Source: Levilactobacillus tongjiangensis (lineage in GTDB: Bacteria > Bacillota > Bacilli > Lactobacillales > Lactobacillaceae). From it: a stretch of 64,000 bases of DNA. Where the stretch lies: assembly GCF_003946345.1 (NCBI RefSeq), contig NZ_RHNY01000011.1:1-64000 (forward strand), written 5' to 3'. Position numbers and translations under genes: made by a program. Numbering within the stretch: the stretch's first letter is position 1; each line of letters starts with the position of its first letter. Below are positions 1-64,000 of the stretch, one piece after another. Under the pieces are notes generated by a model. That model did not search any database. It was not told the DNA's origin and worked only from the letters and a program-made list of their open reading frames with translations.

Positions 1-444
1 GGGTTTGATACCAAGTATCAAACCGCCCTACACATATTTGGTTTGTCGAAACAATGTTCAGTTTTCAAAGGTCTACCAGTTATCCGCTCTCGCAGACAAC
101 TTAATAATCATATCATTCAATCAATATGATGTCAACAGGAAGTTTAATTTAACAACGTTCCTCACTGACCGCCGTCTCAATGAGACAACTAGAATAATAT
201 ATCATTTTATTAACACAACTGTCAACAACTAATTTCAATCTTTCGAATTGGTCTAGCTGATGAATCGCCGTGACAACGTATATAACTATACCAACCAGGA
301 ACCAGCACGTCAACTAAAATATGAAAACAAATGGATCTTTTTTCAAAGACATATTTTACGCTTGAAACCGCCTAAAATAGTTACCCGACGGCCGTGTGTT
401 TCCTGATTTATTAATTATAACCGTTCGGCTTTATTTTAGCCAGC
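1..444. other. Intergenic stretch with no supported gene
   Basis: An inverted repeat at 2-24 (10-base arms around CAA) is probably the tail of a terminator belonging to a gene left of the window. The remainder is AT-rich with stops in all frames or short unsupported frames lacking ribosome binding sites. I see no gene in it. Confidence 0.5.
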
Positions 445-485
445 AATAACCCCGAACGTTCCCGACGAATGTTCGGGGTTATTTA
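445..485 (+). terminator. Rho-independent terminator
   Basis: Perfect 13-base arms at 445-457 and 471-483 (AATAACCCCGAAC and its complement) around a 13-base loop, followed by a T/A-rich tail. Orientation fits a + strand transcript entering from the left. Confidence 0.7.
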
Positions 486-514
486 TATATGCCGCCATTT
501 CCCAATCATCCACT

Positions 515-556
515 CAAAAAGAGCTGTAGAAACCCCCAATTGGATTTCTACAGCTC
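515..556 (-). terminator. tyrS terminator
   Basis: Perfect 12-base arms at 521-532 and 545-556; on the minus strand the stem is followed by TTTTTG. It lies 14 bases beyond the tyrS stop codon. Confidence 0.85.
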
Positions 557-569
557 TCTAAAAGTTAAC

Positions 570-1829
570 CTAACCTGCTACACGTACCAAGAAGTACCGT
601 TTCTTACCACGACGAACAATGACAAACTTGCCATCAAAGGCGCTGGCTGGATCAATCTCTGCATCCGTATCCGTAACCTTGTTCCCGTTGATGCGAATAG
701 CACCGTTAGTCAAATCTTCCCGTGCCTGACGACGAGAAGATTCAATCTTAGTATCATCAACTAACCATTCAACAATGTTCTTCTTGTCAGCATTCACTGT
801 CACAGAAGGCATCTTCTTGAATCCTTGTTCAATTTCATTAGCCGTTAACTCAGCAACATCCCCGGAGAACAACGCCTTCGTAATATGTTGTGCTTCAACC
901 ACAGCTTCTTTACCGTGCACGAACTCAGTCACTTCTTCAGCTAAGCGAATCTGGGCTTCCCGCTTTTCAGGATGAGCTGCTACGGCGTCTTCCAAGCGCT
1001 TGATTTCGTCTTGGTCCAAGAAGGTAAAGTACTTCAAGAACTTGATGACATCACGATCATCCGTATTGATCCAGAATTGGTAGAATTCGTAAGGCGACGT
1101 CTTTTCAGGATCAAGCCAAACGTTACCGCCTTCAGACTTCCCAAACTTAGTTCCATCAGCCTTCAACAATAACGGAATGGTCAACCCGTAAGCCTTAGCA
1201 TCTGCACCCTTTTGCTTATGGATCAGGTCAATCCCAGCTGTGATGTTCCCCCACTGGTCAGCACCACCAATTTGCAATTGAACATCTTCTGCTTCAAATA
1301 AATGAAGGAAATCAATTGACTGCAGAATTTGGTAGGTGAATTCCGTGTAAGAAATCCCCACTTCCAACCGTGAAGCAACGACTTCTTTATTTAACATGTT
1401 GTTCACGTTAAACAGCTTCCCGTAATCCCGTAAGAAGTCCAACAGAGAAACCTTAGACAACCAGTCGTAGTTGTTTACAATCTTAAAGGACCCATCTTGG
1501 CCAAAGAGGTGTTCCATCTGGCCCGTCAGGCACTCTTGGTTGTGGCGTACTTGATCCATCGTTTGCAGAACCCGTTCTGCCTTCTTACCTGAAGGATCCC
1601 CAATAGAACCAGTAGCCCCACCAATCACAATGTATGGTCGGTGACCCGCTAATTGGAATCGTTTCAGAATCATGAACGGAATCAAGTGGCCAATATGCAT
1701 GGAATCCCCAGTTGGGTCAATCCCAGCGTACAAACCAACGGCCTTTTCATTGACCAATTCACCTAAACCGGCTTCATCAGTCTGTTGGTTGATAGCACCG
1801 CGCCACTTTAACTCATCAATAATCGACAT
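570..1829 (-). CDS. tyrS: Tyrosyl-tRNA synthetase
   Basis: Class Ic aminoacyl-tRNA synthetase that charges tRNA-Tyr with tyrosine in the cytoplasm. The 419-residue protein has the usual bacterial TyrS length. The HIGH motif is seen as SMHIGHL (about residues 43-49) and the KMSKS loop as KFGKS (about 229-233). A C-terminal S4-like RNA-binding region carries the motif INGNKVTD near residue 385. The ATG at 1829 is preceded by AGGAGGAAAAGAAT, a strong ribosome binding site. It is monocistronic: a T-box leader lies directly upstream and a terminator directly downstream, so expression should rise when uncharged tRNA-Tyr accumulates. Product assignment is secure from motifs. Confidence 0.97.
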   Translation of the reverse strand: MSIIDELKWRGAINQQTDEAGLGELVNEKAVGLYAGIDPTGDSMHIGHLIPFMILKRFQLAGHRPYIVIGGATGSIGDPSGKKAERVLQTMDQVRHNQECLTGQMEHLFGQDGSFKIVNNYDWLSKVSLLDFLRDYGKLFNVNNMLNKEVVASRLEVGISYTEFTYQILQSIDFLHLFEAEDVQLQIGGADQWGNITAGIDLIHKQKGADAKAYGLTIPLLLKADGTKFGKSEGGNVWLDPEKTSPYEFYQFWINTDDRDVIKFLKYFTFLDQDEIKRLEDAVAAHPEKREAQIRLAEEVTEFVHGKEAVVEAQHITKALFSGDVAELTANEIEQGFKKMPSVTVNADKKNIVEWLVDDTKIESSRRQAREDLTNGAIRINGNKVTDTDAEIDPASAFDGKFVIVRRGKKRYFLVRVAG

Positions 1830-1858
1830 ATTCTTTTCCTCCTACAGTGTTTGTCTCA

Positions 1859-2095
1859 ACAAAAAAGTCCCCAATGGCCCAAGGCCATCAGGGACGAATT
1901 GAAATCCGCGTTACCACCCAAGTTGTTGTCAATTGACAACCGCTCGTCATTTTTAACGGAATGACCCGCCGATTACTCGGCCGCTCCGCAGCGTAATTCG
2001 TGAAGACGGACGTTCTGACTCCCAGCACCGTCAGATCTCTTGACCGGAGCCGCCCTCACTACTGAACTGTTTCCTAGCTTATGAACTCGATGATA
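1859..2095 (-). promoter_or_regulatory. T-box leader of tyrS (tRNA-Tyr sensing)
   Basis: Read on the minus strand, the T-box core GGGTGGTAACGCGG (about 1905-1919) is followed by a terminator stem (1867-1894 arms, T-run to 1861) just before the tyrS ribosome binding site. The upstream part shows the stem I features expected of a T-box, including an AGTA bulge and a GGTGCTGGGAG apical segment. A TAC triplet at 1995-1993, in GAATTACGC, is positioned as the tyrosine specifier codon; that placement is inference. T-boxes read through the terminator when bound by uncharged cognate tRNA. Confidence 0.9.
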
Positions 2096-2130
2096 CCGGG
2101 ACACCGGCGAAAAGTCAATACACCAGTTGC

Positions 2131-3501
2131 TTAAAAGAGGTCGGTCAGCGTGGTCCAGACAATCTGAACATTCAAAATGGTCAGCACAATCGTACATACC
2201 CACGCCAGAATCGTCACCCATTTTTTATTGACCCACTGTTCCCCCATGATCTTCTTCGATGACGTAAAAATCGTCAACGGAATCATCGAGAACGGTAAGG
2301 CGATTGATAAGAAGACTTGCGAATTAACCAAGAGATTATCCAACGCCGCTTCACTACCACCATATATGATAGAAATAACGATAACGGGGACCACGGAAAT
2401 CAACCGGGTCACCAGTCGCCGCACCCAAAGCGGAATCTTCATGTTCACGAAGCCTTCCATGATGACCTGGCCAGTCAAGGTTCCCGTAATTGTTGAGTTT
2501 TGACCCGAAGCGAGCAAGGCGACCGCAAATAGCGTTGACAGCACTGGCGACGCAACGGCCCCTGCCAAATGGTTGTCTTGCAATGCAGCGTACAGATTAC
2601 CAAACGTACCCAACTGATCAGTACTCTTACCGAAGAACATGGCTGCCCCTAGCAGCAGTAAGAGACAGTTGATCACAAACGCACCAATTAATTGAATGTT
2701 AGAATCCCAAGTGGTGAATTTAACCGCCCGAGCCATTTCCTGAGGATCTTCCCGGTTGAATTTCCGTGTCTGGGAAATGGAAGAGTGCAAGTAGAGGTTA
2801 TGTGGCATTACCGTTGCACCCACGATCCCCAGCGCCATTGTTAACTGCCCTGGATGCGCAATCTCTGGACGTGGAATGAAGTTGGCCACCGCTGCCCCCA
2901 TGTTCGGTTGCGCAATGATAACTTCATAAGCAAAGACTACTAAAATCACAGTAATCAAGCACAGCACAATGGCCTCAATCTTACGAAACCCAAGTTTAGT
3001 TAATAGTAATAGTAGTAAGACGTCGAAAACGGTCAGGGAAACCCCGATAATTAGTGGCACCCCGAATAGCAGTTGCAGGGCAATCGCGCCCCCAATTACT
3101 TCCGCAATATCAGTCGCCATGATGGCCAACTCTGTCATGACCCACAACACAGCCCCAATCCGCTTACCCGTATGTGCCCGAGTGGCTTGGGCCAAATCCA
3201 TCTGCGTCACAATGCCCAGTTTAGCCGCCATGTACTGAAGCAACATCGCGATTAAACTCGAAATCAAGATTACAGACATCAGCAGGTAACCATACTTGGC
3301 ACCCCCACCGATTGACGTCACCCAATTTCCTGGATCCATATACCCCACGGCAACTAATGCACCGGGACCAGAAAAGGCCAGTAAGTTCTTCAAGAAGCCC
3401 TTTTCCTTTGGAATCGTCACGGTCCCGTTAATTTCTTCCAATGACGGGCCGTTTGCGTAACCGCCAATACTAGTCGGCTTCGTTGAAACGTTGTCTGTCA
3501 T
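2131..3501 (-). CDS. mntH: Nramp-family Mn2+/H+ symporter
   Basis: Proton-coupled divalent metal importer of the Nramp family, chiefly for manganese, in the cytoplasmic membrane. Signature residues are visible: DPGN in TM1 (MDPGNW) and MPHN in TM6 (MPHNLYLHS), the two unwound metal-binding segments. About eleven hydrophobic helices span the 456-residue protein, typical for MntH. I place the start at the ATG at 3501 because AAAGAGGAG sits 7 bases before it; an in-frame start 12 codons upstream (3537) has no such site. The stop is about 35 bases before the tyrS leader, so the tyrS promoter must overlap the mntH 3' region. Lactobacilli rely heavily on Mn, and several mntH paralogues per genome are common. 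Confidence 0.95.
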
Positions 3502-3704
3502 GTTTTCAACTCCTCTTTCTAAATGGTATTTCACCATTATACTGGCCCATCAGTAATTGTAAAGACTTTTTTAAACGTCCCTAACTTTATTTTTATATGA
3601 CCCATTAAATAAATAACCCTGAAAACGCAAATTATCCTTGCATTTTCAACGAGTTTGCAACATAATATCCTTCATATTGTTTTTTACAGAAAGTGGTGAA
3701 TTAA

Positions 3705-3935
3705 ATGACCAACACACGAATTTTCATTGATATGCTTGCCCCCTTATTCATTGCGATCATTGTGCTTGCCGGACTGGCCGCACTAATCAACCTCCGCATC
3801 ACCGCTGCTGTTATCGGTCTCGGAGGACTGGGCTTTGGCGGACTTGCCATCGTGGTGATTGGCGGTCTACTTGCCGACGCCATTACCCGCTTAAGAGAAT
3901 CTACCCAACTTAAATCGCCAACAAAAAATCGGTAG
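3705..3935 (+). CDS. Small two-helix membrane protein, unknown function
   Basis: A 76-residue hydrophobic protein with two predicted membrane segments (about residues 10-30 and 34-57), the second very glycine-rich (GLGGLGFGG), and a short charged C-terminus. An AAAGTGGTG ribosome binding site lies 8 bases before the ATG. It stands alone, divergent from mntH, and has its own terminator at 3924-3975, which supports a real transcript. I do not recognise a family. It could be a small membrane stress protein; no function is assigned. Confidence 0.6.
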   Translation: MTNTRIFIDMLAPLFIAIIVLAGLAALINLRITAAVIGLGGLGFGGLAIVVIGGLLADAITRLRESTQLKSPTKNR

Positions 3936-3975
3936 CTTACCAGCCAACTTGCTGATAGTCACTCCCGATTTTTTT
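3924..3975 (+). terminator. Terminator after small membrane protein
   Basis: Arms AAAATCGG and CCGATTTTT enclose a 30-base loop and end in a T-run at 3966-3975; overlaps the end of the preceding gene. Confidence 0.6.
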
Positions 3976-4010
3976 CTTGCCTTTTTTTGGAACCGCACTA
4001 CCCGCACGAC

Positions 4011-4379
4011 TCAATTAGCCGCCCCATATAGTTCCTGAAGCGTCTTATGTAAAATATCTGGTAATTGCTGCTGAATCACATCCAGCTGTTGTTGGCCCTG
4101 TACCGTTAAAGCCAAGTACCGTCGGCGCCGATCATTCGAGGCAACATGTTGTTTAAGATAGCCCCGCTTACATAAATCAACCACCAAATTGGACGTCCGG
4201 GTCGCCGAAAACCCTAATTTATGAGCGACCTGGGCCACTGAAAGTTGTTCACCGCCAACGTACCCCAACAGTTGACATTGTGGCAAGTTGACTGCCATAT
4301 CCGCCAGGGGTTGATTGTAACACTGCGTCACAACCGTATAAATTTGGGTCAGGCGTTGTAACTGATCCTGCTCCACCAT
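4011..4379 (-). CDS. MarR-family transcriptional regulator
   Basis: A 122-residue winged-helix protein. The helix-turn-helix covers LSVAQVAHKLGFSATRTSNLV (about residues 46-66), followed by a basic wing with NDRRRRYLALT, the hallmark of MarR proteins, and a C-terminal dimerisation helix. The ATG at 4379 has GGAGGGAG upstream; the frame stays open further upstream but that part overlaps the neighbouring DUF2252 gene and reads as non-protein sequence, so I reject it. It follows the DUF2252 gene on the same strand by 73 bases and may be cotranscribed with it. Ligand and targets are unknown. Confidence 0.85.
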   Translation of the reverse strand: MVEQDQLQRLTQIYTVVTQCYNQPLADMAVNLPQCQLLGYVGGEQLSVAQVAHKLGFSATRTSNLVVDLCKRGYLKQHVASNDRRRRYLALTVQGQQQLDVIQQQLPDILHKTLQELYGAAN

Positions 4380-4452
4380 GCGCCCCACTCCCTCCAAATC
4401 AATTTTGTATCCGCTTTCATTGTACCACGACCACATTTCTGTGGCGACCTGC

Positions 4453-5814
4453 TTAGGCCAATCTGTAGTCCTTAAAGGTAGCATAGTCCGTCTTAACCTG
4501 CTCAGCGTAAGCCCAGGCAAACGCGGCCAGATTCTCATCAAAGTGCTTGCCACTCCCAATGTACCCGCGAATTTCTGCAGCCGTTGGGCTTTGACAGTGG
4601 GCAATGGCCAGCGTCCAGGCACAAGTATTCGCATAACTCTGGAACTGATCCCAGTCGAGTTGGGTCAGATCGATTGATTCCTTCATATCCCGAAATTGTC
4701 GAACATAAAAACTTTGCTGTTGCCCAGCGAAATAACCCAAGAAGGGATCCGAAGCCGACTGCAAGATTTTCTGACAGTCCACGATTCGTTGCCCTTCCGT
4801 TTGTTCAAGGGCCACCGTAATCTCAGTCTCTGCCTGACTACCAACCTGTCGAGTTGGCAATGCCTCTTTGACCTGTAATACCAAGTGGGAACCATCAATA
4901 CTCGTCAGCAGCACGAGATAGCAACGGGAGCCAAAACTACCAACCCCCACGCTGTGCCGAACAATGTCCGTAATGTGATACTGCGAAAGTAACAGGTTCA
5001 CGTCTGGCCGTAAAGACTGCCGATACGCCGCGAAGTAAGTCGCAATATGACTGGTCACGTCGTCATCCACGTGCATGGTTCGCGGTGCATTTTCACGAAA
5101 ACACAAGTTACCACGGACATCCAGCGTCGTAAATTTCCGAACGACCTGTTCTGAGTCTCGCTTATTAGCCCGATTGATAATCGTTGTTAACAACTGAGAA
5201 TTATCATTGTCCAACGCACTAGCTTTCAACAGCCGGTCCACTTCGTTCAATGGGTAGAAGCGGGCCAAGGTCGTCTGCTCAAACATCTGCTTGTTACTCT
5301 TGCGATAGCTCTCAGCAACCAGTGGTAATAATTGCCGCAGTTTCTTTTCCTTAAAGCCATTTGCTTCACCCGCTAAAAGTACGCTGACTAACAACCGTTT
5401 CAAATCCCACTCCCAGGGGTTGATCCCCGCTTCATCAAAGTCATTCAAATCAAATAGTAGTCGGCGCTCAGGCGATGCGTAAAATCCAAAATTTCCGATG
5501 TGGGCATCCCCACAAATAAAGGTCGTGATGGGTGTGTTCAACTGCTCACGCAAGTCGGCTTCCATTAATTCCGCCGTTCCTCGGAAAAAAGAGAAAGTCG
5601 ACGCCCCCATGCGCTGGGTTCGTTCCGGCAAAAGCTCCGGCAACAATAACTGCCGAATGCGATCCATCAAGAGGTTACTGTCTCGATCAACGGGGTGGTA
5701 AGCGCCAAGCTGTTCAAACGAGACCTGTTCCCGAGCACCCTTACCCAGCCGACGCAGTTCCGCAATCGTCTTATTCACTTGAACCCTTCCGGTACTAAAA
5801 GCTGCTGGCGTCAT
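4453..5814 (-). CDS. DUF2252 family protein
   Basis: A 453-residue cytoplasmic protein of the uncharacterised DUF2252 family, which has a protein-kinase/aminoglycoside-phosphotransferase-like fold. Visible family motifs are GDAHIGNFG followed by FDLNDFDEA (about residues 95-125), equivalent to catalytic and metal-binding segments of that fold, and GVGSFGSR in the middle. The ATG at 5814 is chosen because GGGAGGTGG lies 5 bases upstream; an ATG six codons earlier (5832) lacks spacing for a ribosome binding site. The substrate is unknown. A MarR regulator follows directly downstream. Confidence 0.85.
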   Translation of the reverse strand: MTPAAFSTGRVQVNKTIAELRRLGKGAREQVSFEQLGAYHPVDRDSNLLMDRIRQLLLPELLPERTQRMGASTFSFFRGTAELMEADLREQLNTPITTFICGDAHIGNFGFYASPERRLLFDLNDFDEAGINPWEWDLKRLLVSVLLAGEANGFKEKKLRQLLPLVAESYRKSNKQMFEQTTLARFYPLNEVDRLLKASALDNDNSQLLTTIINRANKRDSEQVVRKFTTLDVRGNLCFRENAPRTMHVDDDVTSHIATYFAAYRQSLRPDVNLLLSQYHITDIVRHSVGVGSFGSRCYLVLLTSIDGSHLVLQVKEALPTRQVGSQAETEITVALEQTEGQRIVDCQKILQSASDPFLGYFAGQQQSFYVRQFRDMKESIDLTQLDWDQFQSYANTCAWTLAIAHCQSPTAAEIRGYIGSGKHFDENLAAFAWAYAEQVKTDYATFKDYRLA

Positions 5815-6053
5815 CACGCCACCTCCCGTCATTAATTGCCTCTTATTTTACCGCAAATTAGGCTAACGGCGTCAATATTAACTGCAACCAGTGGGTAAGG
5901 TGAATAGTCACCCGCAACTTGCAGCCCATCAGCCCCTGAAGGCCACTTGTAAGTTGCCGCTACATCAACCACCTAATATTGTGGCCCACCACCTAATCTT
6001 TGAGACTAGCTGATAGCCTTTATATATAGTAGGTTTTTGCATCAATTACTCAC
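5815..6053. other. Intergenic DNA left of mobile element
   Basis: No gene or convincing hairpin seen. It probably contains the promoter of the DUF2252 gene. The last 8 bases (6046-6053) are the left target duplication of the mobile element. Confidence 0.4.
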
Positions 6054-6142
6054 TTAAAGGTTGAAAGCACTGAAACACCCACTGTGCCTGATACAACAAG
6101 GGTTGGGTGTCAGGGGTTAGTCGGACATAGTGGGAAATTGCC

Positions 6143-6310
6143 GCCTTACCGTTCGCCAAATTTGGACCGGAACGCGGTGGGAAGGACGGGACAAGCCAAA
6201 AAGCGGTCTTGCCCCTCGCTTGAAGCCGCAAAACACGTCTTCAAGTCGCCATTTTCAAGAAAGCCACTTGAAAATCCTACGGCTGAGTCCAAATTTGGCT
6301 CACTCTCGGC
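6143..6310 (-). repeat. Class II folded repeat, copy A
   Basis: Outer arms pair over CCAAATTTGGAC (6155-6166) and its complement (6286-6297). Conserved ends on the minus strand are GCCGAGAG at the 5' end and CGGTAAGGC at the 3' end, with GTTCCGGTCC beside the 3' arm. Internal hairpins include GATTTTCAAG/CTTGAAAAT. Part of mobile element A. Confidence 0.75.
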
Positions 6311-6392
6311 TACCCAGTGGAGCGCCAATAATATTGCGTAAGTACCGCTATTCAGGCAATTAAGCTAGCTTAGTTTTCAAGAACCTGTTTAA

Positions 6393-6572
6393 CCGGAGGT
6401 GGTCAGAGGTGGAGCCAGCTGTGTCGACGGTGTTAGCCGATTTTCGGCTTACAGCGTGGGACGTGTTTGGAGACTGGTGGTTTCTCCGGGCTCCAAACCG
6501 AGCCGAAGGACCGCTTTTCAGGCCGTAGGCGTTCCCCACAGCAGGTGGAATCTCTGACAGCCGTAGGTGGCT
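6393..6572 (+). repeat. Class I folded repeat, copy A
   Basis: Outer arms GTCAGAG..CAGCTGTG and CACAGCAG..CTCTGAC pair at the ends. Inside are the conserved blocks GGTGTTAGC, GCTTACAGC.TGGGACG, CCGAGCCGAAGGACCGC and CCCCACAGC, separated by small hairpins (for example AGCCGATTTTCGGCT). Part of mobile element A. Confidence 0.75.
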
Positions 6573-6777
6573 GGATAGGACTAGTTTTAAGTCTATAACG
6601 CCGTACTATTCTTGGCTTGATAACGGTTTTCGAACTTCAACCGTTAGTTACTCACTATTATCGGCCGCATTCCCCTGATACCACAAAGTTTCAGGACAGA
6701 CGGGAGTACAAAGTAAAGGGAGGCCCTGACCTACGTCACAGTCTCCCCCGCCAATCATTCATGAATGTTTAACCAGT

Positions 6778-8280
6778 TTAGCCGCCGTTCACGCCGTCCC
6801 GATGCGCAATCTGACTACTCCGGTTATTAAAGTCCAGCGCAAAAAGTGACAGCTCGTGGTGACGCAACGTTCGAATCAGCCGATCCAAATTTTCACCGTA
6901 CTCCAGTTCCTTGACCCAGTGAAAGGCCTCCAACTGATGACGTTGCGCAAATTCAGCCGCTAACGGGTCGATACCGTACACCACCAAATAATTATCCCGA
7001 TGAGTCTGATCAATCACCGTTTGATTAGTGAGTAAGGTTAGGTGCACGATACCACTCAACAATCTGTTGAAAATATCCGTGGTCACACCAATCATGTCGT
7101 AGGTCACTAAGATCTCAACCTTAGCCGCCGTCAACGTCAACCCGTTCGTATATTTACTCAGGTAGCGTTGCACCAGTCGCAAGTCGGCTGGCCCCACTTG
7201 GCCGGGGTACAACCGCCCCATACTATCAGCCAAAGCCAAAGCCGCCGCCATGGATGCTGGCGTTGGTCGGTACAACGCTGTAATTTCTGGACGTAATAGC
7301 GGATCGACCCGAAAGAGGAGCATGAATTGGCAGAGTGCAAAGAGCCAGTTGGCAAACCAATCCGCTCCACTGGCGTAGTCCTCAAGCTCAGTGACCCCCG
7401 GCGCCAATTGATAAAAGCCACCGTGTTGTTTGAGTCCCCGGTACAACCGAGCCATAGCTTGTGGCTGTAAAGCTCGCACAAAGTACGGCGAACTCGTCAG
7501 TAAATAATCCAGCGTCGCCAGTTCCGTCAGAACCTCCTGTGGTGAATCCCCCAACTGGGCCTGCATTTGCTCGGCCAACGCACGGAGATCTGTTAGGTGA
7601 GCCAGCGGGAACCGCAGCGCTTCGAATCGGTGTCCCTGCTCCAACCGCAACAGCGCTATCGTGATCATGAGGTCTCGTCGTTGCGCCAAGCTAGCAGAGT
7701 CCTGATACAGTCGTGAAGACTGATAGGTCTGCACCAGTTCATCGTGAAGGGTCACCAAACGTTTCGCTAGCCGGGGTAAGCCGACCACCGGCGTCAACGT
7801 GGTGGTAAACAACATAAAATAAAAGAGCTGAATCAAGGCTTCATCCCCCACGACCTGCAAGGGACTGGCCGTTAACTGTAAGTTGTACTGCGCCAGTTGC
7901 AACTTCATCGGCCGCATTCGGCGATTAAAGGTGGATAAACTGATATCGTGACGCGCACAGAAGTCCGCCGTTTCCTGCGACTGAGATGTAATCGTCGCCA
8001 GTAAAGCCTGATACGGGATACTTTGTAAATAGAGCCAGTGGCGGTACGTATCCATTGAAACCATCGTTTCCAGGTGATCCTTGCTCAAACTCGTGGTGCC
8101 ATCCAAGACTAATAGGTCAGTCCGCAAATTAAGCAACACGTGATAGGCGCGTGAATAACTCACATCGGCCGCCGTCGCAAAGGCAGTCAAACTAAAACGT
8201 TGTCCATGGTCGTTGATAAACGTTAACAGCCGCAGTTTCAAAATGTCTTTGGCCGTCAACATGGCAAAATCAATTTTCAC
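6778..8280 (-). CDS. Mga-like helix-turn-helix transcriptional regulator
   Basis: A 500-residue cytoplasmic regulator. The N-terminus contains two DNA-binding regions (about residues 15-55, FSLTAFATAADVSYSRAYHV, and a second HTH near 95-125, TADFCARHDISLSTFNRR), followed by a long alpha-helical region and a C-terminal segment, the arrangement of Mga/AtxA-type regulators. I call GTG at 8280 as start because GGAGAGGA lies 5 bases upstream; an ATG six codons later is possible. It is monocistronic, and its targets are unknown, though the adjacent exopolysaccharide operon is a candidate (inference). No clear terminator was found before the mobile element side at 6.7 kb. Confidence 0.75.
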   Translation of the reverse strand: MKIDFAMLTAKDILKLRLLTFINDHGQRFSLTAFATAADVSYSRAYHVLLNLRTDLLVLDGTTSLSKDHLETMVSMDTYRHWLYLQSIPYQALLATITSQSQETADFCARHDISLSTFNRRMRPMKLQLAQYNLQLTASPLQVVGDEALIQLFYFMLFTTTLTPVVGLPRLAKRLVTLHDELVQTYQSSRLYQDSASLAQRRDLMITIALLRLEQGHRFEALRFPLAHLTDLRALAEQMQAQLGDSPQEVLTELATLDYLLTSSPYFVRALQPQAMARLYRGLKQHGGFYQLAPGVTELEDYASGADWFANWLFALCQFMLLFRVDPLLRPEITALYRPTPASMAAALALADSMGRLYPGQVGPADLRLVQRYLSKYTNGLTLTAAKVEILVTYDMIGVTTDIFNRLLSGIVHLTLLTNQTVIDQTHRDNYLVVYGIDPLAAEFAQRHQLEAFHWVKELEYGENLDRLIRTLRHHELSLFALDFNNRSSQIAHRDGVNGG

Positions 8281-8318
8281 TGCAATCCTCTCCCCCCACG
8301 CGAGTTGGATAGCGAAAA

Positions 8319-8357
8319 CCCCTGAGCTGTGGTTAAATCCACCACCAGCTCAGGGGC
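8319..8357 (-). terminator. Terminator of small gene at 8.4-8.6 kb
   Basis: Perfect arms CCCCTGAGCTG at 8320-8330 and 8347-8357; minus-strand stem is followed by TTTTC. Confidence 0.75.
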
Positions 8358-8378
8358 CCGTTACCCGCACGTTCTCTC

Positions 8379-8618
8379 TCAGTCGATGCTAGTAATGGTC
8401 ACGCCACGTTCATCGAATTCCGCTAAGGTTTCTTTTAAAATGATTCGGGGATCGTCGTACCGAATTCCCGGTAAAACGCTACTGGTAAAGTTTCCGGTCA
8501 GTTGGCCGTCTTGAACTTCTGGTGAGATCCGAACATCGGCGCCCTCACTGGTTGACAGCGTCACGCTCTGCCCCTCAGTTAACCGATCGACTAACGGTAA
8601 AATTGGCATCTGTTGCAT
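8379..8618 (-). CDS. Hypothetical protein, about 80 residues
   Basis: A small acidic soluble protein with no signal peptide and no membrane segment; it contains the segment SSVLPGIRYDDPRIILKE. The GGAGG at 8631-8635 supports translation from one of three nearby starts: GTG at 8630 (no spacing), TTG at 8621 (9 bases) or ATG at 8618 (12 bases), so the exact N-terminus is unsettled. A clean terminator follows at 8319-8357, so it is an independent transcription unit. I do not recognise the family. Confidence 0.6.
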   Translation of the reverse strand: MQQMPILPLVDRLTEGQSVTLSTSEGADVRISPEVQDGQLTGNFTSSVLPGIRYDDPRIILKETLAEFDERGVTITSID

Positions 8619-8846
8619 CAATTCGATCACCCTCCATACTTGCTTTCTCCCTCATTCTACCACGGTCCAGTCTAAACAGCCGTCAGCCCCGCTCAGCGAA
8701 TCGAAATTAGAAATGACTTTCTTAATAACTCCTTAAGTTTCCCCCACATTTGCCATCTGCTATTCCCTGAATACGTTGGTTGTGGTATTCTCAAGGCCGT
8801 CTATTTAATAGCATGAACGACACATTCTGGGGGAGAATAATAAGTT

Positions 8847-10067
8847 ATGTGGTTTAACAATCTGAACACCGGCTTTGTGGTGGGCTACCCAATTTTCGTT
8901 TCCATTATTTGGATTACTGGGTGCCTATTCTCAGGCCTTTTAAGGCGTCATCAAGTACGCCCATCACTCAAGCTGACGACTGAACCATTCGTCTCGATAT
9001 TGGTTCCAGCTCATAACGAATCGGATACACTCCGATCGGCCGTCCAGTCCTTGGCTGAACTAGAATATGAAAAATACGAGGTCGTCCTGATCGACGACTG
9101 TAGTTCTGACGACACGCTGGCCATCATGCACGACTTAAAAATGCAGTGGGCCGACGAGTTGCCTATCACCGTTGTCGGCCTCCCCGTTAACCAGGGCAAG
9201 GCCAACGCGTTGAACCAGGGCTTAAAAGCAGCTAAGGGTGACTACTTAGTCGGTATCGATGCTGACTCCTTATTGGCTCCCGACGCTGTGACCCAACTCA
9301 TCACGACCCTGACCATGCAACCAGATTACGGGGCAGTCACTGGAAAACCAGTCGTCCGCAACCGGTCGAGCCTTTTAGGTCGTCTGCAGTTACTGGAGTA
9401 CGTCGGCGTGATCGATATCATCAAGAAAGCACAGGCCTACCTAACTGGGAGCATTACCACGGTATCTGGGGTAATTGTTGCCTTTCGTCGGTCAGCCTTA
9501 GAGGACGTCGGTGGGTGGAATCCGGCCGTGATGACCGAGGATATCGACATCACTTGGCGACTTTACCGGCACAACTGGCGAGTGGCCTACGAACCTCGCG
9601 CTGTTTGTTGGATTCTGGTTCCCGAACGCTTTCGTGGTTTGATCAAGCAACGTCAACGCTGGTCACGTGGGGGCCTAGAAGTCCTCTTCACCAACTGGCG
9701 TGGCTTCTACCGTAACCCATGGGGCCAACGCTTCCTGTTACTTGAAACGGTCATCAGTAACATTTGGGCTCTAATGACGGCGCTCAGTGTCCTGACCTAC
9801 ACCATCAAATTGATTTTTCTGCACGGCCTATCATTGGATGGAAACCTGCTATTGATCCTGTTGATTCTTAGTTTTGTACAGTTCACATTGGGCTTCTTGG
9901 CTTCTCAAGTCACGGCCAAACTGGCTGGGCCAGAACTGCTGCTGGTGCCCATCTACGTGCTGTACTACTGGATGATCAACTTGATCAGTTGTTTGGCCGC
10001 CATTTCCTCGTACATCATTGATCCCAAGCGCCGTGGCACTTGGCGTAGTCCGGATCGAGGTATTTAA
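8847..10067 (+). CDS. Family 2 glycosyltransferase, poly-N-acetylglucosamine synthase type
   Basis: A 406-residue processive membrane glycosyltransferase resembling IcaA/PgaC. One N-terminal membrane segment precedes a GT2 domain: ILVPAHNES at the start of the fold, IDDCSSDDT, the DxD-type motif GIDADS (about residue 139), the acceptor-site TEDID (about 230) and the QxxRW motif QRQRWSRGG (about 270). Several C-terminal membrane helices follow. GGGGGAG precedes the ATG. It is the first gene of a tight three-gene operon with an IcaD-like partner and a polysaccharide deacetylase, which together predict synthesis and partial de-N-acetylation of a beta-1,6-GlcNAc-type exopolysaccharide. The exact polymer is inference. 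Confidence 0.85.
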   Translation: MWFNNLNTGFVVGYPIFVSIIWITGCLFSGLLRRHQVRPSLKLTTEPFVSILVPAHNESDTLRSAVQSLAELEYEKYEVVLIDDCSSDDTLAIMHDLKMQWADELPITVVGLPVNQGKANALNQGLKAAKGDYLVGIDADSLLAPDAVTQLITTLTMQPDYGAVTGKPVVRNRSSLLGRLQLLEYVGVIDIIKKAQAYLTGSITTVSGVIVAFRRSALEDVGGWNPAVMTEDIDITWRLYRHNWRVAYEPRAVCWILVPERFRGLIKQRQRWSRGGLEVLFTNWRGFYRNPWGQRFLLLETVISNIWALMTALSVLTYTIKLIFLHGLSLDGNLLLILLILSFVQFTLGFLASQVTAKLAGPELLLVPIYVLYYWMINLISCLAAISSYIIDPKRRGTWRSPDRGI

Positions 10068-10069
10068 TT

Positions 10070-10366
10070 ATGAAAAAACAATCGAATTTTGATCCCGTCA
10101 TTCGTCACCAGACGGGGCACGTCAGCCACCTCGTCCGCATTATTATCTTAATTGCCCTGTGGGCTTTCGTTGCATTGGTCGTGTGCATGAACATTGCCTT
10201 CAAAATGGGAATCTACAGTGACAGCTTGGTCAGCATTTATTTACTGCTGAACCTGACACCACATGCAAACAACGGTTTTCTCATCTTGATTGGGTGCTTG
10301 CTGATTATTGTCCCTATCTACTGCATTTACCGCTGGATTCACATTAAAAAGGAGGGTCACGCATGA
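10070..10366 (+). CDS. Small two-helix membrane protein, IcaD/PgaD-like by position
   Basis: A 98-residue protein with two membrane segments (about residues 22-46 and 66-90) and a cytoplasmic basic N-terminus. It lies 2 bases after the glycosyltransferase and overlaps the following deacetylase by 4 bases (ATGA). Size, topology and position match IcaD/PgaD, the small partner needed for full activity of the PNAG synthase. Sequence similarity cannot be judged by eye, so the role is inferred from context. Confidence 0.6.
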   Translation: MKKQSNFDPVIRHQTGHVSHLVRIIILIALWAFVALVVCMNIAFKMGIYSDSLVSIYLLLNLTPHANNGFLILIGCLLIIVPIYCIYRWIHIKKEGHA

Positions 10367-11256
10367 CGCCCCGCTCACGAAAAGGCCTCTTGATTGGCCT
10401 CCTGATAGCCCTGGTCTTTGGCCTCGGTTGGACCTTCCAACGCCAAGCCGTTAAGTTACACAACACGGAAGAAAGCTATGCCCTACCCGCCCGCTTCCAA
10501 AAAGACCAGAACGGTATCATGGTCTTTTGTTACCACCGGGTTGTTAAGGGAACCGTGCCCACCCAAATCGCACAAAAGCTCTCAAATAACTCTCAACTAC
10601 ACGAATTCAACGTTCCTGCTAGCGAGTTTGCGGCACAGATGAAGGAATTACATGACAATCACGTCAAGATCATTTCATCCGAACAAATGACCCAAATGGT
10701 TGCGAGTCATCAACCGATCAAAGGCAAGTACGCCGTGCTTTCCTTTGATGATATTGACCGTAGTGTCTTGGACAACGCCGTACCCGTGATGAAAAAATAC
10801 AACTTTCCTTTCACAGCCTTCGTGATCACCGGGAACACCGGCCAATACCGTGAAGGTAGCCAAATGGCCACTTGGTCTCAGATCAAGGCGGCTAAGAAGC
10901 TGATGGGCGACAAGATGACGCTGGGCTTGCATACGCATAACCTGCATCATTTAACGGCTAAAATGGAACCCGTCTTCATGCAACCCCATTACCTAGGAAA
11001 GTTTGAACGGGACTTCCACCTATCTGCCAAGGAACTCAAAGCCCACACTGGTGTGACAGCGAACGCGTTCGCCTACCCCTATGGTGGTGGAACGACGCAA
11101 ATCAACAACTTCCTGGCTCATCAACAATTGAACTGGGTGGCTACGCTGGATTCTGGTATCGTCACCAGCCAAACCAATCTGAATGAGACGCCACGGTTGA
11201 TTGTTAACCACGAAAGTTGGCCGTCCATCATCAAATGGTTGAAAACCAGTAAGTAA
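10363..11256 (+). CDS. Membrane-anchored polysaccharide deacetylase (IcaB-like)
   Basis: A 297-residue protein with an N-terminal membrane anchor (about residues 9-24) and an extracytoplasmic NodB-type deacetylase domain. Metal-ligand motifs are visible: FDDID (about residue 128) and LHTHNLHH (about 187-194, the HxxxH region), with AYPYGG further on. Such enzymes remove acetyl groups from beta-1,6-GlcNAc polymer outside the cell, giving positive charge for surface retention. AAGGAGGG precedes the ATG; the start overlaps the stop of the preceding gene. No icaC-type transporter/acyltransferase gene is present here. Confidence 0.85.
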   Translation: MTPRSRKGLLIGLLIALVFGLGWTFQRQAVKLHNTEESYALPARFQKDQNGIMVFCYHRVVKGTVPTQIAQKLSNNSQLHEFNVPASEFAAQMKELHDNHVKIISSEQMTQMVASHQPIKGKYAVLSFDDIDRSVLDNAVPVMKKYNFPFTAFVITGNTGQYREGSQMATWSQIKAAKKLMGDKMTLGLHTHNLHHLTAKMEPVFMQPHYLGKFERDFHLSAKELKAHTGVTANAFAYPYGGGTTQINNFLAHQQLNWVATLDSGIVTSQTNLNETPRLIVNHESWPSIIKWLKTSK

Positions 11257-11273
11257 GCCTGATGATACGCCCA

Positions 11274-11312
11274 AGAGCTAGGTATGAAATCACTCATACC
11301 TAGCTCTTTTTT
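11274..11312 (+). terminator. Terminator of exopolysaccharide operon
   Basis: Perfect 14-base arms AGAGCTAGGTATGA and complement with a 6-base loop and seven T residues. Confidence 0.9.
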
Positions 11313-11480
11313 TACGGCTTAAAGGTTGTTATAACACCAATATTAACTTGTGTATTCTTCCACCATACCGGCCGCCAGTTATGGGCTGGAAAATGACGGT
11401 CTCATAGTTTCCACCAAGTCTGTTCTTGGTCTATTTCGTAAACCTAAAATTAATCAGTTAGAGATCCCCGACCTTTTTGA

Positions 11481-12479
11481 TTAACTAATTTTAAGGATGA
11501 TTTTTCCGCGAGCGTGTCCGTTCTTAGCGTAAGCTAGCGCACGATTCAGTTCATAAAAATTAAAGCTGCGATCGATAATTGGGCGCAATTGCTCCTGTTC
11601 TATCAAGCGCGTTAATTCTGCCAGCTCAGTACCACTGGGCCACATGAAGAGGAAACGGTAGGCTACCTGTGTCTGCTTTTCCACGTGATTTAGCCGATGC
11701 GTTGCTAGTCTGAAGAGGGCACGTTTCCATCGTGGGAGACCATATGCCTTTGCAAAACGGGCATTAGGCAAACCGGAGATGCTGACCACCTGGCCGCCTG
11801 GCTTGACGATTGAGAAGGCTTGCTCGAGATTTTTTCCACCTAGAGTATCAAACACAGCGTCGTAATCCGTCAGCGCATCCGCAAAGTTTTCAGTATGGTA
11901 ATCGATGACGCGGTCGGCGCCCAACTTGCGAACGAGATCGAAATTTCGCGGGCTGGTTGTGGTCGCGACAATGGCACCGAGGCGCTTGGCCAAATGAATG
12001 GCTACTGTGCCAATGCCCCCCGAACCGGCTTGAATCAGTACGTGTTGGCCAGGTTTAATTTGTAGGATATCGTGGAGCGCCTGATAACTCGTCAAACCGA
12101 CTAGTGGCATTGCAGCAGCCTCCTTGAAGCTGAGGTTGCGGGGCTTTAAGGCGATATCGGTAGCATCGACCGCCAAGTATTCTGCGAAGGTCCCAATCCG
12201 GTTCTTACGAGGCCGACCGTACACGGCGTCGCCAATCCTAAAGGTTGTGACGTCGGTGCCCACAGCCACTACTTCGCCGGCAAAATCACTGCCGATGATC
12301 AGTGGCATCTGGTAGGGTAGTAATATTTTTAGGCCACCTGCCATCGTTTTCAGGTCGATGGGGTTGATACTGGCTGCTTTGATTTTGACTAGCACGTCGG
12401 TTGGTTGCGGCGTAGGCATGGCGACGGTCTTGATGTTGGGTATGGCTTGCTGATAGTGAGTAATTACGGCGGCTTTCAT
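11481..12479 (-). CDS. Zinc-independent MDR-family NADP-dependent oxidoreductase (quinone oxidoreductase-like)
   Basis: A medium-chain dehydrogenase/reductase of about 332 residues. The GroES-like N-terminal domain contains the segment GSDFAGEVVAVG and the nucleotide-binding domain has QAGSGGIGTVAIHLAK (about residues 140-155). The cysteine/histidine set of zinc alcohol dehydrogenases is absent, so it fits the quinone-oxidoreductase branch. The ATG at 12479 begins the typical MKAAV start; a GTG eight codons earlier (12503) is possible and neither has a strong ribosome binding site. It is divergent from an ArsR regulator with which it shares a 190-base promoter region, so it is probably controlled by it. 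Confidence 0.85.
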   Translation of the reverse strand: MKAAVITHYQQAIPNIKTVAMPTPQPTDVLVKIKAASINPIDLKTMAGGLKILLPYQMPLIIGSDFAGEVVAVGTDVTTFRIGDAVYGRPRKNRIGTFAEYLAVDATDIALKPRNLSFKEAAAMPLVGLTSYQALHDILQIKPGQHVLIQAGSGGIGTVAIHLAKRLGAIVATTTSPRNFDLVRKLGADRVIDYHTENFADALTDYDAVFDTLGGKNLEQAFSIVKPGGQVVSISGLPNARFAKAYGLPRWKRALFRLATHRLNHVEKQTQVAYRFLFMWPSGTELAELTRLIEQEQLRPIIDRSFNFYELNRALAYAKNGHARGKIILKIS

Positions 12480-12544
12480 AGTTTTGAACACGCTGTTTCG
12501 CACTCTTTTCCGTTTATATTTTTGAACGATTAAAAACCATATTA

Positions 12545-12645
12545 CATAATTGGTTTAAAAATGTCAACGAATATGTTTGAGACTGATCATTGCTACATCA
12601 AAGTTGACAGAGAGACGATAGCATGGTTTAATGGTTTAAAACAAT
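12545..12645. promoter_or_regulatory. Shared divergent promoter region with GGTTTAA repeats
   Basis: The motif TGGTTTAA occurs at about 12552, 12624 and 12632, the last two in direct tandem, between the divergent dehydrogenase and ArsR genes. These may be regulator binding sites; this is inference. Confidence 0.35.
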
Positions 12646-12665
12646 AAACGACCAGGTGATATAAA

Positions 12666-13004
12666 TTGTCAAATTTAACCAAGTTGAAACACGAGTTCAC
12701 GCGCTCTAGCGACTTTCTAGTCGCACTGGGAGATCAGAAGCGTCAAGCGATTATCATTGCGCTACTGGATCAGAAGGTTATCCATCGAGGTCTTCAGGTT
12801 ACCGACCTCATCGGCGTCACAGGGCTCTCACGGCCAGCCGTGTCACACCATCTCAAAATTTTAAAGGACGTTCAGCTCGTCGACTATCGACGGGAAGGGA
12901 CGAGGAACTTCTACTATCTCACGCATCAGACCAAAGCCATTGATCAATTGAAGACCCTCTTAGATCACGTTACGGAGACGATGATATGCAATCAAAAACT
13001 TTAA
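12666..13004 (+). CDS. ArsR-family winged-helix regulator
   Basis: A 112-residue regulator with an HTH at GLSRPAVSHHLKILKDV (about residues 57-73) and a wing YRREGTRNFYYLT, the ArsR/SmtB pattern. No cysteine pair or alpha-5 histidine cluster for metal is seen, so it probably senses something else. The start is TTG at 12666, preceded by CAGGTGAT. Its end overlaps the start of the DJ-1/PfpI gene by 19 bases, and it is divergent from the MDR oxidoreductase, suggesting a small electrophile- or redox-response unit (inference). Confidence 0.85.
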   Translation: MSNLTKLKHEFTRSSDFLVALGDQKRQAIIIALLDQKVIHRGLQVTDLIGVTGLSRPAVSHHLKILKDVQLVDYRREGTRNFYYLTHQTKAIDQLKTLLDHVTETMICNQKL

Positions 13005-13681
13005 AGAAAATCCTAATTGTACTTACAAATACGACACGCTATGGCAATACGACCGACCCGACTGGATTGTGGCTGGGTGAAGCGACCGAATTTGCCCTGA
13101 TTCTGCAGCAGGCCGGCTATCAGATCGATTATGTTAGTCCTAAGGGCGGCTTCATACCGCTGGATCCGCGTAGCATGAAATACACAGACAGCGAAATTAT
13201 GGCGTTCTATGAGACTGCCGACTTCCAACAGCGGGCGTTAACCCATTCACTAGCACCAACGCAGGTTGACCCGGCGGATTACGCCGCAATTTACTATGCT
13301 GGCGGTCATGGTGTCATGTGGGATTTTCTCGACAATAAACCGCTCCAGAGCCTCGCAGCCAGTATCTATGCCAATGGTGGTTACGTTACCGCCGTCTGTC
13401 ACGGGATTGCTGGACTCCTAAACATTCAAACGGCATCCGGCGAATATTTGATTGCTAACCGCAACGTCACCGGGTTTACCAAGTCTGAGGAAATTTTGGC
13501 AGGCAAGCAATCAGTCGTTCCATTTTTCAATCAAACAGTTGCTGAACAACGTGGAGCGACCTTCATGAAGCGCCGTGCCTACAAGGAATATGCCGTTCAG
13601 GATGGCCATCTGATTACCGGTCAGAATCCCTTTTCGGCCAAGGCAGTCGCCCGGTTGTTGGTCCAAAATTTAGCAAAATAA
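12986..13681 (+). CDS. DJ-1/PfpI family protein
   Basis: A 231-residue class I glutamine-amidotransferase-fold protein. The nucleophile elbow is visible as VTAVCHGIAG (Cys about residue 138) and the acidic residue and GGHG segment precede it (YYAGGHGVMWDF). Size and motifs match the Hsp31-like/glyoxalase III-like branch, cytoplasmic enzymes that detoxify methylglyoxal or act as chaperones. CGGAGACGATGAT precedes the ATG at 12986, and translation is coupled to the overlapping ArsR gene. Confidence 0.85.
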   Translation: MQSKTLKKILIVLTNTTRYGNTTDPTGLWLGEATEFALILQQAGYQIDYVSPKGGFIPLDPRSMKYTDSEIMAFYETADFQQRALTHSLAPTQVDPADYAAIYYAGGHGVMWDFLDNKPLQSLAASIYANGGYVTAVCHGIAGLLNIQTASGEYLIANRNVTGFTKSEEILAGKQSVVPFFNQTVAEQRGATFMKRRAYKEYAVQDGHLITGQNPFSAKAVARLLVQNLAK

Positions 13682-13775
13682 ACCATCTTCGGATGACAAA
13701 TCTAGTTAATTTTCAATACAACGCGGTACCAAGTCCGTATTTCCCTAGATTTATACTTAACTAAGGGTAAGAACG

Positions 13776-13830
13776 GTGTGGACACAACTTGAAGCCTCGA
13801 AAGTTCCGAGTCTACAAGCTTGGTCATCAT
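13776..13830 (-). repeat. Class II folded repeat, internal remnant
   Basis: Matches the interior of the class II copy at 15579-15740 in reverse orientation (GACACAACTTGAAGCCTCG, then GAGTCTACAAGCTTGG). Both outer arms are missing. The rest of 13682-13917 holds nothing recognisable. Confidence 0.5.
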
Positions 13831-13917
13831 GAGTGGCTCAACTCCCCCCTGTCTGCGGTAATCATGTTCCACCACAAACAGAGCCGCAGTGCGACCAATT
13901 TAACTAGTTGATGATTA

Positions 13918-13962
13918 AAAACCGGGTCCCCGCCAAAGGTGCGAGAACCCGATTTTTATTTT
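13918..13962 (-). terminator. Terminator of NCS1 permease gene
   Basis: Arms ATCGGGTTCTCGC and GCGGGGACCCGGTT (imperfect) on the minus strand, followed by TTTTTAATC; A-run on the other side makes it possibly bidirectional. Confidence 0.7.
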
Positions 13963-14027
13963 TATTAAGCCTGGTAACCAGCTTGGCCTTCACCAAAAAC
14001 CTCGCTGAGTTACACAGTTTTAAACAC

Positions 14028-15431
14028 TTATTTTGCTGGAACCGCCCGTGACCGGGTTGCTCGCATCAAGAACCAGTAGATGACCGCCGTAATGGCCATC
14101 GCAATAAACGTTGCACCAACGGTATTGGCAATCGCTGGGACCTGCTTTAGTCCCCAGTAAGAGACGACCCCCAGAATCCAACTGATAACCGCCAGCCAAT
14201 TAATCCCGTGCGTATACCAGTATGCCCCACGGACTTTCGTAAACTCACCTAGTTGATACTGCTTGCGCTTCAAGAAGAAGTAATCAACCAAGAAGATGGC
14301 AATCTCTGGTCCCAAGAACATGCCAATCCCATCCAAGAACGTCTCAAATACGTCCAAGAAACTGGCCAGATATACCGGAATAAAGGTTACCAGTGTGGCC
14401 GTTAACGTCACAATCCACAGACTAACATTCAACGACAACCGATGCGTCATGTTTGTCAGCGCCGACCCCGCTGACATCAAGTTGACCGCGTTGGCCGTGG
14501 TACTGGTCAAAACAATAACCAACAGTGCAATGATGCCTAAGCCTAATTTAGCAGCGACCGTACTGGGGTCAGAGTTATTCGGGTCGAAATGGTTCAGCGA
14601 AACCGCCGTCCCAATCGTGGCGAACAACCCAATGAACGCGAACCAGAAGAGGCCAAAGTTAGCCCCCAGGAAGGAATAGGTCGTCGCTGCCGACTTCTTA
14701 GCCGTGAACCGACTAAAGTCAGAGGCCGCCGTTACCCAGGCTAGGTTGAACGCCGCTAGTGTATCAGCCGCAACTCCCGATGACATCCGCAGGCTGTGTG
14801 GCGGCCGCCAGGACACAATGTCGTGGAAGGAGACGGTTTGAAAGACGACCACCGATTCCCACAAGACAAAGATGACAACCAACACTATGCCGACCCGTTC
14901 GATCATCCGCACAGACTTTTCCCCAACCGAAATGCTCAATAAATGCAGGATACTCATAATAATGATACCAACGATCAGGCCAAACGTCCCACCTGGCTTG
15001 CCGTAAAGTGGCCAGCCAAATAATTCCCCAAAGATATAGCTGATCGACGTCGCCGCAATAAAAGTGTTCACTGCAGCCCACCCAATGAATTGAATCACGT
15101 TGATTACAGAAGGAATGAAACTCCCCCGTAATCCAAACGATGCCCGGGTCAGTGCCATGGCTGGCACGCCGGTCCGATAACCCATGTAACTCGCAACTGC
15201 GAGCAAAGCATAAGAAATCAGTCCCACAATCACCAACGTGGTCGACGCTGTTAGAAACCCACAGGCGGCAATGACTCCCCCAATGTACCAGGTCCCATTG
15301 TTCGCGTTAGCCCCGATCCACGTTGCAAATAAGTCCCAGTTAGACATCCGCCGATGAGCCAGCGGAATCGATTCGACCCGACCAAACTCAGCCGGGCCTT
15401 TGTTGCCAGAAGCTTTCAGGTCTTGTGCCAT
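14028..15431 (-). CDS. NCS1-family purine/cytosine permease (CodB-like)
   Basis: A 467-residue membrane protein with about twelve hydrophobic helices. The N-terminal segment SNWDLFATWIGANANNGTW is characteristic of the NCS1 nucleobase:cation symporter family. AAAGGTGAG lies 5 bases before the ATG. The upstream gene on the same strand is nucleoside deoxyribosyltransferase, 321 bases away with a class II repeat between, so a nucleobase salvage unit is plausible: the permease brings in bases and the transferase exchanges them on deoxyribose. The substrate (cytosine, uracil, purine or related) cannot be settled by eye. Confidence 0.85.
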   Translation of the reverse strand: MAQDLKASGNKGPAEFGRVESIPLAHRRMSNWDLFATWIGANANNGTWYIGGVIAACGFLTASTTLVIVGLISYALLAVASYMGYRTGVPAMALTRASFGLRGSFIPSVINVIQFIGWAAVNTFIAATSISYIFGELFGWPLYGKPGGTFGLIVGIIIMSILHLLSISVGEKSVRMIERVGIVLVVIFVLWESVVVFQTVSFHDIVSWRPPHSLRMSSGVAADTLAAFNLAWVTAASDFSRFTAKKSAATTYSFLGANFGLFWFAFIGLFATIGTAVSLNHFDPNNSDPSTVAAKLGLGIIALLVIVLTSTTANAVNLMSAGSALTNMTHRLSLNVSLWIVTLTATLVTFIPVYLASFLDVFETFLDGIGMFLGPEIAIFLVDYFFLKRKQYQLGEFTKVRGAYWYTHGINWLAVISWILGVVSYWGLKQVPAIANTVGATFIAMAITAVIYWFLMRATRSRAVPAK

Positions 15432-15578
15432 GGATTCTCACCTTTCACTTTAGTTCTTCGAAGCTGTCCCTAACTGCCACGCTACACATTGATTGTCAGA
15501 TTCACAATTGATGTCACTAGCTTAGTTAACTCACATGACTGAGCCGTATCCAGTCAAAGACGTCATATCAAACGTCCT

Positions 15579-15740
15579 GCCGAGAGGGTTCGCAACATGG
15601 GCTCAGGCGCCTCGTTGTTCTAAATCGCGGTGATCTTTACCGAGACTTAAAACAAGGCTAAGCTTTAAGACTCACGCCTTTTAGTGAGGCTTAAAGTTGT
15701 GCCGGCGCCGTTCCAGTCCATGTTGCGAACCCGGCAAGGC
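15579..15740 (+). repeat. Class II folded repeat, copy B
   Basis: Near-perfect outer arms GGGTTCGCAACATGG (15586-15600) and CCATGTTGCGAACCC (15718-15732) bracketed by GCCGAGAG and CGGCAAGGC. Interior shows the conserved TCAGGCGCCTCGTTGTTCT, AAGCTTTAAGAC and GTTCCAGTCC. It fills most of the gap between the permease and deoxyribosyltransferase genes. Confidence 0.8.
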
Positions 15741-15752
15741 AAGCACGTTTAA

Positions 15753-16193
15753 TTAAAGGATTTCACCGACGAATTCACCAGGGGTCATCTGATTAAAATC
15801 ATACGTCTCAAAGTCGGCAACGTTCTTGGTATACCAGTGCATGCTTTCGGTAATCATCAGGTTGACCGCTTCGTTCTTTTCCTGCAGGGCTAGGATTGGT
15901 TTATCGCTCATCGTAGCAACGCCCAATTCGTAGGCCGTGCCGGAGTCTAAGTTCTTTGCCTCGAAGTCAATGACCGTCACAATCACGTCCGCTGCAGCAA
16001 TTTGCCCCATATCGCGGTGGAAAATTTCTGTGGCCCACGGCTTCGTGAACTGTTCATGCTCAGCATCTTGATGCAACCGGGGTGAATAAAAATCTGTCAC
16101 CGTCGGATTGGCTTCCAAAGCGGCCTCCAAGCGTTTCACCCGGTCGACCTGTTCGGGACTAAAGAACGGACTTGCTACATAAATCTGTGCCAT
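15753..16193 (-). CDS. ndt: Nucleoside 2-deoxyribosyltransferase
   Basis: A 146-residue cytoplasmic enzyme that transfers deoxyribose between bases in salvage. Family features: IYVASPFFSPEQ at the N-terminus (substrate-binding loop), and GTAYELGVA (about residues 82-90) with the catalytic glutamate. Slightly shorter than the well-known lactobacillar enzymes of near 158 residues. GGAGGAG precedes the ATG at 16193. A leader with PyrR-type binding loop and terminator lies directly upstream, predicting repression by UMP/UTP. The NCS1 permease gene follows downstream. Confidence 0.9.
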   Translation of the reverse strand: MAQIYVASPFFSPEQVDRVKRLEAALEANPTVTDFYSPRLHQDAEHEQFTKPWATEIFHRDMGQIAAADVIVTVIDFEAKNLDSGTAYELGVATMSDKPILALQEKNEAVNLMITESMHWYTKNVADFETYDFNQMTPGEFVGEIL

Positions 16194-16235
16194 GTATAAA
16201 ACTCCTCCATCGTTTGTCTTTCAACCAATTGGCCA

Positions 16236-16345
16236 TGAAAAAAGCGGCCAAATTCCGCAAGGATTCAGGCCGCTAGGTGCATGCCAAGGGCATACTTCCA
16301 CCGAACCTTTGTTAGCCTCACGGGACTAAGTTAAAAGGACTATTT
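16236..16345 (-). promoter_or_regulatory. PyrR-type attenuator leader before ndt
   Basis: On the minus strand the segment AGTCCCGTGAGGCTAACAAA (about 16330-16311) matches the PyrR-binding loop pattern AGUCCNGNGAGGCU known from pyr operon leaders. It is followed about 35 bases on by a terminator: AGCGGCC/GGCCGCT arms (about 16276-16248) and a T-run at 16245-16240. The gene after it is ndt rather than a pyr biosynthesis gene, which is uncommon. Assignment rests on motif plus terminator; PyrR itself is not in the window. Confidence 0.65.
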
Positions 16346-16379
16346 GGTTGTTGTTAGGTATTATACGGGGCCAAAAAGT

Positions 16380-16743
16380 ATCCGTCAATCACCATTCAGT
16401 ATAATTAGGTTGAGGTTAACCGTTACACTCTGCAGACGCCATGGCTTGTCAATTTTTTAATTTTTATTTTAATCACGCCGGTCGGTTAACTAATCGTGCT
16501 TGCCATTAATCCACTTCAGAAAAAAAATTTCTCTTTCCCTTGGCAGCCAGGCTAACTTTGAACAGAGTTACGGTCTTCTCTGTCTCAAGTCATTTGCCAT
16601 CCGCATCAATTTGCTTTGAGTTCAACAATTAGTCCCGCCATGAGTCCATCTACGGTGCTCGTCAAGGCGGTCACTAGGGTTCAACTTGTCAGGGCTACGG
16701 TCAGTTGCTACACTGGAAATAACTCAGGAGAGGAGTTTCATCT
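16380..16743. other. Intergenic region, no gene seen
   Basis: Contains a very AT-rich run near 16455-16485 and a ribosome binding site AGGAGAGGAG just before 16744. Probably carries divergent promoters for ndt and the PH-domain operon. No coding frame is supported. Confidence 0.4.
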
Positions 16744-17220
16744 ATGACATCAACGACCCACCATCTACCACCCCGCATCAAGCTGATCTGGGGGCTCAGC
16801 GCACTGGGGAGCTGCGCCGCGCTCGTGGTTATCACCGCCCTACTGTGGTTGACCTACCGGTACTGGGACTGGCCCCTTTGGATCACCATCGTTGGCCTCA
16901 TCATCACCCTTGCCGAACCGCTCATCGAGGCGGGACTGATTCCATACCGCTATCGCTTTACGCGCTACCAAATATCAGATTTAGCCGTCGAAATGCAGGC
17001 CGGCTTCATCTTTCAAAAACGGGTGGCGATTCCAATTGCCCGCGTACAAAACGTCACGTTAAAGGCTGGTCCCCTCCTCCAGTGGCAAAAGTTGACGGCG
17101 GTTTCAATTGCAACCGCCTCGACCAACCACAATATTGAGGGACTAGAATTAGCTGAAGCCGAACAACTCCGGGAACAAATCATGCGGCTCGCACAGGAGG
17201 CCCGCCATGACAACGCCTAG
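16744..17220 (+). CDS. PH-domain membrane protein, YdbS-like
   Basis: A 158-residue protein with two N-terminal membrane helices (about residues 15-37 and 42-62) followed by a bacterial PH (bPH2) domain with the pattern RYRFTRYQISDLAVEMQ, then PIARVQNVTLKAGPLLQ. Paired YdbS/YdbT-type proteins lie together in many Firmicutes; function is unknown but linked to the membrane and stress. AGGAGAGGAG precedes the ATG. The stop overlaps the start of the next gene by 14 bases. Confidence 0.85.
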   Translation: MTSTTHHLPPRIKLIWGLSALGSCAALVVITALLWLTYRYWDWPLWITIVGLIITLAEPLIEAGLIPYRYRFTRYQISDLAVEMQAGFIFQKRVAIPIARVQNVTLKAGPLLQWQKLTAVSIATASTNHNIEGLELAEAEQLREQIMRLAQEARHDNA

Positions 17221-18637
17221 ACGAACTAACATTTTAGGACTGATTCAACACATTGCGACCTCAATCAAAGACTATTGGTACCTTTTTGTGATTCTACTAG
17301 CGCAGAACGGGGTCCCCCGTATCATCCTTTGGGGCGGACTTTGGCTAATGCTGTTTGTATTTCTGATTTGGCCAATTCTGAAGTGGGTAACGCTAACTTA
17401 TGCCGTGACCCCCGACGCCCTCATCATTCACTCCGGTATCTTAGTTCGGCACCACGAACATATCCCCTACGCTCGGATTCAGACCCTCCAGCGTAAGCAA
17501 TGGTTTTACCTCCAACCATTTCATCTAGAGGAAGTTCAAATTGAAACGGCTAGCCACGAGGAGGGCAAACCAGAGGCCCGCCTGGCCGCCGTTCCTTTAA
17601 CGGTGGCGCAAGAAATCAATCGACTGCGTCAAGCAGCACCAGTCAGTGACCCATCGACCCCAGACGTCATCGAAGACGTCCCGGTCGGCGTTCCTCCAGC
17701 ACACTACCAAATCAGCTTAGCCGACCTGATTAAATTTTCACTGACTTCCCTGATTTTTTTGCCATTTTTACTGGTCTTACTAGGACTTTACGATAAGCTG
17801 CCCCATTCTTGGACCAACCTGCTCGTCAACGAAGCCAGTCATCTCGCCATCTTATTCCTAATCGGTAGCCTGATTATCATCATCGGGTTGACCTGGCTAG
17901 TGGCCTTCGTGGGTACGCTTTTGCACTACTATCGCTTCACCCTAACTCGCGACGGCGATCAGCTTCACACCGCTAAGGGGCTCCTTCAGCGAAATACCAT
18001 CAGTGCCCCGTTGGACCGCATCCAAGCCCTGCGTTTCAAACAAAACCCGCTTCGTCGGGGGCTACACCTCCAAACGGTCCAAGTTCTACTCGCCTCCAAA
18101 GCAGCGGCTAAGGATGACGACAACGACCTCACCATTTTACCGGTGATCAATGAACGGGTAGCGCGCGATACCATTCACCCATTTGTCGACTGGCTCCCTA
18201 CCCAAGCTCCTAATCTGACAGAATTACAGGTCAGCCGAACGTGGTACCAGATTCGTAATGCCGTACTAATTATTTTGCTTCCAGCCCTTCTGATTGCCTG
18301 GCTCTGGCCGACAATTGGCTGGTGGCTTTTCCCCATCTGGTTAATCATCGCGGTGGCAGCCGGCCGGTTTGCGGCACGCCACACGGGCGGCAGTCGGCTC
18401 CAACACGACCTATTAATTCTCCAAACGGGCCACCTTTTCACCCTAGACCAAACCTATGTCCCACTGCGTAATGTTCAGTCGGTTCGTCTGTCTCAGTCTA
18501 TTTGGATGAAGCATACGCACCTCGCCCACCTGACAGTCAACGTCCGCCGGGGCAATGGTAACCAAGCCATTCGCCTTCGCTACCTGCCTCAACAAAACGC
18601 ACAAGCCATTTACGACTGGTACCGTACCCACAGCTAG
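17207..18637 (+). CDS. PH-domain membrane protein, YdbT-like
   Basis: A 476-residue protein with three bPH2 modules alternating with paired membrane helices: module 1 near residues 65-125 (TYAVTPDALIIHSGILV, then IPYARIQTLQRKQ), module 2 near 245-310 (LTRDGDQLHTAKGLLQR, then APLDRIQALRFKQN), module 3 near 385-470 (VPLRNVQSVRLSQS). The repeated 'P..R.Q..' motif is the family signature. AGGAGG sits before the ATG, inside the preceding gene. It is cotranscribed with the YdbS-like gene and probably forms a complex with it. Confidence 0.85.
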   Translation: MTTPRRTNILGLIQHIATSIKDYWYLFVILLAQNGVPRIILWGGLWLMLFVFLIWPILKWVTLTYAVTPDALIIHSGILVRHHEHIPYARIQTLQRKQWFYLQPFHLEEVQIETASHEEGKPEARLAAVPLTVAQEINRLRQAAPVSDPSTPDVIEDVPVGVPPAHYQISLADLIKFSLTSLIFLPFLLVLLGLYDKLPHSWTNLLVNEASHLAILFLIGSLIIIIGLTWLVAFVGTLLHYYRFTLTRDGDQLHTAKGLLQRNTISAPLDRIQALRFKQNPLRRGLHLQTVQVLLASKAAAKDDDNDLTILPVINERVARDTIHPFVDWLPTQAPNLTELQVSRTWYQIRNAVLIILLPALLIAWLWPTIGWWLFPIWLIIAVAAGRFAARHTGGSRLQHDLLILQTGHLFTLDQTYVPLRNVQSVRLSQSIWMKHTHLAHLTVNVRRGNGNQAIRLRYLPQQNAQAIYDWYRTHS

Positions 18638-18652
18638 AAAGGAATCCTGACA

Positions 18653-19006
18653 ATGACAGAACCCAGAATCTACAGCATGCCCTTCGCCAAGATCTACCCC
18701 CTCTATCAACAAAAACTAGCCAAAAAGGGACGATCAACAGCTGAACTTAACCAGGCAATCACTTGGTTAACTGGCTACGATCACACCATGCTTGAGCAGC
18801 AACTTGCGACGACCATCAGTGTTCAAGACTTTTTCACCCAAATGCCACGGCTGAACCCCCGGGCTAGTGAAATCACGGGCACTATCTGTGGCGTGCGTGT
18901 CGAAACCATTGCCGCCCCCACCATGCAACGCATTCGCTACCTGGATAAACTAGTTGATGAGCTAGCCAAGGGTAAACCGCTGCGGCAGGTTTTACGCGAA
19001 GAGTAA
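18653..19006 (+). CDS. DUF2200 family protein
   Basis: A 117-residue cytoplasmic protein. The stretch YPLYQQKLAKKGRSTAELNQ followed by WLTGYD matches the DUF2200 signature. GAAAGGA precedes the ATG, 15 bases after the YdbT-like stop, so it belongs to the same operon. Function is not known. No clear terminator follows on the + strand before the convergent hairpin at 19246. Confidence 0.85.
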   Translation: MTEPRIYSMPFAKIYPLYQQKLAKKGRSTAELNQAITWLTGYDHTMLEQQLATTISVQDFFTQMPRLNPRASEITGTICGVRVETIAAPTMQRIRYLDKLVDELAKGKPLRQVLREE

Positions 19007-19245
19007 CAAAAAACTGAATATGTTGTGAACCACCTAAAGTTCGAGTTAGCAATATCAACGTCACAGTCGAGTGAAATTATAGCTTATCACTCAGTAGCTT
19101 CACTACCACATCCAAATTTCATTCCACTGAATTAATTTCCACAACACCACAAACTGCATCAGTTAAAATTAGCGACAACCGTAGTCACGCTCCGGCCGGC
19201 ACGTGACGGCAAACCGGCACCCCAGTATTTTAACTTTCAAGGGAA
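19007..19245. other. Intergenic region, no gene seen
   Basis: Short degenerate inverted motifs around CCGGCACGTGACGGCAAACC at about 19195, but nothing recognisable as a gene or regulatory site. Confidence 0.35.
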
Positions 19246-19290
19246 AACAAAAACAGGCACCGCAACGAAATTCGTTGTGGTGCCTGTTTA
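19246..19290 (-). terminator. Terminator of GntR-ABC operon
   Basis: Arms ACAGGCACCGCAACGAA (19253-19269) and its near-perfect complement (19271-19287), minus-strand tail TTTTTGTTTT. Possibly bidirectional. Confidence 0.8.
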
Positions 19291-19407
19291 TCGTCACAGC
19301 TACGTTCCCCACGTAACCGTGCTCCCCTTGGTATCGGCTGCGCTTCCCCAAGCCGCTACGACACCTAAAATCAATTTTAATTCCTACTCTCTAGCCAAAA
19401 TAAGTCT

Positions 19408-20343
19408 TTATTGATGTTGACGCCATTGATGCCAAGCTTCACCAATGCGTGGCCGCCAGAGCCAAATATACCCGAAGACGACAGTCACGACAAAGGTGAT
19501 TAGAACCGTATTGAAGTCCGCTTGGTTAAAGAGACTTAACCCCGTTACGTAGACCACGAACACGATGTACACCGGCAGCTTCAGCCCTGGGAACAAAAGG
19601 TACTCCCCATTATGCTCCAAGGACGACCGGTTATAGAGGTACGCACCCCAGATAACCAACACGATGGCAAAAATCAAGAGCGTCAAGATGATTGTCCAAT
19701 CGCGTTGTGAACCGTTCAAGTGAAACGGACCTCCGTGTAACATATTATCATAGATTGTGTCTAATCCAGCTAAAGAAATTGTAAAGCCGAGCAAAGTCAG
19801 AATCATCGTGCCCGTTTGACCCATGATCAAAGCGGCAAACCAACCGATAGAGAAGAGGCCAAAGGACATCATCAGCCCATAGGCCCAGGAAGTAAGCAAT
19901 CCTGGCCAAGCCAGCTGAAAGCCCATCCCTGCTGGTGCTGCAACCCAGTAAGTCAGGTACTGCAACCCAGTCACCACAATGACGATACCTACCAGCACGG
20001 CCAAAACGATCCGTAACTTGGCCCAGTAGACCTGTTTGCGTGAAAAACCACTACTAAACAAGAACTGATTGAAGTTATCCTTCAAGTCCTGATTCATGAA
20101 GGCGGCCCCGATACCTAAGAACATAAAGTGGAAAAATGTGGTATAGGCCACAAACTGGTCATCCGAATAGACCTGCCAACGGCGGATACTAACATCCACG
20201 ATTTGGGTCGTATCCACGTACCTCAAACCTGAAATAGTGGCAAACGTCATGGAAACACAGATCAGGACCGCTAGCACAGCCATCGTCGCAAATAGTTTCC
20301 GGTGACGGCGCCAAATGAGTCGATCTAATTGAGTCGTTAACAT
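19408..20343 (-). CDS. ABC transporter permease (ABC-2-like)
   Basis: A 311-residue integral membrane protein with six or seven hydrophobic segments and a soluble N-terminal tail with basic residues. It follows the ATP-binding gene by 15 bases with GGGGGGA before the ATG at 20343. It has no distinctive motif, but position and topology identify it as the membrane half of the YtrA-controlled ABC system; direction and substrate are unknown. Confidence 0.8.
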   Translation of the reverse strand: MLTTQLDRLIWRRHRKLFATMAVLAVLICVSMTFATISGLRYVDTTQIVDVSIRRWQVYSDDQFVAYTTFFHFMFLGIGAAFMNQDLKDNFNQFLFSSGFSRKQVYWAKLRIVLAVLVGIVIVVTGLQYLTYWVAAPAGMGFQLAWPGLLTSWAYGLMMSFGLFSIGWFAALIMGQTGTMILTLLGFTISLAGLDTIYDNMLHGGPFHLNGSQRDWTIILTLLIFAIVLVIWGAYLYNRSSLEHNGEYLLFPGLKLPVYIVFVVYVTGLSLFNQADFNTVLITFVVTVVFGYIWLWRPRIGEAWHQWRQHQ

Positions 20344-20358
20344 ATGAATCCGTCCCCC

Positions 20359-21252
20359 CTACTTAATTAATTGGTAACCCGTATCGTGTGCCAAGTTAGC
20401 ACGGAACAGGTCCTCTAACGTCAACGGTAATTCTTCAAACAAGACGGGGTGCAGTGCTCGCAATTCTTGGTCGATCTCTGGTGTATAGTCCGTGATCACC
20501 ACGACTAAAACGCGACCAGAGGCCCGAATCACTTGACTGTGTGCCTTCAGCACCGCCGGAATCTCCTTGCCATTAAAGACTAATTGAAGTTTCTTAGCCT
20601 TCGACCGGACGTCCTCCAAGTTATAATCATGAAGTAATTTGGCATCCTTTAACAACAGTACCCGATCACTAAGCCCATCCAACTCGTTGAGGTCATGGGA
20701 CGAAATCAAGAAACCCTTCTCCTGATCGGCCACTTCATCAATAATCATGGTCGCAATGTTTTCACGCACAATAACGTCCATCCCATCAAATGGTTCATCC
20801 AAAATGATATAGGTGGCGTTCGATGACAGGGCCAGAATCATGTTGACCAGGGCGCGCATCCCCTTAGACAAACGCCGATACTGGCTGTTGCGGTTGAGCT
20901 TAAAGTCAGCCAACAGCTGCATGTAGCGTTCCTGATCAAACTTGCCATAAACTAGTTTGAAAAAGTCTGGTAACTCCCATAACCGGTAGTTGTTTAAAAA
21001 GTTGTATTGCGTGTCCAGAAAGAAGAGGCGTTGTTGCAACGCTGGTTTGGCGAGCGTGCTCGTTCCATCAACTAGGACTTCGCCACCGTTAGCCACGTAA
21101 TGATTCATCATCGTTCGAAAAAGCGTGGTCTTCCCCACACCGTTCCGACCAACCAGCCCGATAATTTCACCAGGCGCCCACTCAAAGCTAATGTCTTCAA
21201 TGATTGGTCGCTTATCAATTTGTTTGCTTAATTGCTTTACTTGTAAGGTCAC
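20359..21252 (-). CDS. ABC transporter ATP-binding protein
   Basis: A 297-residue ATPase. Walker A is GLVGRNGVGKTTLF (about residues 32-45), the signature is degenerate (RLSKGMRALVN, about 132-142), Walker B is YIILDEPFDGMD (about 154-165), and the H-loop is SSHDLNELD. The start is GTG at 21252, whose GTGA overlaps the GntR stop codon, indicating translational coupling; an upstream in-frame ATG overlaps the regulator and is rejected. This arrangement matches YtrA-type GntR-ABC operons often induced by cell-envelope antibiotics (family knowledge). Confidence 0.9.
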   Translation of the reverse strand: MTLQVKQLSKQIDKRPIIEDISFEWAPGEIIGLVGRNGVGKTTLFRTMMNHYVANGGEVLVDGTSTLAKPALQQRLFFLDTQYNFLNNYRLWELPDFFKLVYGKFDQERYMQLLADFKLNRNSQYRRLSKGMRALVNMILALSSNATYIILDEPFDGMDVIVRENIATMIIDEVADQEKGFLISSHDLNELDGLSDRVLLLKDAKLLHDYNLEDVRSKAKKLQLVFNGKEIPAVLKAHSQVIRASGRVLVVVITDYTPEIDQELRALHPVLFEELPLTLEDLFRANLAHDTGYQLIK

Positions 21253-21626
21253 TGGTTCTTTTCCCCCTCGTATGCTGCCTTGATCCAAGTCACCACTTCT
21301 TCAAGTGGGACGCCCAGGTAACGGATTTCCGTCAGTAGGGTCAACAGTTGTTTTTTCGTTGCCACCACCTGGGCACTATCCCCCGGTTGTTCGGTAGTTT
21401 CACGGACATAAGTTCCTTTACCGTGGACGGTGGTGATGACCTGCTGAGACTCCAATTGCTTATAGGCCTTGCTGACCGTATTCGGATTCAGCTGTTCTTG
21501 CCGCGCCATGTCACGGACAGACGGTAGCCGATCCCCCGGCTGCAGAATGCCTTGGACAATCTGTTGTTTGACGTGTAAGACGAGCTGCTCGTAGTACGGC
21601 AAACCCGATTGATCCTTCATTTGCAT
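21249..21626 (-). CDS. GntR-family regulator, YtrA subfamily
   Basis: A 125-residue repressor. The winged helix is at residues about 10-75 with PGDRLPSVRDMARQEQLNPN and NTVSKAYKQLESQQ, typical GntR. The short C-terminus lacks a ligand-binding domain, which defines the YtrA subfamily. ATG at 21626 follows AAGGGGTG with 5-base spacing; 41 upstream in-frame codons contain the promoter and are rejected. It is the first gene of the ABC operon and likely represses it through the operator at 21662-21684. Confidence 0.9.
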   Translation of the reverse strand: MQMKDQSGLPYYEQLVLHVKQQIVQGILQPGDRLPSVRDMARQEQLNPNTVSKAYKQLESQQVITTVHGKGTYVRETTEQPGDSAQVVATKKQLLTLLTEIRYLGVPLEEVVTWIKAAYEGEKNQ

Positions 21627-21661
21627 ATTTTCACCCCTTGGTGTCTGGCGATGTGTTCTAC

Positions 21662-21696
21662 GTGTACTATTATACCTAGTACACTCATTTTGACAA
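21662..21696 (-). promoter_or_regulatory. Promoter and operator of GntR-ABC operon
   Basis: Minus-strand -35 TTGTCA (21696-21691), 16-base spacer, -10 TATAAT (21674-21669). A perfect inverted repeat GTGTACTA-N7-TAGTACAC (21662-21684) straddles the -10 box, so a bound repressor would block RNA polymerase directly. Confidence 0.8.
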
Positions 21697-21944
21697 GAAG
21701 TATTTAACACCATCGGTAGCTTTAGGCACTTACCAGTGCCACCGGACACCCGTTAACTACCACCTTTCAAGGAGCCACTCAGCTAATCCCCGCCACTTCA
21801 TCAGAAAGCGTTTCATTTGCTGCCCTTCTTGGCACGACTGGCTACATATTTTCCACCAGCTTAAGCTAACTTTCGATCAACCTTGGCTCGATAGACCAAT
21901 TCTGCAAACAAATTTGGTTATCCGCCAAAAAGTTCCTTAGAAAT

Positions 21945-21973
21945 AGAAAAAGGCGCCAACTCGTGGCGTCTCA
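21945..21973 (-). terminator. Terminator of DUF975 gene
   Basis: Minus-strand arms GACGCCA/TGGCGCC with tail TTTTTC. The rest of 21750-21944 shows no gene. Confidence 0.65.
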
Positions 21974-21985
21974 GATTATTTAGGC

Positions 21986-22672
21986 TTACGGTCTAAACCC
22001 CGCCGCAGATTCTTGTTTCTTTTGCTTCAGTAGCAGTTGGTTGTAGAACTTAGCCTGCGTTTGCCAGAAATATGGCAGAATGAACAGGTTAGCCAACCCA
22101 TACGTAATCGCGCCGAAAAAGAACCACAGCAGAAAACTCAGGGCCATCAATAACATGAAACCCTTTTCACCGTTCATCAACTCCCGTGAGCGGGTAATCG
22201 CATCAATCAAACGAATATCTTCACCGCGATCAACGGCATCCCGGTAAATATAGAACGCCTGCGAGTACGAGAAGGCTTTGATGATTCCCGGTACAATCAA
22301 GAGCAATGACCAGAGTACAACCAAAATTGTACTGATAATGCCAATACCGACCCAGCCCCAGAAATACTGAGACTTATCAAACAGAGCAAATGACCGTTCA
22401 ACGGGCTTGTCGAAATCAACCTTTCCCCGGTCAATATCGATCATGGTGATACTCACACCGGCATTCAGCATCCCCGCTACCAGGTAGAGCACAGTGCTCA
22501 TCAACTCATCGCGCATTGACGGTTCCACGTCCAACGAGTAAGTCTTGGTTACCCAATCTCCCAAGATGAATAGGGCCACCATTAAAATGCCATTTAATAG
22601 ATAAAAACTACGGTGGTCAGCAATTAATTTTCGAGCACCAGCTTTAAATCTTTTGCGATCTTCTGAATCCAT
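21986..22672 (-). CDS. DUF975 family membrane protein
   Basis: A 228-residue protein with about five membrane segments. The DUF975 signature is seen as LLLIVPGIIKAFSYSQAFY (about residues 120-138), followed by an amphipathic segment and DAITRSRELMNGEK. The ATG at 22672 is preceded by GGAGGAGG; an earlier ATG five codons upstream lacks spacing. Function is unknown; members are common in Firmicutes. It is monocistronic. Confidence 0.85.
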   Translation of the reverse strand: MDSEDRKRFKAGARKLIADHRSFYLLNGILMVALFILGDWVTKTYSLDVEPSMRDELMSTVLYLVAGMLNAGVSITMIDIDRGKVDFDKPVERSFALFDKSQYFWGWVGIGIISTILVVLWSLLLIVPGIIKAFSYSQAFYIYRDAVDRGEDIRLIDAITRSRELMNGEKGFMLLMALSFLLWFFFGAITYGLANLFILPYFWQTQAKFYNQLLLKQKKQESAAGFRP

Positions 22673-22921
22673 AACGTCCTCCTCCAATGATGGCTAAATT
22701 CATTTCCCCAATTAATTTACCCACCATGTTTTAATTAGTCTACACTTCTTACTGCATACTGCCAACTGAAAATTCCATCACGCACATCCCCCAGAGTGTC
22801 GCACCTGTACCGACCTTTCCCGGCCCTGGGCCGGTTGTCATTCAAAAATATAATTGCTAAAATGACAGAAGTAAGTTAAAGGGTCCTAGTGTTAATCATT
22901 TGAAGGAGTTTGTTACATATT

Positions 22922-24634
22922 ATGAAAAAATCTTGGAAAATCAGTCTGGGCGTCATTTTGGCCCTAATCATTATCGGTGGCGCAACGGCCTACCACAAAC
23001 GCCATAACGTTCGGCGTCTCCTGCTGGTCCACCAGCATTACCACCGAAAGAATATTCTCTCGGAGAACCAGATCAAGCTCAATCTACGACCAGCACTTTC
23101 CACGAAACACACCACCGCCACCAACCGGCTCAGTGCAGCCTACAAGTCACAACTCAACGACTTAAAGCCGGGTTCAGCCAACGCTAAGGTCATCGTCAAT
23201 CCTTACAAGACCTCACCGCTGAGTGGTCTGATTCTAGTAAAGACCCAGGCGGCCACCAAGGTTAAGGTGACCGTCCACGGCGACACCCCGGCAACAACCA
23301 TTACCAAACACCTCAAGGGTTATCACACCACCCATTCAGTCGGGGTTTTGGGACTCTACGTCAACCGGACCAACCGGGTGACGCTTCAGTTTACAAAAGA
23401 AAACGGCGACAAATCCTACACCATGACCACGCATGGCACGCCCAAGGACATTGGCAAAAACACGCTCAAAACCAGCAAGCCGCAAAAAATGGCGTTGGGC
23501 AAAGGCAATCAACGTCTGACCTTTGCTGTCAGCAGTCAGGGCACCACTTACGGATTAGACGCCAACGGACAGGTGCGCTGGTACAGCACCGCACCGATTT
23601 CACACGTCTTTAAACGCCTCAGTAACAATCACCTACTGATTCTGACCAAGATTTCAGCCAGTGAACACAAGTACAACGCCCTGCGGGAAACGGACTTCTA
23701 TGGTCGCGTCTACCGCCAGTATAATTTCAGCGGTCTCTTCCCTACCCGAAAGGACCACTCGAAGTTGGCCACAAACACGGTTATTCACCACGACGCTATC
23801 GAACTGCCGAACCATAACCTGTTATTAACGGTGGACGACGGGAGTAGCAAGTACGTCGAGGACACGATGGTTGAAATCAACTATAAGACGGCGAAAATCG
23901 TTAAGGTCATCGACCTGAAACGCATGCTGCCCAAGTCAGCCTATACGCAATTCGACGGCACCCACCGGCCAGATGGTAAAATCGATTGGTTCCATCAAAA
24001 CTCCATGGTCTATGATCGAAAACGCGACGAGCTCATCGTATCTGGCCGTAACCAGGATATGATTTTTGCCATCAACTACAAGACCACCAAGCTGAAGTGG
24101 ATTCTCGCCGCACCGGACAAGTTGCCGAAGAGCTATCACCACTACCTTTTGCAACCGAGGTCCAAGCACTATCGCTATAACGGCGGGCAGCATGCCGTCA
24201 GCCTCATCCACAAAGATACGCATCAGGGGAACACACTGGCGCTTGAATTCTACAACAATAATGTGCCTGTCACTCGTGGCAAAACCACACAATCCAAACA
24301 GTGGTCGGCTGGTGAAATCGTTTCAATCAACCAACGCCACCGAACAGTCCACCAGACCTGGAGCTTTGGGAAATCACTGGGTAAGCGGAACTTCACTAAC
24401 ATCGTTGGGAGTAGCTACGCCGTCGGTAAGGGAAATACCCTGATTGGTTTCGGTTATGCTAGCAAGGGGAAACGCAGTGAATTCGTCGAGGTCGACCGTA
24501 AAACGAATCAAATCGTCTACGACGTTGACCGAACCGGCTTCAATCACGGTGATTGGTCATACCGGGCGCAACGCATGAGTCTCTATCCCGGAACTGGCAG
24601 CGTTGGGCTAAAGAAAATTACACCAACTGATTAA
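22922..24634 (+). CDS. Aryl-sulfate sulfotransferase family protein
   Basis: A 570-residue protein anchored outside the cell by an N-terminal membrane segment (about residues 6-22). An immunoglobulin-like ASST N-terminal domain (PLSGLILVKTQAATKVKVTV) precedes a beta-propeller with the motifs HHDAIELPNHNLLLTVDD and WFHQNSMVYD, matching PAQS-independent arylsulfotransferases that move sulfate between phenols. Which histidine is catalytic cannot be settled without alignment. GAAGGAG lies 13 bases before the chosen ATG; a TTG at 22910 is too close to that site. Monocistronic, ending in a strong shared terminator. A true substrate in lactobacilli is unknown. Confidence 0.8.
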   Translation: MKKSWKISLGVILALIIIGGATAYHKRHNVRRLLLVHQHYHRKNILSENQIKLNLRPALSTKHTTATNRLSAAYKSQLNDLKPGSANAKVIVNPYKTSPLSGLILVKTQAATKVKVTVHGDTPATTITKHLKGYHTTHSVGVLGLYVNRTNRVTLQFTKENGDKSYTMTTHGTPKDIGKNTLKTSKPQKMALGKGNQRLTFAVSSQGTTYGLDANGQVRWYSTAPISHVFKRLSNNHLLILTKISASEHKYNALRETDFYGRVYRQYNFSGLFPTRKDHSKLATNTVIHHDAIELPNHNLLLTVDDGSSKYVEDTMVEINYKTAKIVKVIDLKRMLPKSAYTQFDGTHRPDGKIDWFHQNSMVYDRKRDELIVSGRNQDMIFAINYKTTKLKWILAAPDKLPKSYHHYLLQPRSKHYRYNGGQHAVSLIHKDTHQGNTLALEFYNNNVPVTRGKTTQSKQWSAGEIVSINQRHRTVHQTWSFGKSLGKRNFTNIVGSSYAVGKGNTLIGFGYASKGKRSEFVEVDRKTNQIVYDVDRTGFNHGDWSYRAQRMSLYPGTGSVGLKKITPTD

Positions 24635-24635
24635 A

Positions 24636-24694
24636 AATAGGCTTTGCGCCAGTCCCCCTGTTGCGGGGGTGCTGGTGCAAAGCCTATTTTTTGT
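24636..24694. terminator. Bidirectional terminator
   Basis: Arms AATAGGCTTTGC and GCAAAGCCTATT with an inner C/G-rich hairpin, A-run and T-run on both sides; serves the convergent sulfotransferase and secreted-protein genes. Confidence 0.9.
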
Positions 24695-24697
24695 GGT

Positions 24698-25411
24698 TTA
24701 TTCGACGCTGGCCAGACTCTTATTAAATTGCCGCTTAGCTTGCAAATATAGCCGCATGTCCGTCTTAGAATCATGCCGGTGTTTGGCAAGTGTTGCCAAC
24801 GCCCGTTTAGCAGTCCGGTAGGCTTGCGCCGTCTCGTTCGGTAACACGTACAGAACCTGCCCCTTCTTCTGGGCCCGTTGCAGCCGTTTATGTAAGGGTT
24901 GCTGCCCCAACAGCTTGCGCGTGACTAACGCCACGTTCCCCGCAGCTTCTAAATGGGAATCCAGCAACGTCTGCCGGTCCGCGTGACCGTAGTAATTGTA
25001 CCGGTTACTATCGGCTAACACACCAACCGTCCCTTGAGCGGTCGTCGTTGGCGTCACCATGTCGCCATAATCTGCAGCTGTCCAACCCGTGGTCTTATGA
25101 TAAACCTGCTTTTTCCCCTGTTTAATCGTAAAATCAACGCCGAGCCATTTCACACCCTTAGACCGGCCGATGACATACGTAAAGTGCCAGTTAGACCGCT
25201 TTTGTGTGAGTATCAATCCCACTTGGCCTTGCTTGCTAACCTTAAGACCCGCAAAGTGGTAGCCCAACTGCGCCGTGGTCGTCGTCAACCGAGCGCTATC
25301 GGTGATATCGATGATGGGTCTGCTCTTCGCCTGTGCTTGAGCCGTTCCCAGAATCCCCGCAACAAACACGGCGGCCGTCATAACCGCCACCCGTAAACCT
25401 TTAAACCGCAT
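24698..25411 (-). CDS. Secreted protein of unknown function
   Basis: A 237-residue protein with a clear Sec signal peptide (basic MRFKGLR, hydrophobic core to residue 22, AQAQA cleavage region near residue 28). The mature part is basic and tyrosine-rich, with alternating polar and beta-strand-like segments (GQVGLILTQKRSNWHFTYVI) and a helical, lysine/arginine-rich C-terminus. I do not recognise a catalytic motif. Its start has only AGGGGAGATTGTAGA upstream as ribosome binding site. It converges on the sulfotransferase gene; no operon partner. Confidence 0.7.
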   Translation of the reverse strand: MRFKGLRVAVMTAAVFVAGILGTAQAQAKSRPIIDITDSARLTTTTAQLGYHFAGLKVSKQGQVGLILTQKRSNWHFTYVIGRSKGVKWLGVDFTIKQGKKQVYHKTTGWTAADYGDMVTPTTTAQGTVGVLADSNRYNYYGHADRQTLLDSHLEAAGNVALVTRKLLGQQPLHKRLQRAQKKGQVLYVLPNETAQAYRTAKRALATLAKHRHDSKTDMRLYLQAKRQFNKSLASVE

Positions 25412-25575
25412 TCTACAATCTCCCCTAAAACAAATATTCGATTAACAATCAACGCTCATTAACCAATAATTATATAATCCACTTTTCCTGATACCTTGTC
25501 AATCCAGACTAAGCCACGGAATGACGCGTAAGACTGCCGCTTGTCGCACGTTACGACTATAAACGTTCAGAGAAC

Positions 25576-25608
25576 AAAAGGGGGGCAAGACTTTGTCTCC
25601 CCCCCTTC
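25576..25608 (-). terminator. Terminator at the end of the citrate cluster
   Basis: Minus-strand arms GGGGGG and CCCCCC around a 13-base loop with inner pairing AGAC/GTCT, tail TTTTG. It lies about 105 bases past the citG stop. The other parts of 25412-25712 hold no recognisable gene. Confidence 0.75.
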
Positions 25609-25712
25609 ACCAACTGTAAATTTATGCGGAAGCGTATACCAGCAGGTAGCTCACTTTGCTTAATCCTAAAGGTCACTGCTCACTAACTAATCGCCCGCCG
25701 GCCTGTTTTCAC

Positions 25713-26585
25713 CTAAAAGTTAAAACTGTCATTGGTCAGGACACCTTCGCGGAGGCCCAAAAAGATGGTTAAGATCAGCAGATCGGCCGACCCGCCCAGG
25801 CTCAGGTTACGGTCGTCAAAGACCCGGTTCAGTTCCAGTAATTTTTCCCATCCCGTTGGCGTCTTGCTGCCTCCGGCGGCCAGATAAGCGTTGGCCTGTT
25901 CGTGAGCCCACGCCACCACATGGCTATCACCACCGGAACGTTTGACCAAGTTAGTATCCACACTATTGGCCACGATTGCCATTAGGGTATCCAGCAACCG
26001 TTGATTGGCGGTTCCTGAACTCTGCCGCAACGCTGGCAAGGCGTGGGCAAAGACCGTGGGATAACCCTGTTCGGCTTCACCGCGAATGCCCGTGATGCCG
26101 TAACGCAGATACAGCCGTTCTCCAGCTGTTAAGTCTGCTTCTGGCTTATCACCCACGTGAGCAAAATCATTGGTCGTAAGGCCCTTGAGCATGCCTTTAA
26201 TGGTCGTTTCCAGGTCTAGGCCCAGCCGTTCACTGTATGCGCTAGCCGCCACCAAGATTCCCAAGGAAAAGACGGCACCTTTGTGCGTATTTACCCCGTT
26301 AGTTGCCTGAAACATAGCGCGTTCAGCTGCGATTCCAATTGGCCGTAACTGCGCGAATAATGCCGGCAGGTTGGCATCGTCAAACGTCGTCCCAGCCGCC
26401 GCACACTGTTCAAAGTAGGTTCGCAGACTCAGTGCGCTGTCGATGAACGTGAAGACCGTCATATCCGGATGGGGCCCCTGTGAAGCGGGATCAACTAAAC
26501 CGGGCTTAGGCGTCACGCTCACTTCAAAGAGCAGGGCTCGCAAAGCATCGTTCGCAATAGTGGCTGACTGGTTCGTGGTTTCCAT
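25713..26585 (-). CDS. citG: Triphosphoribosyl-dephospho-CoA synthase
   Basis: A 290-residue enzyme making 2'-(5''-triphosphoribosyl)-3'-dephospho-CoA, the precursor of the citrate lyase prosthetic group, from ATP and dephospho-CoA. Family motifs visible are VTPKPGLVDP (about residues 24-33), NGVNTHKGAVFSLG (about 98-111) and KRSGGDSHV. GTAGGAGAAG precedes the ATG. It sits 8 bases after citX. Full length and intact. Confidence 0.93.
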   Translation of the reverse strand: METTNQSATIANDALRALLFEVSVTPKPGLVDPASQGPHPDMTVFTFIDSALSLRTYFEQCAAAGTTFDDANLPALFAQLRPIGIAAERAMFQATNGVNTHKGAVFSLGILVAASAYSERLGLDLETTIKGMLKGLTTNDFAHVGDKPEADLTAGERLYLRYGITGIRGEAEQGYPTVFAHALPALRQSSGTANQRLLDTLMAIVANSVDTNLVKRSGGDSHVVAWAHEQANAYLAAGGSKTPTGWEKLLELNRVFDDRNLSLGGSADLLILTIFLGLREGVLTNDSFNF

Positions 26586-26593
26586 GACTTCTC

Positions 26594-27136
26594 CTACTTT
26601 CTAATGATTGTTTGGTAGACCTGATCAATGTGATTTTGCAACTCCGCCACAGAATGACGCCGTGACCGCGCACACTCTTTAGCGGGCCGGTTGCAAATAA
26701 AACACCGACGAACGGCGGAGCCTAACTCGGTCCGTGACAAGGAGGTACCACTCCCCGCCAGCAACACATCCACGTCAAAGATCCGGCCCAGGTCGTCCTC
26801 GTCTTCAAACGCCACGGCAACCTGCTTGACGGTTTGAGCTACCATGGGCGTCGTCAAGAATAACTCGTTACCCGCAGCAGTATGCCACTGAGCCAGCTCA
26901 GTCGTCGTGATACCAGCCTGCTTAAATGCTGCCGCGAGCCGCTCGATGCCCACCGTAAACAGGTCCTGAATCCCCTGATTGTTCTTGATGGGTCCAGGAA
27001 TGTTGAGTTTCACTGCGACCAGCGTCTCTTCTGGGTGCTTAGCGAGGGCTTCCTGCTGAAAGGCCACTCGCCGGTCCTTATTGGCTAGGACGTCGGCGAT
27101 GGTCAGGTCCTGCCCCTTATCAAACAACGTGGACAT
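26594..27136 (-). CDS. citX: Citrate lyase holo-ACP synthase CitX
   Basis: A 180-residue nucleotidyltransferase that attaches the phosphoribosyl-dephospho-CoA group to the acyl carrier protein CitD. The C-terminal motif RRCFICNRPAKECARSRRH is diagnostic of CitX. AAGGAGG precedes the ATG. Together with citG it forms a two-gene tail of the citrate cluster, separated from citF by about 740 bases containing a class I and a class II folded repeat and a hairpin, so it may need its own promoter. Confidence 0.93.
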   Translation of the reverse strand: MSTLFDKGQDLTIADVLANKDRRVAFQQEALAKHPEETLVAVKLNIPGPIKNNQGIQDLFTVGIERLAAAFKQAGITTTELAQWHTAAGNELFLTTPMVAQTVKQVAVAFEDEDDLGRIFDVDVLLAGSGTSLSRTELGSAVRRCFICNRPAKECARSRRHSVAELQNHIDQVYQTIIRK

Positions 27137-27185
27137 GTTGATTCCTCCTTAGATTTTGAAATACTTTATTTTTAGTGGGTCAATG

Positions 27186-27366
27186 CCACCTTCGAGTGGC
27201 CGGGATGGGGACTGCTGTGGGGACCGCCTGCGGCCTGAGGTACGGTCCTCCGGCTCGGTTTGAAACCACGCTAAACCCGCGCGTTTCCAAACACGTCCCG
27301 TGCTGTAAGCTCGGGAATCCCCCGAGCAACACCACCGACACAGCAGCCCCCATCCCGACCACCCTA
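27186..27366 (-). repeat. Class I folded repeat, copy B, inside the citrate cluster
   Basis: Outer arms GGGATGGGG..CTGCTGTG and CACAGCAG..CCCCATCCC are complementary although different in sequence from other copies. The interior keeps GGTGTTGCTCGG, GCTTACAGCACGGGACG, ACCGAGCCGGAGGACCG and TCCCCACAGC in the minus reading. Confidence 0.8.
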
Positions 27367-27601
27367 CGGTTACACTAGTTGTTAACGAATAACCGTCCAT
27401 GAACGTGAGAACCAACGTCGTTCAATCAACATTCTGGGCGTTAAAACACTGACAATTACCGGGATAGTTAGTAACTAATCATCACTAGAATAGTAGCAAT
27501 TGTGGCTACCGTCATAATGACTTGTATATAACGGCACAGCTACTGAACTACCAACCAGCAAGTTGGTTAATAGTTCAACCAGGTGATTTACCGTCAGTCC
27601 A

Positions 27602-27758
27602 GCCGTGAGGCCACAAAATATGGGCTCAGGCGCCTCGTTGTTCTTAGTCCCGGTGACTTTCCGGGGCTTAGAACAAGACCAAGCTTTAAGACCTGGTACT
27701 TTCGAGGCTCAAAGTTGTGTCGGCACCGTTCCAGCCCATATTTTATGGCCGGTAAGGC
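27602..27758 (+). repeat. Class II folded repeat, copy C, inside the citrate cluster
   Basis: Outer arms around AAAATATGGGCT (27615-27626) and AGCCCATATTTT (27741-27752), flanked by GCCGTGAG and CCGGTAAGGC. The interior hairpin TTGTTCT/AGAACAA with CCCGG/CCGGG is perfect. Orientation is opposite to the cit transcript. The spacer 27380-27600 shows only small inverted repeats. Confidence 0.8.
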
Positions 27759-27817
27759 AGCGCATCAACGACCAAGAAGGTCTTTGACCCTAACCAGATT
27801 AGCACTTGTGAATAAGT

Positions 27818-27846
27818 AAGGCCACCCAAACCTGATTGAGTGGCCT
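27818..27846 (-). terminator. Hairpin after citF, possible weak terminator
   Basis: Minus-strand arms AGGCCAC and GTGGCCT with a 14-base loop, then TTACTTATTC. The poor T-run suggests partial termination or mRNA processing between citF and citXG. Confidence 0.45.
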
Positions 27847-27876
27847 CACATTTATTGAGCTGTCGTAGGAAAAAGC

Positions 27877-29415
27877 TTAATCCTTAACTTGCTTGATGGA
27901 ATCGATCACAGTCCCGTCACGGTATTCGATCAAGGCAACCGTCCGGTCAGTGTATTCCAATGGCTTTGGCGTACCAACGCGCTTTTCAGCCATCTTTTGT
28001 AGGTCTTCAATCTTGTAGACTGGTAACCCAGGAATGTTGCTCAAAGCGTCCAGTAAGTCTGTCCGCTTAGGGTTGATAGCAATCCCAAATTCAGTAACTA
28101 AGACATCAACTGAATCACCAGGTGTAACCACCGTGGTAACGTCAGGAACGACCGTAGCAATCCGGCCCCGAACCAGTGGTGCGGAGATGATCGTCAATTT
28201 ACCAGTAGCGGCGTCCTGGTGACCACCAATGGCCCCACGGATCACACCGTCAGAACCAGTCATGACGTTGACGTTGAACTTGGTGTCAATTTCTAAGGCA
28301 CTCAAGATAACGACGTCTAATTGGTCAACCATGGCACCCTTGTTGTCAGGGTCAGCGTACCAAGAAGCATCGATTTCTTGTTGATCGCCATTGGTGTGCA
28401 TAGAGTCCGCAGCACCTTTGTCAAAGTCTTGGACGTCCATAACCTTCTTGACCAAGCCTTCATTTAACAGGTCGGTCGTTGGCTTCGTAATCCCACCCAA
28501 GGCAAAGGATGCCTTGATTTGGTTGTCGATCATTGCCTGACGCAGGTAACGCGTAACGGCCAATGCGGCACCACCAGAACCAGTCTGGAAGGAGAAGCCA
28601 TCTTTGAAGTATGGTGAATGGGTGATAACGTCGTTAACCATGGAAGCAATCTTTAATTCCTTAGGATCCTTGGTGAAACGCGTAGCACCGGAACCAATCT
28701 TGTCGGGGTCCCCTACCTTGTCGACCTTGACGACGTAGTCAACTTGCGTTTGCTTGATAGAAGCTGGCGTGTTGGGGTAATCCACGATGTTATCAGTCAG
28801 TAAGACAACTTTGTCAGCGTATTGGGCGTCCATTAAGGCATAACCCAATGACCCAAAGACAGCGTCACCCTTCATCCCGTTGGCATTCCCTAATCGGTCA
28901 GCACTTGGGACACCTAAGAAGGCCACGTCAATCTTAATGTCACCGTGTTCGATGGACCGGGCCCGGTTTCCGTGAGAACGGAAGATAACTGGGTTCTTCA
29001 AACCACCGTGAGAAACGAAGTCCCCGAGGGAACCACGCATCCCAGAACTGGTGATGTTGGTGATGGTCCCAGCCTTGATGGCTTCAATGACCATGTCGTT
29101 CATGACACCCGTCAATGAGGAAGGTGCCAAGGTTAAGTTCTTGATGCCGGCATCAATGATGACCCGCATCACCTTGTTGAAGACGTAGTCCCCGTTACGG
29201 AAGTGGTGATGGAAGGAGATGGTCATGCCATCTTCAAGCGTTTCATCAACAACCTTCTTGATGGAGTCGACGATCTTGTCGTCCCCCGTTGAAACGTGAA
29301 CTTTAGGCGCAACCCGTTGGATTTCGGGGTTACCAATTTCAGTCGTTTCAAATGGCTGGTAGTTTAATTGCTTCATCAAATCATCTGGTAATTCGCGATT
29401 TACTTTACTTTTCAA
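27877..29415 (-). CDS. citF: Citrate lyase alpha subunit (citrate:acetyl-ACP transferase)
   Basis: A 512-residue subunit that swaps citrate for acetate on the acyl carrier protein, forming citryl-ACP. Length matches CitF when translation begins at TTG 29415, which has GAGGAGGG 8 bases upstream and overlaps the citE end by 11 bases. Recognisable segments are [13 protein letters not shown] (about 67-79), [16 protein letters not shown] and [16 protein letters not shown]. Frame is intact. The hairpin at 27818-27846 follows. Confidence 0.95.
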
Positions 29416-30319
29416 GATAATTACCCTCCTCATCAACTAAGTTGGAAGCCTTGGCCAAGCTCATGACCCGTTGTGCCCGGAGTACAACGGGGCGGTCAAC
29501 CATTTGACCGTTCATGGAGATAACACCGGAACCCTTTAATTTAGCTTCTTGAATAGCGTTGATTACGTTCTTAGCATTCTTAATTTCAGCGGCCTTTGGT
29601 TCGTAAACCTTGTTGACCATTGGGATTTGACGTGGGTTAACCAGGGACTTCCCGTCGAAACCAAGTTGGTGAATGTATTCAGTTTCACGGTAGAAGCCTT
29701 CCGTATCGTCCATGTTCGTGAAGACCGTATCGAAGGCGGCCACACCAGCAGCACGGGCAGCGTGTAAGACCATGTTCCGAGCAAATTCAAGTTCCTTACC
29801 GTCTGGGTAACGGTGGGTCTTCATGTCGGTCGTGTAGTCTTCGGCAGAAAGCGCGATTCCAATCATCCGGTCAGAAGAAGCGGCGATATCGGCAGCCCGG
29901 AGGACACCCTTGGCGCTTTCGATAGCGGCCATCAGGTGCGTCGAACCAGCTTCACGGCCAAATTGCTTTTCAGCAGCGGCAATGTCTTGGTCCAACTTTT
30001 CAACCATTTCTGGAGATTCAGCCTTAGGCAAACGAATAACATCGATGCCAGCCTTAACCATTGCCTTCACGTCGTTGTCATAGAATGGCGTATCTTGGCC
30101 GTTGACCCGGACAACCAGTTCAGCGTTACCGTAGTCTTGCGTTTGCAAAGCTTCGTAGACCAATACCCGAGCGGCATCCTTTTCTGGCAAAGAAACGGAG
30201 TCTTCCAGGTCAAACATAATGGAGTCGGCACCGTAGATCCCGGCATCCTTGACCATCGCTGGGTTATTCCCTGGCACGAACATCATGGTTCGGCGTAAAC
30301 GTTCTTCATTTTCAGCCAT
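29405..30319 (-). CDS. citE: Citrate lyase beta subunit (citryl-ACP lyase)
   Basis: A 304-residue HpcH/HpaI aldolase-fold protein that cleaves citryl-ACP to oxaloacetate and acetyl-ACP. Motifs: [22 protein letters not shown] (metal-binding region, about 35-42), and [10 protein letters not shown]. The start is ATG 30319 after GGGAGGTACTCTA; the A of this ATG is the last base of the citD stop codon, so the two are coupled. Confidence 0.96.
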
Positions 30320-30612
30320 TAGAGTACCTCCCATTCTGGTGTGTCCGTCGTTTCAGCAGCACGTTGAATTGCGGCAATCGTCCGGGCCTTGATGACACAG
30401 TCCAAGGCACCCTTGTCGACAGCTTTGACCTTAGCGTCTTTGACGTCTAGCTTAGCTAACGTGTCTTTGATTACTGATTCGATTTGATCCCCAAATACTT
30501 TTTTAACATCCGATTGCAGGTCGATGCTGATTCCGTTGTCGGCCTTAGAAATCGTTAACTGAATGTCGGAGGATTCAAGGGTTCCGGCAATCGCAGTCTT
30601 TTTAATTTCCAT
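30319..30612 (-). CDS. citD: Citrate lyase acyl carrier protein (gamma subunit)
   Basis: A 97-residue acyl carrier protein. The prosthetic-group serine lies in GTLESSDIQLTI near residue 14, as in other CitD proteins. Overlaps citC by 11 bases at its start and citE by one base at its end, giving a tightly coupled CDEF block. Confidence 0.95.
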   Translation of the reverse strand: MEIKKTAIAGTLESSDIQLTISKADNGISIDLQSDVKKVFGDQIESVIKDTLAKLDVKDAKVKAVDKGALDCVIKARTIAAIQRAAETTDTPEWEVL

Positions 30613-31648
30613 GAATAGTCATTCCTTTCTGAATTCTGGCTTGTAAGGTGGTTAGATGTTTTTGGATAAATTGATAGGTCGTGACGGGCAAGAAATCTTG
30701 TACCGTCGCAATCTCATTTTGCGCAATCGCCTCGCGAACCTGGGTGGCCGTGATGACTTGGCCACTGGCTTGCTTACGATCAACCACGTGCACGGTAATG
30801 GCTGGCGCCAATTCCTTCTGCAGAACCTGATTGTAGATCCCCGTCGTTCGGGAAAATGGTTCGCTCCCCAAGTACCGTTGCGTGATGTTCAATCCTGGTG
30901 CGATGGCATTCTTAAAGATCCGCGCGTCCAGCGTCGTTTGATACGTGATGGCTTCATCCGGTGTGGGCAAAAAGTACGCCGGGAACGTGACGTAACTGAC
31001 CATGTACTGGCCACCGTTGACCACGATCACGTTGCTCAAATCGGCCGTCCCAGCTTGAACCAAGGCTAACCGTTCCGTCGTGCTGAACAGGGAAACATCG
31101 TCACTAACGACGAAGACGTAGACCAAGTCGTTTGCCGCGGCTGCCTGTTCAACCAGGTAGCGGTGACCTAGAGTGAACGGATTGGCGTTCATCACAATGC
31201 TGGCCACCTGTAGGTCCGCTTGGTTAGGCTGTTGCGGAATCCGGTGAACATAGTCCTTGACGTCGGTGTCCCCCGTTTCCAGGATGGCGCCTAAGTCCGT
31301 ATGGGCTAGCTCATTGAAGCCAATGTGTTGAAAACTCTGAGAGTACTTTAGTTTGGTGAAGACGAACACATGAAAGATGTCATTTTGCGCCAACAGGTTC
31401 ATCAGAGACGAGATAATCGTGTTGAAATGACTTCCGTGAACGGAAAACTTGTTGCAGACCCCCACGTACTTGAGGACGTTACCAGCAACTGAGCCGGTTG
31501 CCACCAAGCTACCGGCATCATTGTACATGCCAAGTGTGCTATCGATCTGTGCGAGTTCATTTTCTTGGAAGTTACTGATACCTAGGGATTCCAGGAACTC
31601 TTTCCATTCACGGAAGACCTCATGATCCTTAAGATTCAGCAGTTGCAC
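30602..31648 (-). CDS. citC: [Citrate (pro-3S)-lyase] ligase
   Basis: A 348-residue enzyme that acetylates the CitD prosthetic group using ATP and acetate, activating the lyase. An N-terminal GNAT-like region (about 20-120) precedes a nucleotidylyltransferase domain with NPFTLGHRYLVEQA (HxGH-type site, about 158-171) and VSDDVSLFSTTERLALV. The start is GTG 31648; no strong ribosome binding site is near it and no better in-frame start is upstream. Lies 49 bases after the transporter gene. Confidence 0.94.
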   Translation of the reverse strand: MQLLNLKDHEVFREWKEFLESLGISNFQENELAQIDSTLGMYNDAGSLVATGSVAGNVLKYVGVCNKFSVHGSHFNTIISSLMNLLAQNDIFHVFVFTKLKYSQSFQHIGFNELAHTDLGAILETGDTDVKDYVHRIPQQPNQADLQVASIVMNANPFTLGHRYLVEQAAAANDLVYVFVVSDDVSLFSTTERLALVQAGTADLSNVIVVNGGQYMVSYVTFPAYFLPTPDEAITYQTTLDARIFKNAIAPGLNITQRYLGSEPFSRTTGIYNQVLQKELAPAITVHVVDRKQASGQVITATQVREAIAQNEIATVQDFLPVTTYQFIQKHLTTLQARIQKGMTIHGN

Positions 31649-31697
31649 ATCGTTATTAATGAGTCGTCACCACTTTCTAAGCCATCAGAGACAGCAA

Positions 31698-32669
31698 TTA
31701 CATATTTTGAATAACCATGATGATTGGTACCACCACGATGAACAAGACTGAGGTTGAAACCACGATGTTCGTGGCAAACTTCACGTCACCATGGTACGTG
31801 TTAGCCAAGATTGGCAGAACGGCCAATGAAGGCGTAGCGGCTTGGATGATCAACGTTTGTTGGAACACGTTGTTGATGTGAACACCCACGTGAAGACCAG
31901 CGAAGATGATAATCGCCATGATGATTGGTGAAATTACGAACCGACCCAGTAAGGTCCAGATAACGTTGCCGTCGAAACGCATGTTTAAGATACCAAAGCT
32001 CTTTAACATAATCCCAATGTAGATCAAGGATAATGGCGTTACCAACGCACCGATATCAGATAAAGCAGTCGTAGCAAACGTGATCTTCATTAAACCACTT
32101 TGCCAACCTGGAATGTAGATAACAGGCAGGGCAATGATGAACCCCCAGAGTGGCGTAGGAATCAAGTGATGCCAATCAAAGCTGGCCTTGCTGCCATCGT
32201 TGGTTGGGTCGTCACCGGCAATGACCCAAACCCCTAAGGTCCAGATAATAACCGTGTTAACAATGTAATAAGTCAGTAAGTAAGGAACGGATACTTCACC
32301 GAACAAAGCAACGTTCAGTGGCATCCCGATGAAGACGGTGTTGGCACCGTTAATGGCCGTCATCATCAGTCCACGCCGGCCGCGGGCCACGTGGAACATC
32401 CGCACAGCCACCCAAGCGACGATGTAGCCGATCAGGATGGACATGATCGTGTAGATGACCCCGGTTGACAAGTTGGCCAACTCGGAAGGCTTAAAGAACT
32501 TCATCATTGCCATGAAGATTGAAGCAGGCAATGAAATCTTCATGATCAATTTAGATAAGGAACCGGAAAACTTTTCATCAAACCACCCTTTTGATTGACC
32601 GAAGTAACCAACGGCAATCATCAAAACAATGGCTAAAACACTTTGGATAGAGGTTAAGAATACATTCAT
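31698..32669 (-). CDS. AEC-family organic acid transporter
   Basis: A 323-residue membrane protein with about ten helices of the auxin efflux carrier family, to which lactobacillar malate permeases (MleP type) belong. The N-terminal segment SLSKLIMKISLPASIFMA and the internal half-repeat NGANTVFIGMPL are family features. Its place between citM and citC suggests it carries citrate or another di/tricarboxylate into the cell; no CitP/CitM-type 2HCT carrier is present. AAAGGAAG precedes the ATG. The exact substrate is inference. Confidence 0.8.
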   Translation of the reverse strand: MNVFLTSIQSVLAIVLMIAVGYFGQSKGWFDEKFSGSLSKLIMKISLPASIFMAMMKFFKPSELANLSTGVIYTIMSILIGYIVAWVAVRMFHVARGRRGLMMTAINGANTVFIGMPLNVALFGEVSVPYLLTYYIVNTVIIWTLGVWVIAGDDPTNDGSKASFDWHHLIPTPLWGFIIALPVIYIPGWQSGLMKITFATTALSDIGALVTPLSLIYIGIMLKSFGILNMRFDGNVIWTLLGRFVISPIIMAIIIFAGLHVGVHINNVFQQTLIIQAATPSLAVLPILANTYHGDVKFATNIVVSTSVLFIVVVPIIMVIQNM

Positions 32670-32701
32670 GAGTCGTAACTTCCTTTACTATATAGGAGTA
32701 T

Positions 32702-33853
32702 TTATTTTTGTGACGCGATGATAGCTTTCGTAACCGTCTCAACGACACCTTCATCGAAGACGCCAGGAACGATTTTATCAGCCGTTGGAGTCGCAATCGT
32801 CTGAGCCAAAGCTTCAGCAACGATCTTTTCAACATCCATGTTAACCGTCTTCAAGCCGCTTTGGAGCAAGCCCTTGAACAGACCAGGGAAGACCAGGATG
32901 TTGTTCACTTGGTTAGGATATTGACCTGAACCAGTTGCAACCACACCTGCACCAGCTTCGTGGGCAATGGCGGGATCAATTTCTGGCTTAGGGTTGGCCA
33001 AGGCGAAGATGATTGGCTTAGCAGCCATCCGCTTAACTTGGTCACCAGATAAGAGGTCGGCATCGGATAATCCGATGAAGGCATCCTGTCCGTCGATAAC
33101 GTCATCCAAGGTCGTGCCTTGAACATCGTTACCAACTTGCTTAGCAAACGCCGTTTGGTAACGGTTGTCCTTGGTTGAATCAGGCTTAACGACCCCGTTG
33201 ATATCAACTAAGGTCAGGTTGTGGATCCCCACACCGTAGAGTAACTTGGCAGTGGCCAAACCTGAGGCGCCGACACCGTTCAAGACGATCTTTAAGTCCT
33301 TCAACTCTTTGCCAACCACTTTAGCAGCGTTGATCAAGCCGGCCAAGACAACGATGGCGGTTCCCTCTTGATCATCGTGGTAAACGGGAATGTCTAAGAC
33401 TTGCTTCAATTCATCTTCGATTTCGAAACACCGGGGTGCGGCGATATCTTCCAAGTGAATCCCAGCAAATGACAGGGACAAGTTCTTCAGCGTGCTAACG
33501 AAGTCCTTAACGGGTACTTGGTTAACGGCCAATGGTAAGGCGTTGACGCCGGCTAAGTCCTTGTATAACAATGACTTGCCTTCAACAACGGGTAACCCAC
33601 CGGCAGGACCAATGTCACCCAGACCCAAGACAGCGGAACCATCAGTCACAACCGCAACCAACTTCCCACTCAACGTCATCTTGTCTTTAAGACTAGGATC
33701 GGCTTCAATGGCCTTTGAAATGGTTGCAACACCGGGCGTGTAGGCTTTGCCTAAGTCGCTCTTGTTATTGACAGCCATTTCGGCTTCCATCCCAAGAACA
33801 CCCGTATGTTCTTCATGCAAGGCAACAATTTCATCTTTATCCAATGCATTCAT
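32702..33853 (-). CDS. citM: Malic-enzyme-family oxaloacetate decarboxylase
   Basis: A cytoplasmic protein of about 383 residues of the malic enzyme family. AYTPGVA, VTDGSAVLGLGDIGPAGGLPV (split) and metal-ligand region PVYHDDQEGTA are seen, plus a nucleotide-binding LNGVGASGLATAKLL (about 190-204). In citrate clusters of lactic acid bacteria this protein is CitM, which decarboxylates oxaloacetate released by the lyase to pyruvate; malic enzyme activity remains an alternative. It is the first gene after the cit promoter. Start is uncertain: ATG 33853 is only one base from AAAGGA, while TTG 33844 has ideal spacing. Confidence 0.88.
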   Translation of the reverse strand: MNALDKDEIVALHEEHTGVLGMEAEMAVNNKSDLGKAYTPGVATISKAIEADPSLKDKMTLSGKLVAVVTDGSAVLGLGDIGPAGGLPVVEGKSLLYKDLAGVNALPLAVNQVPVKDFVSTLKNLSLSFAGIHLEDIAAPRCFEIEDELKQVLDIPVYHDDQEGTAIVVLAGLINAAKVVGKELKDLKIVLNGVGASGLATAKLLYGVGIHNLTLVDINGVVKPDSTKDNRYQTAFAKQVGNDVQGTTLDDVIDGQDAFIGLSDADLLSGDQVKRMAAKPIIFALANPKPEIDPAIAHEAGAGVVATGSGQYPNQVNNILVFPGLFKGLLQSGLKTVNMDVEKIVAEALAQTIATPTADKIVPGVFDEGVVETVTKAIIASQK

Positions 33854-33914
33854 TCCTTTCGCGTATGTAAACAAATAGTTTGTGAATACTTTATCTTATT
33901 AGCTAACAAAAGCT

Positions 33915-33943
33915 ATCTTACACGCATTTTTTAAATATTGCAA
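33915..33943 (-). promoter_or_regulatory. Promoter of the citrate operon
   Basis: Minus-strand -35 TTGCAA (33943-33938), 17-base spacer, -10 TAAGAT (33920-33915), about 60 bases before citM. The surrounding 33890-34025 is strongly AT-rich, as described for CitI-activated cit promoters; the exact activator boxes cannot be assigned by eye. Confidence 0.65.
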
Positions 33944-34039
33944 ATTTAATTGATATTTTTTAAATTTTAAAAGTTTATCTTTGGATAATTCACAATTAGT
34001 ATCATATTTTTGGTAAAATTAAATAGAATAAGTTAGTCA

Positions 34040-34159
34040 TGTGGTCCGTCAATGCCGCTCGGAGTCGGTAGGACCGACCACACCGGCTCGCACAAAACCA
34101 CACAAGCTCGGCACTACCGGCGGGAATGACCGTCGATTACCGGCTGAACATGGTATACT
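34040..34159 (+). promoter_or_regulatory. GC-rich structured block and promoter of the citI-like gene
   Basis: A GC-rich island inside the AT-rich divergent region. It has GTGGTC/GACCAC arms (34041-34046, 34076-34081) and ends in an extended -10 box TGGTATACT (34151-34159), 37 bases before the citI-like ATG. The block is not a member of repeat class I or II. Its role is unknown. Confidence 0.4.
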
Positions 34160-34195
34160 AACAATAGAAGATTGACCCAGCGGAGGACCCTAATT

Positions 34196-35158
34196 ATGGA
34201 CAAGAATATGACCCACGAGGAGTTACTCGTTCAAGTGTCGCAGGACTACTACTATAGTAACCTGGCCGTTTCAGAACTCTCTCGTAAATACAATTTAAGC
34301 CGCTATCTTGTGACCAAATACCTTGAAGAGGCCCTGCAATCAGGAATCGTGACCATTCACGTGAATTCTCCAGTGGCCCGTAATTTTCAATTGGAAACGG
34401 AATTCAAGAAACTCTTTGATATTCCCCACATTGCCATTCTCAAGGGCGATGGCAGTTCCGACGCCAACGCCAATAACATCGTGGCGTACTCTGCCAAACG
34501 AATTCAGTTGTTGATTGCTGAAAGCCACGTGGTCGGCCTGACCTGGGGGAGCACCGTGCACAGCATCATCGACCATTTCAATTCTGAACTGGTTGATGGT
34601 CTGGTTTTCACCCAATTTGTGGGTGAAAATATGAAATACAATTCACGGACTGGTTCGACCCGAATGGTGGAACACGCCGCCTCCCGGTTCGATGCCAACT
34701 ACCACGTCCTGCCAGCACCGCTGTACGTGGTGAATCAGACGGTTCACGACCTCTTGCCACAGGAACCCGCCCTTCAACAGACCATGACGCTGGCCTCACG
34801 GATGGACCTCCTCTTCTGTGGTATCGGAACAATTGCGTCGATTGATTCAATTCCCACTTGGAATACGAATAAATCAGAACTTTTCCCTGGCGTTGACCCC
34901 AGCCAAATTGCCGGCATGCTGTTCGGTCGACCATACGACATTCAAGGAAACTTCTTGATTCCTGAGCGTGACACCGTCATGGGTATTTCGCTCGACAAAG
35001 TTCTGGCGACCCCCCGTCGGTTTGGGGCCATCAAGAGCAAGTTCAAGACGCACGCAGCACTTGGCGCCTTGCGAGGTAAGTTGTTGACCGATCTAGTCAT
35101 CGATGAAGGAATTGCCCAGCGAATCCTAACTGCTAATAAAGACTTAAACGAAGACTGA
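34196..35158 (+). CDS. citI: SorC/DeoR-type transcriptional regulator, CitI-like
   Basis: A 320-residue regulator. The N-terminal HTH is at residues about 15-40 (NLAVSELSRKYNLSRYLVTK), followed by a large sugar-binding (SorC) domain with GLTWGSTVHSI and GRPYDIQGNF. Divergent placement next to citM matches CitI, the citrate-responsive activator of cit operons in lactic acid bacteria. ATG 34196 follows GGAGGACCCTAATT; eight upstream in-frame codons from 34172 lack a ribosome binding site. Monocistronic with its own terminator. Confidence 0.85.
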   Translation: MDKNMTHEELLVQVSQDYYYSNLAVSELSRKYNLSRYLVTKYLEEALQSGIVTIHVNSPVARNFQLETEFKKLFDIPHIAILKGDGSSDANANNIVAYSAKRIQLLIAESHVVGLTWGSTVHSIIDHFNSELVDGLVFTQFVGENMKYNSRTGSTRMVEHAASRFDANYHVLPAPLYVVNQTVHDLLPQEPALQQTMTLASRMDLLFCGIGTIASIDSIPTWNTNKSELFPGVDPSQIAGMLFGRPYDIQGNFLIPERDTVMGISLDKVLATPRRFGAIKSKFKTHAALGALRGKLLTDLVIDEGIAQRILTANKDLNED

Positions 35159-35162
35159 TGTA

Positions 35163-35206
35163 CGCAAAAAGCGCAAGAATCCTTGCTGGGTTCTTGCGCT
35201 TTTTCT
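35163..35206 (+). terminator. Terminator of citI-like gene
   Basis: Arms AAAAAGCGCAAGAA and TTCTTGCGCTTTTT, perfect, T-rich tail. Confidence 0.9.
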
Positions 35207-35342
35207 ACTACGGAACCCAGATTACGAGTTCCTTCTTTTCATCCGTAAGATCAAACTAATAAAGCACACAGCTTACGTTTACCGAAATTGAAAAAACTTC
35301 AGTTACCGAATCCAAATCGAATTCAAAAGCAAAATACAGAAA

Positions 35343-35374
35343 AGAGGTCCAATTCGAAAGAGAATTGAACCTCT
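35343..35374. repeat. Inverted repeat upstream of small membrane protein
   Basis: Arms AGAGGTCCAATTC and GAATTGAACCTCT with one mismatch and a 6-base loop. On the minus strand it is followed by TTTTCTGTATTTT, so it may terminate an antisense transcript. No gene of that strand is seen upstream. Confidence 0.45.
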
Positions 35375-35397
35375 GAAAATCCCTTCATCAGCACCAG

Positions 35398-35428
35398 TTG
35401 ACAAAGACAATTCGTTACTGTGTATAAT
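35398..35428 (+). promoter_or_regulatory. Putative promoter of small membrane protein gene
   Basis: TTGACA (35398-35403) and TATAAT (35423-35428) with a 19-base spacer, slightly longer than ideal. Confidence 0.45.
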
Positions 35429-35464
35429 AGAATCAACTATTACGGAATATTGGAGGTTAAATCC

Positions 35465-35842
35465 ATGAATCGAAAGCAAATTTATTTAATTTTAGGCTGT
35501 GGCGGATTGCCTCTTGTTATCTGTTCCACTCCACTGCTGGCATTATCTTTATATAATCTTCTCGTTGACGGGTTAATAGCCTTGGGTAATGCCTGTTTCT
35601 GTTTATTCTTATTTTCCACATCTTTTTGGTATACACTAAGTTGTTTCCATAAATATTTTACAAATGCAAAGCTTCCATTTGCATATTTGTGTGGTGAGCT
35701 ATCACTTATCACTTACATTATCTATATATTTGTAATTCACGCTATAGTGCCCATGTTTCTATCAATCTACATTGTTGTGTATGCAATATTTAGCTTAACC
35801 GTACGTTTCTTAAATTCAAGTTTTTCTAAACTTAATCAATAA
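35465..35842 (+). CDS. Four-helix membrane protein, unknown
   Basis: A 125-residue hydrophobic protein with four predicted helices (about residues 7-28, 34-56, 72-92 and 96-115) and a short polar tail. GGAGG lies 8 bases before the ATG at 35465. Its codon use and base composition are clearly more AT-rich than the flanking genes, suggesting acquisition by transfer or an orphan gene. I do not recognise a family. No terminator is obvious before the convergent hydrolase gene. Confidence 0.65.
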   Translation: MNRKQIYLILGCGGLPLVICSTPLLALSLYNLLVDGLIALGNACFCLFLFSTSFWYTLSCFHKYFTNAKLPFAYLCGELSLITYIIYIFVIHAIVPMFLSIYIVVYAIFSLTVRFLNSSFSKLNQ

Positions 35843-35877
35843 ATCAGATTACTTTCATTATACCAGCAACATTCTTC

Positions 35878-36663
35878 CTACAGTTTTCCCAAAAAGTCAT
35901 CCAGCACCTGGTTAAACGCCGCTGGCTGTTCAGCCATGACGATGTGCCCGGCGTGAGCGACAACCTTTGCCGTTCCATGAGGAGCCAGGTTCGCGCAGAC
36001 CTCTGCGAATTTTGGATTAAAGTATGGTGACTTCTCACCGGCCACAATCAGCAATGGCACTTTTAATTGAAGCAAAACATCTCGCCAATCCTGGGCGGCA
36101 TGGTCGACCAACAGTGGATAATTCAATTCCGCATCGTAAGGATACTGAGCGTTGACCGCCTGAACCTTAGCAAACGTGGCATCACTGATTCGACTGGCCG
36201 TCGCTTTCCCAAGTGGTTCACGTAATAACGTGGGAAATTGTTCCCAGGTAAGATTTTTGAACCCAAATGACCAGTCAGCATCAGCCACCATCTTGGGACT
36301 TTGATCAACGTCAATGACGGCCTGAACCTTAGCCGTTCCAAATAAGGAAACATAGGCAAAAATTGTGGCCGCGCCCATTGAATTTCCTAATAAAATAACA
36401 TCTTGTACGTTCAAGTGATCCAACAACTCTGCCAGATCCATCGCGTGCCGCGTAATTCGCCGGCCCTTAAACGTGTGGGCCGAGGCCCCTTGGTTGCGAG
36501 CATCCACGTTGATTACCCGATAGCCTTGAGCCAACAGGTGCTCAACTTGATTTTCCCAAATAACCCGGCTTCCCCCGATTCCGGTCAGAATCACGACCGG
36601 AGTTCCAGTTCCCTGGTCATCGAAGGCGAGTTGAACGCCATCGTTGGTTGTAAACTTCATCAT
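35878..36663 (-). CDS. Alpha/beta hydrolase
   Basis: A 261-residue alpha/beta-hydrolase-fold enzyme. The oxyanion region LTGIGGSRVIW (about 28-38), nucleophile elbow LGNSMGAA (Ser about 98), acid residue region LLIVAGEKSPYF and catalytic histidine HAGHIVMAEQP are present. Start is the ATGATG at 36663/36660 after GAGGGGGA; 58 upstream in-frame codons are rejected because this site decides the start. Substrate unknown; similar proteins are annotated as esterases or lactonases. Confidence 0.88.
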   Translation of the reverse strand: MMKFTTNDGVQLAFDDQGTGTPVVILTGIGGSRVIWENQVEHLLAQGYRVINVDARNQGASAHTFKGRRITRHAMDLAELLDHLNVQDVILLGNSMGAATIFAYVSLFGTAKVQAVIDVDQSPKMVADADWSFGFKNLTWEQFPTLLREPLGKATASRISDATFAKVQAVNAQYPYDAELNYPLLVDHAAQDWRDVLLQLKVPLLIVAGEKSPYFNPKFAEVCANLAPHGTAKVVAHAGHIVMAEQPAAFNQVLDDFLGKL

Positions 36664-36754
36664 TATTTCCCCCTCTTCGTCGAAATTTAGTGTACGGCTA
36701 TGTTGGGGGCGGGTCAACTTACGGTAAAAATTTGCTGCAAAAATCACACATAAA

Positions 36755-36800
36755 ACAGCCCCGGTAAACCTAACTAGGTATATCGAGGCTGCTTTTAGAG
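36755..36800. repeat. Hairpin upstream of hydrolase
   Basis: CAGCCCCG and CGAGGCTG arms (one mismatch) around a 24-base loop with an internal CCTA/TAGG pairing; T-runs on both sides. Could be a terminator for a minus-strand transcript from the 37.3-37.5 kb gene. Confidence 0.45.
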
Positions 36801-36885
36801 GTAATCTACCTGAAGCTTGATTATTTTTAATACCCAATCTTACTTGTCATAGCACTGGTTTTAGCAGGCAAACCGGTATGGCTTC

Positions 36886-36926
36886 CCGCCTTACTGACTA
36901 CCAAATGCGGACTGGAACGACACAAG
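36886..36926 (-). repeat. Class II folded repeat, 3' remnant
   Basis: Minus-strand CGTTCCAGTCCGCATTTGG followed by CAGTAAGGCGG matches the 3' end of class II repeats (GTTCCAGTCC-arm-CGGTAAGGC). The 5' half is missing. Confidence 0.55.
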
Positions 36927-37008
36927 TCGAGCCGTCACTGGCGGCCTTAAACTCTGTCATCGGTTAGCCCCATCCTTCAGCGGTGATTATGTTAAATCAC
37001 AACCACAG

Positions 37009-37186
37009 TCGGAGGAGACCAAGGATGGAGTCAGCCGTGGAGGTGGTGTTAGCTGGTGATTTTCCAGCATACACCACGGGCGACTTTGAAGACACGGATT
37101 TTTCGTGGCTTCAAATCGAGCGAGAAGACTAGTGATTTTCCAGTCTGAAGCGTCCCCACAGCAGATGGAATCCCTGGCCTCCGGAG
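37009..37186 (+). repeat. Class I folded repeat, copy C
   Basis: Outer arms CGGAGG..CCAAGGATGG and CCATC-like ATGGAATCCCTGG..CCTCCG pair with bulges. Core blocks GGTGGTGTTAGC, ACACCACGGGCG and GTCCCCACAGC are kept; the P2 hairpin is GCTGG/CCAGC. The remainder of the 36664-37278 gap has no gene. Confidence 0.7.
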
Positions 37187-37278
37187 TGCAGCCAATCCAG
37201 CAGTAGCTGTACTTGCTAACACTGGATTGAACCAAACAATTCATCTTTAAGCCCTTAGTGATTTACACTTAATGTTCG

Positions 37279-37494
37279 TTAATTACTACTGCTAGTTTTA
37301 CTTGGCATGCCTTTCGGAGCCCCGGATGGTTTGCCACTCATGCCCTTAGGCGCGTTTTTCATCTGGGTCGTTTGTGCTGATTTGGCCTGTTGTTGGCCGA
37401 ACAGGTACCCCGTGCCACCACCGCCGGCAAATAATATCATCCCAGCAACGACTAAGGCCAACCAATGTTTGGGACCTTTACGACTTGGTTGCAT
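37279..37494 (-). CDS. Small single-pass membrane protein
   Basis: A 71-residue protein: basic N-terminus, one membrane helix with a GGGGTGYLFG stretch (about residues 12-32), and a low-complexity tail rich in K, P, G, M and S (APKGM and GKPSGAPKGM repeats). AAAGGATG precedes the ATG at 37494. The tail probably faces outside. I do not recognise a family. Confidence 0.65.
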   Translation of the reverse strand: MQPSRKGPKHWLALVVAGMILFAGGGGTGYLFGQQQAKSAQTTQMKNAPKGMSGKPSGAPKGMPSKTSSSN

Positions 37495-37679
37495 GTAAAC
37501 TTCATCCTTTCTGATCAATCGAATACCTTGACCACGGTTCCTAGTATACGGCGATTTCCTTAAGTCTAACTAAATCAGTTAACAACATTACTTGCAACGC
37601 CTTCAGCGATTCGTTAAAATAAGAACTATCAAATGGCAGTCCCTTATTAATATTCGTATATTGGAGGATGACTATATTT

Positions 37680-38621
37680 ATGCGTAACGTCTATTTTAAC
37701 CATGATGGTAGTGTTGATGACCTGGTTTCCTTGCTGTTATTGCTCCAAATGAAAGATGTCCACCTGACCGGTGTGGGTGTCGTTGGTGCCGACTCGTACC
37801 TGGAACCCGCCTTAGCCGCCAGTCGCAAAATCATTGACCGGTTTGGTCATGGCGAACAGCTGGACGTCGCCGCTTCTGATTCCCGCGGCGTGCATCCCTT
37901 CCCTAAGGAATGGCGATTAGACGCTTTTAGTTTAGATGCCTTGCCAATCTTGAACGAAGCTGGTACCGTACATGCACCGGTGGCAACGCAACCCGCCCAT
38001 TTAGACTTAGTAGCTAAGGTCCAAGCCACCGACGGCCCCACTACCCTAGTGATGACTGGCCCTTTGACCGATCTGGCTCGGGCTTTGGAATCCGATCCCA
38101 GCATCGCCAAGAAAATTGACCGCTTGTACTGGATGGGTGGCACGTTTGATGGGCGCGGTAACGTCGCCGAACCCGAACAAGACGGCACCACGGAATGGAA
38201 CGCCTACTGGGACCCCGAAGCCGTTAAAACCGTTTGGGACAGCCAAATCCCGATTCAAATGGTTGGACTCGAAAGTACCCGCCAGGTACCATTGACTCCG
38301 GCTATTCGCCAACACTGGGCCCAACTGCGTCAACACCCAGCCATTGATTTCATTGGCCAAGGCTACGCGCTGGTTCCTGCCCTCCAACATTTTGAGACCA
38401 ATTCCACCTACTTCCTATGGGACGTTCTCAACACGGTGGCCAGTGAATTTCCTGATACTGTTACGACTAAACAGGTCATGAGTGATGTGCTGACTACCGG
38501 CCCCGGTCGCGGTCGAACCTTTGAAACGCCGGATGGTCGCCCCGTCACGCTAGTTACTCAGGTCGATCACGATGCGTTCTTCCAGCATATTGACGACCTT
38601 GCTATCTTAGCAGATGACTAG
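37680..38621 (+). CDS. Inosine/uridine-preferring nucleoside hydrolase
   Basis: A 313-residue cytoplasmic enzyme of the IUNH family that splits ribonucleosides to base and ribose. The calcium-binding aspartate cluster is present as FNHDGSVDDLVSL (N-terminus) where the family has DxDxxxDD, and MVMTGPLTDLA and WNAYWDPEAV follow the family pattern. Start ATG 37680 has GGAGG 12 bases upstream; an ATG at 37668 abuts that site. The usual first aspartate appears as N-H-D, a modest departure. Monocistronic. Confidence 0.88.
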   Translation: MRNVYFNHDGSVDDLVSLLLLLQMKDVHLTGVGVVGADSYLEPALAASRKIIDRFGHGEQLDVAASDSRGVHPFPKEWRLDAFSLDALPILNEAGTVHAPVATQPAHLDLVAKVQATDGPTTLVMTGPLTDLARALESDPSIAKKIDRLYWMGGTFDGRGNVAEPEQDGTTEWNAYWDPEAVKTVWDSQIPIQMVGLESTRQVPLTPAIRQHWAQLRQHPAIDFIGQGYALVPALQHFETNSTYFLWDVLNTVASEFPDTVTTKQVMSDVLTTGPGRGRTFETPDGRPVTLVTQVDHDAFFQHIDDLAILADD

Positions 38622-38645
38622 CATCCCTAACTTTTAGATAAAATC

Positions 38646-38684
38646 CAGCAAAAAAGCTGACCCAGCTGGTCAGCTTTTTTAGTC
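38646..38684. terminator. Bidirectional terminator
   Basis: Perfect arms AAAAAAGCTGACC and GGTCAGCTTTTTT with 5-base loop between convergent genes. Confidence 0.92.
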
Positions 38685-39293
38685 GTTACTATCGAATTCA
38701 TCATATAGCTTTGAAGTGTCTGGAATCTCAACTGAGACAGATTTTTCATACTTCACATCAGTTATGTTAATGTCCACAGACGTACTATCGCCATAATCAT
38801 CTTCAACGGAGGCATAACCTGAATAATGGTCCCCGCCCGTGTGCCGCTCAACGGTGACATCTGTCGCCTCAGCATCCAAGTCAAAATCATCTTGAATCAT
38901 GTTGGTTACGACATCAACCGCATCCTTAGACAGCCGCCGTTCCGTTGACTGTACTTTAGATTCACTGGACGACCTTGAACGACTGACCCGGGCAATTGAA
39001 GCTTGTTCAGCCTTTTGTTTAGCTTCCTGTTGTTTTTGAAAGATAACATTCATGGTAATAATCACCACGAGAGCCAGGCCAATCGCAACCCCACCAATGG
39101 TTGCCCACTTCTTAAAATTGGGATTATTGAGAAATGCCCACCGATTCGTTGAAGTTGGCTGAGGCGTCGGTGTTGGTTGCGTCTGCTGCGGTGTTTGTGG
39201 TTGTTCACTAAACTTGTACCCACAGTTCCGGCAAAAGACCGCGTCTGCTGGTAACTTGGTTCCACATTGCGGACAGAATTTTTCTTGTGTCAT
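38679..39293 (-). CDS. Zinc-ribbon membrane protein
   Basis: A 204-residue protein. An N-terminal zinc ribbon (CPQCG at residues 7-11 and CRNCG at 22-26), a proline/threonine/glutamine-rich linker (about 30-50), one membrane helix (about 68-88), then an extracytoplasmic domain rich in Asp/Ser/Val. This architecture is common in Firmicutes envelope proteins (TcaA-like group). It begins one base after the stop of the preceding exported Ig-like protein, so the two are translated together and may act together at the cell surface. Confidence 0.8.
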   Translation of the reverse strand: MTQEKFCPQCGTKLPADAVFCRNCGYKFSEQPQTPQQTQPTPTPQPTSTNRWAFLNNPNFKKWATIGGVAIGLALVVIITMNVIFQKQQEAKQKAEQASIARVSRSRSSSESKVQSTERRLSKDAVDVVTNMIQDDFDLDAEATDVTVERHTGGDHYSGYASVEDDYGDSTSVDINITDVKYEKSVSVEIPDTSKLYDEFDSND

Positions 39294-39294
39294 T

Positions 39295-40380
39295 TTAATA
39301 CCCCACTATATCACTAACGTAATGGTGTTCTGCTCCCGTTACATCCTTGGTTTGGACAATAACGTGCTGCGGTGCAGAAATATCCGTTGCAAATAAATCG
39401 TAACCATCCAGATACAACGTGGTGACATTGTTGCCGCCACCGATGCTGTCCTGATGACCGTTGCTATACATAAAGTACCGTTGGTTGGCGACCCAGAGTC
39501 CCTGCAATTTCTGCTCGGGGCTCTGCTTAAACCGCAACACAGCTTCGCCATTCTTCTCACTTAAAGTGGCAAGTTGGTCCGTACTGCTCATAGAAAGTTG
39601 TTTTCCACTATTCACCAACAATGGGACCCGCAAGGTCTTGCCGTTGAACGTTGCCGTAATCAAGGTCATTCCATCAGCGATTGGCGTCACGTTGCCTCGC
39701 TGATTGACTGTGGCAACCGCTGAATTTGTACTGCCCCAGACTACGGGATGGCTGACTGTTGTATCATCATCGTAATAAACTTCCACATCCGCCTTCTGTC
39801 CCGGTTTCACGATTTGGTATTCACCCTTGTTGTCGTCAAACCACGAGGTCGCCAGAGCGTCCAAGGACAGCTTGCGTACTTTCACCGACCGCTTCACGTT
39901 GAAGCGATAGCCAGCCGTATCTGTGACGTGGTAAGTCACCGTGTATTTACCGGGAACTTTGGTATTCACGTGACTAGTAGCCGTTACCTGAACCTTATCC
40001 GGTCGGGTAACCCGGAGTTGCTTGCCCGCTAGTGGTTTAAAAACCGTGTCTTGCTGGACTGATCGCCGTTTAAACGTTAACTGGGGCCGTTGAACCTTAG
40101 TCGTAGCGTTAGCCCGAATGTAGCCTAAATTTTGGTGATGATTCGTTAATCGATAATATGTATACCCCTTGCTGCGTACCCGTTTCGTCACCCAGAGGAT
40201 CTGCTTACTGTAAGTTTTGCCACGATGCTTAACTGCCGTCGACCGAGGACTCTTTAGTAAGTTCACGCGGGTGTTACGAATGACCACCGGTTTTTCCGTG
40301 GCGGCTTGGGCCGGGTAACTAACCCCCATGCCCATGAACCCAATAACCACTGCTAACCAGAATTTGACGCCCTTATTCAT
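39295..40380 (-). CDS. Exported protein with SH3-like and Ig-like domains
   Basis: A 361-residue protein with a Sec signal peptide ending at AQAA (about residue 27). An SH3/GW-like segment (about 30-95, VNLLKSPRSTAVKHRGKTYS), a DUF5011-like domain (VPGKYTVTYHVTDTAG, about 150-165) and a BIG2-type Ig-like domain (WGSTNSAVATVNQRGNVTP, about 215-235) follow. No sorting signal is present, so it is secreted or wall-bound by charge or GW-like modules. GGAAGGAG precedes the ATG at 40380. First gene of a pair with the zinc-ribbon protein. Confidence 0.75.
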   Translation of the reverse strand: MNKGVKFWLAVVIGFMGMGVSYPAQAATEKPVVIRNTRVNLLKSPRSTAVKHRGKTYSKQILWVTKRVRSKGYTYYRLTNHHQNLGYIRANATTKVQRPQLTFKRRSVQQDTVFKPLAGKQLRVTRPDKVQVTATSHVNTKVPGKYTVTYHVTDTAGYRFNVKRSVKVRKLSLDALATSWFDDNKGEYQIVKPGQKADVEVYYDDDTTVSHPVVWGSTNSAVATVNQRGNVTPIADGMTLITATFNGKTLRVPLLVNSGKQLSMSSTDQLATLSEKNGEAVLRFKQSPEQKLQGLWVANQRYFMYSNGHQDSIGGGNNVTTLYLDGYDLFATDISAPQHVIVQTKDVTGAEHHYVSDIVGY

Positions 40381-40625
40381 GTGGGACTCCTTCCAAAACA
40401 ATCTTTCAACCACTAAACCGGTCATTAATTATGATAGTTGAATATTGCCCGTTTGACAATCTCAGATTCTTACTTATTGAAAGAAAAACCAGACTAGCTG
40501 ATAATTGGTCACGCTCAGCGACCCAGTATCACCATTGACTCAACTGAACGACTACCATGCCAATACTTTCTAGTTAACTGCCAATTAAAAATCCCATAAT
40601 CAATTTCAGTCTGCTGCTAGCATAC
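40381..40625. other. Intergenic region, no gene seen
   Basis: Presumed promoter region of the exported protein gene; no motif stands out. Confidence 0.3.
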
Positions 40626-40653
40626 TAAAAAGGCTATGACATCAGTCACAGCC
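40626..40653 (-). terminator. Terminator of dinJ-like antitoxin gene
   Basis: Minus-strand arms GGCTGTGAC and GTCATAGCC with TTTTTAG tail. Confidence 0.65.
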
Positions 40654-40711
40654 CGTTGAATCACTATTTAATCAGTGCATTTTGCAAATAAATTTAGTCA
40701 ATTCGCTAGCC

Positions 40712-40999
40712 CTACTGATTATCGTTCAAGTCCTGCCAGAGTTCCTCGACCGAAGCAAAGGTCTGAGTCTCGCCCATCTTCGCCTCTCGTTCAACTTCTT
40801 GACGCAACGCTTGCTTAGAGAGCTCAACGTCAAACGGCAAGGAACCGTCTGCCACGGATTGCTGTAGAAATAAATTGATGGCCGTGGTCAAACTCATGTC
40901 GTACTGTGCATATACTTTAGTTGCTTGTTCTTTTAGGCCGGCAACTAACGCCACATCAAGGTGTTCCGGTTGATTGATGTTCAGTTCTGAATGATTCAT
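40712..40999 (-). CDS. RelB/DinJ-family antitoxin, no adjacent toxin
   Basis: A 95-residue protein with a ribbon-helix-helix N-terminus (HLDVALVAGLKEQATKVYAQ) followed by MSLTTAINLFLQQSV, the typical DinJ/RelB pattern, and an acidic C-terminus expected to bind a toxin. AAGGAG lies 8 bases before the ATG at 40999. No YafQ/RelE toxin gene is next to it: a terminator follows on one side and a class I repeat on the other. It may be an orphan that lost its toxin or act against one elsewhere. Confidence 0.85.
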   Translation of the reverse strand: MNHSELNINQPEHLDVALVAGLKEQATKVYAQYDMSLTTAINLFLQQSVADGSLPFDVELSKQALRQEVEREAKMGETQTFASVEELWQDLNDNQ

Positions 41000-41174
41000 G
41001 CTCGTCACTCCTTCATAAAAGTCTACCTAACCTCACCTGCAAGCCAACTTTAGCATGGCCTTATAGGGTCAGACAACCGTTATCGTTTTAGGGTCGTCAG
41101 CCATTAAGATATTCAATTATTTGTCGGCAAATCGGCAATGCGGGTCATCTTTCTAGGTACCAAATCGCCATCCA

Positions 41175-41340
41175 CCTGCAGCTGTCAGAGATTCCGCCTG
41201 CTGTGGGGAACGCCTGCGACCTGAAAAACGGTCCTTCTGCTCGGTTTGAAGCTTGGGAAAACCACCAGTCTCCTAACACGTCCCACGTTGACCACAAAAA
41301 GACGTCTGTCCCCCGTCCAGTCAGCCCTGAGGCTACCGTC
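41175..41340 (-). repeat. Class I folded repeat, copy D, 5' part replaced
   Basis: Minus reading keeps GTGGGACGTG, CCGAGCAGAAGGACCG, CCCCACAGC and the 3' arm GGCGGAATCTCTGACAGC, but the 5' arm and GGTGTTAG block are replaced by unrelated sequence that forms its own AGACGTCTG/CAGACGTCT repeat (41301 and 41348). A rearranged or degraded copy. Confidence 0.65.
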
Positions 41341-41370
41341 GTGGTGTCAGACGTCTATGCATATTAAAGC

Positions 41371-43002
41371 TTATTTTTCATCGTAAAGTGCAGCGACTTG
41401 TTCCTGAACTTGTTTGTGATTCAAGAATTCGTCATAAGTGGTATCTGCCCGGTCAACGATGCCCTTAGGACTTACTTCGATGATCCGGTTTGCAATCGTT
41501 TGGATGAACTCGTGGTCATGGGATGTGTAGATGATACTGCCCGTAAACGAAACCAGGCTGTCGTTCAATGACGTAATGGATTCCAAGTCTAAATGGTTCG
41601 TTGGGTCGTCCAGTAACAGGACGTTGGCCTTACTTAACATCATCTTGGAAAGCATGGCCCGGACCTTTTCGCCCCCGGACATCACGTCGACTTCCCGGTT
41701 CACGTCATCCCCAGAGAAAAGCATCTTCCCTAAGAAGCCGCGCAAGAAGGTGTTGTCGCTCTCTTCCTTGGAAGCAAATTGCCGTAACCAGTCAATGACA
41801 GATAGCTGGTTTTCAGCAAAGTAATCGTTGACGTTCTTGGGGAGGTAGGTCGTGCTGGTCGTTTGGCCCCACACAACGTTCCCACTATCTGGTTCCATTT
41901 CACCAGCGATGATCTGCATCAACGTCGTGGTGGTCAAGTCATTTCGGCTAATGAACGCCGTCTTCTCGCCTGGCCGTAACGTGAAGCTCACGTCGTCCAA
42001 AATCGTCACGCCATCAATCGCCTTAGAAACGTGTTCCACCCGCAGGAGGTCGTTACCAAGTTCCCGTTCCGGGCTGAACTTGATGAAGGGGTACTTCCGT
42101 GAAGAAGGCTTGATGTCGTCCAAGGTAATCTTTTCCAACTGCTTCTTCCGGGAAGTGGCCTGCTTTGACTTGGAGGCGTTGGCACTGAACCGCGCCACGA
42201 AGTCTTGTAATTGCTTGATTTGATCAGCCTTCTTGGCGTTGGCGTTTGCCTTCAGTTGGGCGGCTAACTCACTAGATTCCATCCAGAAGTCGTAGTTCCC
42301 AACAAACAGCGTAATTTTCCCAAAGTCCACGTCACACATGTTTGTGCAGACCTGGTTCAAGAAATGCCGGTCATGGGAAACGACAATGACGGTATTTTCG
42401 TAATCTGCCAGGAAGTTTTCCAGCCAACTAATGGATTGGACATCCAACCCGTTGGTAGGTTCGTCCAAGAGTAAAACGTCGGGATGACCAAACAAAGCTT
42501 GGCCCAATAGAACTTTCACCTTTTGCGATTCAGTCAATTCACTCATCAAGACTTGGTGCAAAGACTCGTCGATTCCCAGCGCTTGTAACATTTGAGAAGC
42601 TTCAGATTCGGCTTCCCAACCACCCATTTCACCGAATTCGCCTTCCAGTTCAGCCGCACGGAGTCCGTCGGCGTCACTGAAATCAGGCTTCATGTAGATG
42701 GCGTTCTTTTCAGTCATGATATCGTAAAGCTTTTGGTGGCCCCGAATGACCGTGTCCATTACCTTTTCATCTTCAAAGGCAAAGTGATCTTGGTTCAAAC
42801 TGGACATCCGCTCGTTGGGACCCATGGAGACGTTCCCGGTTGTGGGCTTCAACTTGCCTTCGATGATCTTCAGGAAAGTGGATTTCCCAGCGCCGTTAGC
42901 GCCAATGACCCCATAACAATTCCCCGGGGTGAACTTAAGATTAACATCGTCGTAGAGCTTCCGGTCGGAGAACTGCATACTGACATTATTGACGGTTAAC
43001 AT
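41371..43002 (-). CDS. ABC-F family ATPase, YkpA/YbiT-like
   Basis: A 543-residue cytoplasmic ABC-F protein acting on ribosomes. Domain 1 has an intact Walker A (GANGAGKST, about 34-42) but a degenerate signature (LTESQKVK); domain 2 has a degenerate Walker A (SRNDLTTTT) but intact MSGGEKVR and a Walker B LLLDDPTNHLD. One composite ATP site is therefore canonical and the other degenerate, an asymmetry I recall as typical for the YkpA-like branch. The linker carries KSKQATSRKKQLEKI. AGGAGG precedes the ATG. A promoter and hairpin lie upstream, suggesting attenuation. Confidence 0.92.
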   Translation of the reverse strand: MLTVNNVSMQFSDRKLYDDVNLKFTPGNCYGVIGANGAGKSTFLKIIEGKLKPTTGNVSMGPNERMSSLNQDHFAFEDEKVMDTVIRGHQKLYDIMTEKNAIYMKPDFSDADGLRAAELEGEFGEMGGWEAESEASQMLQALGIDESLHQVLMSELTESQKVKVLLGQALFGHPDVLLLDEPTNGLDVQSISWLENFLADYENTVIVVSHDRHFLNQVCTNMCDVDFGKITLFVGNYDFWMESSELAAQLKANANAKKADQIKQLQDFVARFSANASKSKQATSRKKQLEKITLDDIKPSSRKYPFIKFSPERELGNDLLRVEHVSKAIDGVTILDDVSFTLRPGEKTAFISRNDLTTTTLMQIIAGEMEPDSGNVVWGQTTSTTYLPKNVNDYFAENQLSVIDWLRQFASKEESDNTFLRGFLGKMLFSGDDVNREVDVMSGGEKVRAMLSKMMLSKANVLLLDDPTNHLDLESITSLNDSLVSFTGSIIYTSHDHEFIQTIANRIIEVSPKGIVDRADTTYDEFLNHKQVQEQVAALYDEK

Positions 43003-43027
43003 GAACGATACCTCCTGTGATTTGTGC

Positions 43028-43066
43028 GTAAAAAACCAACGCGTCTGATTAACGGCAACGTTGGTT
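43028..43066 (-). terminator. Terminator-like hairpin in the leader of the ABC-F gene
   Basis: Minus-strand arms AAACCAACG and CGTTGGTTT followed by TTTTAC, 26 bases before the ABC-F ATG. It may simply end the AraC transcript, but a promoter (43126-43098) lies between the AraC stop and this hairpin, so the ABC-F transcript would also cross it. Confidence 0.7.
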
Positions 43067-43097
43067 TCAACTTATATTCGTTATGACATGTTAGGGT

Positions 43098-43126
43098 AGT
43101 TTACCATAAAACTAAGCGACAAGCAA
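43098..43126 (-). promoter_or_regulatory. Putative ABC-F promoter
   Basis: TTGCTT (43126-43121), 17-base spacer, TAAACT (43103-43098) on the minus strand. A three-codon frame ATG-TCA-TAA starts within the predicted leader but lacks a ribosome binding site. Confidence 0.45.
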
Positions 43127-43134
43127 CGCCTACG

Positions 43135-43995
43135 CTACGTCCAGGTCTGTTGGGCGGCGTAACGTTCCCGGTAAGACTTCGGGGTCATCTGGAAACGCTG
43201 CTTAAACGTCACAAAGAAGTTTTTCTCCGTTCGGAACCCTGTCTTGAGGGCAATACTTTGGATGGACTCCTGGGACGTCATCAACAGCTGTGTCGCTCGT
43301 TCCAAGCGAATTTGCCCGAGATAGGCCTTGGGTGAGATTCCCATGTATTCTTTAAAATACCGGGAAAAATAAACGCTAGAGTAATTGAGCCGCTCCGCTA
43401 ACTCAGCAATCGACACCGCCTGGCTGTACTTTTCCTGAATCTCCGTAACGGCCTGTCGTAGCGGTTGTGGCAGTGGTAGCTGGTCACTATTAACCTGCCC
43501 ATTAACAGTTAGTCTTTTTAACAACTGACCCACCAATTGATATTCCGCACCTAAGCTCGCTAGATAGTCCGCTTGGTCAGCAGGTTCTTCGCCGCCACTC
43601 GCAGCCAACGTGCGGACGGACCGGCCGAGTTCTTGATACGCTTCCTGGCTCAAATCTAAGTCTAGTGGTCCCCAAATTGGTAACTGTTCGTTGCCGACCA
43701 CGTTGCGTAGCCAGGCTGCCGGTAACAGCAGCGTCATGACCTGGTTATCTTCGTCCAAAAAAGTTTCATAACTGTGGACCACTTCTGAATTAATCACGTA
43801 GAGGTGCCCTGGTTGCATCTCGTAAGCTGAGGCCCCAATGTGGACGGTTCCTGGTTGACCTTTGTAGGCAAAGGCCAATTCAACTGCTTGATGCCAATGT
43901 GGTAAGACTAGCTTCAGACCAACAGTTCCGTGTGAAATCACCCGTAACGGCAACGCCATTTTAAAGTTCAAACGCTCATGATAAGGCCGTGGCAT
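43135..43995 (-). CDS. AraC-family regulator with cupin domain
   Basis: A 286-residue regulator: N-terminal cupin-like sensing domain (about 20-110, with HIGASAYEMQPGHLYVI) and a C-terminal double HTH (about 185-283, SIAELAERLNYSSVYFSRYF then SIQSIALKTGFRTEKNFFV). Such proteins usually control sugar utilisation genes. GGGGGA precedes the ATG at 43995. No sugar operon is adjacent; its neighbours are the ABC-F gene and the candidate small RNA, so targets are unknown. Confidence 0.88.
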   Translation of the reverse strand: MPRPYHERLNFKMALPLRVISHGTVGLKLVLPHWHQAVELAFAYKGQPGTVHIGASAYEMQPGHLYVINSEVVHSYETFLDEDNQVMTLLLPAAWLRNVVGNEQLPIWGPLDLDLSQEAYQELGRSVRTLAASGGEEPADQADYLASLGAEYQLVGQLLKRLTVNGQVNSDQLPLPQPLRQAVTEIQEKYSQAVSIAELAERLNYSSVYFSRYFKEYMGISPKAYLGQIRLERATQLLMTSQESIQSIALKTGFRTEKNFFVTFKQRFQMTPKSYRERYAAQQTWT

Positions 43996-44138
43996 GACAG
44001 GTCCCCCATTTCTGTTCGCGGCAAGTAGAAAACGGTTTCATTTCAACGCCTATTAAATAGACCAATTTCTTTCATCTAGCATACCACGTCTACTCGCTAG
44101 ATGGTTAAATTTAGTAATTTAATCATCATATTACGGGA

Positions 44139-44167
44139 TTATGCAATTATTCAATCCCCGGTACAAT
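44139..44167 (+). promoter_or_regulatory. Putative promoter of the small RNA
   Basis: TTATGC (44139-44144), 17-base spacer, TACAAT (44162-44167). The -35 box is weak. Confidence 0.4.
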
Positions 44168-44173
44168 GAACTT

Positions 44174-44513
44174 GCAACATGCGGTGAGGGACTAAAATGT
44201 TTCCCACCAGCCAGGTTGCCCGTAGTCTGCAAAGACCGCAAACGCTCGCTACTTGGTCTTGGGGGGTCAAGCACGAGCGCATTCTTAAATAGCGTGGGCC
44301 GTAACCAGGCTATTTAACCAATTGAAACAGACCGCACTGATCAGGCGTTGGGGGACGACTGATCAACTGAAACTTTCCAACGATTTCATGCGACCGGCGG
44401 TGCTTGCTTGGGGGAGCATTCACTGTTGGCTTCTTCTGGAGAATGATATGGCCATTGGGGGCTACTGGGGGACTAAAAAGGGGTTGCGGCACTTTTGCCG
44501 CAACCCCTTTTTC
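44174..44513 (+). ncRNA. Candidate small RNA with repeated TGGGGG loops
   Basis: About 340 bases with no plausible protein, a promoter-like sequence before it and a very strong terminator at its end. Successive hairpins: 44243-44279 (CGCTCG..CTTG / CAAG..CGAGCG, loop GTCTTGGGGGGT); 44285-44317 (TTAAATAGC/GCTATTTAA, 9 pairs); 44338-44365 (TGATCAG + CGT / ACG + CTGATCA, loop TGGGGG); 44400-44423 (GTG + TGCT / AGCA + CAC, loop TGGGGG). Two further TGGGGG runs lie at 44456-44461 and 44466-44471. It is not RNase P RNA, tmRNA, SRP RNA or 6S RNA as far as I can recognise. Confidence 0.6.
44475..44513 (+). terminator. Very strong terminator of the candidate small RNA
   Basis: Perfect 17-pair stem (44475-44491 with 44496-44512), loop CTTT, five T residues. 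Symmetric, so it may work in both directions. Confidence 0.9.
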
Positions 44514-44543
44514 ATTAGCTTAGTCGTTCAAAACCTTAAAATG

Positions 44544-44735
44544 CCGTCCTCCGGCCGTCAGGGAGGGGGCTGCTGTGGGGACCGGATCGAGCCAAAGTGC
44601 GGTCTCGCTCCTCGACTTGAAACCACGCCCAACCCGCGCGTTTCCAAGCTCGTCCCGTGCTGTAAGCTCGCAGGACCCGAGCTAACACCACCGCCACAGC
44701 AGCCCCCCCTCCCTGACAGCCTCCGGCTACGTTAG
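44544..44735 (-). repeat. Class I folded repeat, copy E
   Basis: Outer arms CCGTCAGGGAGGGGGCTGCTG (up to 44575) and CAGCAGCCCCCCCTCCCTGAC pair almost perfectly, with CTCCGG beyond on both sides. Minus reading keeps GGTGGTGTTAGCTCGG, GAGCTTACAGCACGGGACG, and TCCCCACAGC. The remainder of 44736-44970 holds no gene. Confidence 0.8.
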
Positions 44736-44970
44736 TTGTCACCCGCAACATCGTTATAATTGCGACCAAACTGACCGCAACGTTGGTCTCAGTTTCACCC
44801 TCATTATTCATTGGTAATCATGCTTACTAACCTATATCAATTTACCTAGCTAAACAGCAAATATCGCTAATCACCCTGCCGCCAGCTAACTAAGGAGGTC
44901 CTGAAACTAATTTTATCAGTCCGCTCAAATGTAGCTACCGGACGCCCGAGACGGTGGCGGAAGTGAAACA

Positions 44971-45303
44971 CTAGTCTGGTAAAATTTCTACGCTGGCTAA
45001 TAAATCATTTTTGATGGTCATCCGAAATGGACTAACCCCGTTGAAACCCTTTCCAGTCAAGCTCAGATGGACCGTCCAGGTCTTTGCATCATCCTGCGTA
45101 AAGTCCTGTAAAGCAAACTGGGATTCCTTACCAATATTGTCGGTCTGATTCCATTTAGCAATCTCAGCCGGGCCACGGTAAACATTGCCCCAATCATCCA
45201 AAAAAGCATCTGGTGCAAACTGGGCGACAAATTGCTCAGAATCAGCATCATTAGTTGCAGTAATGAAATTCGTAATTGCGGTTGGTAAAGTTAAGTCATC
45301 CAT
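44971..45303 (-). CDS. SnoaL/NTF2-like protein
   Basis: A 110-residue protein of the NTF2-like (SnoaL) fold: N-terminal helix LPTAITNFITATNDADSEQF, then APDAFLDDWGNVYRGPAEIA, typical of polyketide-cyclase-like small proteins often annotated as nuclear transport factor 2 family. AAAGGAG lies 8 bases before the ATG at 45303. Monocistronic. Ligand unknown. Confidence 0.82.
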   Translation of the reverse strand: MDDLTLPTAITNFITATNDADSEQFVAQFAPDAFLDDWGNVYRGPAEIAKWNQTDNIGKESQFALQDFTQDDAKTWTVHLSLTGKGFNGVSPFRMTIKNDLLASVEILPD

Positions 45304-45534
45304 AGTTGGTTCTCCTTTAAGTATGGGAGCATTATTCATTCAGCCCCTGAAGTGTCTTTAGTATGCAAGAATTCGTCTTCATTATCAAGCAAATTGGCTC
45401 TCTAATTTGCATCTGGCAACGACTCACATTACTGGTACCAGCGAGTCTCCACTGTCCGAATGACGTGCCGCAAAACTACTGCTTACAATGAACCTGGCCA
45501 GGGCGTAATCTTTCCGTAAAGGGGAATGATAATC

Positions 45535-45735
45535 ATGGATGAAATTGTCTATTTTGAATACTCTGCAGGGGCGCAAGCAATCGATCCAAACATTTATGAA
45601 TATAAGATGGATGGGAAAAAGATTTTAAAAATCGATTATCCAGATAGTAACGCCTTCATCGCCATTCATAAAAAGAACGATGAAACGGAGTACGTGAAAG
45701 CTAGCTATATGAAGTTTAAAACGCAGAAACACTAA
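45535..45735 (+). CDS. Hypothetical small protein
   Basis: A 66-residue soluble acidic-then-basic protein with beta-strand-like segments (EIVYFEYSAGAQ, then KKILKIDYPDSNAFIAI). AAAGGGG lies 10 bases before the ATG at 45535. The gene is AT-richer than its neighbours. I do not recognise a family. Confidence 0.55.
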   Translation: MDEIVYFEYSAGAQAIDPNIYEYKMDGKKILKIDYPDSNAFIAIHKKNDETEYVKASYMKFKTQKH

Positions 45736-45814
45736 TTAACACGGGCGTAGATAAATCCAGATGGATGATGTCTATCGCCTTTTTAATTTTGTTGTCCCCT
45801 TCTTATGTATTAAG

Positions 45815-45848
45815 AAAAGCCTTACCAGGTCATCCCGGTAAGACTTAA
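45815..45848 (-). terminator. Terminator of secreted-protein gene
   Basis: Minus-strand arms GTCTTACCGGG and CCTGGTAAGGC with TTTTCTT tail. Confidence 0.75.
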
Positions 45849-45864
45849 CGACTCAACACTCTCT

Positions 45865-46371
45865 TTAATTACCATAGTACTCGTAGGCTTTCAGATGCTT
45901 AGATTGCTGCTTCGTCTTGTAGGCGAAGGTAGCAAATGTATTTCGCTCACCATATTCCTTAAGCACTTTGATTTTCTTGCCATGGTAGGTCTTGGTGATA
46001 ATCTTTTCATGAAATTTAATCTCATTAAATGCACTTAACTTAGGCTTCTTGCCTTCTGGCCAAAAAGAATAGTAAATATTATTATTAGATGTTTTGAATC
46101 CATAGAGCCAAGAATCAGTCCCCTTTTTTCGACTAATTTTGTGTAACTTGAAAACTGAGGTAGTACCTGGATCGTAATCAGTCCACTTCTTAGTGGTGAT
46201 TTTCGTTCTCGTACCGTCTTCCTTGTTATACCAAGTTCCCCGGAAATTTTTCGGAAAACTAGTCATTGCTGTCAGCTTGGCCGCGGAAGCCGTATCAGTT
46301 GGTAACGTCACTGCAACGCCACCAAAAGTAGCTGCCGCCAGTGTCGTCAATAGAATATTTTTGATTTTCAT
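45865..46371 (-). CDS. Secreted basic protein, unknown
   Basis: A 168-residue protein with a Sec signal peptide (MKIKNILLTTLAAATFGG, cleavage after SASA near residue 31). The mature protein is basic, rich in Lys, Tyr, Trp and Phe (FPKNFRGTWYNKEDGTR), resembling small lactobacillar exported proteins without assigned function. AT-richer than neighbours. A GGGG site lies 11 bases before the ATG. Monocistronic. Confidence 0.72.
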   Translation of the reverse strand: MKIKNILLTTLAAATFGGVAVTLPTDTASAAKLTAMTSFPKNFRGTWYNKEDGTRTKITTKKWTDYDPGTTSVFKLHKISRKKGTDSWLYGFKTSNNNIYYSFWPEGKKPKLSAFNEIKFHEKIITKTYHGKKIKVLKEYGERNTFATFAYKTKQQSKHLKAYEYYGN

Positions 46372-46516
46372 TGCTTAACTAACCCCTAACTCAAATTATG
46401 TATTGTTGGGTAGCTGGCTTCGTACTCACCCACCACCCAAACACCATTATACAAAGTTAGGGTGACACAATTTGTCATTAACAGAAATCGAAAGCGAACT
46501 ATTAAAATTTCTGGAT

Positions 46517-46550
46517 ACAGTAAAGGCCCGGCATGCCGGGCCTTTACTGT
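46517..46550. terminator. Perfect 34-base palindrome, probable terminator
   Basis: A perfect palindrome centred at 46533/46534 with core GGCCCGGCATGCCGGGCC. Moderate T-content on each side. It sits about 300 bases past the MFS gene stop with a class I repeat between, and upstream of the secreted-protein gene. Confidence 0.5.
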
Positions 46551-46647
46551 ACGTTTTAATTTTCATCGTTAATTATCTATTTTTAACCGACTACCAGTTA
46601 TCTCTGAAACAACCACCTAACTAATCGCTGCGGGTTTTCGCAACAGT

Positions 46648-46836
46648 AGCCGCAGGACGCCAGGGCTGGCGCCCGCAGTGAAAGTGGCGTTAGTTCGGTG
46701 CTTTTTCCGAGCTTACGCCACGGGACGAGCTTGGAAACACGCGCTCCAGGCGTGGTTTCAAGTCGAGGAGCGAGACCGCCCTTCGGCTCGCTCCGGTCCC
46801 CACAGCGGGCACCAGCCCTGGCGGCCGGAGGCGGCC
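46648..46836 (+). repeat. Class I folded repeat, copy F
   Basis: Outer arms CGCCAGGGCTGGCGCCCGC (46658-46676) and GCGGGCACCAGCCCTGGCG (46805-46823) pair with two mismatches, and GCCGC/GCGGC lies beyond. Core GTGGCGTTAG, GAGCTTACGCCACGGGACG, TTGGAAAC..GTTTCAA and TCCCCACAGC are kept. Ends about 20 bases before the MFS gene stop codon. Confidence 0.8.
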
Positions 46837-46857
46837 ATTCCAGCACCGACCACAACA

Positions 46858-48060
46858 CTAGTTTGAAGACGGTTGTTTCTGCTGCATACTCTCGGGACGT
46901 TTCAGAAGAAAGGCCATCAGATAAGAGATCACCAGGAACACCGAAACAACCAAGTAAGGGTAGTGGGAGTTCATATCCAACAACATCCCCGACATAATAG
47001 GCCCAACAATGTTCCCCACACTAGTCAATGACATGTTCAAACCATTGATCAGACCTTGGTTGGATTCGCTAGCCTTAGTCAGCAAGGTGGTGATCGCTGG
47101 CCGGAGTAAATCAAAGGCGGAGAAGACGATCAACGTGGCAATCATAACCTCCAATTTGGAATGGGCTTGCGTGATCCAAATCACACAGACTGCGCCCAGG
47201 AAGAAACACACTCGGATAACTCGCCGCTCGCCCCATTTGCTAACTAGGGTATCGAACATCGCTACCTGCAGGAACAGGGAAATCAACCCGTTCAGCGTCA
47301 ACACCAACGCAATGTTGCTCAAGCTAAAGTGGAAGACCTCGTTGACGTAAATACTGTAGATACTTTCGAACCCTTGTAACCCAAATGAGGATACCAAAAT
47401 CATGGTAAACAGAATAATGATGGGTACCGTCCAGAACGCCCGACTCATTGGATGCGCCGTTGGCTGCGTTGCTGCCTCAGAGGTATCCGCTGCCGCCCGC
47501 GTTTCAGCATCGCTAGGCAATAAACTAATCAACACGATTGCACTGATCAAGCCTAAGCCCCCGGCCGCCCAGAAAGGCGTCTTGTAGCTGATACCCGCCA
47601 AGATACCACCGATTCCGGGTCCCAGAATCAAGCCCCCACTAAATGCAGCCGACAGCCAACCAATCACCCGTGCCCGTTGCCGTTTCGTGGTAATATCTGC
47701 AGCTAAGGCCATGGCAGTTGGCACCACCATTGCGGCCGACAGCCCACCGATTACCCGCGAAACGTTGAAGACCCACAACTGGTTGGTCAGCGCAAACAGA
47801 ACTTCGGACACCATGAATAGGAACAACCCAGTCGTCAAGACTGGCTTCCGACCAATCTTATCGGACAACCGCCCAATCAGGGGTGAGGCCACGAACTGGG
47901 CAAAGGCAAACAGGGAACTCATGATGCCCATGTCCGTTGCGGTCAGATGCAACTGTGTCTTCAGGAATGGCATCACTGGAATCACCAAACTAATCCCCAA
48001 ACACACTAAAAATTCACTAAATACTAAAATAAAAATGGCACGCTTCGTTTTCTTGGTCAC
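46858..48060 (-). CDS. MFS multidrug-type exporter
   Basis: A 400-residue, 12-helix major facilitator of the DHA1 drug:H+ antiporter family. The loop 2-3 motif GRLSDKIGRKPV and the helix 5 motif C-like GPGIGGILAG are clear. Start is GTG 48060 after AAGGGGTGAGCCGCC. Substrates cannot be predicted. The class I repeat immediately follows the stop. Confidence 0.9.
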   Translation of the reverse strand: MTKKTKRAIFILVFSEFLVCLGISLVIPVMPFLKTQLHLTATDMGIMSSLFAFAQFVASPLIGRLSDKIGRKPVLTTGLFLFMVSEVLFALTNQLWVFNVSRVIGGLSAAMVVPTAMALAADITTKRQRARVIGWLSAAFSGGLILGPGIGGILAGISYKTPFWAAGGLGLISAIVLISLLPSDAETRAAADTSEAATQPTAHPMSRAFWTVPIIILFTMILVSSFGLQGFESIYSIYVNEVFHFSLSNIALVLTLNGLISLFLQVAMFDTLVSKWGERRVIRVCFFLGAVCVIWITQAHSKLEVMIATLIVFSAFDLLRPAITTLLTKASESNQGLINGLNMSLTSVGNIVGPIMSGMLLDMNSHYPYLVVSVFLVISYLMAFLLKRPESMQQKQPSSN

Positions 48061-48225
48061 GGCGGCTCACCCCTTCTCTCGTTTTTTTCGACAATATTAT
48101 CATAATAACAATAACCTATATAAATTGTCTAATCAAACGCTCATTTTCACAGAGAAATTTTAGGATTAGTTAAACTGTATAGGGGACCCAGATAAAATTT
48201 TAGTTGCTATCAAAATACTACGTAA

Positions 48226-48286
48226 GCCGAGAGGTCACCAGATATGGCTTCAAGTTGCGTCCGTACCATTCCAGCCCATATCTGGC
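48226..48286 (+). repeat. Class II folded repeat, deleted copy
   Basis: Begins GCCGAGAG, then arm CCAGATATGG, then only the terminal third CTTCAAGTTGCGTCCGTACC, ATTCCAGCCC and the complementary arm CCATATCTGG. The interior hairpins are missing and the 3' AAGGC end is lost. The rest of 48061-48375 has no gene. Confidence 0.65.
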
Positions 48287-48375
48287 AATTCACACTAAGC
48301 TGATTAACATGCATGCCACTATCATTGTCATAACAAGCTTGTCTGGCACTCGAAAATTTTCAACCTTTAATGACT

Positions 48376-49251
48376 CTATTTTAACCAAGCAGCCCAGTCC
48401 TGATATAACTGCGCATACGGGCTTTCACGCTGGTAGACTAAATCCAGATCATGCTGCAGCTGGCTAGCCGTTAATGGAAGTACTTTAAGCCGACCAGCGG
48501 CCAAATCTTCGGCTACCACCGAGCGATACACAAAGCTCACGCCGGCTCCCCGCAGGAGTAACTGGCGGATGGCAGCTGGATTATTCACCGTGATCAGCTG
48601 ATTGAACTCAGTCAGGGCCACGTTCGCTGCCTGCGCCAGGTTCACCAAGATTTCGCGGCTCCCCGACCCGGTCTCCCGCACCAATAACGGCGTGGTCGTT
48701 AGGTCCGCCCAGTCGATGGTCGCTTGCTGCGCGAGCGGATGATTGCTGGCCACCACGCCCACAAACGGTTCCTGCCGAACGACCCGAAAATCATACCGGG
48801 TCTTATCAAAGTTTCCTTCAATTAAGGCAAAGTCACTGGCACCACTATCCAATGCGGCCAGCGCGTTCTGGGTATTCGTCACCTGACAACTAATTTTTTG
48901 ATACTGCTTGCTGGCCTGTAAGTGCTGAATCAGTTGTGGCGCCAAGAATTCACTGAGCGAAAGCGTGGTACTAAAGGTCACCTGACGCTGTAATTGGGGG
49001 TGCTGCAAGGTGGCCACCAGCTTATCGGTTTGCACCTGAACTCGCTGGATAAAGTCAGCCAGTTCTTGTCCCGCCGGTGTGATGGTCAGATGTGGACGCT
49101 GATAATGCACCAGCACCAGCTCCAGTTCCGCCTCGAGACTTTTAATCTGTTGCGTAACGGCTGGTTGGGTAACGTACAATTGCCGCGCTGTTTGGGTGTA
49201 CGACTTGGTATGCGCCAGCACCAGAAATGTTTGGTACCGAGTATCGAGCAT
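48376..49251 (-). CDS. LysR-family transcriptional regulator
   Basis: A 291-residue regulator with the LysR winged HTH (FLVLAHTKSYTQTARQLYVT then QPAVTQQIKSLEAELE, residues 9-44) and a substrate-binding domain (about 90-290). Its divergence from a YeiH-type gene resembles the YeiE-YeiH pair of other bacteria. The ATG at 49251 has AGGAGG upstream. It probably activates the neighbouring transporter gene. Confidence 0.9.
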   Translation of the reverse strand: MLDTRYQTFLVLAHTKSYTQTARQLYVTQPAVTQQIKSLEAELELVLVHYQRPHLTITPAGQELADFIQRVQVQTDKLVATLQHPQLQRQVTFSTTLSLSEFLAPQLIQHLQASKQYQKISCQVTNTQNALAALDSGASDFALIEGNFDKTRYDFRVVRQEPFVGVVASNHPLAQQATIDWADLTTTPLLVRETGSGSREILVNLAQAANVALTEFNQLITVNNPAAIRQLLLRGAGVSFVYRSVVAEDLAAGRLKVLPLTASQLQHDLDLVYQRESPYAQLYQDWAAWLK

Positions 49252-49361
49252 AGTTAGCCTCCTTGATAAGCTGTATTTATATCATTATTAAATATGACAA
49301 TTTTAACTTATAACAGTTTTCCAGTAAACTGAGAATAGTCATTTTAGAGGAGGAAATTAAC

Positions 49362-50393
49362 TTGGATATTCGAACGACAATGGTCACCCGGAGTTTCTGG
49401 GGAGCAGCGGCACTGACACTGATTTGTGCCGTCGCTGGGAGCGAATTGGCTCAGGTGCCTTACCTGAACCTGGTCGGCGCTTTGGTCATCGCCCTGTTAT
49501 TGGGTATGGCCTGCCAGTTGGCCCCCCGCGCCATCAACGCGAATCGAACCGGCATTGGCTTTATCAGCAATAAATTTTTACGATTAGGTATTATTCTCTT
49601 AGGATTCAAATTAAACCTGATTCAGCTCGCACAAGCGGGGGTGAAAACCATCACCCTGGCCACCGTCGTGGTCACTGGTATGGTGTTGCTCACTTACAAC
49701 CTCAGCCGGAAGCTCGGCGTCGACCGCGAGTTAGCCATCTTGACGGCCACCGGGACCAGCATCTGTGGGGCCGCCGCCGTCATGGGTGTTTCTCCCCAGA
49801 TTAAGGTCAGTCCGGACAAAGCGGAACGTCAACGGGAAAACGAAGTCCTGGCAGTTGCCATCGTCGCCATCTTGGGAACGGTCTTTACGCTGATTGAAAT
49901 TGGTTTGAAACCCCTACTCCACCTGACGGCCGTTCAATTTGGAGTCATGACCGGTGGGTCGCTCCATGAAATTGCCCACGCCGTCGCAGCTGGTAGTGCG
50001 GGTGGTCCGGTCAGTTTAGACACCGCCATTATCACCAAGCTTTCCCGAGTACTATTGCTAGCGCCAGCGGCATTGATCATCGGCTGGTGGTACCAAAAAC
50101 AAACCACGACAACAGCTAGTGAAACTAGCCACACGAAGTTACCCATTCCCTGGTTCATGGCCGGCTTCCTGCTGACCAGTATCATCGGAACCTGGTTGCC
50201 ATTAGGCACTGTGGCCTTAGCTGCCCTGGTCAAGCTGGCTTACATCTTCCTAGGGATGGCCATGGCCGCCCTTGGGATGAGTGTTAACTTCCGCGTGATT
50301 TTCCAGCGCGGGGGGAATGCCTTCCTGGCCGCAACCCTTTCTTCAGTTGTTTTACTAACTGGCGTCACAATTGCCAGTAAACTATTCTTTTAA
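49362..50393 (+). CDS. YeiH/UPF0324 family membrane protein
   Basis: A 343-residue membrane protein with about ten helices. The family motif ATGTSICGAAAVMGVSP (about 126-142) and GGSLHEIAHAVAAG identify the YeiH/UPF0324 (putative sulfate exporter PSE) family. Start is TTG 49362, preceded by GAGGAGG with 7-base spacing. Function is unproven; the family is suggested to move sulfate-like anions. Confidence 0.88.
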   Translation: MDIRTTMVTRSFWGAAALTLICAVAGSELAQVPYLNLVGALVIALLLGMACQLAPRAINANRTGIGFISNKFLRLGIILLGFKLNLIQLAQAGVKTITLATVVVTGMVLLTYNLSRKLGVDRELAILTATGTSICGAAAVMGVSPQIKVSPDKAERQRENEVLAVAIVAILGTVFTLIEIGLKPLLHLTAVQFGVMTGGSLHEIAHAVAAGSAGGPVSLDTAIITKLSRVLLLAPAALIIGWWYQKQTTTTASETSHTKLPIPWFMAGFLLTSIIGTWLPLGTVALAALVKLAYIFLGMAMAALGMSVNFRVIFQRGGNAFLAATLSSVVLLTGVTIASKLFF

Positions 50394-50486
50394 TCCGCTT
50401 AACTGTAGCTACCTAAAACCAACCATGTTATACTGCATGTGCATGGGAGAGCGCCTAATTACTACGTTCTAAGGAGCGAAACTCAG

Positions 50487-50624
50487 ATGAAAAATATTAA
50501 GAGCTGGCTGATTGTTTTAGCTGTGGCGTTGGTTGGTGCCATCGGGTTATTAGCCTACACCGCCTATCAACAGGCCCAAGAGTCAACGGTCCCCGTGGAA
50601 AATACCACGTCCAATCAGGATTAA
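50487..50624 (+). CDS. Small single-pass membrane protein
   Basis: A 45-residue protein: short basic N-terminus, one helix (about 7-27), polar acidic tail (QQAQESTVPVENTTSNQD). AAGGAG lies 11 bases before the ATG and a strong terminator follows, so it is likely a real small gene. No family recognised. Confidence 0.6.
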   Translation: MKNIKSWLIVLAVALVGAIGLLAYTAYQQAQESTVPVENTTSNQD

Positions 50625-50636
50625 TTCGGTAATATA

Positions 50637-50680
50637 AATAGCGTAGAAGTCGACATGCGGCGGCTTCTACGCTATTTTTT
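50637..50680 (+). terminator. Terminator
   Basis: Arms AATAGCGTAGAAG and CTTCTACGCTATT with a 14-base loop, six T residues. Confidence 0.9.
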
Positions 50681-50796
50681 GTTGTTTTTGAATTGGTAAT
50701 TGCAGCCATCTCCGGTTACGTTGCATCGTAGTCGGGTAAATTTGTTATTACTGACTTAATTAACCAGCAATGTCTCAGGTCAATCTGATGACATAT

Positions 50797-51174
50797 CTAC
50801 TGTGATAATTTCCCATGATAACCCTCAACGCGTTCTTCATAATGTTCCGTCTTATTCTTGATCAAATCATAGGTGTGCTGAATTTCTTGTAACCGCTGCG
50901 CAATTACTTCTAATTGTTCGCATAACAAATCCTTGCGAGCCTGAAGTGTGGCATCTCCTTGTTTAAACAACGTGATATACTCAATCAAATATTCGATGCT
51001 AACACCAGCTTCGCGCATGCATTTAGCAAAAACAATCCAATCAAGGTCTTCGTCATCATAGTCACGATACCCCATCTCATTACGGGTTACGGGCGGAATA
51101 GCCCCTTCACGTTCCCAATAACGTAACGTATCGGCCGGAACATTAAATTTAGTAGAAACTTCTTTAATTTTCAT
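50797..51174 (-). CDS. MerR-family transcriptional regulator
   Basis: A 125-residue regulator: HTH at KIKEVSTKFNVPADTLRYWE (2-21), wing EMGYRDYDDEDL, then a long coiled-coil dimerisation helix. No conserved metal-binding cysteines, so it probably belongs to the small-molecule/stress group. It follows the SDR gene by 12 bases on the same strand and likely controls that operon. Confidence 0.9.
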   Translation of the reverse strand: MKIKEVSTKFNVPADTLRYWEREGAIPPVTRNEMGYRDYDDEDLDWIVFAKCMREAGVSIEYLIEYITLFKQGDATLQARKDLLCEQLEVIAQRLQEIQHTYDLIKNKTEHYEERVEGYHGKLSQ

Positions 51175-51186
51175 AATATCTCAAGT

Positions 51187-51933
51187 TTACCATGGCTGGT
51201 CGGTTGGGCCTACTGTGAACTCACTAACGTTCGTATCATCTGGTTGGTCAATCGCAAACGCAATCACACTAGCCACTCGATCCGGGCTGATTTGATATTC
51301 ATCGTAAAGTGCCTTAGCACCCTTAAGCGTTGCCTGATCAGTGGTCGTCGACAATAGCTCAGTTTTAATCGCCGCTGGATAAATAGTAGCCGTCCGAATA
51401 TGACTATTTTCTTGTGCAGATTCCATCCGTAAAACTTCCATTAGGTCACGAACAGCCCACTTGGTCGCACCGTAAACTGCCCCTCCTGGGTAAGCTTTAA
51501 GCCCAGCAACCGAGGACGTTGCAATCACATGCCCAGACTTTTGGGCCTTAAAAGTTGGCAGAACTGCCGATATCCCGTTGAGCACCCCTTTGATGTTGAC
51601 ATCGATCATGCTGTTCCACTCGTTCGTCTTTAATTCCGACAACGGAGAGTTAGGCATCAACCCGGCATTCAGGAAGATAACGTCAAGACCACCAAATTTA
51701 TCCTTGGCAAACTGAACGATTCGCTGGTTGGATTCAGCATCAGTGACATCGATTGTTTCGTACGCAACGGTCCCACCTGCCGCTGTAATTTCATCAGCCA
51801 ATTTCCGGAGTTTATCTTCACGACGGGCACCTAAGACCAATTTGGCACCTTTACTAGCGAGGAGCTTAGCAGTTGCAGCACCGATACCTGAGGAGGCGCC
51901 GGTAATCAAAACAACTTTATCTTTAATCATCAT
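51187..51933 (-). CDS. SDR-family NAD(P)-dependent oxidoreductase
   Basis: A 248-residue short-chain dehydrogenase. Cofactor motif TGASSGIG (residues 12-19), NAG (about 90-92), active-site serine in ATSSVAG and YGATK (Y about 155, K about 159) are all present. Arginines in GARRED after beta-2 favour NADP. GAAGGGAAG precedes the ATG pair at 51933/51930. In an operon with the MerR regulator; substrate unknown. Confidence 0.92.
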   Translation of the reverse strand: MMIKDKVVLITGASSGIGAATAKLLASKGAKLVLGARREDKLRKLADEITAAGGTVAYETIDVTDAESNQRIVQFAKDKFGGLDVIFLNAGLMPNSPLSELKTNEWNSMIDVNIKGVLNGISAVLPTFKAQKSGHVIATSSVAGLKAYPGGAVYGATKWAVRDLMEVLRMESAQENSHIRTATIYPAAIKTELLSTTTDQATLKGAKALYDEYQISPDRVASVIAFAIDQPDDTNVSEFTVGPTDQPW

Positions 51934-52154
51934 TAAAAACTTCCCTTCAAAATTCGATAATCAAAGCATAGACCTTTGAGTCGACTCCAAGGCAAGCCTT
52001 AAGTTCTAAAAAATTTCAGTAAGCCTATCAAAATGGAATTGCTAACTACCAAATTAGACTATCATATTCCATTAGATTGGCCTCCACCGCCGACTAGTTA
52101 CAAAGTCATGCTTATGAAAGGGATGTGGCACCACTCATCAAAATTTTGTGATGT

Positions 52155-52352
52155 AGCCGGCGGTTTCCAGGGGTGGTGCCAGCTGTGTCGATGGTGTTAG
52201 TTAGGCTGGACGATTGCTTCTCCCGGCCTTACAGCATGGGATGGCTGGAAAATTCGCGGGTCGTGCGGAGTTTCCAGTCGAGCCGGAGGACCGCTTCACA
52301 GGCCCGCAGGCGGTCCCCACGGCAGGCGCCGCCCCTGGAAACCACCAGCGGC
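52155..52352 (+). repeat. Class I folded repeat, copy G
   Basis: Outer arms GGTTTCCAGGGGTGGTGCC (52162-52180) and the complement of GGCGCCGCCCCTGGAAACC (52325-52343), with GCCGG/GCGGC beyond. The core GTGTCGATGGTGTTAG, CTTACAGCATGGGATGG, CGAGCCGGAGGACCGC and TCCCCAC are kept; CACAGC is CACGGC here. Ends 17 bases before the cadD-like stop. Confidence 0.8.
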
Positions 52353-52368
52353 ACACCCCCCTCAAGTT

Positions 52369-52965
52369 CTACAAGAAATGAGCAAAAGTCCCGTTGTCCC
52401 ACAGGATGTACAGCCCAATCAGAATGTACACCGCAATGGTCAGGTAACGTCCCTGCTTCTCCAACACGGTCGCTACCTTAGGCAGACAAGCCAGTCGGTA
52501 CCCAATCTCCCAAAACAGCACGACCATCACCGCAAACGTCAGCAAAATCAACGGGATAGCGGCCGGTTCAACGGTCGTAAATAGTGGGACGTAAATGCCC
52601 ACGTTATCCGCTCCACAAGTGGCCATGGTAATCACCGCCACACTCATGATCAGGCTCTGAGGATTCGTCACCCGATTGGCAATTTCCGCCGTGTCGTCGT
52701 CATCCCCCTGGAACCACAATTTTAGTCCGAGATAGATTGGAATTAATCCCAATAACCCTAGCAGCCACGGTGCGGGCACGAATCCCAATACCAGTGCTAA
52801 AATGAGCGAACTTCCCACCAATACGATGGTCCCCACGAAGTCCCCCACCAGCACCAACCACCTGTCTTGGTGCTTTACGCGGCTGAAGATTACCATTAGA
52901 ATAATTAAGTAATCGAGTCCGGTTGAAATATAGGCCGTGACCCCCGTTAAAATTGTTTTTACCAT
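52369..52965 (-). CDS. cadD: CadD-family cadmium resistance transporter
   Basis: A 198-residue membrane protein with five or six helices. It matches CadD of Gram-positive plasmids and chromosomes: TAYISTGLDYLIILMVIF at the N-terminus, CGADNVGIYVPLF in the middle. It exports or binds cadmium (and perhaps zinc). Start ATG 52965 has GGAGATGGGG upstream. Divergent from the CzrA-like regulator with a palindromic operator between. Confidence 0.88.
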   Translation of the reverse strand: MVKTILTGVTAYISTGLDYLIILMVIFSRVKHQDRWLVLVGDFVGTIVLVGSSLILALVLGFVPAPWLLGLLGLIPIYLGLKLWFQGDDDDTAEIANRVTNPQSLIMSVAVITMATCGADNVGIYVPLFTTVEPAAIPLILLTFAVMVVLFWEIGYRLACLPKVATVLEKQGRYLTIAVYILIGLYILWDNGTFAHFL

Positions 52966-52981
52966 AACCCCATCTCCTATG

Positions 52982-52999
52982 TATGTTATTTATAACATA
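52982..52999. promoter_or_regulatory. ArsR/CzrA-type operator
   Basis: Perfect inverted repeat TATGTTAT-TT-ATAACATA between cadD and the ArsR gene, of the form bound by CzrA/CadC-type regulators. Position covers both promoters. Confidence 0.7.
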
Positions 53000-53034
53000 T
53001 GTTAACATGGACATATGAAAGGAGCAAGCTTTAT

Positions 53035-53373
53035 ATGGCTGACTCACCTAAACCTGTCAAAAAAATTGCCCAACCCATTTTAGAAGCTTCACAGGATATC
53101 TTTAAACTCCTCAGTAATACCACCCGCCTTCAACTACTCTATCTGCTCGAGCAACGCGAACTCAACGTTAGTCAGCTCAGCGAACAGCTACAGGTCGAAC
53201 AATCTGTCATTTCACACCAGTTGGCCCTACTCAAGAAAGAACAACTGGTGACCGTCCGCCGGGCTGGTAAGCAAAATTTTTACCAACTAGATGATCCGCA
53301 CATTCTGGACATCGTCAACGAAACATTGGCCCACGTCGACCACGTTTTACGGGGCAAAACACACGGTCATTAA
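53035..53373 (+). CDS. ArsR/SmtB metal sensor, CzrA-like
   Basis: A 112-residue repressor. [22 protein letters not shown] (about 56-74) and the C-terminal alpha-5 zinc site with exact spacing D-x-H-x10-H-x2-H (in [17 protein letters not shown]). This predicts Zn(II)/Co(II)-type sensing rather than the alpha-3 cysteine site of CadC, which is absent. AAAGGAG precedes the ATG at 53035; an ATG 12 codons upstream overlaps the operator and is rejected. Probably derepresses cadD when zinc or cadmium is high. Confidence 0.9.
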
Positions 53374-53491
53374 TACGAGTAAAACCGATTACCGGAAATC
53401 CCGCTGCGAATGCAGTATACTTTCCTTACACACTAAACCAGTTGTCGGCCAAGTTCTTAGGCCGACTAATTAGAAAGATGGGTGAACTAAG

Positions 53492-54508
53492 ATGCCTACT
53501 ATGAAGGAAATTGCCAAGCGGGCCAACGTTTCGGTCGCAGCGGTTTCGGTCGTTTTGAATAATAAAAAATCACGAATCTCCAAGGCTAAAAAAGCTGAAA
53601 TCAAGCAGATTGCCAAAGACCTGAACTATCATCCCAACATCGCTGCGGTCACGCTCAGCAAGAATATCAGTCTGACCATTGGTTTAATCGTGCCAGACAT
53701 CACGAACCCCTTCTTTGCAACGCTCACTCGGCTGATTGAGCAGCAACTGGGCGCTCAGGGCTACTCGACCCTATTCGTTGATAGTAACAATTCTTTTGCT
53801 GCTGAAAGCGATGCCGTGCAAAATATGGTCTCACGAGGGGTCGACGGCATTATTCTCGTCCCTTCTAACGAGTTCTTCTTAAGCAAAAAGAAGGAACGAA
53901 AAGCACTGATTGAAAAGGGCGACAAACCCATCGTCTTACTGAACGCGTACACTGATCTCAAGGTCAGCTACGTCAATTTCGACAACGTCCAGGGCGCCTA
54001 CCTGGCCACCCAGGAACTGATCAATTACGGCCACACTCACATTGCCTTCATTCGTGGAAAAGCCAACTTCGTCAACGCTGCTGAACGGCTCGCAGGCTAC
54101 CGCCAAGCCCTCAAGGACAACCGCATCGCCTTCAATAACGACCTGGTTTTCGAAGGGGATTATACCCTGGACTCCGGTGCGAAGCTGGCGCCCAAGATCC
54201 TCGAGGACCCGGCAACGACCGCCATCCTAAGTGCCAACGACCTCATGCTATTCGGGGTCATCAAGTGGGCTAAGCAGAACTTCGTTGATATCTTCAGCCG
54301 GGTCTCCATGGTGGGCTTCGACAACGATCCTTACGGTGAAATCATTGAGGTGCCCCTGACCACGGTCGACCAGCAACCCCTGGAGATGGTTAACGAAACC
54401 ATCGACCTCCTCCTAGAAATGTTAACAACTGGTGAGAAAGTCGTGCAGCACCTCATCGTTAAACCAAAATTAATTAAGCGGAGTTCCATTCACAAGATTG
54501 AAAACTAG
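53492..54508 (+). CDS. LacI-family transcriptional regulator
   Basis: A 338-residue regulator: HTH MKEIAKRANVSVAAVSVVLN and hinge helix (4-60), then a periplasmic-binding-protein-like sensor (TIGLIVPDITNPFF from about 64). Start is ATG 53492 or 53501; upstream GAAAGATGGG is a weak site. It precedes the operon 54758-57630 on the same strand and three LacI-type palindromes lie between, so it most likely represses that operon. Confidence 0.9.
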   Translation: MPTMKEIAKRANVSVAAVSVVLNNKKSRISKAKKAEIKQIAKDLNYHPNIAAVTLSKNISLTIGLIVPDITNPFFATLTRLIEQQLGAQGYSTLFVDSNNSFAAESDAVQNMVSRGVDGIILVPSNEFFLSKKKERKALIEKGDKPIVLLNAYTDLKVSYVNFDNVQGAYLATQELINYGHTHIAFIRGKANFVNAAERLAGYRQALKDNRIAFNNDLVFEGDYTLDSGAKLAPKILEDPATTAILSANDLMLFGVIKWAKQNFVDIFSRVSMVGFDNDPYGEIIEVPLTTVDQQPLEMVNETIDLLLEMLTTGEKVVQHLIVKPKLIKRSSIHKIEN

Positions 54509-54588
54509 AAAGCTTATGTTTAGTGACTGGACACCACGAATTGTCGGATTAATGATTAAATATTAACAATTGCTTTCACTTATCAAAA

Positions 54589-54736
54589 TGATAAAGCGTT
54601 TAATCATGAACCTTTCTCACCTTTTGTCGCGCTAATATTCTTGACTTGAACCTTTAGCGTGCTGTATGATGGCCATAAATAAAAGCGCTTACAGAAGAGC
54701 GCTTTTAATTTTAATCAGTTGGTTAAGCGCTTAACC
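54589..54736 (+). promoter_or_regulatory. LacI-controlled promoter with three operators
   Basis: Promoter TTGACT (54641-54646), 18-base spacer, TATGAT (54665-54670). Operators: an imperfect palindrome around AAAGCGTTT (54589-54606), AAAAGCGC..GCGCTTTT (54680-54707) just after the start point, and a perfect GGTTAAGCGCTTAACC (54721-54736). The shared AAGCGCTT core is of LacI/CcpA-family type. Confidence 0.75.
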
Positions 54737-54757
54737 CAACTAAGGAGGACCTTTATT

Positions 54758-55504
54758 ATGGCAAAAGTTTTACTGGCTGGTGAATCTTGGATCTCGACGA
54801 CCACCGAGTATAAAGGATACGATTCCTTCACCAGTACGAAACTCGAAATTGGTTGTGACGACCTGTTACAAGCACTACGTGGACTTGGTCACAACGTCAC
54901 CCACTTACGGGCGCACGATGTACCGGAGCACTTTCCCTGGACGCTAGCCGACCTCAACCAATACGACGTCATCATTCTTTCTGACATTGGGAGCAATTCC
55001 TTCACCCTCTCGAACGGTGTTTTCGCTGGGGGGAACCCGTCCGTCAATCGCTTAGAACTCTTGAAACAGTGGGTCGAAGCCGGCGGATCGTTAATGATGG
55101 CGGGGGGCTACCTCTCATTTGGTGGTTTCGAGGGCAAGGCTCACTATCACAACACCCCTATCGAAGATATCTTACCGGTCACCGTGGCCCCTTACGACGA
55201 CCGCGTGGAAGCGCCCCAGGGAGTTACCCCACAAACCACTCAAGCCAATCCCATCAGCGATGGGCTCGGCGAATTCCCAGTTATTTTGGGCTATCAGGAC
55301 GTGACGCCTAAGGTTGCCAGCCAGGTCCTCATGACCGTGGCCGACAAGCCGCTCCTGGTAACCGCCACAGCTGGTAAAGGCCGGACGTTGGCCTACAACA
55401 CTGACATCGCGCCACACTGGGCTTCCCAAGAATTCATGGCTTGGTCCCACTACGGCGAGTTCTTCTCTCGCTGCATCCAGTGGCTGGCCGGGGACCTGGC
55501 TTAA
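54758..55504 (+). CDS. Putative glutamine amidotransferase-like protein (GATase1-like)
   Basis: A 248-residue cytoplasmic protein with a class I GATase-like fold (LLAGESW, then YDVIILSDIGSNS and GGSLMMAGGYLSFGG). The usual nucleophile Cys is absent at the elbow, as in the PF07090-like group of putative amidotransferases. AAGGAGGACCTTTATT precedes the ATG. First gene of the LacI-controlled operon with a DMT transporter and an Ntn hydrolase. Reaction unknown. Confidence 0.78.
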   Translation: MAKVLLAGESWISTTTEYKGYDSFTSTKLEIGCDDLLQALRGLGHNVTHLRAHDVPEHFPWTLADLNQYDVIILSDIGSNSFTLSNGVFAGGNPSVNRLELLKQWVEAGGSLMMAGGYLSFGGFEGKAHYHNTPIEDILPVTVAPYDDRVEAPQGVTPQTTQANPISDGLGEFPVILGYQDVTPKVASQVLMTVADKPLLVTATAGKGRTLAYNTDIAPHWASQEFMAWSHYGEFFSRCIQWLAGDLA

Positions 55505-55547
55505 TTTATCCGTATGGTTACCAGAATCTTAGAAATGGGGAAATAAA

Positions 55548-56552
55548 ATGAATGAACAACATTCTTCAAACGACAAGCTAAATACCGCTGAAAAAACCGT
55601 TGTTGTGCCATTATTATTAATTGCTACCATTCTAGCCGGCATGCTGTCACCCATGCAATCTGCCGTGAACGGCCAAGTCGGCAAGCTTTTGAAAGATGGC
55701 AACGCCTCTGCCGTCGTCTCCTTTGGATCAGGACTGGTCGTTATGGCCGTCATCATCTTAGCCCGCCGCTCAACCCGGCAACAGTTCGCGTCCATCCCAC
55801 GTAAAATTGCCGCTCGCAAGATTCCCTGGTGGAACTGGGTAGCCGGCTGTTGTGGGGCCATGGTCGTCTTCTCCGAAGGGGCCTCCGCTTCTGTACTGGG
55901 CGTGGCTACCTTCCAAACAACTTTAATTTCTGGCATGGTGATTTCCGGATTACTCTGTGACCGCTTAGGCATTGGGGTGCCCGAGAAACAGATGTTTAAC
56001 TTCCCCCGGATTTTAGGTGCCTTACTCGCCATCCTAGCGACCGTCCTCGTTGTATTGCCTAGCTGGCAAGCCCCTAAGGTCGTTGCCTTAGCCGTCCTAC
56101 CATTCTTAGCTGGTCTATTAGCAGGTTGGCAACCAGCCGGTAACTCCGCTGTAGCTCAGGAAACTGGATCCATGCTGGTATCCATCACCTGGAACTTTAT
56201 TGTCGGTTTCACCATCTTAGGCGCTGCCCTCTTGATCCGGGTCATGATGGGTCAAGTAACCTTCACCCTGCCAACCGCTTGGTGGATGTACCTCGGCGGG
56301 CCCCTTGGCTTACTGTCGATTGCCTTGATGGCGCTGTTAGTTCGTGGCTTGGGCCTGTTGTTACTGGGACTCGCCTCCACTGCTGGACAGCTGATTGGGT
56401 CCGTCCTGATCGACTGGATGATTCCCGCTCTGGGCGCACAGGTCTACACGGTCACCGTCCTTGGTGCCGTGGTTGCCCTGATTGGTGCTGGTATTGCTAT
56501 GATGCCTTCCGCTAAGAAAAAGGTCGCCGTCAACGACCTCGAGACCCACTGA
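55548..56552 (+). CDS. DMT-superfamily transporter (DUF606/YdcZ-like)
   Basis: A 334-residue membrane protein with about ten helices in two homologous halves, each carrying the pattern MLSPMQSAVNGQVGKLL or GWQPAGNSAVAQETGS, the DUF606 (YdcZ) duplication. ATGGGGAAATAAA precedes the ATG. Placed between the GATase-like gene and the Ntn hydrolase, it may import or export the substrate or product of that pathway. Confidence 0.85.
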   Translation: MNEQHSSNDKLNTAEKTVVVPLLLIATILAGMLSPMQSAVNGQVGKLLKDGNASAVVSFGSGLVVMAVIILARRSTRQQFASIPRKIAARKIPWWNWVAGCCGAMVVFSEGASASVLGVATFQTTLISGMVISGLLCDRLGIGVPEKQMFNFPRILGALLAILATVLVVLPSWQAPKVVALAVLPFLAGLLAGWQPAGNSAVAQETGSMLVSITWNFIVGFTILGAALLIRVMMGQVTFTLPTAWWMYLGGPLGLLSIALMALLVRGLGLLLLGLASTAGQLIGSVLIDWMIPALGAQVYTVTVLGAVVALIGAGIAMMPSAKKKVAVNDLETH

Positions 56553-56574
56553 TCACACAGAAAGGAGCTTCCTT

Positions 56575-57630
56575 ATGGCCTGTACAGGCATTGAATTAAT
56601 TAGCAAGCAGGGGCATCCCTTCTGGGGTCGCACCCAAGATTTTGAACAACACTTTGAATACTCTGGCGTGAAGATTCCCAAAGGCTATGAATTTCAAGAA
56701 GCCTTTACCCCGTTCAAAAGTGAACGCAACGTCATGGGTATCGTCTGGGCCAATGACATTCACAAATCACCGGTTCTTCTCGACGGGATCAACGAATACG
56801 GCATCTGTGGCGGTTCATTTTACTTTGACCATTTCTACCGCTACGTGCCGACTGCCGAGATCACTGCCAGCGGCAAGACTGCAATTCGTGGCGAGGAACT
56901 CTGCACCTGGATTCTGACCCATTACCGTAGTCTGGATGACATCAAAAACAACCTTGGCCAAGACATTGGTATCACTAATGAACCGGGCCCGATGATGGGC
57001 ATGTCTGTCCCACAACACTGCGTCTTTCACGACGAAACGGGTCGGTCTATCGTGGTCGAACCGTCAGTCGAAAATGGCTTCCACATTTACGAAAATAAGC
57101 TCGGTGTCTTCACCAATGCACCTACCTTTGACTGGCATCTAAGTAACTTGAAGACCTGGCTAGAACGAACTACTGACCGTCACTACCACTTCACCGTTGA
57201 TGAACCCATTGACCAGATCAAGCTGGACGAACCAACTAGTGGCCTGGTAGGCATACCCGCCGACTACAAACCCGAATCACGGTTTCTCCGGGCTGCCTTC
57301 TCCAAGCTCCTCTCCATAGACGTTGATGACGATGAGGCCCTCAACCAGATTTTCCAGCTGCTAACCACAGTGAATACGCCCAAGGGTTCCCTGCGGATTC
57401 CACAACCAGATGAAACACTGGTCGCCTGGACGCAGTACACCGCTGGCTACGATATTCAGCAGAAGATTCTGTACGCCTTCACCTACGACAACCGAGATCT
57501 GCGGTCACTGAACTATGGTGATCCCAGCGATTGGGGCAGTGACATCCGCTACTTTAGCTTCATCTCCAAGCAAACTGCCCGCCCATTTACTGAGAAGAAT
57601 TCCTGGGCAGCTGGGGAGAATACGATTTAG
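56575..57630 (+). CDS. Choloylglycine hydrolase / penicillin acylase family Ntn hydrolase
   Basis: A 351-residue linear amide C-N hydrolase. The catalytic Cys is at residue 3 (MACTG) rather than residue 2; R and D of GRTQDFE and the NAPTF segment (about residue 182) match family active-site residues. The natural substrate (bile salt, penicillin V, acyl-homoserine lactone or another amide) is not settled. AGAAAGGAG precedes the ATG. Last gene of the LacI-regulated operon; terminator follows. Confidence 0.88.
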   Translation: MACTGIELISKQGHPFWGRTQDFEQHFEYSGVKIPKGYEFQEAFTPFKSERNVMGIVWANDIHKSPVLLDGINEYGICGGSFYFDHFYRYVPTAEITASGKTAIRGEELCTWILTHYRSLDDIKNNLGQDIGITNEPGPMMGMSVPQHCVFHDETGRSIVVEPSVENGFHIYENKLGVFTNAPTFDWHLSNLKTWLERTTDRHYHFTVDEPIDQIKLDEPTSGLVGIPADYKPESRFLRAAFSKLLSIDVDDDEALNQIFQLLTTVNTPKGSLRIPQPDETLVAWTQYTAGYDIQQKILYAFTYDNRDLRSLNYGDPSDWGSDIRYFSFISKQTARPFTEKNSWAAGENTI

Positions 57631-57672
57631 AACTGTGTCATACTTTACGTAAAAATTGAATTTCATCACTCA

Positions 57673-57722
57673 GAGGATAGCTAGCTCCTGGAAAATATTT
57701 AGGGTCTAGGCTATCTTTTTTA
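57673..57722 (+). terminator. Terminator of LacI-controlled operon
   Basis: Arms AGGATAGC and GGCTATCT with TTTTTT tail; CTAG next to both arms extends the stem. Confidence 0.8.
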
Positions 57723-57766
57723 GTTGAGTTCGCCGTCATTATTGATTTCAGGAATCTAAACTCAAT

Positions 57767-57797
57767 AAAAAAAGAACTGCAATAATTAGCAGTTCCT
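57767..57797 (-). terminator. Terminator of yefM-yoeB
   Basis: Minus-strand GGAACTGC/GCAGTTCT arms, eight-base loop, T-run. Overlaps the yoeB end. Confidence 0.85.
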
Positions 57798-58066
57798 TAG
57801 TAGTGGAAACGACACTGAATAATTGTCAGACTGTTTGGCATGACCTGGTAAACTAAACGATTAACCTTATCAACACGACGTGACCAAGCGTTTTTATCTT
57901 GATACTTCAGTGGTTCAGGTTTCCCGATTCCCGTAAATGGGTGCCGCTGCGTATCTTTAATTAGTGAATTCAATCGCTTTAGTGTCTTTCGATCATTCAT
58001 TTGCCAATACAGATAGTCCTCCCAAGCAATGTTCGTGAATAAAATGTTCAGCGGTGTATTATTCAT
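57797..58066 (-). CDS. yoeB: YoeB-type ribosome-dependent mRNA endonuclease toxin
   Basis: An 89-residue toxin of the Txe/YoeB family. The stretch HPFTGIGKPEPLKYQ, then AWSRRVDKVNRLVYQV and terminal CRFHY match the family including the C-terminal catalytic residues. Overlaps yefM by 8 bases. Cleaves mRNA in the ribosomal A site (family knowledge). Intact. Confidence 0.95.
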   Translation of the reverse strand: MNNTPLNILFTNIAWEDYLYWQMNDRKTLKRLNSLIKDTQRHPFTGIGKPEPLKYQDKNAWSRRVDKVNRLVYQVMPNSLTIIQCRFHY

Positions 58067-58337
58067 GTGACAGCCGATTCCATTCCTCAGGAGTTAACGC
58101 CTTAACTTGACCTGTTTCCGCTTGCTTAAAAGATTTTTGCAGTGCTAACTGATTGGCTTCACTACTAAACAAATAAAGTGTTTCTTTCCAAGAATTAAAT
58201 TCAGACTCGCTCATAACTACCACATTCTTATTCTTAGGCTTAGTGATAATAACCTGATCATCATATTCTGCCACATCATCCGTGATTTTTTTAAGATTAT
58301 TGCGTGCATCAGTAATATTCGTTGCACTAATTGCCAT
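58059..58337 (-). CDS. yefM: YefM-type antitoxin
   Basis: A 92-residue Phd/YefM-family antitoxin: N-terminal DNA-binding fold (AISATNITDARNNLKKITDD, then VVVMSESEFNSWKETLYL) and disordered acidic C-terminus that binds YoeB. It is upstream of and overlaps the toxin gene, the classic order. GGGAAGGGAATGGGAG precedes the ATG. Confidence 0.95.
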   Translation of the reverse strand: MAISATNITDARNNLKKITDDVAEYDDQVIITKPKNKNVVVMSESEFNSWKETLYLFSSEANQLALQKSFKQAETGQVKALTPEEWNRLSHE

Positions 58338-58392
58338 ACTCCCATTCCCTTCCCCCAGTTAGTAGCTGTAGTTTAGCAAATTTTAGCTAAAC

Positions 58393-58410
58393 TGTACAGA
58401 ATTTTGTACG
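58393..58410 (-). promoter_or_regulatory. YefM operator
   Basis: TGTACA at 58393-58398 and TGTACG at 58405-58410; TGTACA is the core recognised by YefM in autoregulation. A second inverted repeat TTTAGC/GCTAAA (58373-58390) lies next to it. Confidence 0.6.
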
Positions 58411-58514
58411 TTATTTTTAGTTTTTCTCAATAAAAAATGATAACTAGTAACGGCCAGTTATCATTTCATCAACTTAATAGATTCGTTCGTTGTTTTCTAG
58501 TTTTGAATTTAGAT

Positions 58515-58960
58515 TGTTTATCCCTGTCCTGGCTACCTCTGAAACGTGCTCCGCCAGACAGGTTCCTGCGCTTAGTATGAATCTTGCTTAAAGACTGGAT
58601 TTGTTCTCGCCTGTTTATCCCGGTCCTGGCTGCCTCTGAAACGTGCTCCGCCAGACAGGTTCCTGCGCTTAGTATGAATCTTGCTTAAAGACTGGATTTG
58701 TTCTCGCCTGTTTATCCCGGTCCTGGCTGCCTCTGAAACGTGCTCCGCCAGACAGGTTCCTGCGCTTAGTATGAATCTTGCTTAAAGACTGGATTTGTTC
58801 TCGCCTGTTTATCCCGGTCCTGGCTGCCTCTGAAACGTGCTCCGCCAGACAGGTTCCTGCGCTTAGTATGAATCTTGCTTAAAGACTGGATTTGTTCTCG
58901 CCTGTTTATCCCGGTCCTGGCTGCTTTTGAAACGTGCTCCGTGAGGCAGACCCCTGCGCT
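58515..58960. repeat. 97-bp tandem repeat, four full units plus a degenerate fifth
   Basis: Unit starts are 58515, 58612, 58709, 58806 and 58903, spaced exactly 97 bases. Units 2-4 are identical; unit 1 differs at few bases (CCCTGTCC and CTACC); unit 5 diverges after the first 35 bases. Each unit has CTGGC/GCCAG arms around TGCCTCTGAAACGTGCTCC. 97 is not a multiple of 3, so a repeated coding sequence is excluded. Confidence 0.9.
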
Positions 58961-59038
58961 TAGTACAAAACTTGGCCTTGTCCGGCTGCACCGAACAAGG
59001 CCAAGTTTCACACTAATGCTCAGGGTCTAAGCGCCTCA
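58941..59038 (-). terminator. Terminator hairpin of the multicopper oxidase gene
   Basis: Perfect 13-base arms AACTTGGCCTTGT (58969-58981) and complement (58995-59007); minus tail TTTTG. Larger arms GTGAGGC/GCCTCAC (58941-58947, 59032-59038) enclose it. Confidence 0.75.
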
Positions 59039-59049
59039 CTCCGCACTCT

Positions 59050-60585
59050 TTACATCTTCATTCCCATCTTCTCATAGGAACTCATACCAGCCAGGTGCAG
59101 GTCCTTAACGTCAATCCCTCGCTCCTCAGCGACCGCGTTCATTAGCGTGTCCATATCCATCAGCTTATACGTCTGTGGATGTTGCGGATCGTACGCTTCA
59201 ATTTGAGCCATCATTCCGCCATCTTCATGTTCAATAATGTGACAGTGATACATGAAGACACCAGGCTTGTCGAACCAAACCTTTAACCGGACCGTTTCAC
59301 CAGGGTTCACACCGACCGTATCCTTGAAGCCGTGCTCGTTGGCGTACGGTTCATGGCCGTTGCGTGAGACCACTAGGAATTGGGTGCCGTGCATGTGGAA
59401 TGGGTGAACCATGCCGCCTTCCATGTCATTGGTGTTGGTAACGTCCCATAACTCAACGTTGCCCACCTTCTGCTTGGCATCGATCCGTTGCATTTCAAAT
59501 TTCTTACCGTCGATCATAACTTGTTCATCCATCCCAGACATCACGACCTTCCGAATTGGCGTGTCTGGCGTCACTTCTGGGTCTGGAATATCAACCAGGT
59601 GGTCTGGCAATTTAGCCGTGTCCGTCGCAAAGTCGTGGACTCTGAACCGAACCAACGGCACATCGTCACTGTACAACGTGACCGTCTTACCAGGTGTAAC
59701 CTTGCCGAAGTCCACAATAATTTCGGTCCGTTCGGCACAGGTCAACATCAGGTGTGTAAATTCAACTGGTTCTGGCATAACCCCACCGTCGGAAGCAATC
59801 TGCGTGAATGGCAGGTCATCGTCAAAGTGTAGGCGCCACTCACGTCGGTTAGCGCCATCCAAGATGCGGAGGCGAACTCGTTGCGTGGTGACATCAAAGT
59901 AGGGATTGATGGTGCCATTGATCATTGGTGTAGGTCCCTGAACCCCGTCCGGATCGTAATCAGCGTTGTAATCCCACTGATTGTCTTCGTGGAAACGCCG
60001 GTCTTGGAGAACCAACGGAATGTCATCCACCCCGTAGTTCCGTGGAAATGGCAATTTGGCCTCAACGTCGTCGGTAACCAGCGCCAAGCCCGCTAAACCA
60101 TGCCAAACCTGTTCGGCAGTTGATGGGCACGGATGCGCGTGGAGCCACAGCGTTGCGGCCGGTTGATCGACCTTGAAATCAATGTTGCGCGTCTTACCAG
60201 GATAAACGGGGGCGTGACAGCCACCGTCAGTATACGGTCCTGGGACGTTCAAGCCGTGCCAGTGGAACGTGGTCAGTTCTGGCAAACTATTTTTCAAATC
60301 AATGTGCATGGTCTTGCCCTTAGCAAACACAACGGTTTGGCCAAGTAGCGACCCATTATACCCCCAGGTCTTCGTCTTCTTACCTGGCAATAATTGGGTC
60401 TCCCCGGCCTGAGCCTCGACCGTGTAATATGTATCCGTCGCCGTCTCTTTATCGGGTTTCAGCAGTGGTGGAATCCGTAACGGTTGTTGCGGCGTTTTCG
60501 GTTCTGCCAGCGGTACGTACCCACCATCGTGCGTATTGTAAGCCGCCTCATCAAAGAAATAATCGGTGTAAATTGATTTTGTCAT
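59050..60585 (-). CDS. Multicopper oxidase (laccase-like)
   Basis: A 511-residue three-cupredoxin-domain oxidase. Copper sites: TFHWHGLNVPG, LWLHAHPCPS, HPFHMHGTQF and YHCHIIEHEDGGMM (last with type 1 Cys, His and axial Met). No signal peptide, so cytoplasmic. A methionine-rich C-terminus (SSYEKMGMKM). Related lactobacillar enzymes oxidise phenols and biogenic amines; the substrate here is inference. The minus-strand site upstream is AGGGGAGCCTTCAAG, 5 bases before the ATG. Monocistronic. Confidence 0.95.
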   Translation of the reverse strand: MTKSIYTDYFFDEAAYNTHDGGYVPLAEPKTPQQPLRIPPLLKPDKETATDTYYTVEAQAGETQLLPGKKTKTWGYNGSLLGQTVVFAKGKTMHIDLKNSLPELTTFHWHGLNVPGPYTDGGCHAPVYPGKTRNIDFKVDQPAATLWLHAHPCPSTAEQVWHGLAGLALVTDDVEAKLPFPRNYGVDDIPLVLQDRRFHEDNQWDYNADYDPDGVQGPTPMINGTINPYFDVTTQRVRLRILDGANRREWRLHFDDDLPFTQIASDGGVMPEPVEFTHLMLTCAERTEIIVDFGKVTPGKTVTLYSDDVPLVRFRVHDFATDTAKLPDHLVDIPDPEVTPDTPIRKVVMSGMDEQVMIDGKKFEMQRIDAKQKVGNVELWDVTNTNDMEGGMVHPFHMHGTQFLVVSRNGHEPYANEHGFKDTVGVNPGETVRLKVWFDKPGVFMYHCHIIEHEDGGMMAQIEAYDPQHPQTYKLMDMDTLMNAVAEERGIDVKDLHLAGMSSYEKMGMKM

Positions 60586-60694
60586 CTTGAAGGCTCCCCT
60601 ACGAGTTATTTAGAACACTTACAAAGTAATCATACCGCATTCTTTCGAACGAGTAATAATAATCCGTTTGTGAAATTGTCCGGTAAACCATGAA

Positions 60695-60878
60695 GCGCTT
60701 GGAGACTGGCGATTTTTCCAGGCTTCAAACCGAGCCGAAGGACCGCTTTTCAGGCCGTAAGCGTTCCCCATAGCAGGCGAATCTCCGACCGTCTTCGGTA
60801 ACTGGTGAAACTAATTTCAAGTCTATAATATCCTACTGTCCTTGGCTTGATAACGGTTTCTGAACTTTCAACCGTTAG
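60695..60878 (+). mobile_element. 5'-truncated copy of the 594-bp element
   Basis: Matches the right 185 bases of mobile element A (from CTTGGAGACTGGCGATTTTTC to the terminal CTTTCAACCGTTAG), including the 3' half of a class I repeat at 60695-60800. The left end, class II part and target duplication are missing. Confidence 0.75.
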
Positions 60879-60912
60879 CTAGTGAGTATATCAGCAAAAC
60901 CAACTGGAAGCA

Positions 60913-60946
60913 GAAAAGGACTGAAACAAAAGTCTCAGTCCCCTCA
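60913..60946 (-). terminator. Terminator-like hairpin
   Basis: Minus-strand GGACTGAGAC / GTTTCAGTCC arms, loop TTTT, T-rich tail. No gene with this end is certain; the small frame at 61012-61122 is the only candidate. Confidence 0.5.
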
Positions 60947-61011
60947 AATATATTATCTATTTAAGTGTCTCCGTAGCAATTTTCTCTCTCTGAACACTGT
61001 CGCGAACCAAG

Positions 61012-61122
61012 CTACCGATCCGTCCGCGCCCGCAAGGCGTAGAGTCTCGTCACGGTGTCGACCACTTCTTGGAAAACGGCCCCAATGATGGCGGAAATCA
61101 CCCCAAAACTGGCAATCAGCAT
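61012..61122 (-). CDS. Possible holin-like type I toxin or its remnant
   Basis: A 36-residue frame: hydrophobic MLIASFGVISAIIGAVF, then EVVDTVTRLYALRARTDR and stop. It resembles the short 'holin-like' type I toxins of lactobacilli (ALxLMxxFG pattern). No ribosome binding site is near the ATG (TTG immediately before it is alternative). A hairpin with a T-run lies just upstream (61137-61165 region) and another terminator downstream (60913-60946), the layout of toxin plus antisense RNA. Tentative; may be decayed. Confidence 0.3.
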   Translation of the reverse strand: MLIASFGVISAIIGAVFQEVVDTVTRLYALRARTDR

Positions 61123-61225
61123 CAACGCGGTACAGACAAAAAAGCCAGGACCTAAGCCCTGACCTTATCGTTTTATGCAGTTCAACAATCTCATCCAGCT
61201 AGGAGGGGACCACACAAAATTTAAC

Positions 61226-62581
61226 CTAGAAGTGACGACGCACTACTGCGCTCACACCCAACGTGGCCGCAGCTAAAGCGACACCCAAAACACTTACTGG
61301 GGTTGCATTGGCTTCACGCGTCTGAGGCAACTTGGTGTTCCCTGCAGCGACGGTGTGACCACCGTTTTCGGTAACCGTGGCCTTGGCTGGTTGATGCTTC
61401 AGATGCTTCAGATGCTTCAGACTAGCAGCTTTAGCGGCAGCTGCCTTTTTAGCAGCGGCTTTCTTGGCTTCGGCTTCTGCGGCTTCCTTCTTAGCAGCTT
61501 CGTCCTTTTCTTCCTGTTCACGTTCTTCTTGTTCTTTGTCGCTTTCAGTGCCTTCATCGACATCGATTGTCCCGGTGTTGTCGTCTTCCTCTTCCTCATC
61601 GGTTTCGTTCGTGTTCGTGTCACCACCACCAGAACCGCTGTTACCGTTAGAGGAGGAAACTTTCCCATTAGCTTCTTCAGAATTTTTGCCACCAGAGGTC
61701 CCACCGCCCCAACTCATCACGGCGTTGTTCCGGAACTTATAACCAGAATCAATCAGGGAAGGATCAGTGACCTTGGTGTAATAGTCAATGACCACGAGGT
61801 TGTTGACCGTGTCGGTAAATGACAGGTCAAACCCGTTGTCGTTATATGTAACGTTGTAGTCGTCGCCTTCAGTCATGGCTGACTTTTCACGCTTGTAACT
61901 CGTGGTGCTCGTCCAAGTCCCATTGCTGACGGTCACGCCATGAATCAGATCTTGGTAATCACCAATTGTGTCGGTGACGTCCAGGTTCTTCATTTCGAGT
62001 TCTTGACGGTTAACCAAGATTGTCCATTTGATGGTGCCATCATCTTGTAAGACACCCTTCTTGGACAAGTTGGCTTCATCTGACACGATGTTGATTTGTG
62101 ACGTGCTGCTGCCCTTATCTTTCAGTTGGAACGTCACGTCCTTTTCACCCGTATCTTCGTACCGATACTTGGTGGCTAGGTTCAACGTTAATTTATCATT
62201 AGTCTTGCCCTCCAAGGCATCATTCATAGTAATGACGACCCCGGTGTCGGAGACCACGGCGTTCCCAATGACGGTACCATCCGTGTCGTAGACCTTGAAT
62301 TCATCCCCCGGCGTTTTCCCTTTCAGATTCTCAGGAAAATCCAACGTGATGGTATCCCCACTGTGAATCGGGGTGTTTCCAAAGTTCAAGTTGTACTGAA
62401 TATCAATCGTATCTTTATGTTTGAAGTCCGGACCATTCGTCACACTTGCTGACGTGGTGAAGTCCGCACCGTTATAATTAGTGGCCGCTTTGGCCGGTAT
62501 TGCCATCTGGCTGACAACTAATACCAAGACCATACCTAATAGTCCGATTATCAGTCGCCATACTTTACTATTTTTAATCAA
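61226..62581 (-). CDS. LPxTG-type surface protein with Ig-like adhesin domains
   Basis: A 451-residue wall protein: signal peptide (cleavage about AKA-A, residue 33), two adhesin-like beta domains (about 35-290; DTITLDFPENLKGKT, then VLQDDGTIKWTILVNRQELE, similar to collagen-binding/SdrC-type folds), a Ser/Gly linker, an acidic stretch, an Ala/Lys/Glu coiled linker with SLKHLKHLKH from a 9-base tandem repeat, and the sorting signal LPQTRE (about 412) with membrane helix and RRHF tail. LPQTxE is the lactobacillar sortase consensus. Monocistronic. Confidence 0.88.
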   Translation of the reverse strand: MIKNSKVWRLIIGLLGMVLVLVVSQMAIPAKAATNYNGADFTTSASVTNGPDFKHKDTIDIQYNLNFGNTPIHSGDTITLDFPENLKGKTPGDEFKVYDTDGTVIGNAVVSDTGVVITMNDALEGKTNDKLTLNLATKYRYEDTGEKDVTFQLKDKGSSTSQINIVSDEANLSKKGVLQDDGTIKWTILVNRQELEMKNLDVTDTIGDYQDLIHGVTVSNGTWTSTTSYKREKSAMTEGDDYNVTYNDNGFDLSFTDTVNNLVVIDYYTKVTDPSLIDSGYKFRNNAVMSWGGGTSGGKNSEEANGKVSSSNGNSGSGGGDTNTNETDEEEEDDNTGTIDVDEGTESDKEQEEREQEEKDEAAKKEAAEAEAKKAAAKKAAAAKAASLKHLKHLKHQPAKATVTENGGHTVAAGNTKLPQTREANATPVSVLGVALAAATLGVSAVVRRHF

Positions 62582-62705
62582 AAAAATCCCCTCCCGAAAC
62601 TTTTACATAGACAAAGTATACGCGCCTAGGCGGTAGCTTGGCAATAGGGGCTGGACAAGTTCTACGAACTGTGTGGGAAAAATTATGCTTCACAAAAATG
62701 GCACT

Positions 62706-62741
62706 AAAAAAGGATTTGAGGCAAAAGTCTCAAACCCTTTT
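62706..62741 (-). terminator. Terminator of HesB-like gene
   Basis: Minus-strand GGGTTTGAGAC and TCAAATCC arms, TTTTTTAG tail, 44 bases past the stop. Confidence 0.7.
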
Positions 62742-62784
62742 ACGCTTCAAACGCAGATGGTCGAAACGTACACCCAAATAGGAC

Positions 62785-63189
62785 CTAGCAAATACGCGTT
62801 CCCAACGTTTGCATTTCCTTCTTTAAATCTAAATCAGATTTTTCCTCAGCCGTATAGGTGATCAAGCCCACCGCGCTGTCCAAAATACCAGAGTCATCAC
62901 GTAGCGACAATTGATTGAACACCCGGTCCAAGATCAACCCGCTACTGAGATACAATTCCGTATCGGCATTGGTAAATAGCCGTAGCCCCAAGTTGTTCTC
63001 CACGGGAATGGCGTAATCGGGATCATCATCGGTCAACGCCACGAACTGAAACTTGTCCCCAATGGCACAGGTCCCACCAACCGTAGAGTACCGGTTGGAA
63101 CCGTCGTCTGTCGTTAATAGGAGCACAGCATCCGGCTGAACGTTCGCTGCCAAATAGACCTGCGCTGCATCTTTAATCGTGATTTTCAT
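62785..63189 (-). CDS. HesB/IscA-like iron-sulfur cluster biosynthesis family protein
   Basis: A 134-residue protein with the HesB-like fold: KITIKDAAQVYLAANVQPDA at the start, then DAVLLLTTDDGSNRY. The cysteines of true A-type carriers are missing in this region (only two Cys, one terminal), as in YneR-type proteins, so iron-sulfur binding is doubtful. GAAAGAGGG precedes the ATG at 63189. Monocistronic. Confidence 0.65.
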   Translation of the reverse strand: MKITIKDAAQVYLAANVQPDAVLLLTTDDGSNRYSTVGGTCAIGDKFQFVALTDDDPDYAIPVENNLGLRLFTNADTELYLSSGLILDRVFNQLSLRDDSGILDSAVGLITYTAEEKSDLDLKKEMQTLGTRIC

Positions 63190-63445
63190 GAGCAATTTCC
63201 CTCTTTCTAGCCAACCAACTACCAGTCAATTGTGCACAACTATTTATACCTTTTTAACGGGAACTTGTAAACTGATTAGCTCAATAGAAAAGAGTGCGGC
63301 GACAGGCGCTTAACTCGTGAGCATTAACGGTGATAAGCAGATAATCCCACACTTGGATTATTTGTTTATCGCCTAAAGGTTGAAAGTCCGAAAACCGTTA
63401 TCAAACCAAGAATAGTAAGGCGTTATAGACCTAAAATTAGTCTCA

Positions 63446-63629
63446 CCCAGCCACCTGCGGCGGTCAGAGATTCCGCCTGCTGTGGGGAACGCCTCCGGCC
63501 TGAAAAACGGTCCTTCGGCTCGGTTTGAAGTCTGGGAAAACCACCAGTCTCCAACCACGTCCCACGCTGTAAGCCGAAAATCGGCTAACACCGTCGACAC
63601 AGCTGGCTCCACCTCTGACCTCCTCCGGT
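63446..63629 (-). repeat. Class I folded repeat, copy J
   Basis: In the minus reading almost the same as copy A: arms GGTCAGAGGTGGAGCCAGCTG and CAGCAGGCGG..TCTCTGACC, hairpin GCCGATTTTCGGC, CCGAGCCGAAGGACCG, TCCCCACAGC. Confidence 0.8.
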
Positions 63630-63710
63630 TAAACGGGTGCTTGAAAACTAAGCTAGCTTAGATGCCTAAATGACAAAACTTACTCAGTATTATTGATGCT
63701 CCACTAGGTA

Positions 63711-63879
63711 GCCGAGAGTGGGTCAAATTTGGACTAAGCCGTGGGATTTTCAAGTGATTTTCTTGAAAATGGCGACTTGAAGACGTGCTCCGCGGCTTCA
63801 AGCGAGGGACAAGGCCGCCTGCTTGGCTTGTCCCGGCCTTTCCACCGCGTTCCAGTCCAAATTTGGCGAACGGTAAGGC
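63711..63879 (+). repeat. Class II folded repeat, copy J
   Basis: GCCGAGAG start, arm AAATTTGGAC, hairpin ATTTTCAAG/CTTGAAAAT, hairpin GGGACAAG/CTTGTCCC, GTTCCAGTCC, arm GTCCAAATTT, CGGTAAGGC end. The rest of 63190-64000 has no gene seen. Confidence 0.8.
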
Positions 63880-64000
63880 GACAATTTTCCACTGTATCTG
63901 ACTAAACCCCAACACCCAATCCTTGTTGTATCAGGCATAGTGGACATTTCAGTGCCTTCAACCTTTAGTTTATCGCTGTTAAGCGGAGCGAGCTGCCTGC

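Follow-up and report, generated by a model that had tools for sequence, protein, structure and literature searches.

A putative small RNA of Levilactobacillus that keeps G-rich hairpin loops on changing stems, and two small RNA-like genes with complementary C-rich loops

What could be the role of a small RNA that presents nearly the same G-rich sequence at the tips of several hairpins? A candidate gene for such an RNA (hereafter the G-loop RNA) is located in the 64,000-nucleotide stretch of Levilactobacillus tongjiangensis DNA analysed here (the window; features in Table 1). The original prediction, made from the letters alone, described a promoter-like start, a perfect 17-pair terminator, two hairpins closing identical TGGGGG hexaloops, a third G-loop hairpin and two further TGGGGG runs, and proposed that the loops could sponge C-rich small RNAs (sRNAs). 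The -10 box is present, which makes an RNA start near 44174 plausible, accompanied by a poor -35 box. Both the terminator and the third hairpin (44243–44279) were recovered by direct reading as well as by folding, and the two additional TGGGGG runs are found at 44456–44461 and 44466–44471, between hairpin C and the terminator. The hexaloops stood in part: TGGGGG occupies both tips, but in the minimum free energy (MFE) fold a T-G wobble closes each G-loop and leaves a tetraloop (GGGG in two hairpins, TGGG in the third), the hexaloop being the same hairpin with this wobble opened. The fold energy predicted for the window RNA is -140.7 kcal/mol (z = -5.75 against 100 dinucleotide shuffles), and its G-runs fall in hairpin loops (three) or are unpaired (two) in the predicted fold. 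A small peptide as the product was considered and rejected: ORFs of 58 aa (44141–44317) and 137 aa (44322–44735) overlap the RNA, and the alignments of relatives contain, by eye, many non-triplet gaps.

Table 1. Positions of the G-loop RNA, its parts and the associated elements. Coordinates are those of the window unless a contig or locus is named.
Feature	Position	Strand	Remarks
G-loop small RNA gene	44174–44513	+	several G-loops in a row; both ends deduced from sequence
Promoter region	44100–44173	+	-10 box TACAAT at 44162–44167; weak -35; most BLAST matches in relatives fall here
G-loop hairpin A core	44252–44271	+	inside 44243–44279 of the MFE fold; CTTGGGGGG at tip
Hairpin around GGGCCGTAACC	44285–44317	+	covarying stem; 11 bases of GGGCCGTAACC unchanged in 13 aligned RNAs
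G-loop hairpin B	44338–44365	+	10 pairs, one mismatch; TGGGGG tip; perfectly complementary over 8 nt to the loop regions of C1 and C2
G-loop hairpin C with CTTGGGGGAG	44394–44429 (inner part 44400–44423)	+	TGGGGG tip; perfectly complementary over 9 nt to C1 loop a and to C2
3' motif ATGGCCATTGGGGGCTACTGGGGGA	44448–44472	+	two G5 runs outside the G-loop hairpins
Intrinsic terminator	44475–44512	+	17 pairs, T5
AraC-type regulator gene	43135–43995	-	Pfam HTH_18, HTH_AraC, AraC_binding; divergent from the RNA in 31/31 loci found through it
Shine-Dalgarno region of the AraC-type gene	44002–44008	-	UGGGGGA
C1 sRNA-like gene	G000:C2 17732–17890	-	two C-loop hairpins and terminator
C2 sRNA-like gene	G000:C14 8347–8493	+	one C-loop hairpin and terminator
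C1-type hairpin loci	L229, L230, L240–L269; G000:C1 near 120585 (L275)		pattern match

The original prediction could name no known class for this RNA, and the Rfam searches agree. At the gathering score, the only match in the window was a T-box leader (1887–2084, minus strand); at a relaxed E-value, the best match to the G-loop RNA was an alphaproteobacterial sRNA (E 0.0068; 25.7 bits vs. a gathering score of 45), which is not credible. No report of the G-loop RNA, or of the C1 and C2 genes described below, was found in the literature searched, and the absence is claimed for that literature alone. Two further ideas were dropped on reading the loops, namely sequestration of the ANTAR type, whose targets are hexaloops with A at position 1 and G at position 4, and capture of tRNA 3'-ends by UGG as in T-box logic.

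Distribution was examined through the divergent AraC-type gene. At least 31 loci were found in this way in named genomes (labelled as 29 Levilactobacillus and two Lactobacillus sp.), and all 31 carry a G-loop RNA, with 142–1098 bases between the AraC start and the RNA start. At four loci with gaps of 292–1098 bases (L035, L038, L039, L059), the promoter stays with the RNA. BLAST with 44100–44520 matched 26 of 98 genomes, own included, all of them among the 35 of the genus and mostly in the promoter only. The strict 3' motif (TGGCCATCGGAGNCTTTGGGGGA being the most frequent form of ATGGCCATTGGGGGCTACTGGGGGA among relatives) occurred in 15 of 397 Lactobacillaceae genomes, all Levilactobacillus; because 10 of the 25 genus genomes in that search, our own among them, gave no match to the motif, restriction of the RNA to the genus is likely, not proven. 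In a search of 12 genomes for clustered TTGGGGGA, the own genome gave three matches, two of them inside the G-loop RNA, and the others came from one g61 genome and one g25 genome (backwards motif, one match). Some copies are reduced: that of L. brevis ATCC 14869 is short (194 nt, one G-loop by MFE count), and the 3' G-run is absent from two loci (L055 and L056). Genome comparison shows the putative RNA gene to be conserved in Levilactobacillus, among the food-fermenting lactobacilli.

We asked which parts of the RNA are kept. The 31 loci and the window make a set of 32 RNAs, which as related copies do not represent independent trials. In their MFE folds, GGGG appears in 82 hairpin loops when the closing bases are included (mean 2.56 and minimum 1 per RNA), compared with a mean of 0.09 and a maximum of 1 in 640 shuffles. 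Runs of at least four Gs number 151; 12 lie too close to an end, leaving 139 with full 14-base flanks. The flanks pair at -8 kcal/mol or below around 79 of the 139, compared with a mean of 21.2 (maximum 27) for permuted partners and with 41 of 320 random positions. These 79 strong G-hairpins use 66 distinct 8-nt arms, and two or more of them are present in 30/32 RNAs. The loop type varies among relatives (GGGG, AAGGGG or TGGGGG), and the same loop is seen on stems that differ both between hairpins and between clades. As far as predicted folds can tell, the comparison shows an RNA in which about three G-loops persist although the stems that carry them change. This was the check proposed with the original prediction; loops that are kept while stems change yet stay paired are the opposite of the outcome that would have spoken against it.

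Alignment-based folding was less informative for the G-hairpins. RNAalifold on 13 relatives found nine pairs changed on both sides, seven of which lie in the GGGCCGTAACC hairpin; the G-hairpins are badly aligned there. On the 3' ends it found no common pair, and the hairpin arrangement differs between clades. A long-range helix that it proposed between the 5' end and a 3' GGCCAUCGG was rejected (real mean -8.86 vs. permuted -8.74, nothing beyond conservation). The GGGCCGTAACC hairpin (44285–44317) and TTCCAAC (44375–44381) are invariant among the 13 aligned relatives.

Next, sequences able to pair with the G-loops were sought in the own genome. The complement TCCCCCAA has 87 matches, compared with 27 for the backwards motif. 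This excess would fit loops that pair directly with C-rich mRNA sites, thereby regulating mRNAs, or that serve as Shine-Dalgarno decoys for the anti-Shine-Dalgarno end of 16S rRNA. We consider both unlikely: among 83 distinct contexts examined (three of the 87 places were left out), 59 lie inside ORFs of at least 80 codons, 11 of these on the ORF's own strand, and a decoy would need a G-U pair for G5 to meet CCUCC. The remaining 24 contexts lie outside such ORFs. Three of them belong to two sRNA-like genes, C1 (two contexts) and C2 (one). Conservation was tested for three non-ORF elements; C1 and C2 are genus-wide, and the third, L159, is not.

The predicted loops are CCCCCAA (loop a) and CCCCCA (loop b) in C1 and CCCCCAA in C2; the folds place the C-runs in hairpin loops (z = -7.17 for C1 and -5.63 for C2). 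C1 matched 33/33 genus genomes, and in a second search 35/35, together with matches of about 30 bases in two other genera; its identity within the genus is 84–100% over most of its length. C2 matched 31/33 genus genomes. Among the copies whose loci were fetched and aligned (30 of 34 matches for C1, 30 of 33 for C2), the CUCCCCCAAAG loop region is unchanged in 30/30 for either gene, ACTCCCCCAAAGT is likewise kept in 30/30 of each, and C1 loop b ATCCCCCAAT is kept in 29/30. C2 has a second C-run ahead of its terminator (L094:8455–8465), with CCCCC in 30/30 aligned copies. With E-values up to 1 allowed, Rfam returned a single chance-level match for the loci of C1 and C2 (E 0.43, below its gathering score). 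The RsaE/RoxS model (RF01820) had no match in the own genome, the one genome searched, and its control matched in B. subtilis. A C1 relative scored 26.8 bits with the LhrC model (RF00616; gathering score 110; E 0.15 in a search of two loci) and is not a member.

The match between the two sets of loops is close. At least one perfect 8-nt Watson-Crick site is present in 32/32 G-loop RNAs for C1 loop a, in 32/32 for C2 and in 31/32 for C1 loop b. Over the 32 RNAs, these sites number 60 for C1 loop a, 50 for loop b and 70 for C2, compared with 1, 6 and 1 for reversed targets and, in shuffled RNAs, with means of 4.28, 3.73 and 4.03 (maxima 9, 11 and 8). Sites of 9 nt number 42, 5 and 53 in the same order, and 0, 0 and 0 for reversed targets. 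The window RNA has five sites pairing over 7–9 nt with C1 loop a. UGGGGG is exactly complemented by the CCCCCA of C1 loop b, with a computed duplex energy of -10.7 kcal/mol; CUUGGGGGAG with CUCCCCCAAA reaches -17.1 kcal/mol. By comparison of the predicted loops, CCCCCAA and CCCCCA, within CUCCCCCAAA or AUCCCCCAAU, are shown to be the exact complement of the G-loops. Part of this complementarity could reflect Shine-Dalgarno likeness, because GGGGG is itself a fairly common Shine-Dalgarno variant in the own genome (in the Shine-Dalgarno window of 27 of 353 sampled genes, starts assigned by a simple script), an objection that the reversed-target control answers only in part. Part of the signal lies outside the G-runs: beside the 151 runs, U is found in 75% at -1 and in 74% at -2, and A follows in 75%, which fits what complementarity to CUCCCCCAA requires.

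The layout of repeated identical loops had been read in the original prediction as titration of either an RNA or a protein. Its RNA side is supported, by sequence comparison, by the complements in C1 and C2. On the protein side, repeated G-loops would sequester a UGGGGG-binding protein, as CsrB does CsrA; repeated loops on unrelated stems have this same layout, and the loops resemble the GGGGGA Shine-Dalgarno variant of 21 of the 353 sampled genes. The CsrB motif is GGA in hairpin loops; the G-loop RNA shares the repetition in loops but has runs of G4–G6. A CsrB/RsmZ-type RNA was rejected on the absence of an Rfam family match and of CsrA, the one protein searched for, from all 34 genus genomes (3 of 14 controls matched). 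With the base bias beyond the G-runs matching the demand of C-loop partners, we regard protein titration as unlikely.

We favour a trans-acting sponge RNA that captures the C-loop sRNAs C1 and C2 by loop-loop pairing, to which we give a probability of roughly 0.6 on the sequence comparisons. The G-loop RNA would be expressed, and its loops would capture C1 and C2 by kissing pairing of about 6–9 base pairs, one sponge molecule binding several of them. C1 and C2 probably block G-rich Shine-Dalgarno sites, GGGGGA among them, by base pairing and so prevent translation; the sponge would therefore free the mRNAs that have such sites. The sponging of C-rich sRNAs anticipated by the original prediction has thus gained two plausible clients in the same genome. 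In the opposite direction, C1 and C2 would be the regulators and the G-loop RNA their target, which they might for instance mark for RNase III, and its own output would be a different one. This reading would use the same symmetrical complementarity, and might give a role to the GGGCCGTAACC hairpin, TTCCAAC and TGGCCAT, which the RNA keeps without a role in the sponge model. It is nevertheless improbable: conservation of C1 greatly exceeds that of the G-loop RNA, whose BLAST matches are mostly promoter, C1-type hairpins reach further than the G-loop RNA (see below), and an RNA that changes fast yet retains its loops is more readily understood as the captor.

The closest systems known to us for such capture are RosA of Bacillus subtilis, a sponge RNA with the partners RoxS and FsrA, and RsaI of Staphylococcus aureus; both are described as stand-alone RNAs in which several G-rich regions complement C-rich parts of sRNAs (PMC8216469). 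To the extent of this description, the G-loop RNA is alike: it is stand-alone, it has several G-rich regions, accessible by predicted fold, that are complementary to C-rich sRNA regions, and C-rich candidate partners, C1 and C2, exist as genes in the same genome. It differs in presenting its G-runs as a series of hairpin loops whose stems change, in having other sRNAs as its candidate partners and in lying next to an AraC-type gene. Our best reading is that the G-loop RNA would work like RosA or RsaI; the likeness concerns the way of working, and we make no claim of shared ancestry, the sequences having been compared through Rfam, with no match.

The AraC-type gene is a candidate target. Across the 31 loci, its Shine-Dalgarno region contains GGGGG in 20 (UGGGGG in 15), GGGG in three, a GGGAGG-type sequence in six and GAGGG in two. 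Its mRNA may be one of those freed by the sponge, and the divergent sponge promoter may itself be under the control of the AraC-type protein. Other candidates, with UUGGGGGA ahead of the start, encode a RelA/SpoT-domain protein, an MFS_2 transporter and a polysaccharide deacetylase. By a loose rule, 12 of 82 TTGGGGGA sites precede an ORF of at least 60 codons; this is a candidate list only, and reading TTGGGGGA backwards ahead of start codons gives no fair control, the loci having been chosen by the forward motif. Two leaders are recorded separately. In the first (L091:1415–1472, on G000:C11), CCCCCAATCTTT can pair with AAAGATTGGGGG just upstream of the start of a 363-aa ORF, which has no Pfam match; the leader would carry its own version of this G/C pairing where the Shine-Dalgarno site lies. 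The second (L150:1220–1300; G000:C34, 36126–36185) carries the motif TTGGGGG(A) twice on the same strand, at a spacing of about 45 bases, and is possibly a leader with two C-loop sites.

How far do C-loops extend beyond the sponge? A C1-type hairpin pattern, CATTTTACTCCYCCAAAGTA with two mismatches allowed, was found in 43 of 161 Lactobacillaceae genomes and in 16 of 40 genera (backwards pattern, three matches), with up to four copies per genome; in 26 of the 30 loci that were read, the hairpin is followed by a T-run. The loop is mostly CUCCUCC, the complement of the standard Shine-Dalgarno site. CUCCCCC is found in 7/7 Levilactobacillus genomes and 5/5 g61 genomes of that search, and four of the seven Levilactobacillus genomes, own included, have a CUCCUCC copy as well. 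A narrow pattern test for clustered G-loops in g61 gave one match in five genomes; the C-loop therefore does not appear to depend on a G-loop sponge, since CUCCCCC RNAs occur in g61 with no evident sponge by this narrow test. According to a report on LhrC of Listeria, that multicopy sRNA has redundant CU-rich sites with UCCC in loops and blocks the Shine-Dalgarno site of one demonstrated target, and sRNAs of low-GC Gram-positive bacteria habitually block Shine-Dalgarno sites through UCCC motifs (PMC4132741). The C-rich loops of C1 and C2, and the multicopy occurrence of C1-type hairpins in some genomes, are similar to LhrC as described there, and CUCCUCC as a Shine-Dalgarno complement fits the UCCC-blocking habit. 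The pattern matches suggest C1-type, presumptive anti-Shine-Dalgarno sRNAs in many Lactobacillaceae genera, with no family in the Rfam searches made; they were reached through the complement of the sponge.

These loops suggest a more specific arrangement, which we offer tentatively and consider possible rather than probable. A change of one loop letter, from CUCCUCC to CUCCCCC, would have cut a GGGGGA-type sub-regulon, the AraC-type gene included, from the general one and given it its own multivalent antagonist, a private loop-to-loop channel. Levilactobacillus would have added to it a fast-changing RNA made up of hardly anything but a series of matching UGGGGG kissing loops. If the sponge reading is true, lactobacilli acquire a sponge RNA along with the sRNAs that are its likely clients; moreover, a sponge with little but its loops under selection would be a natural case of multivalent kissing-loop capture.

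Two observations from the own genome are added. The L159 element (L159:1080–1560, plus strand; G000:C42, 59979–60459) is a second putative G-loop RNA, with two strong hairpins that have TTGGGGGA tips and a promoter-like region ahead; it is 92% and 93% alike in two near relatives and otherwise gives short matches, with any match in 7 of 33 genomes, own included. In the window, a G+C-rich repeat forms an inverted pair (44540–44670 and 46708–46839; 86% alike across 133 bases), of which the first copy lies directly 3' of the G-loop RNA, and by eye similar DNA follows the RNA in some relatives (L003, L009).
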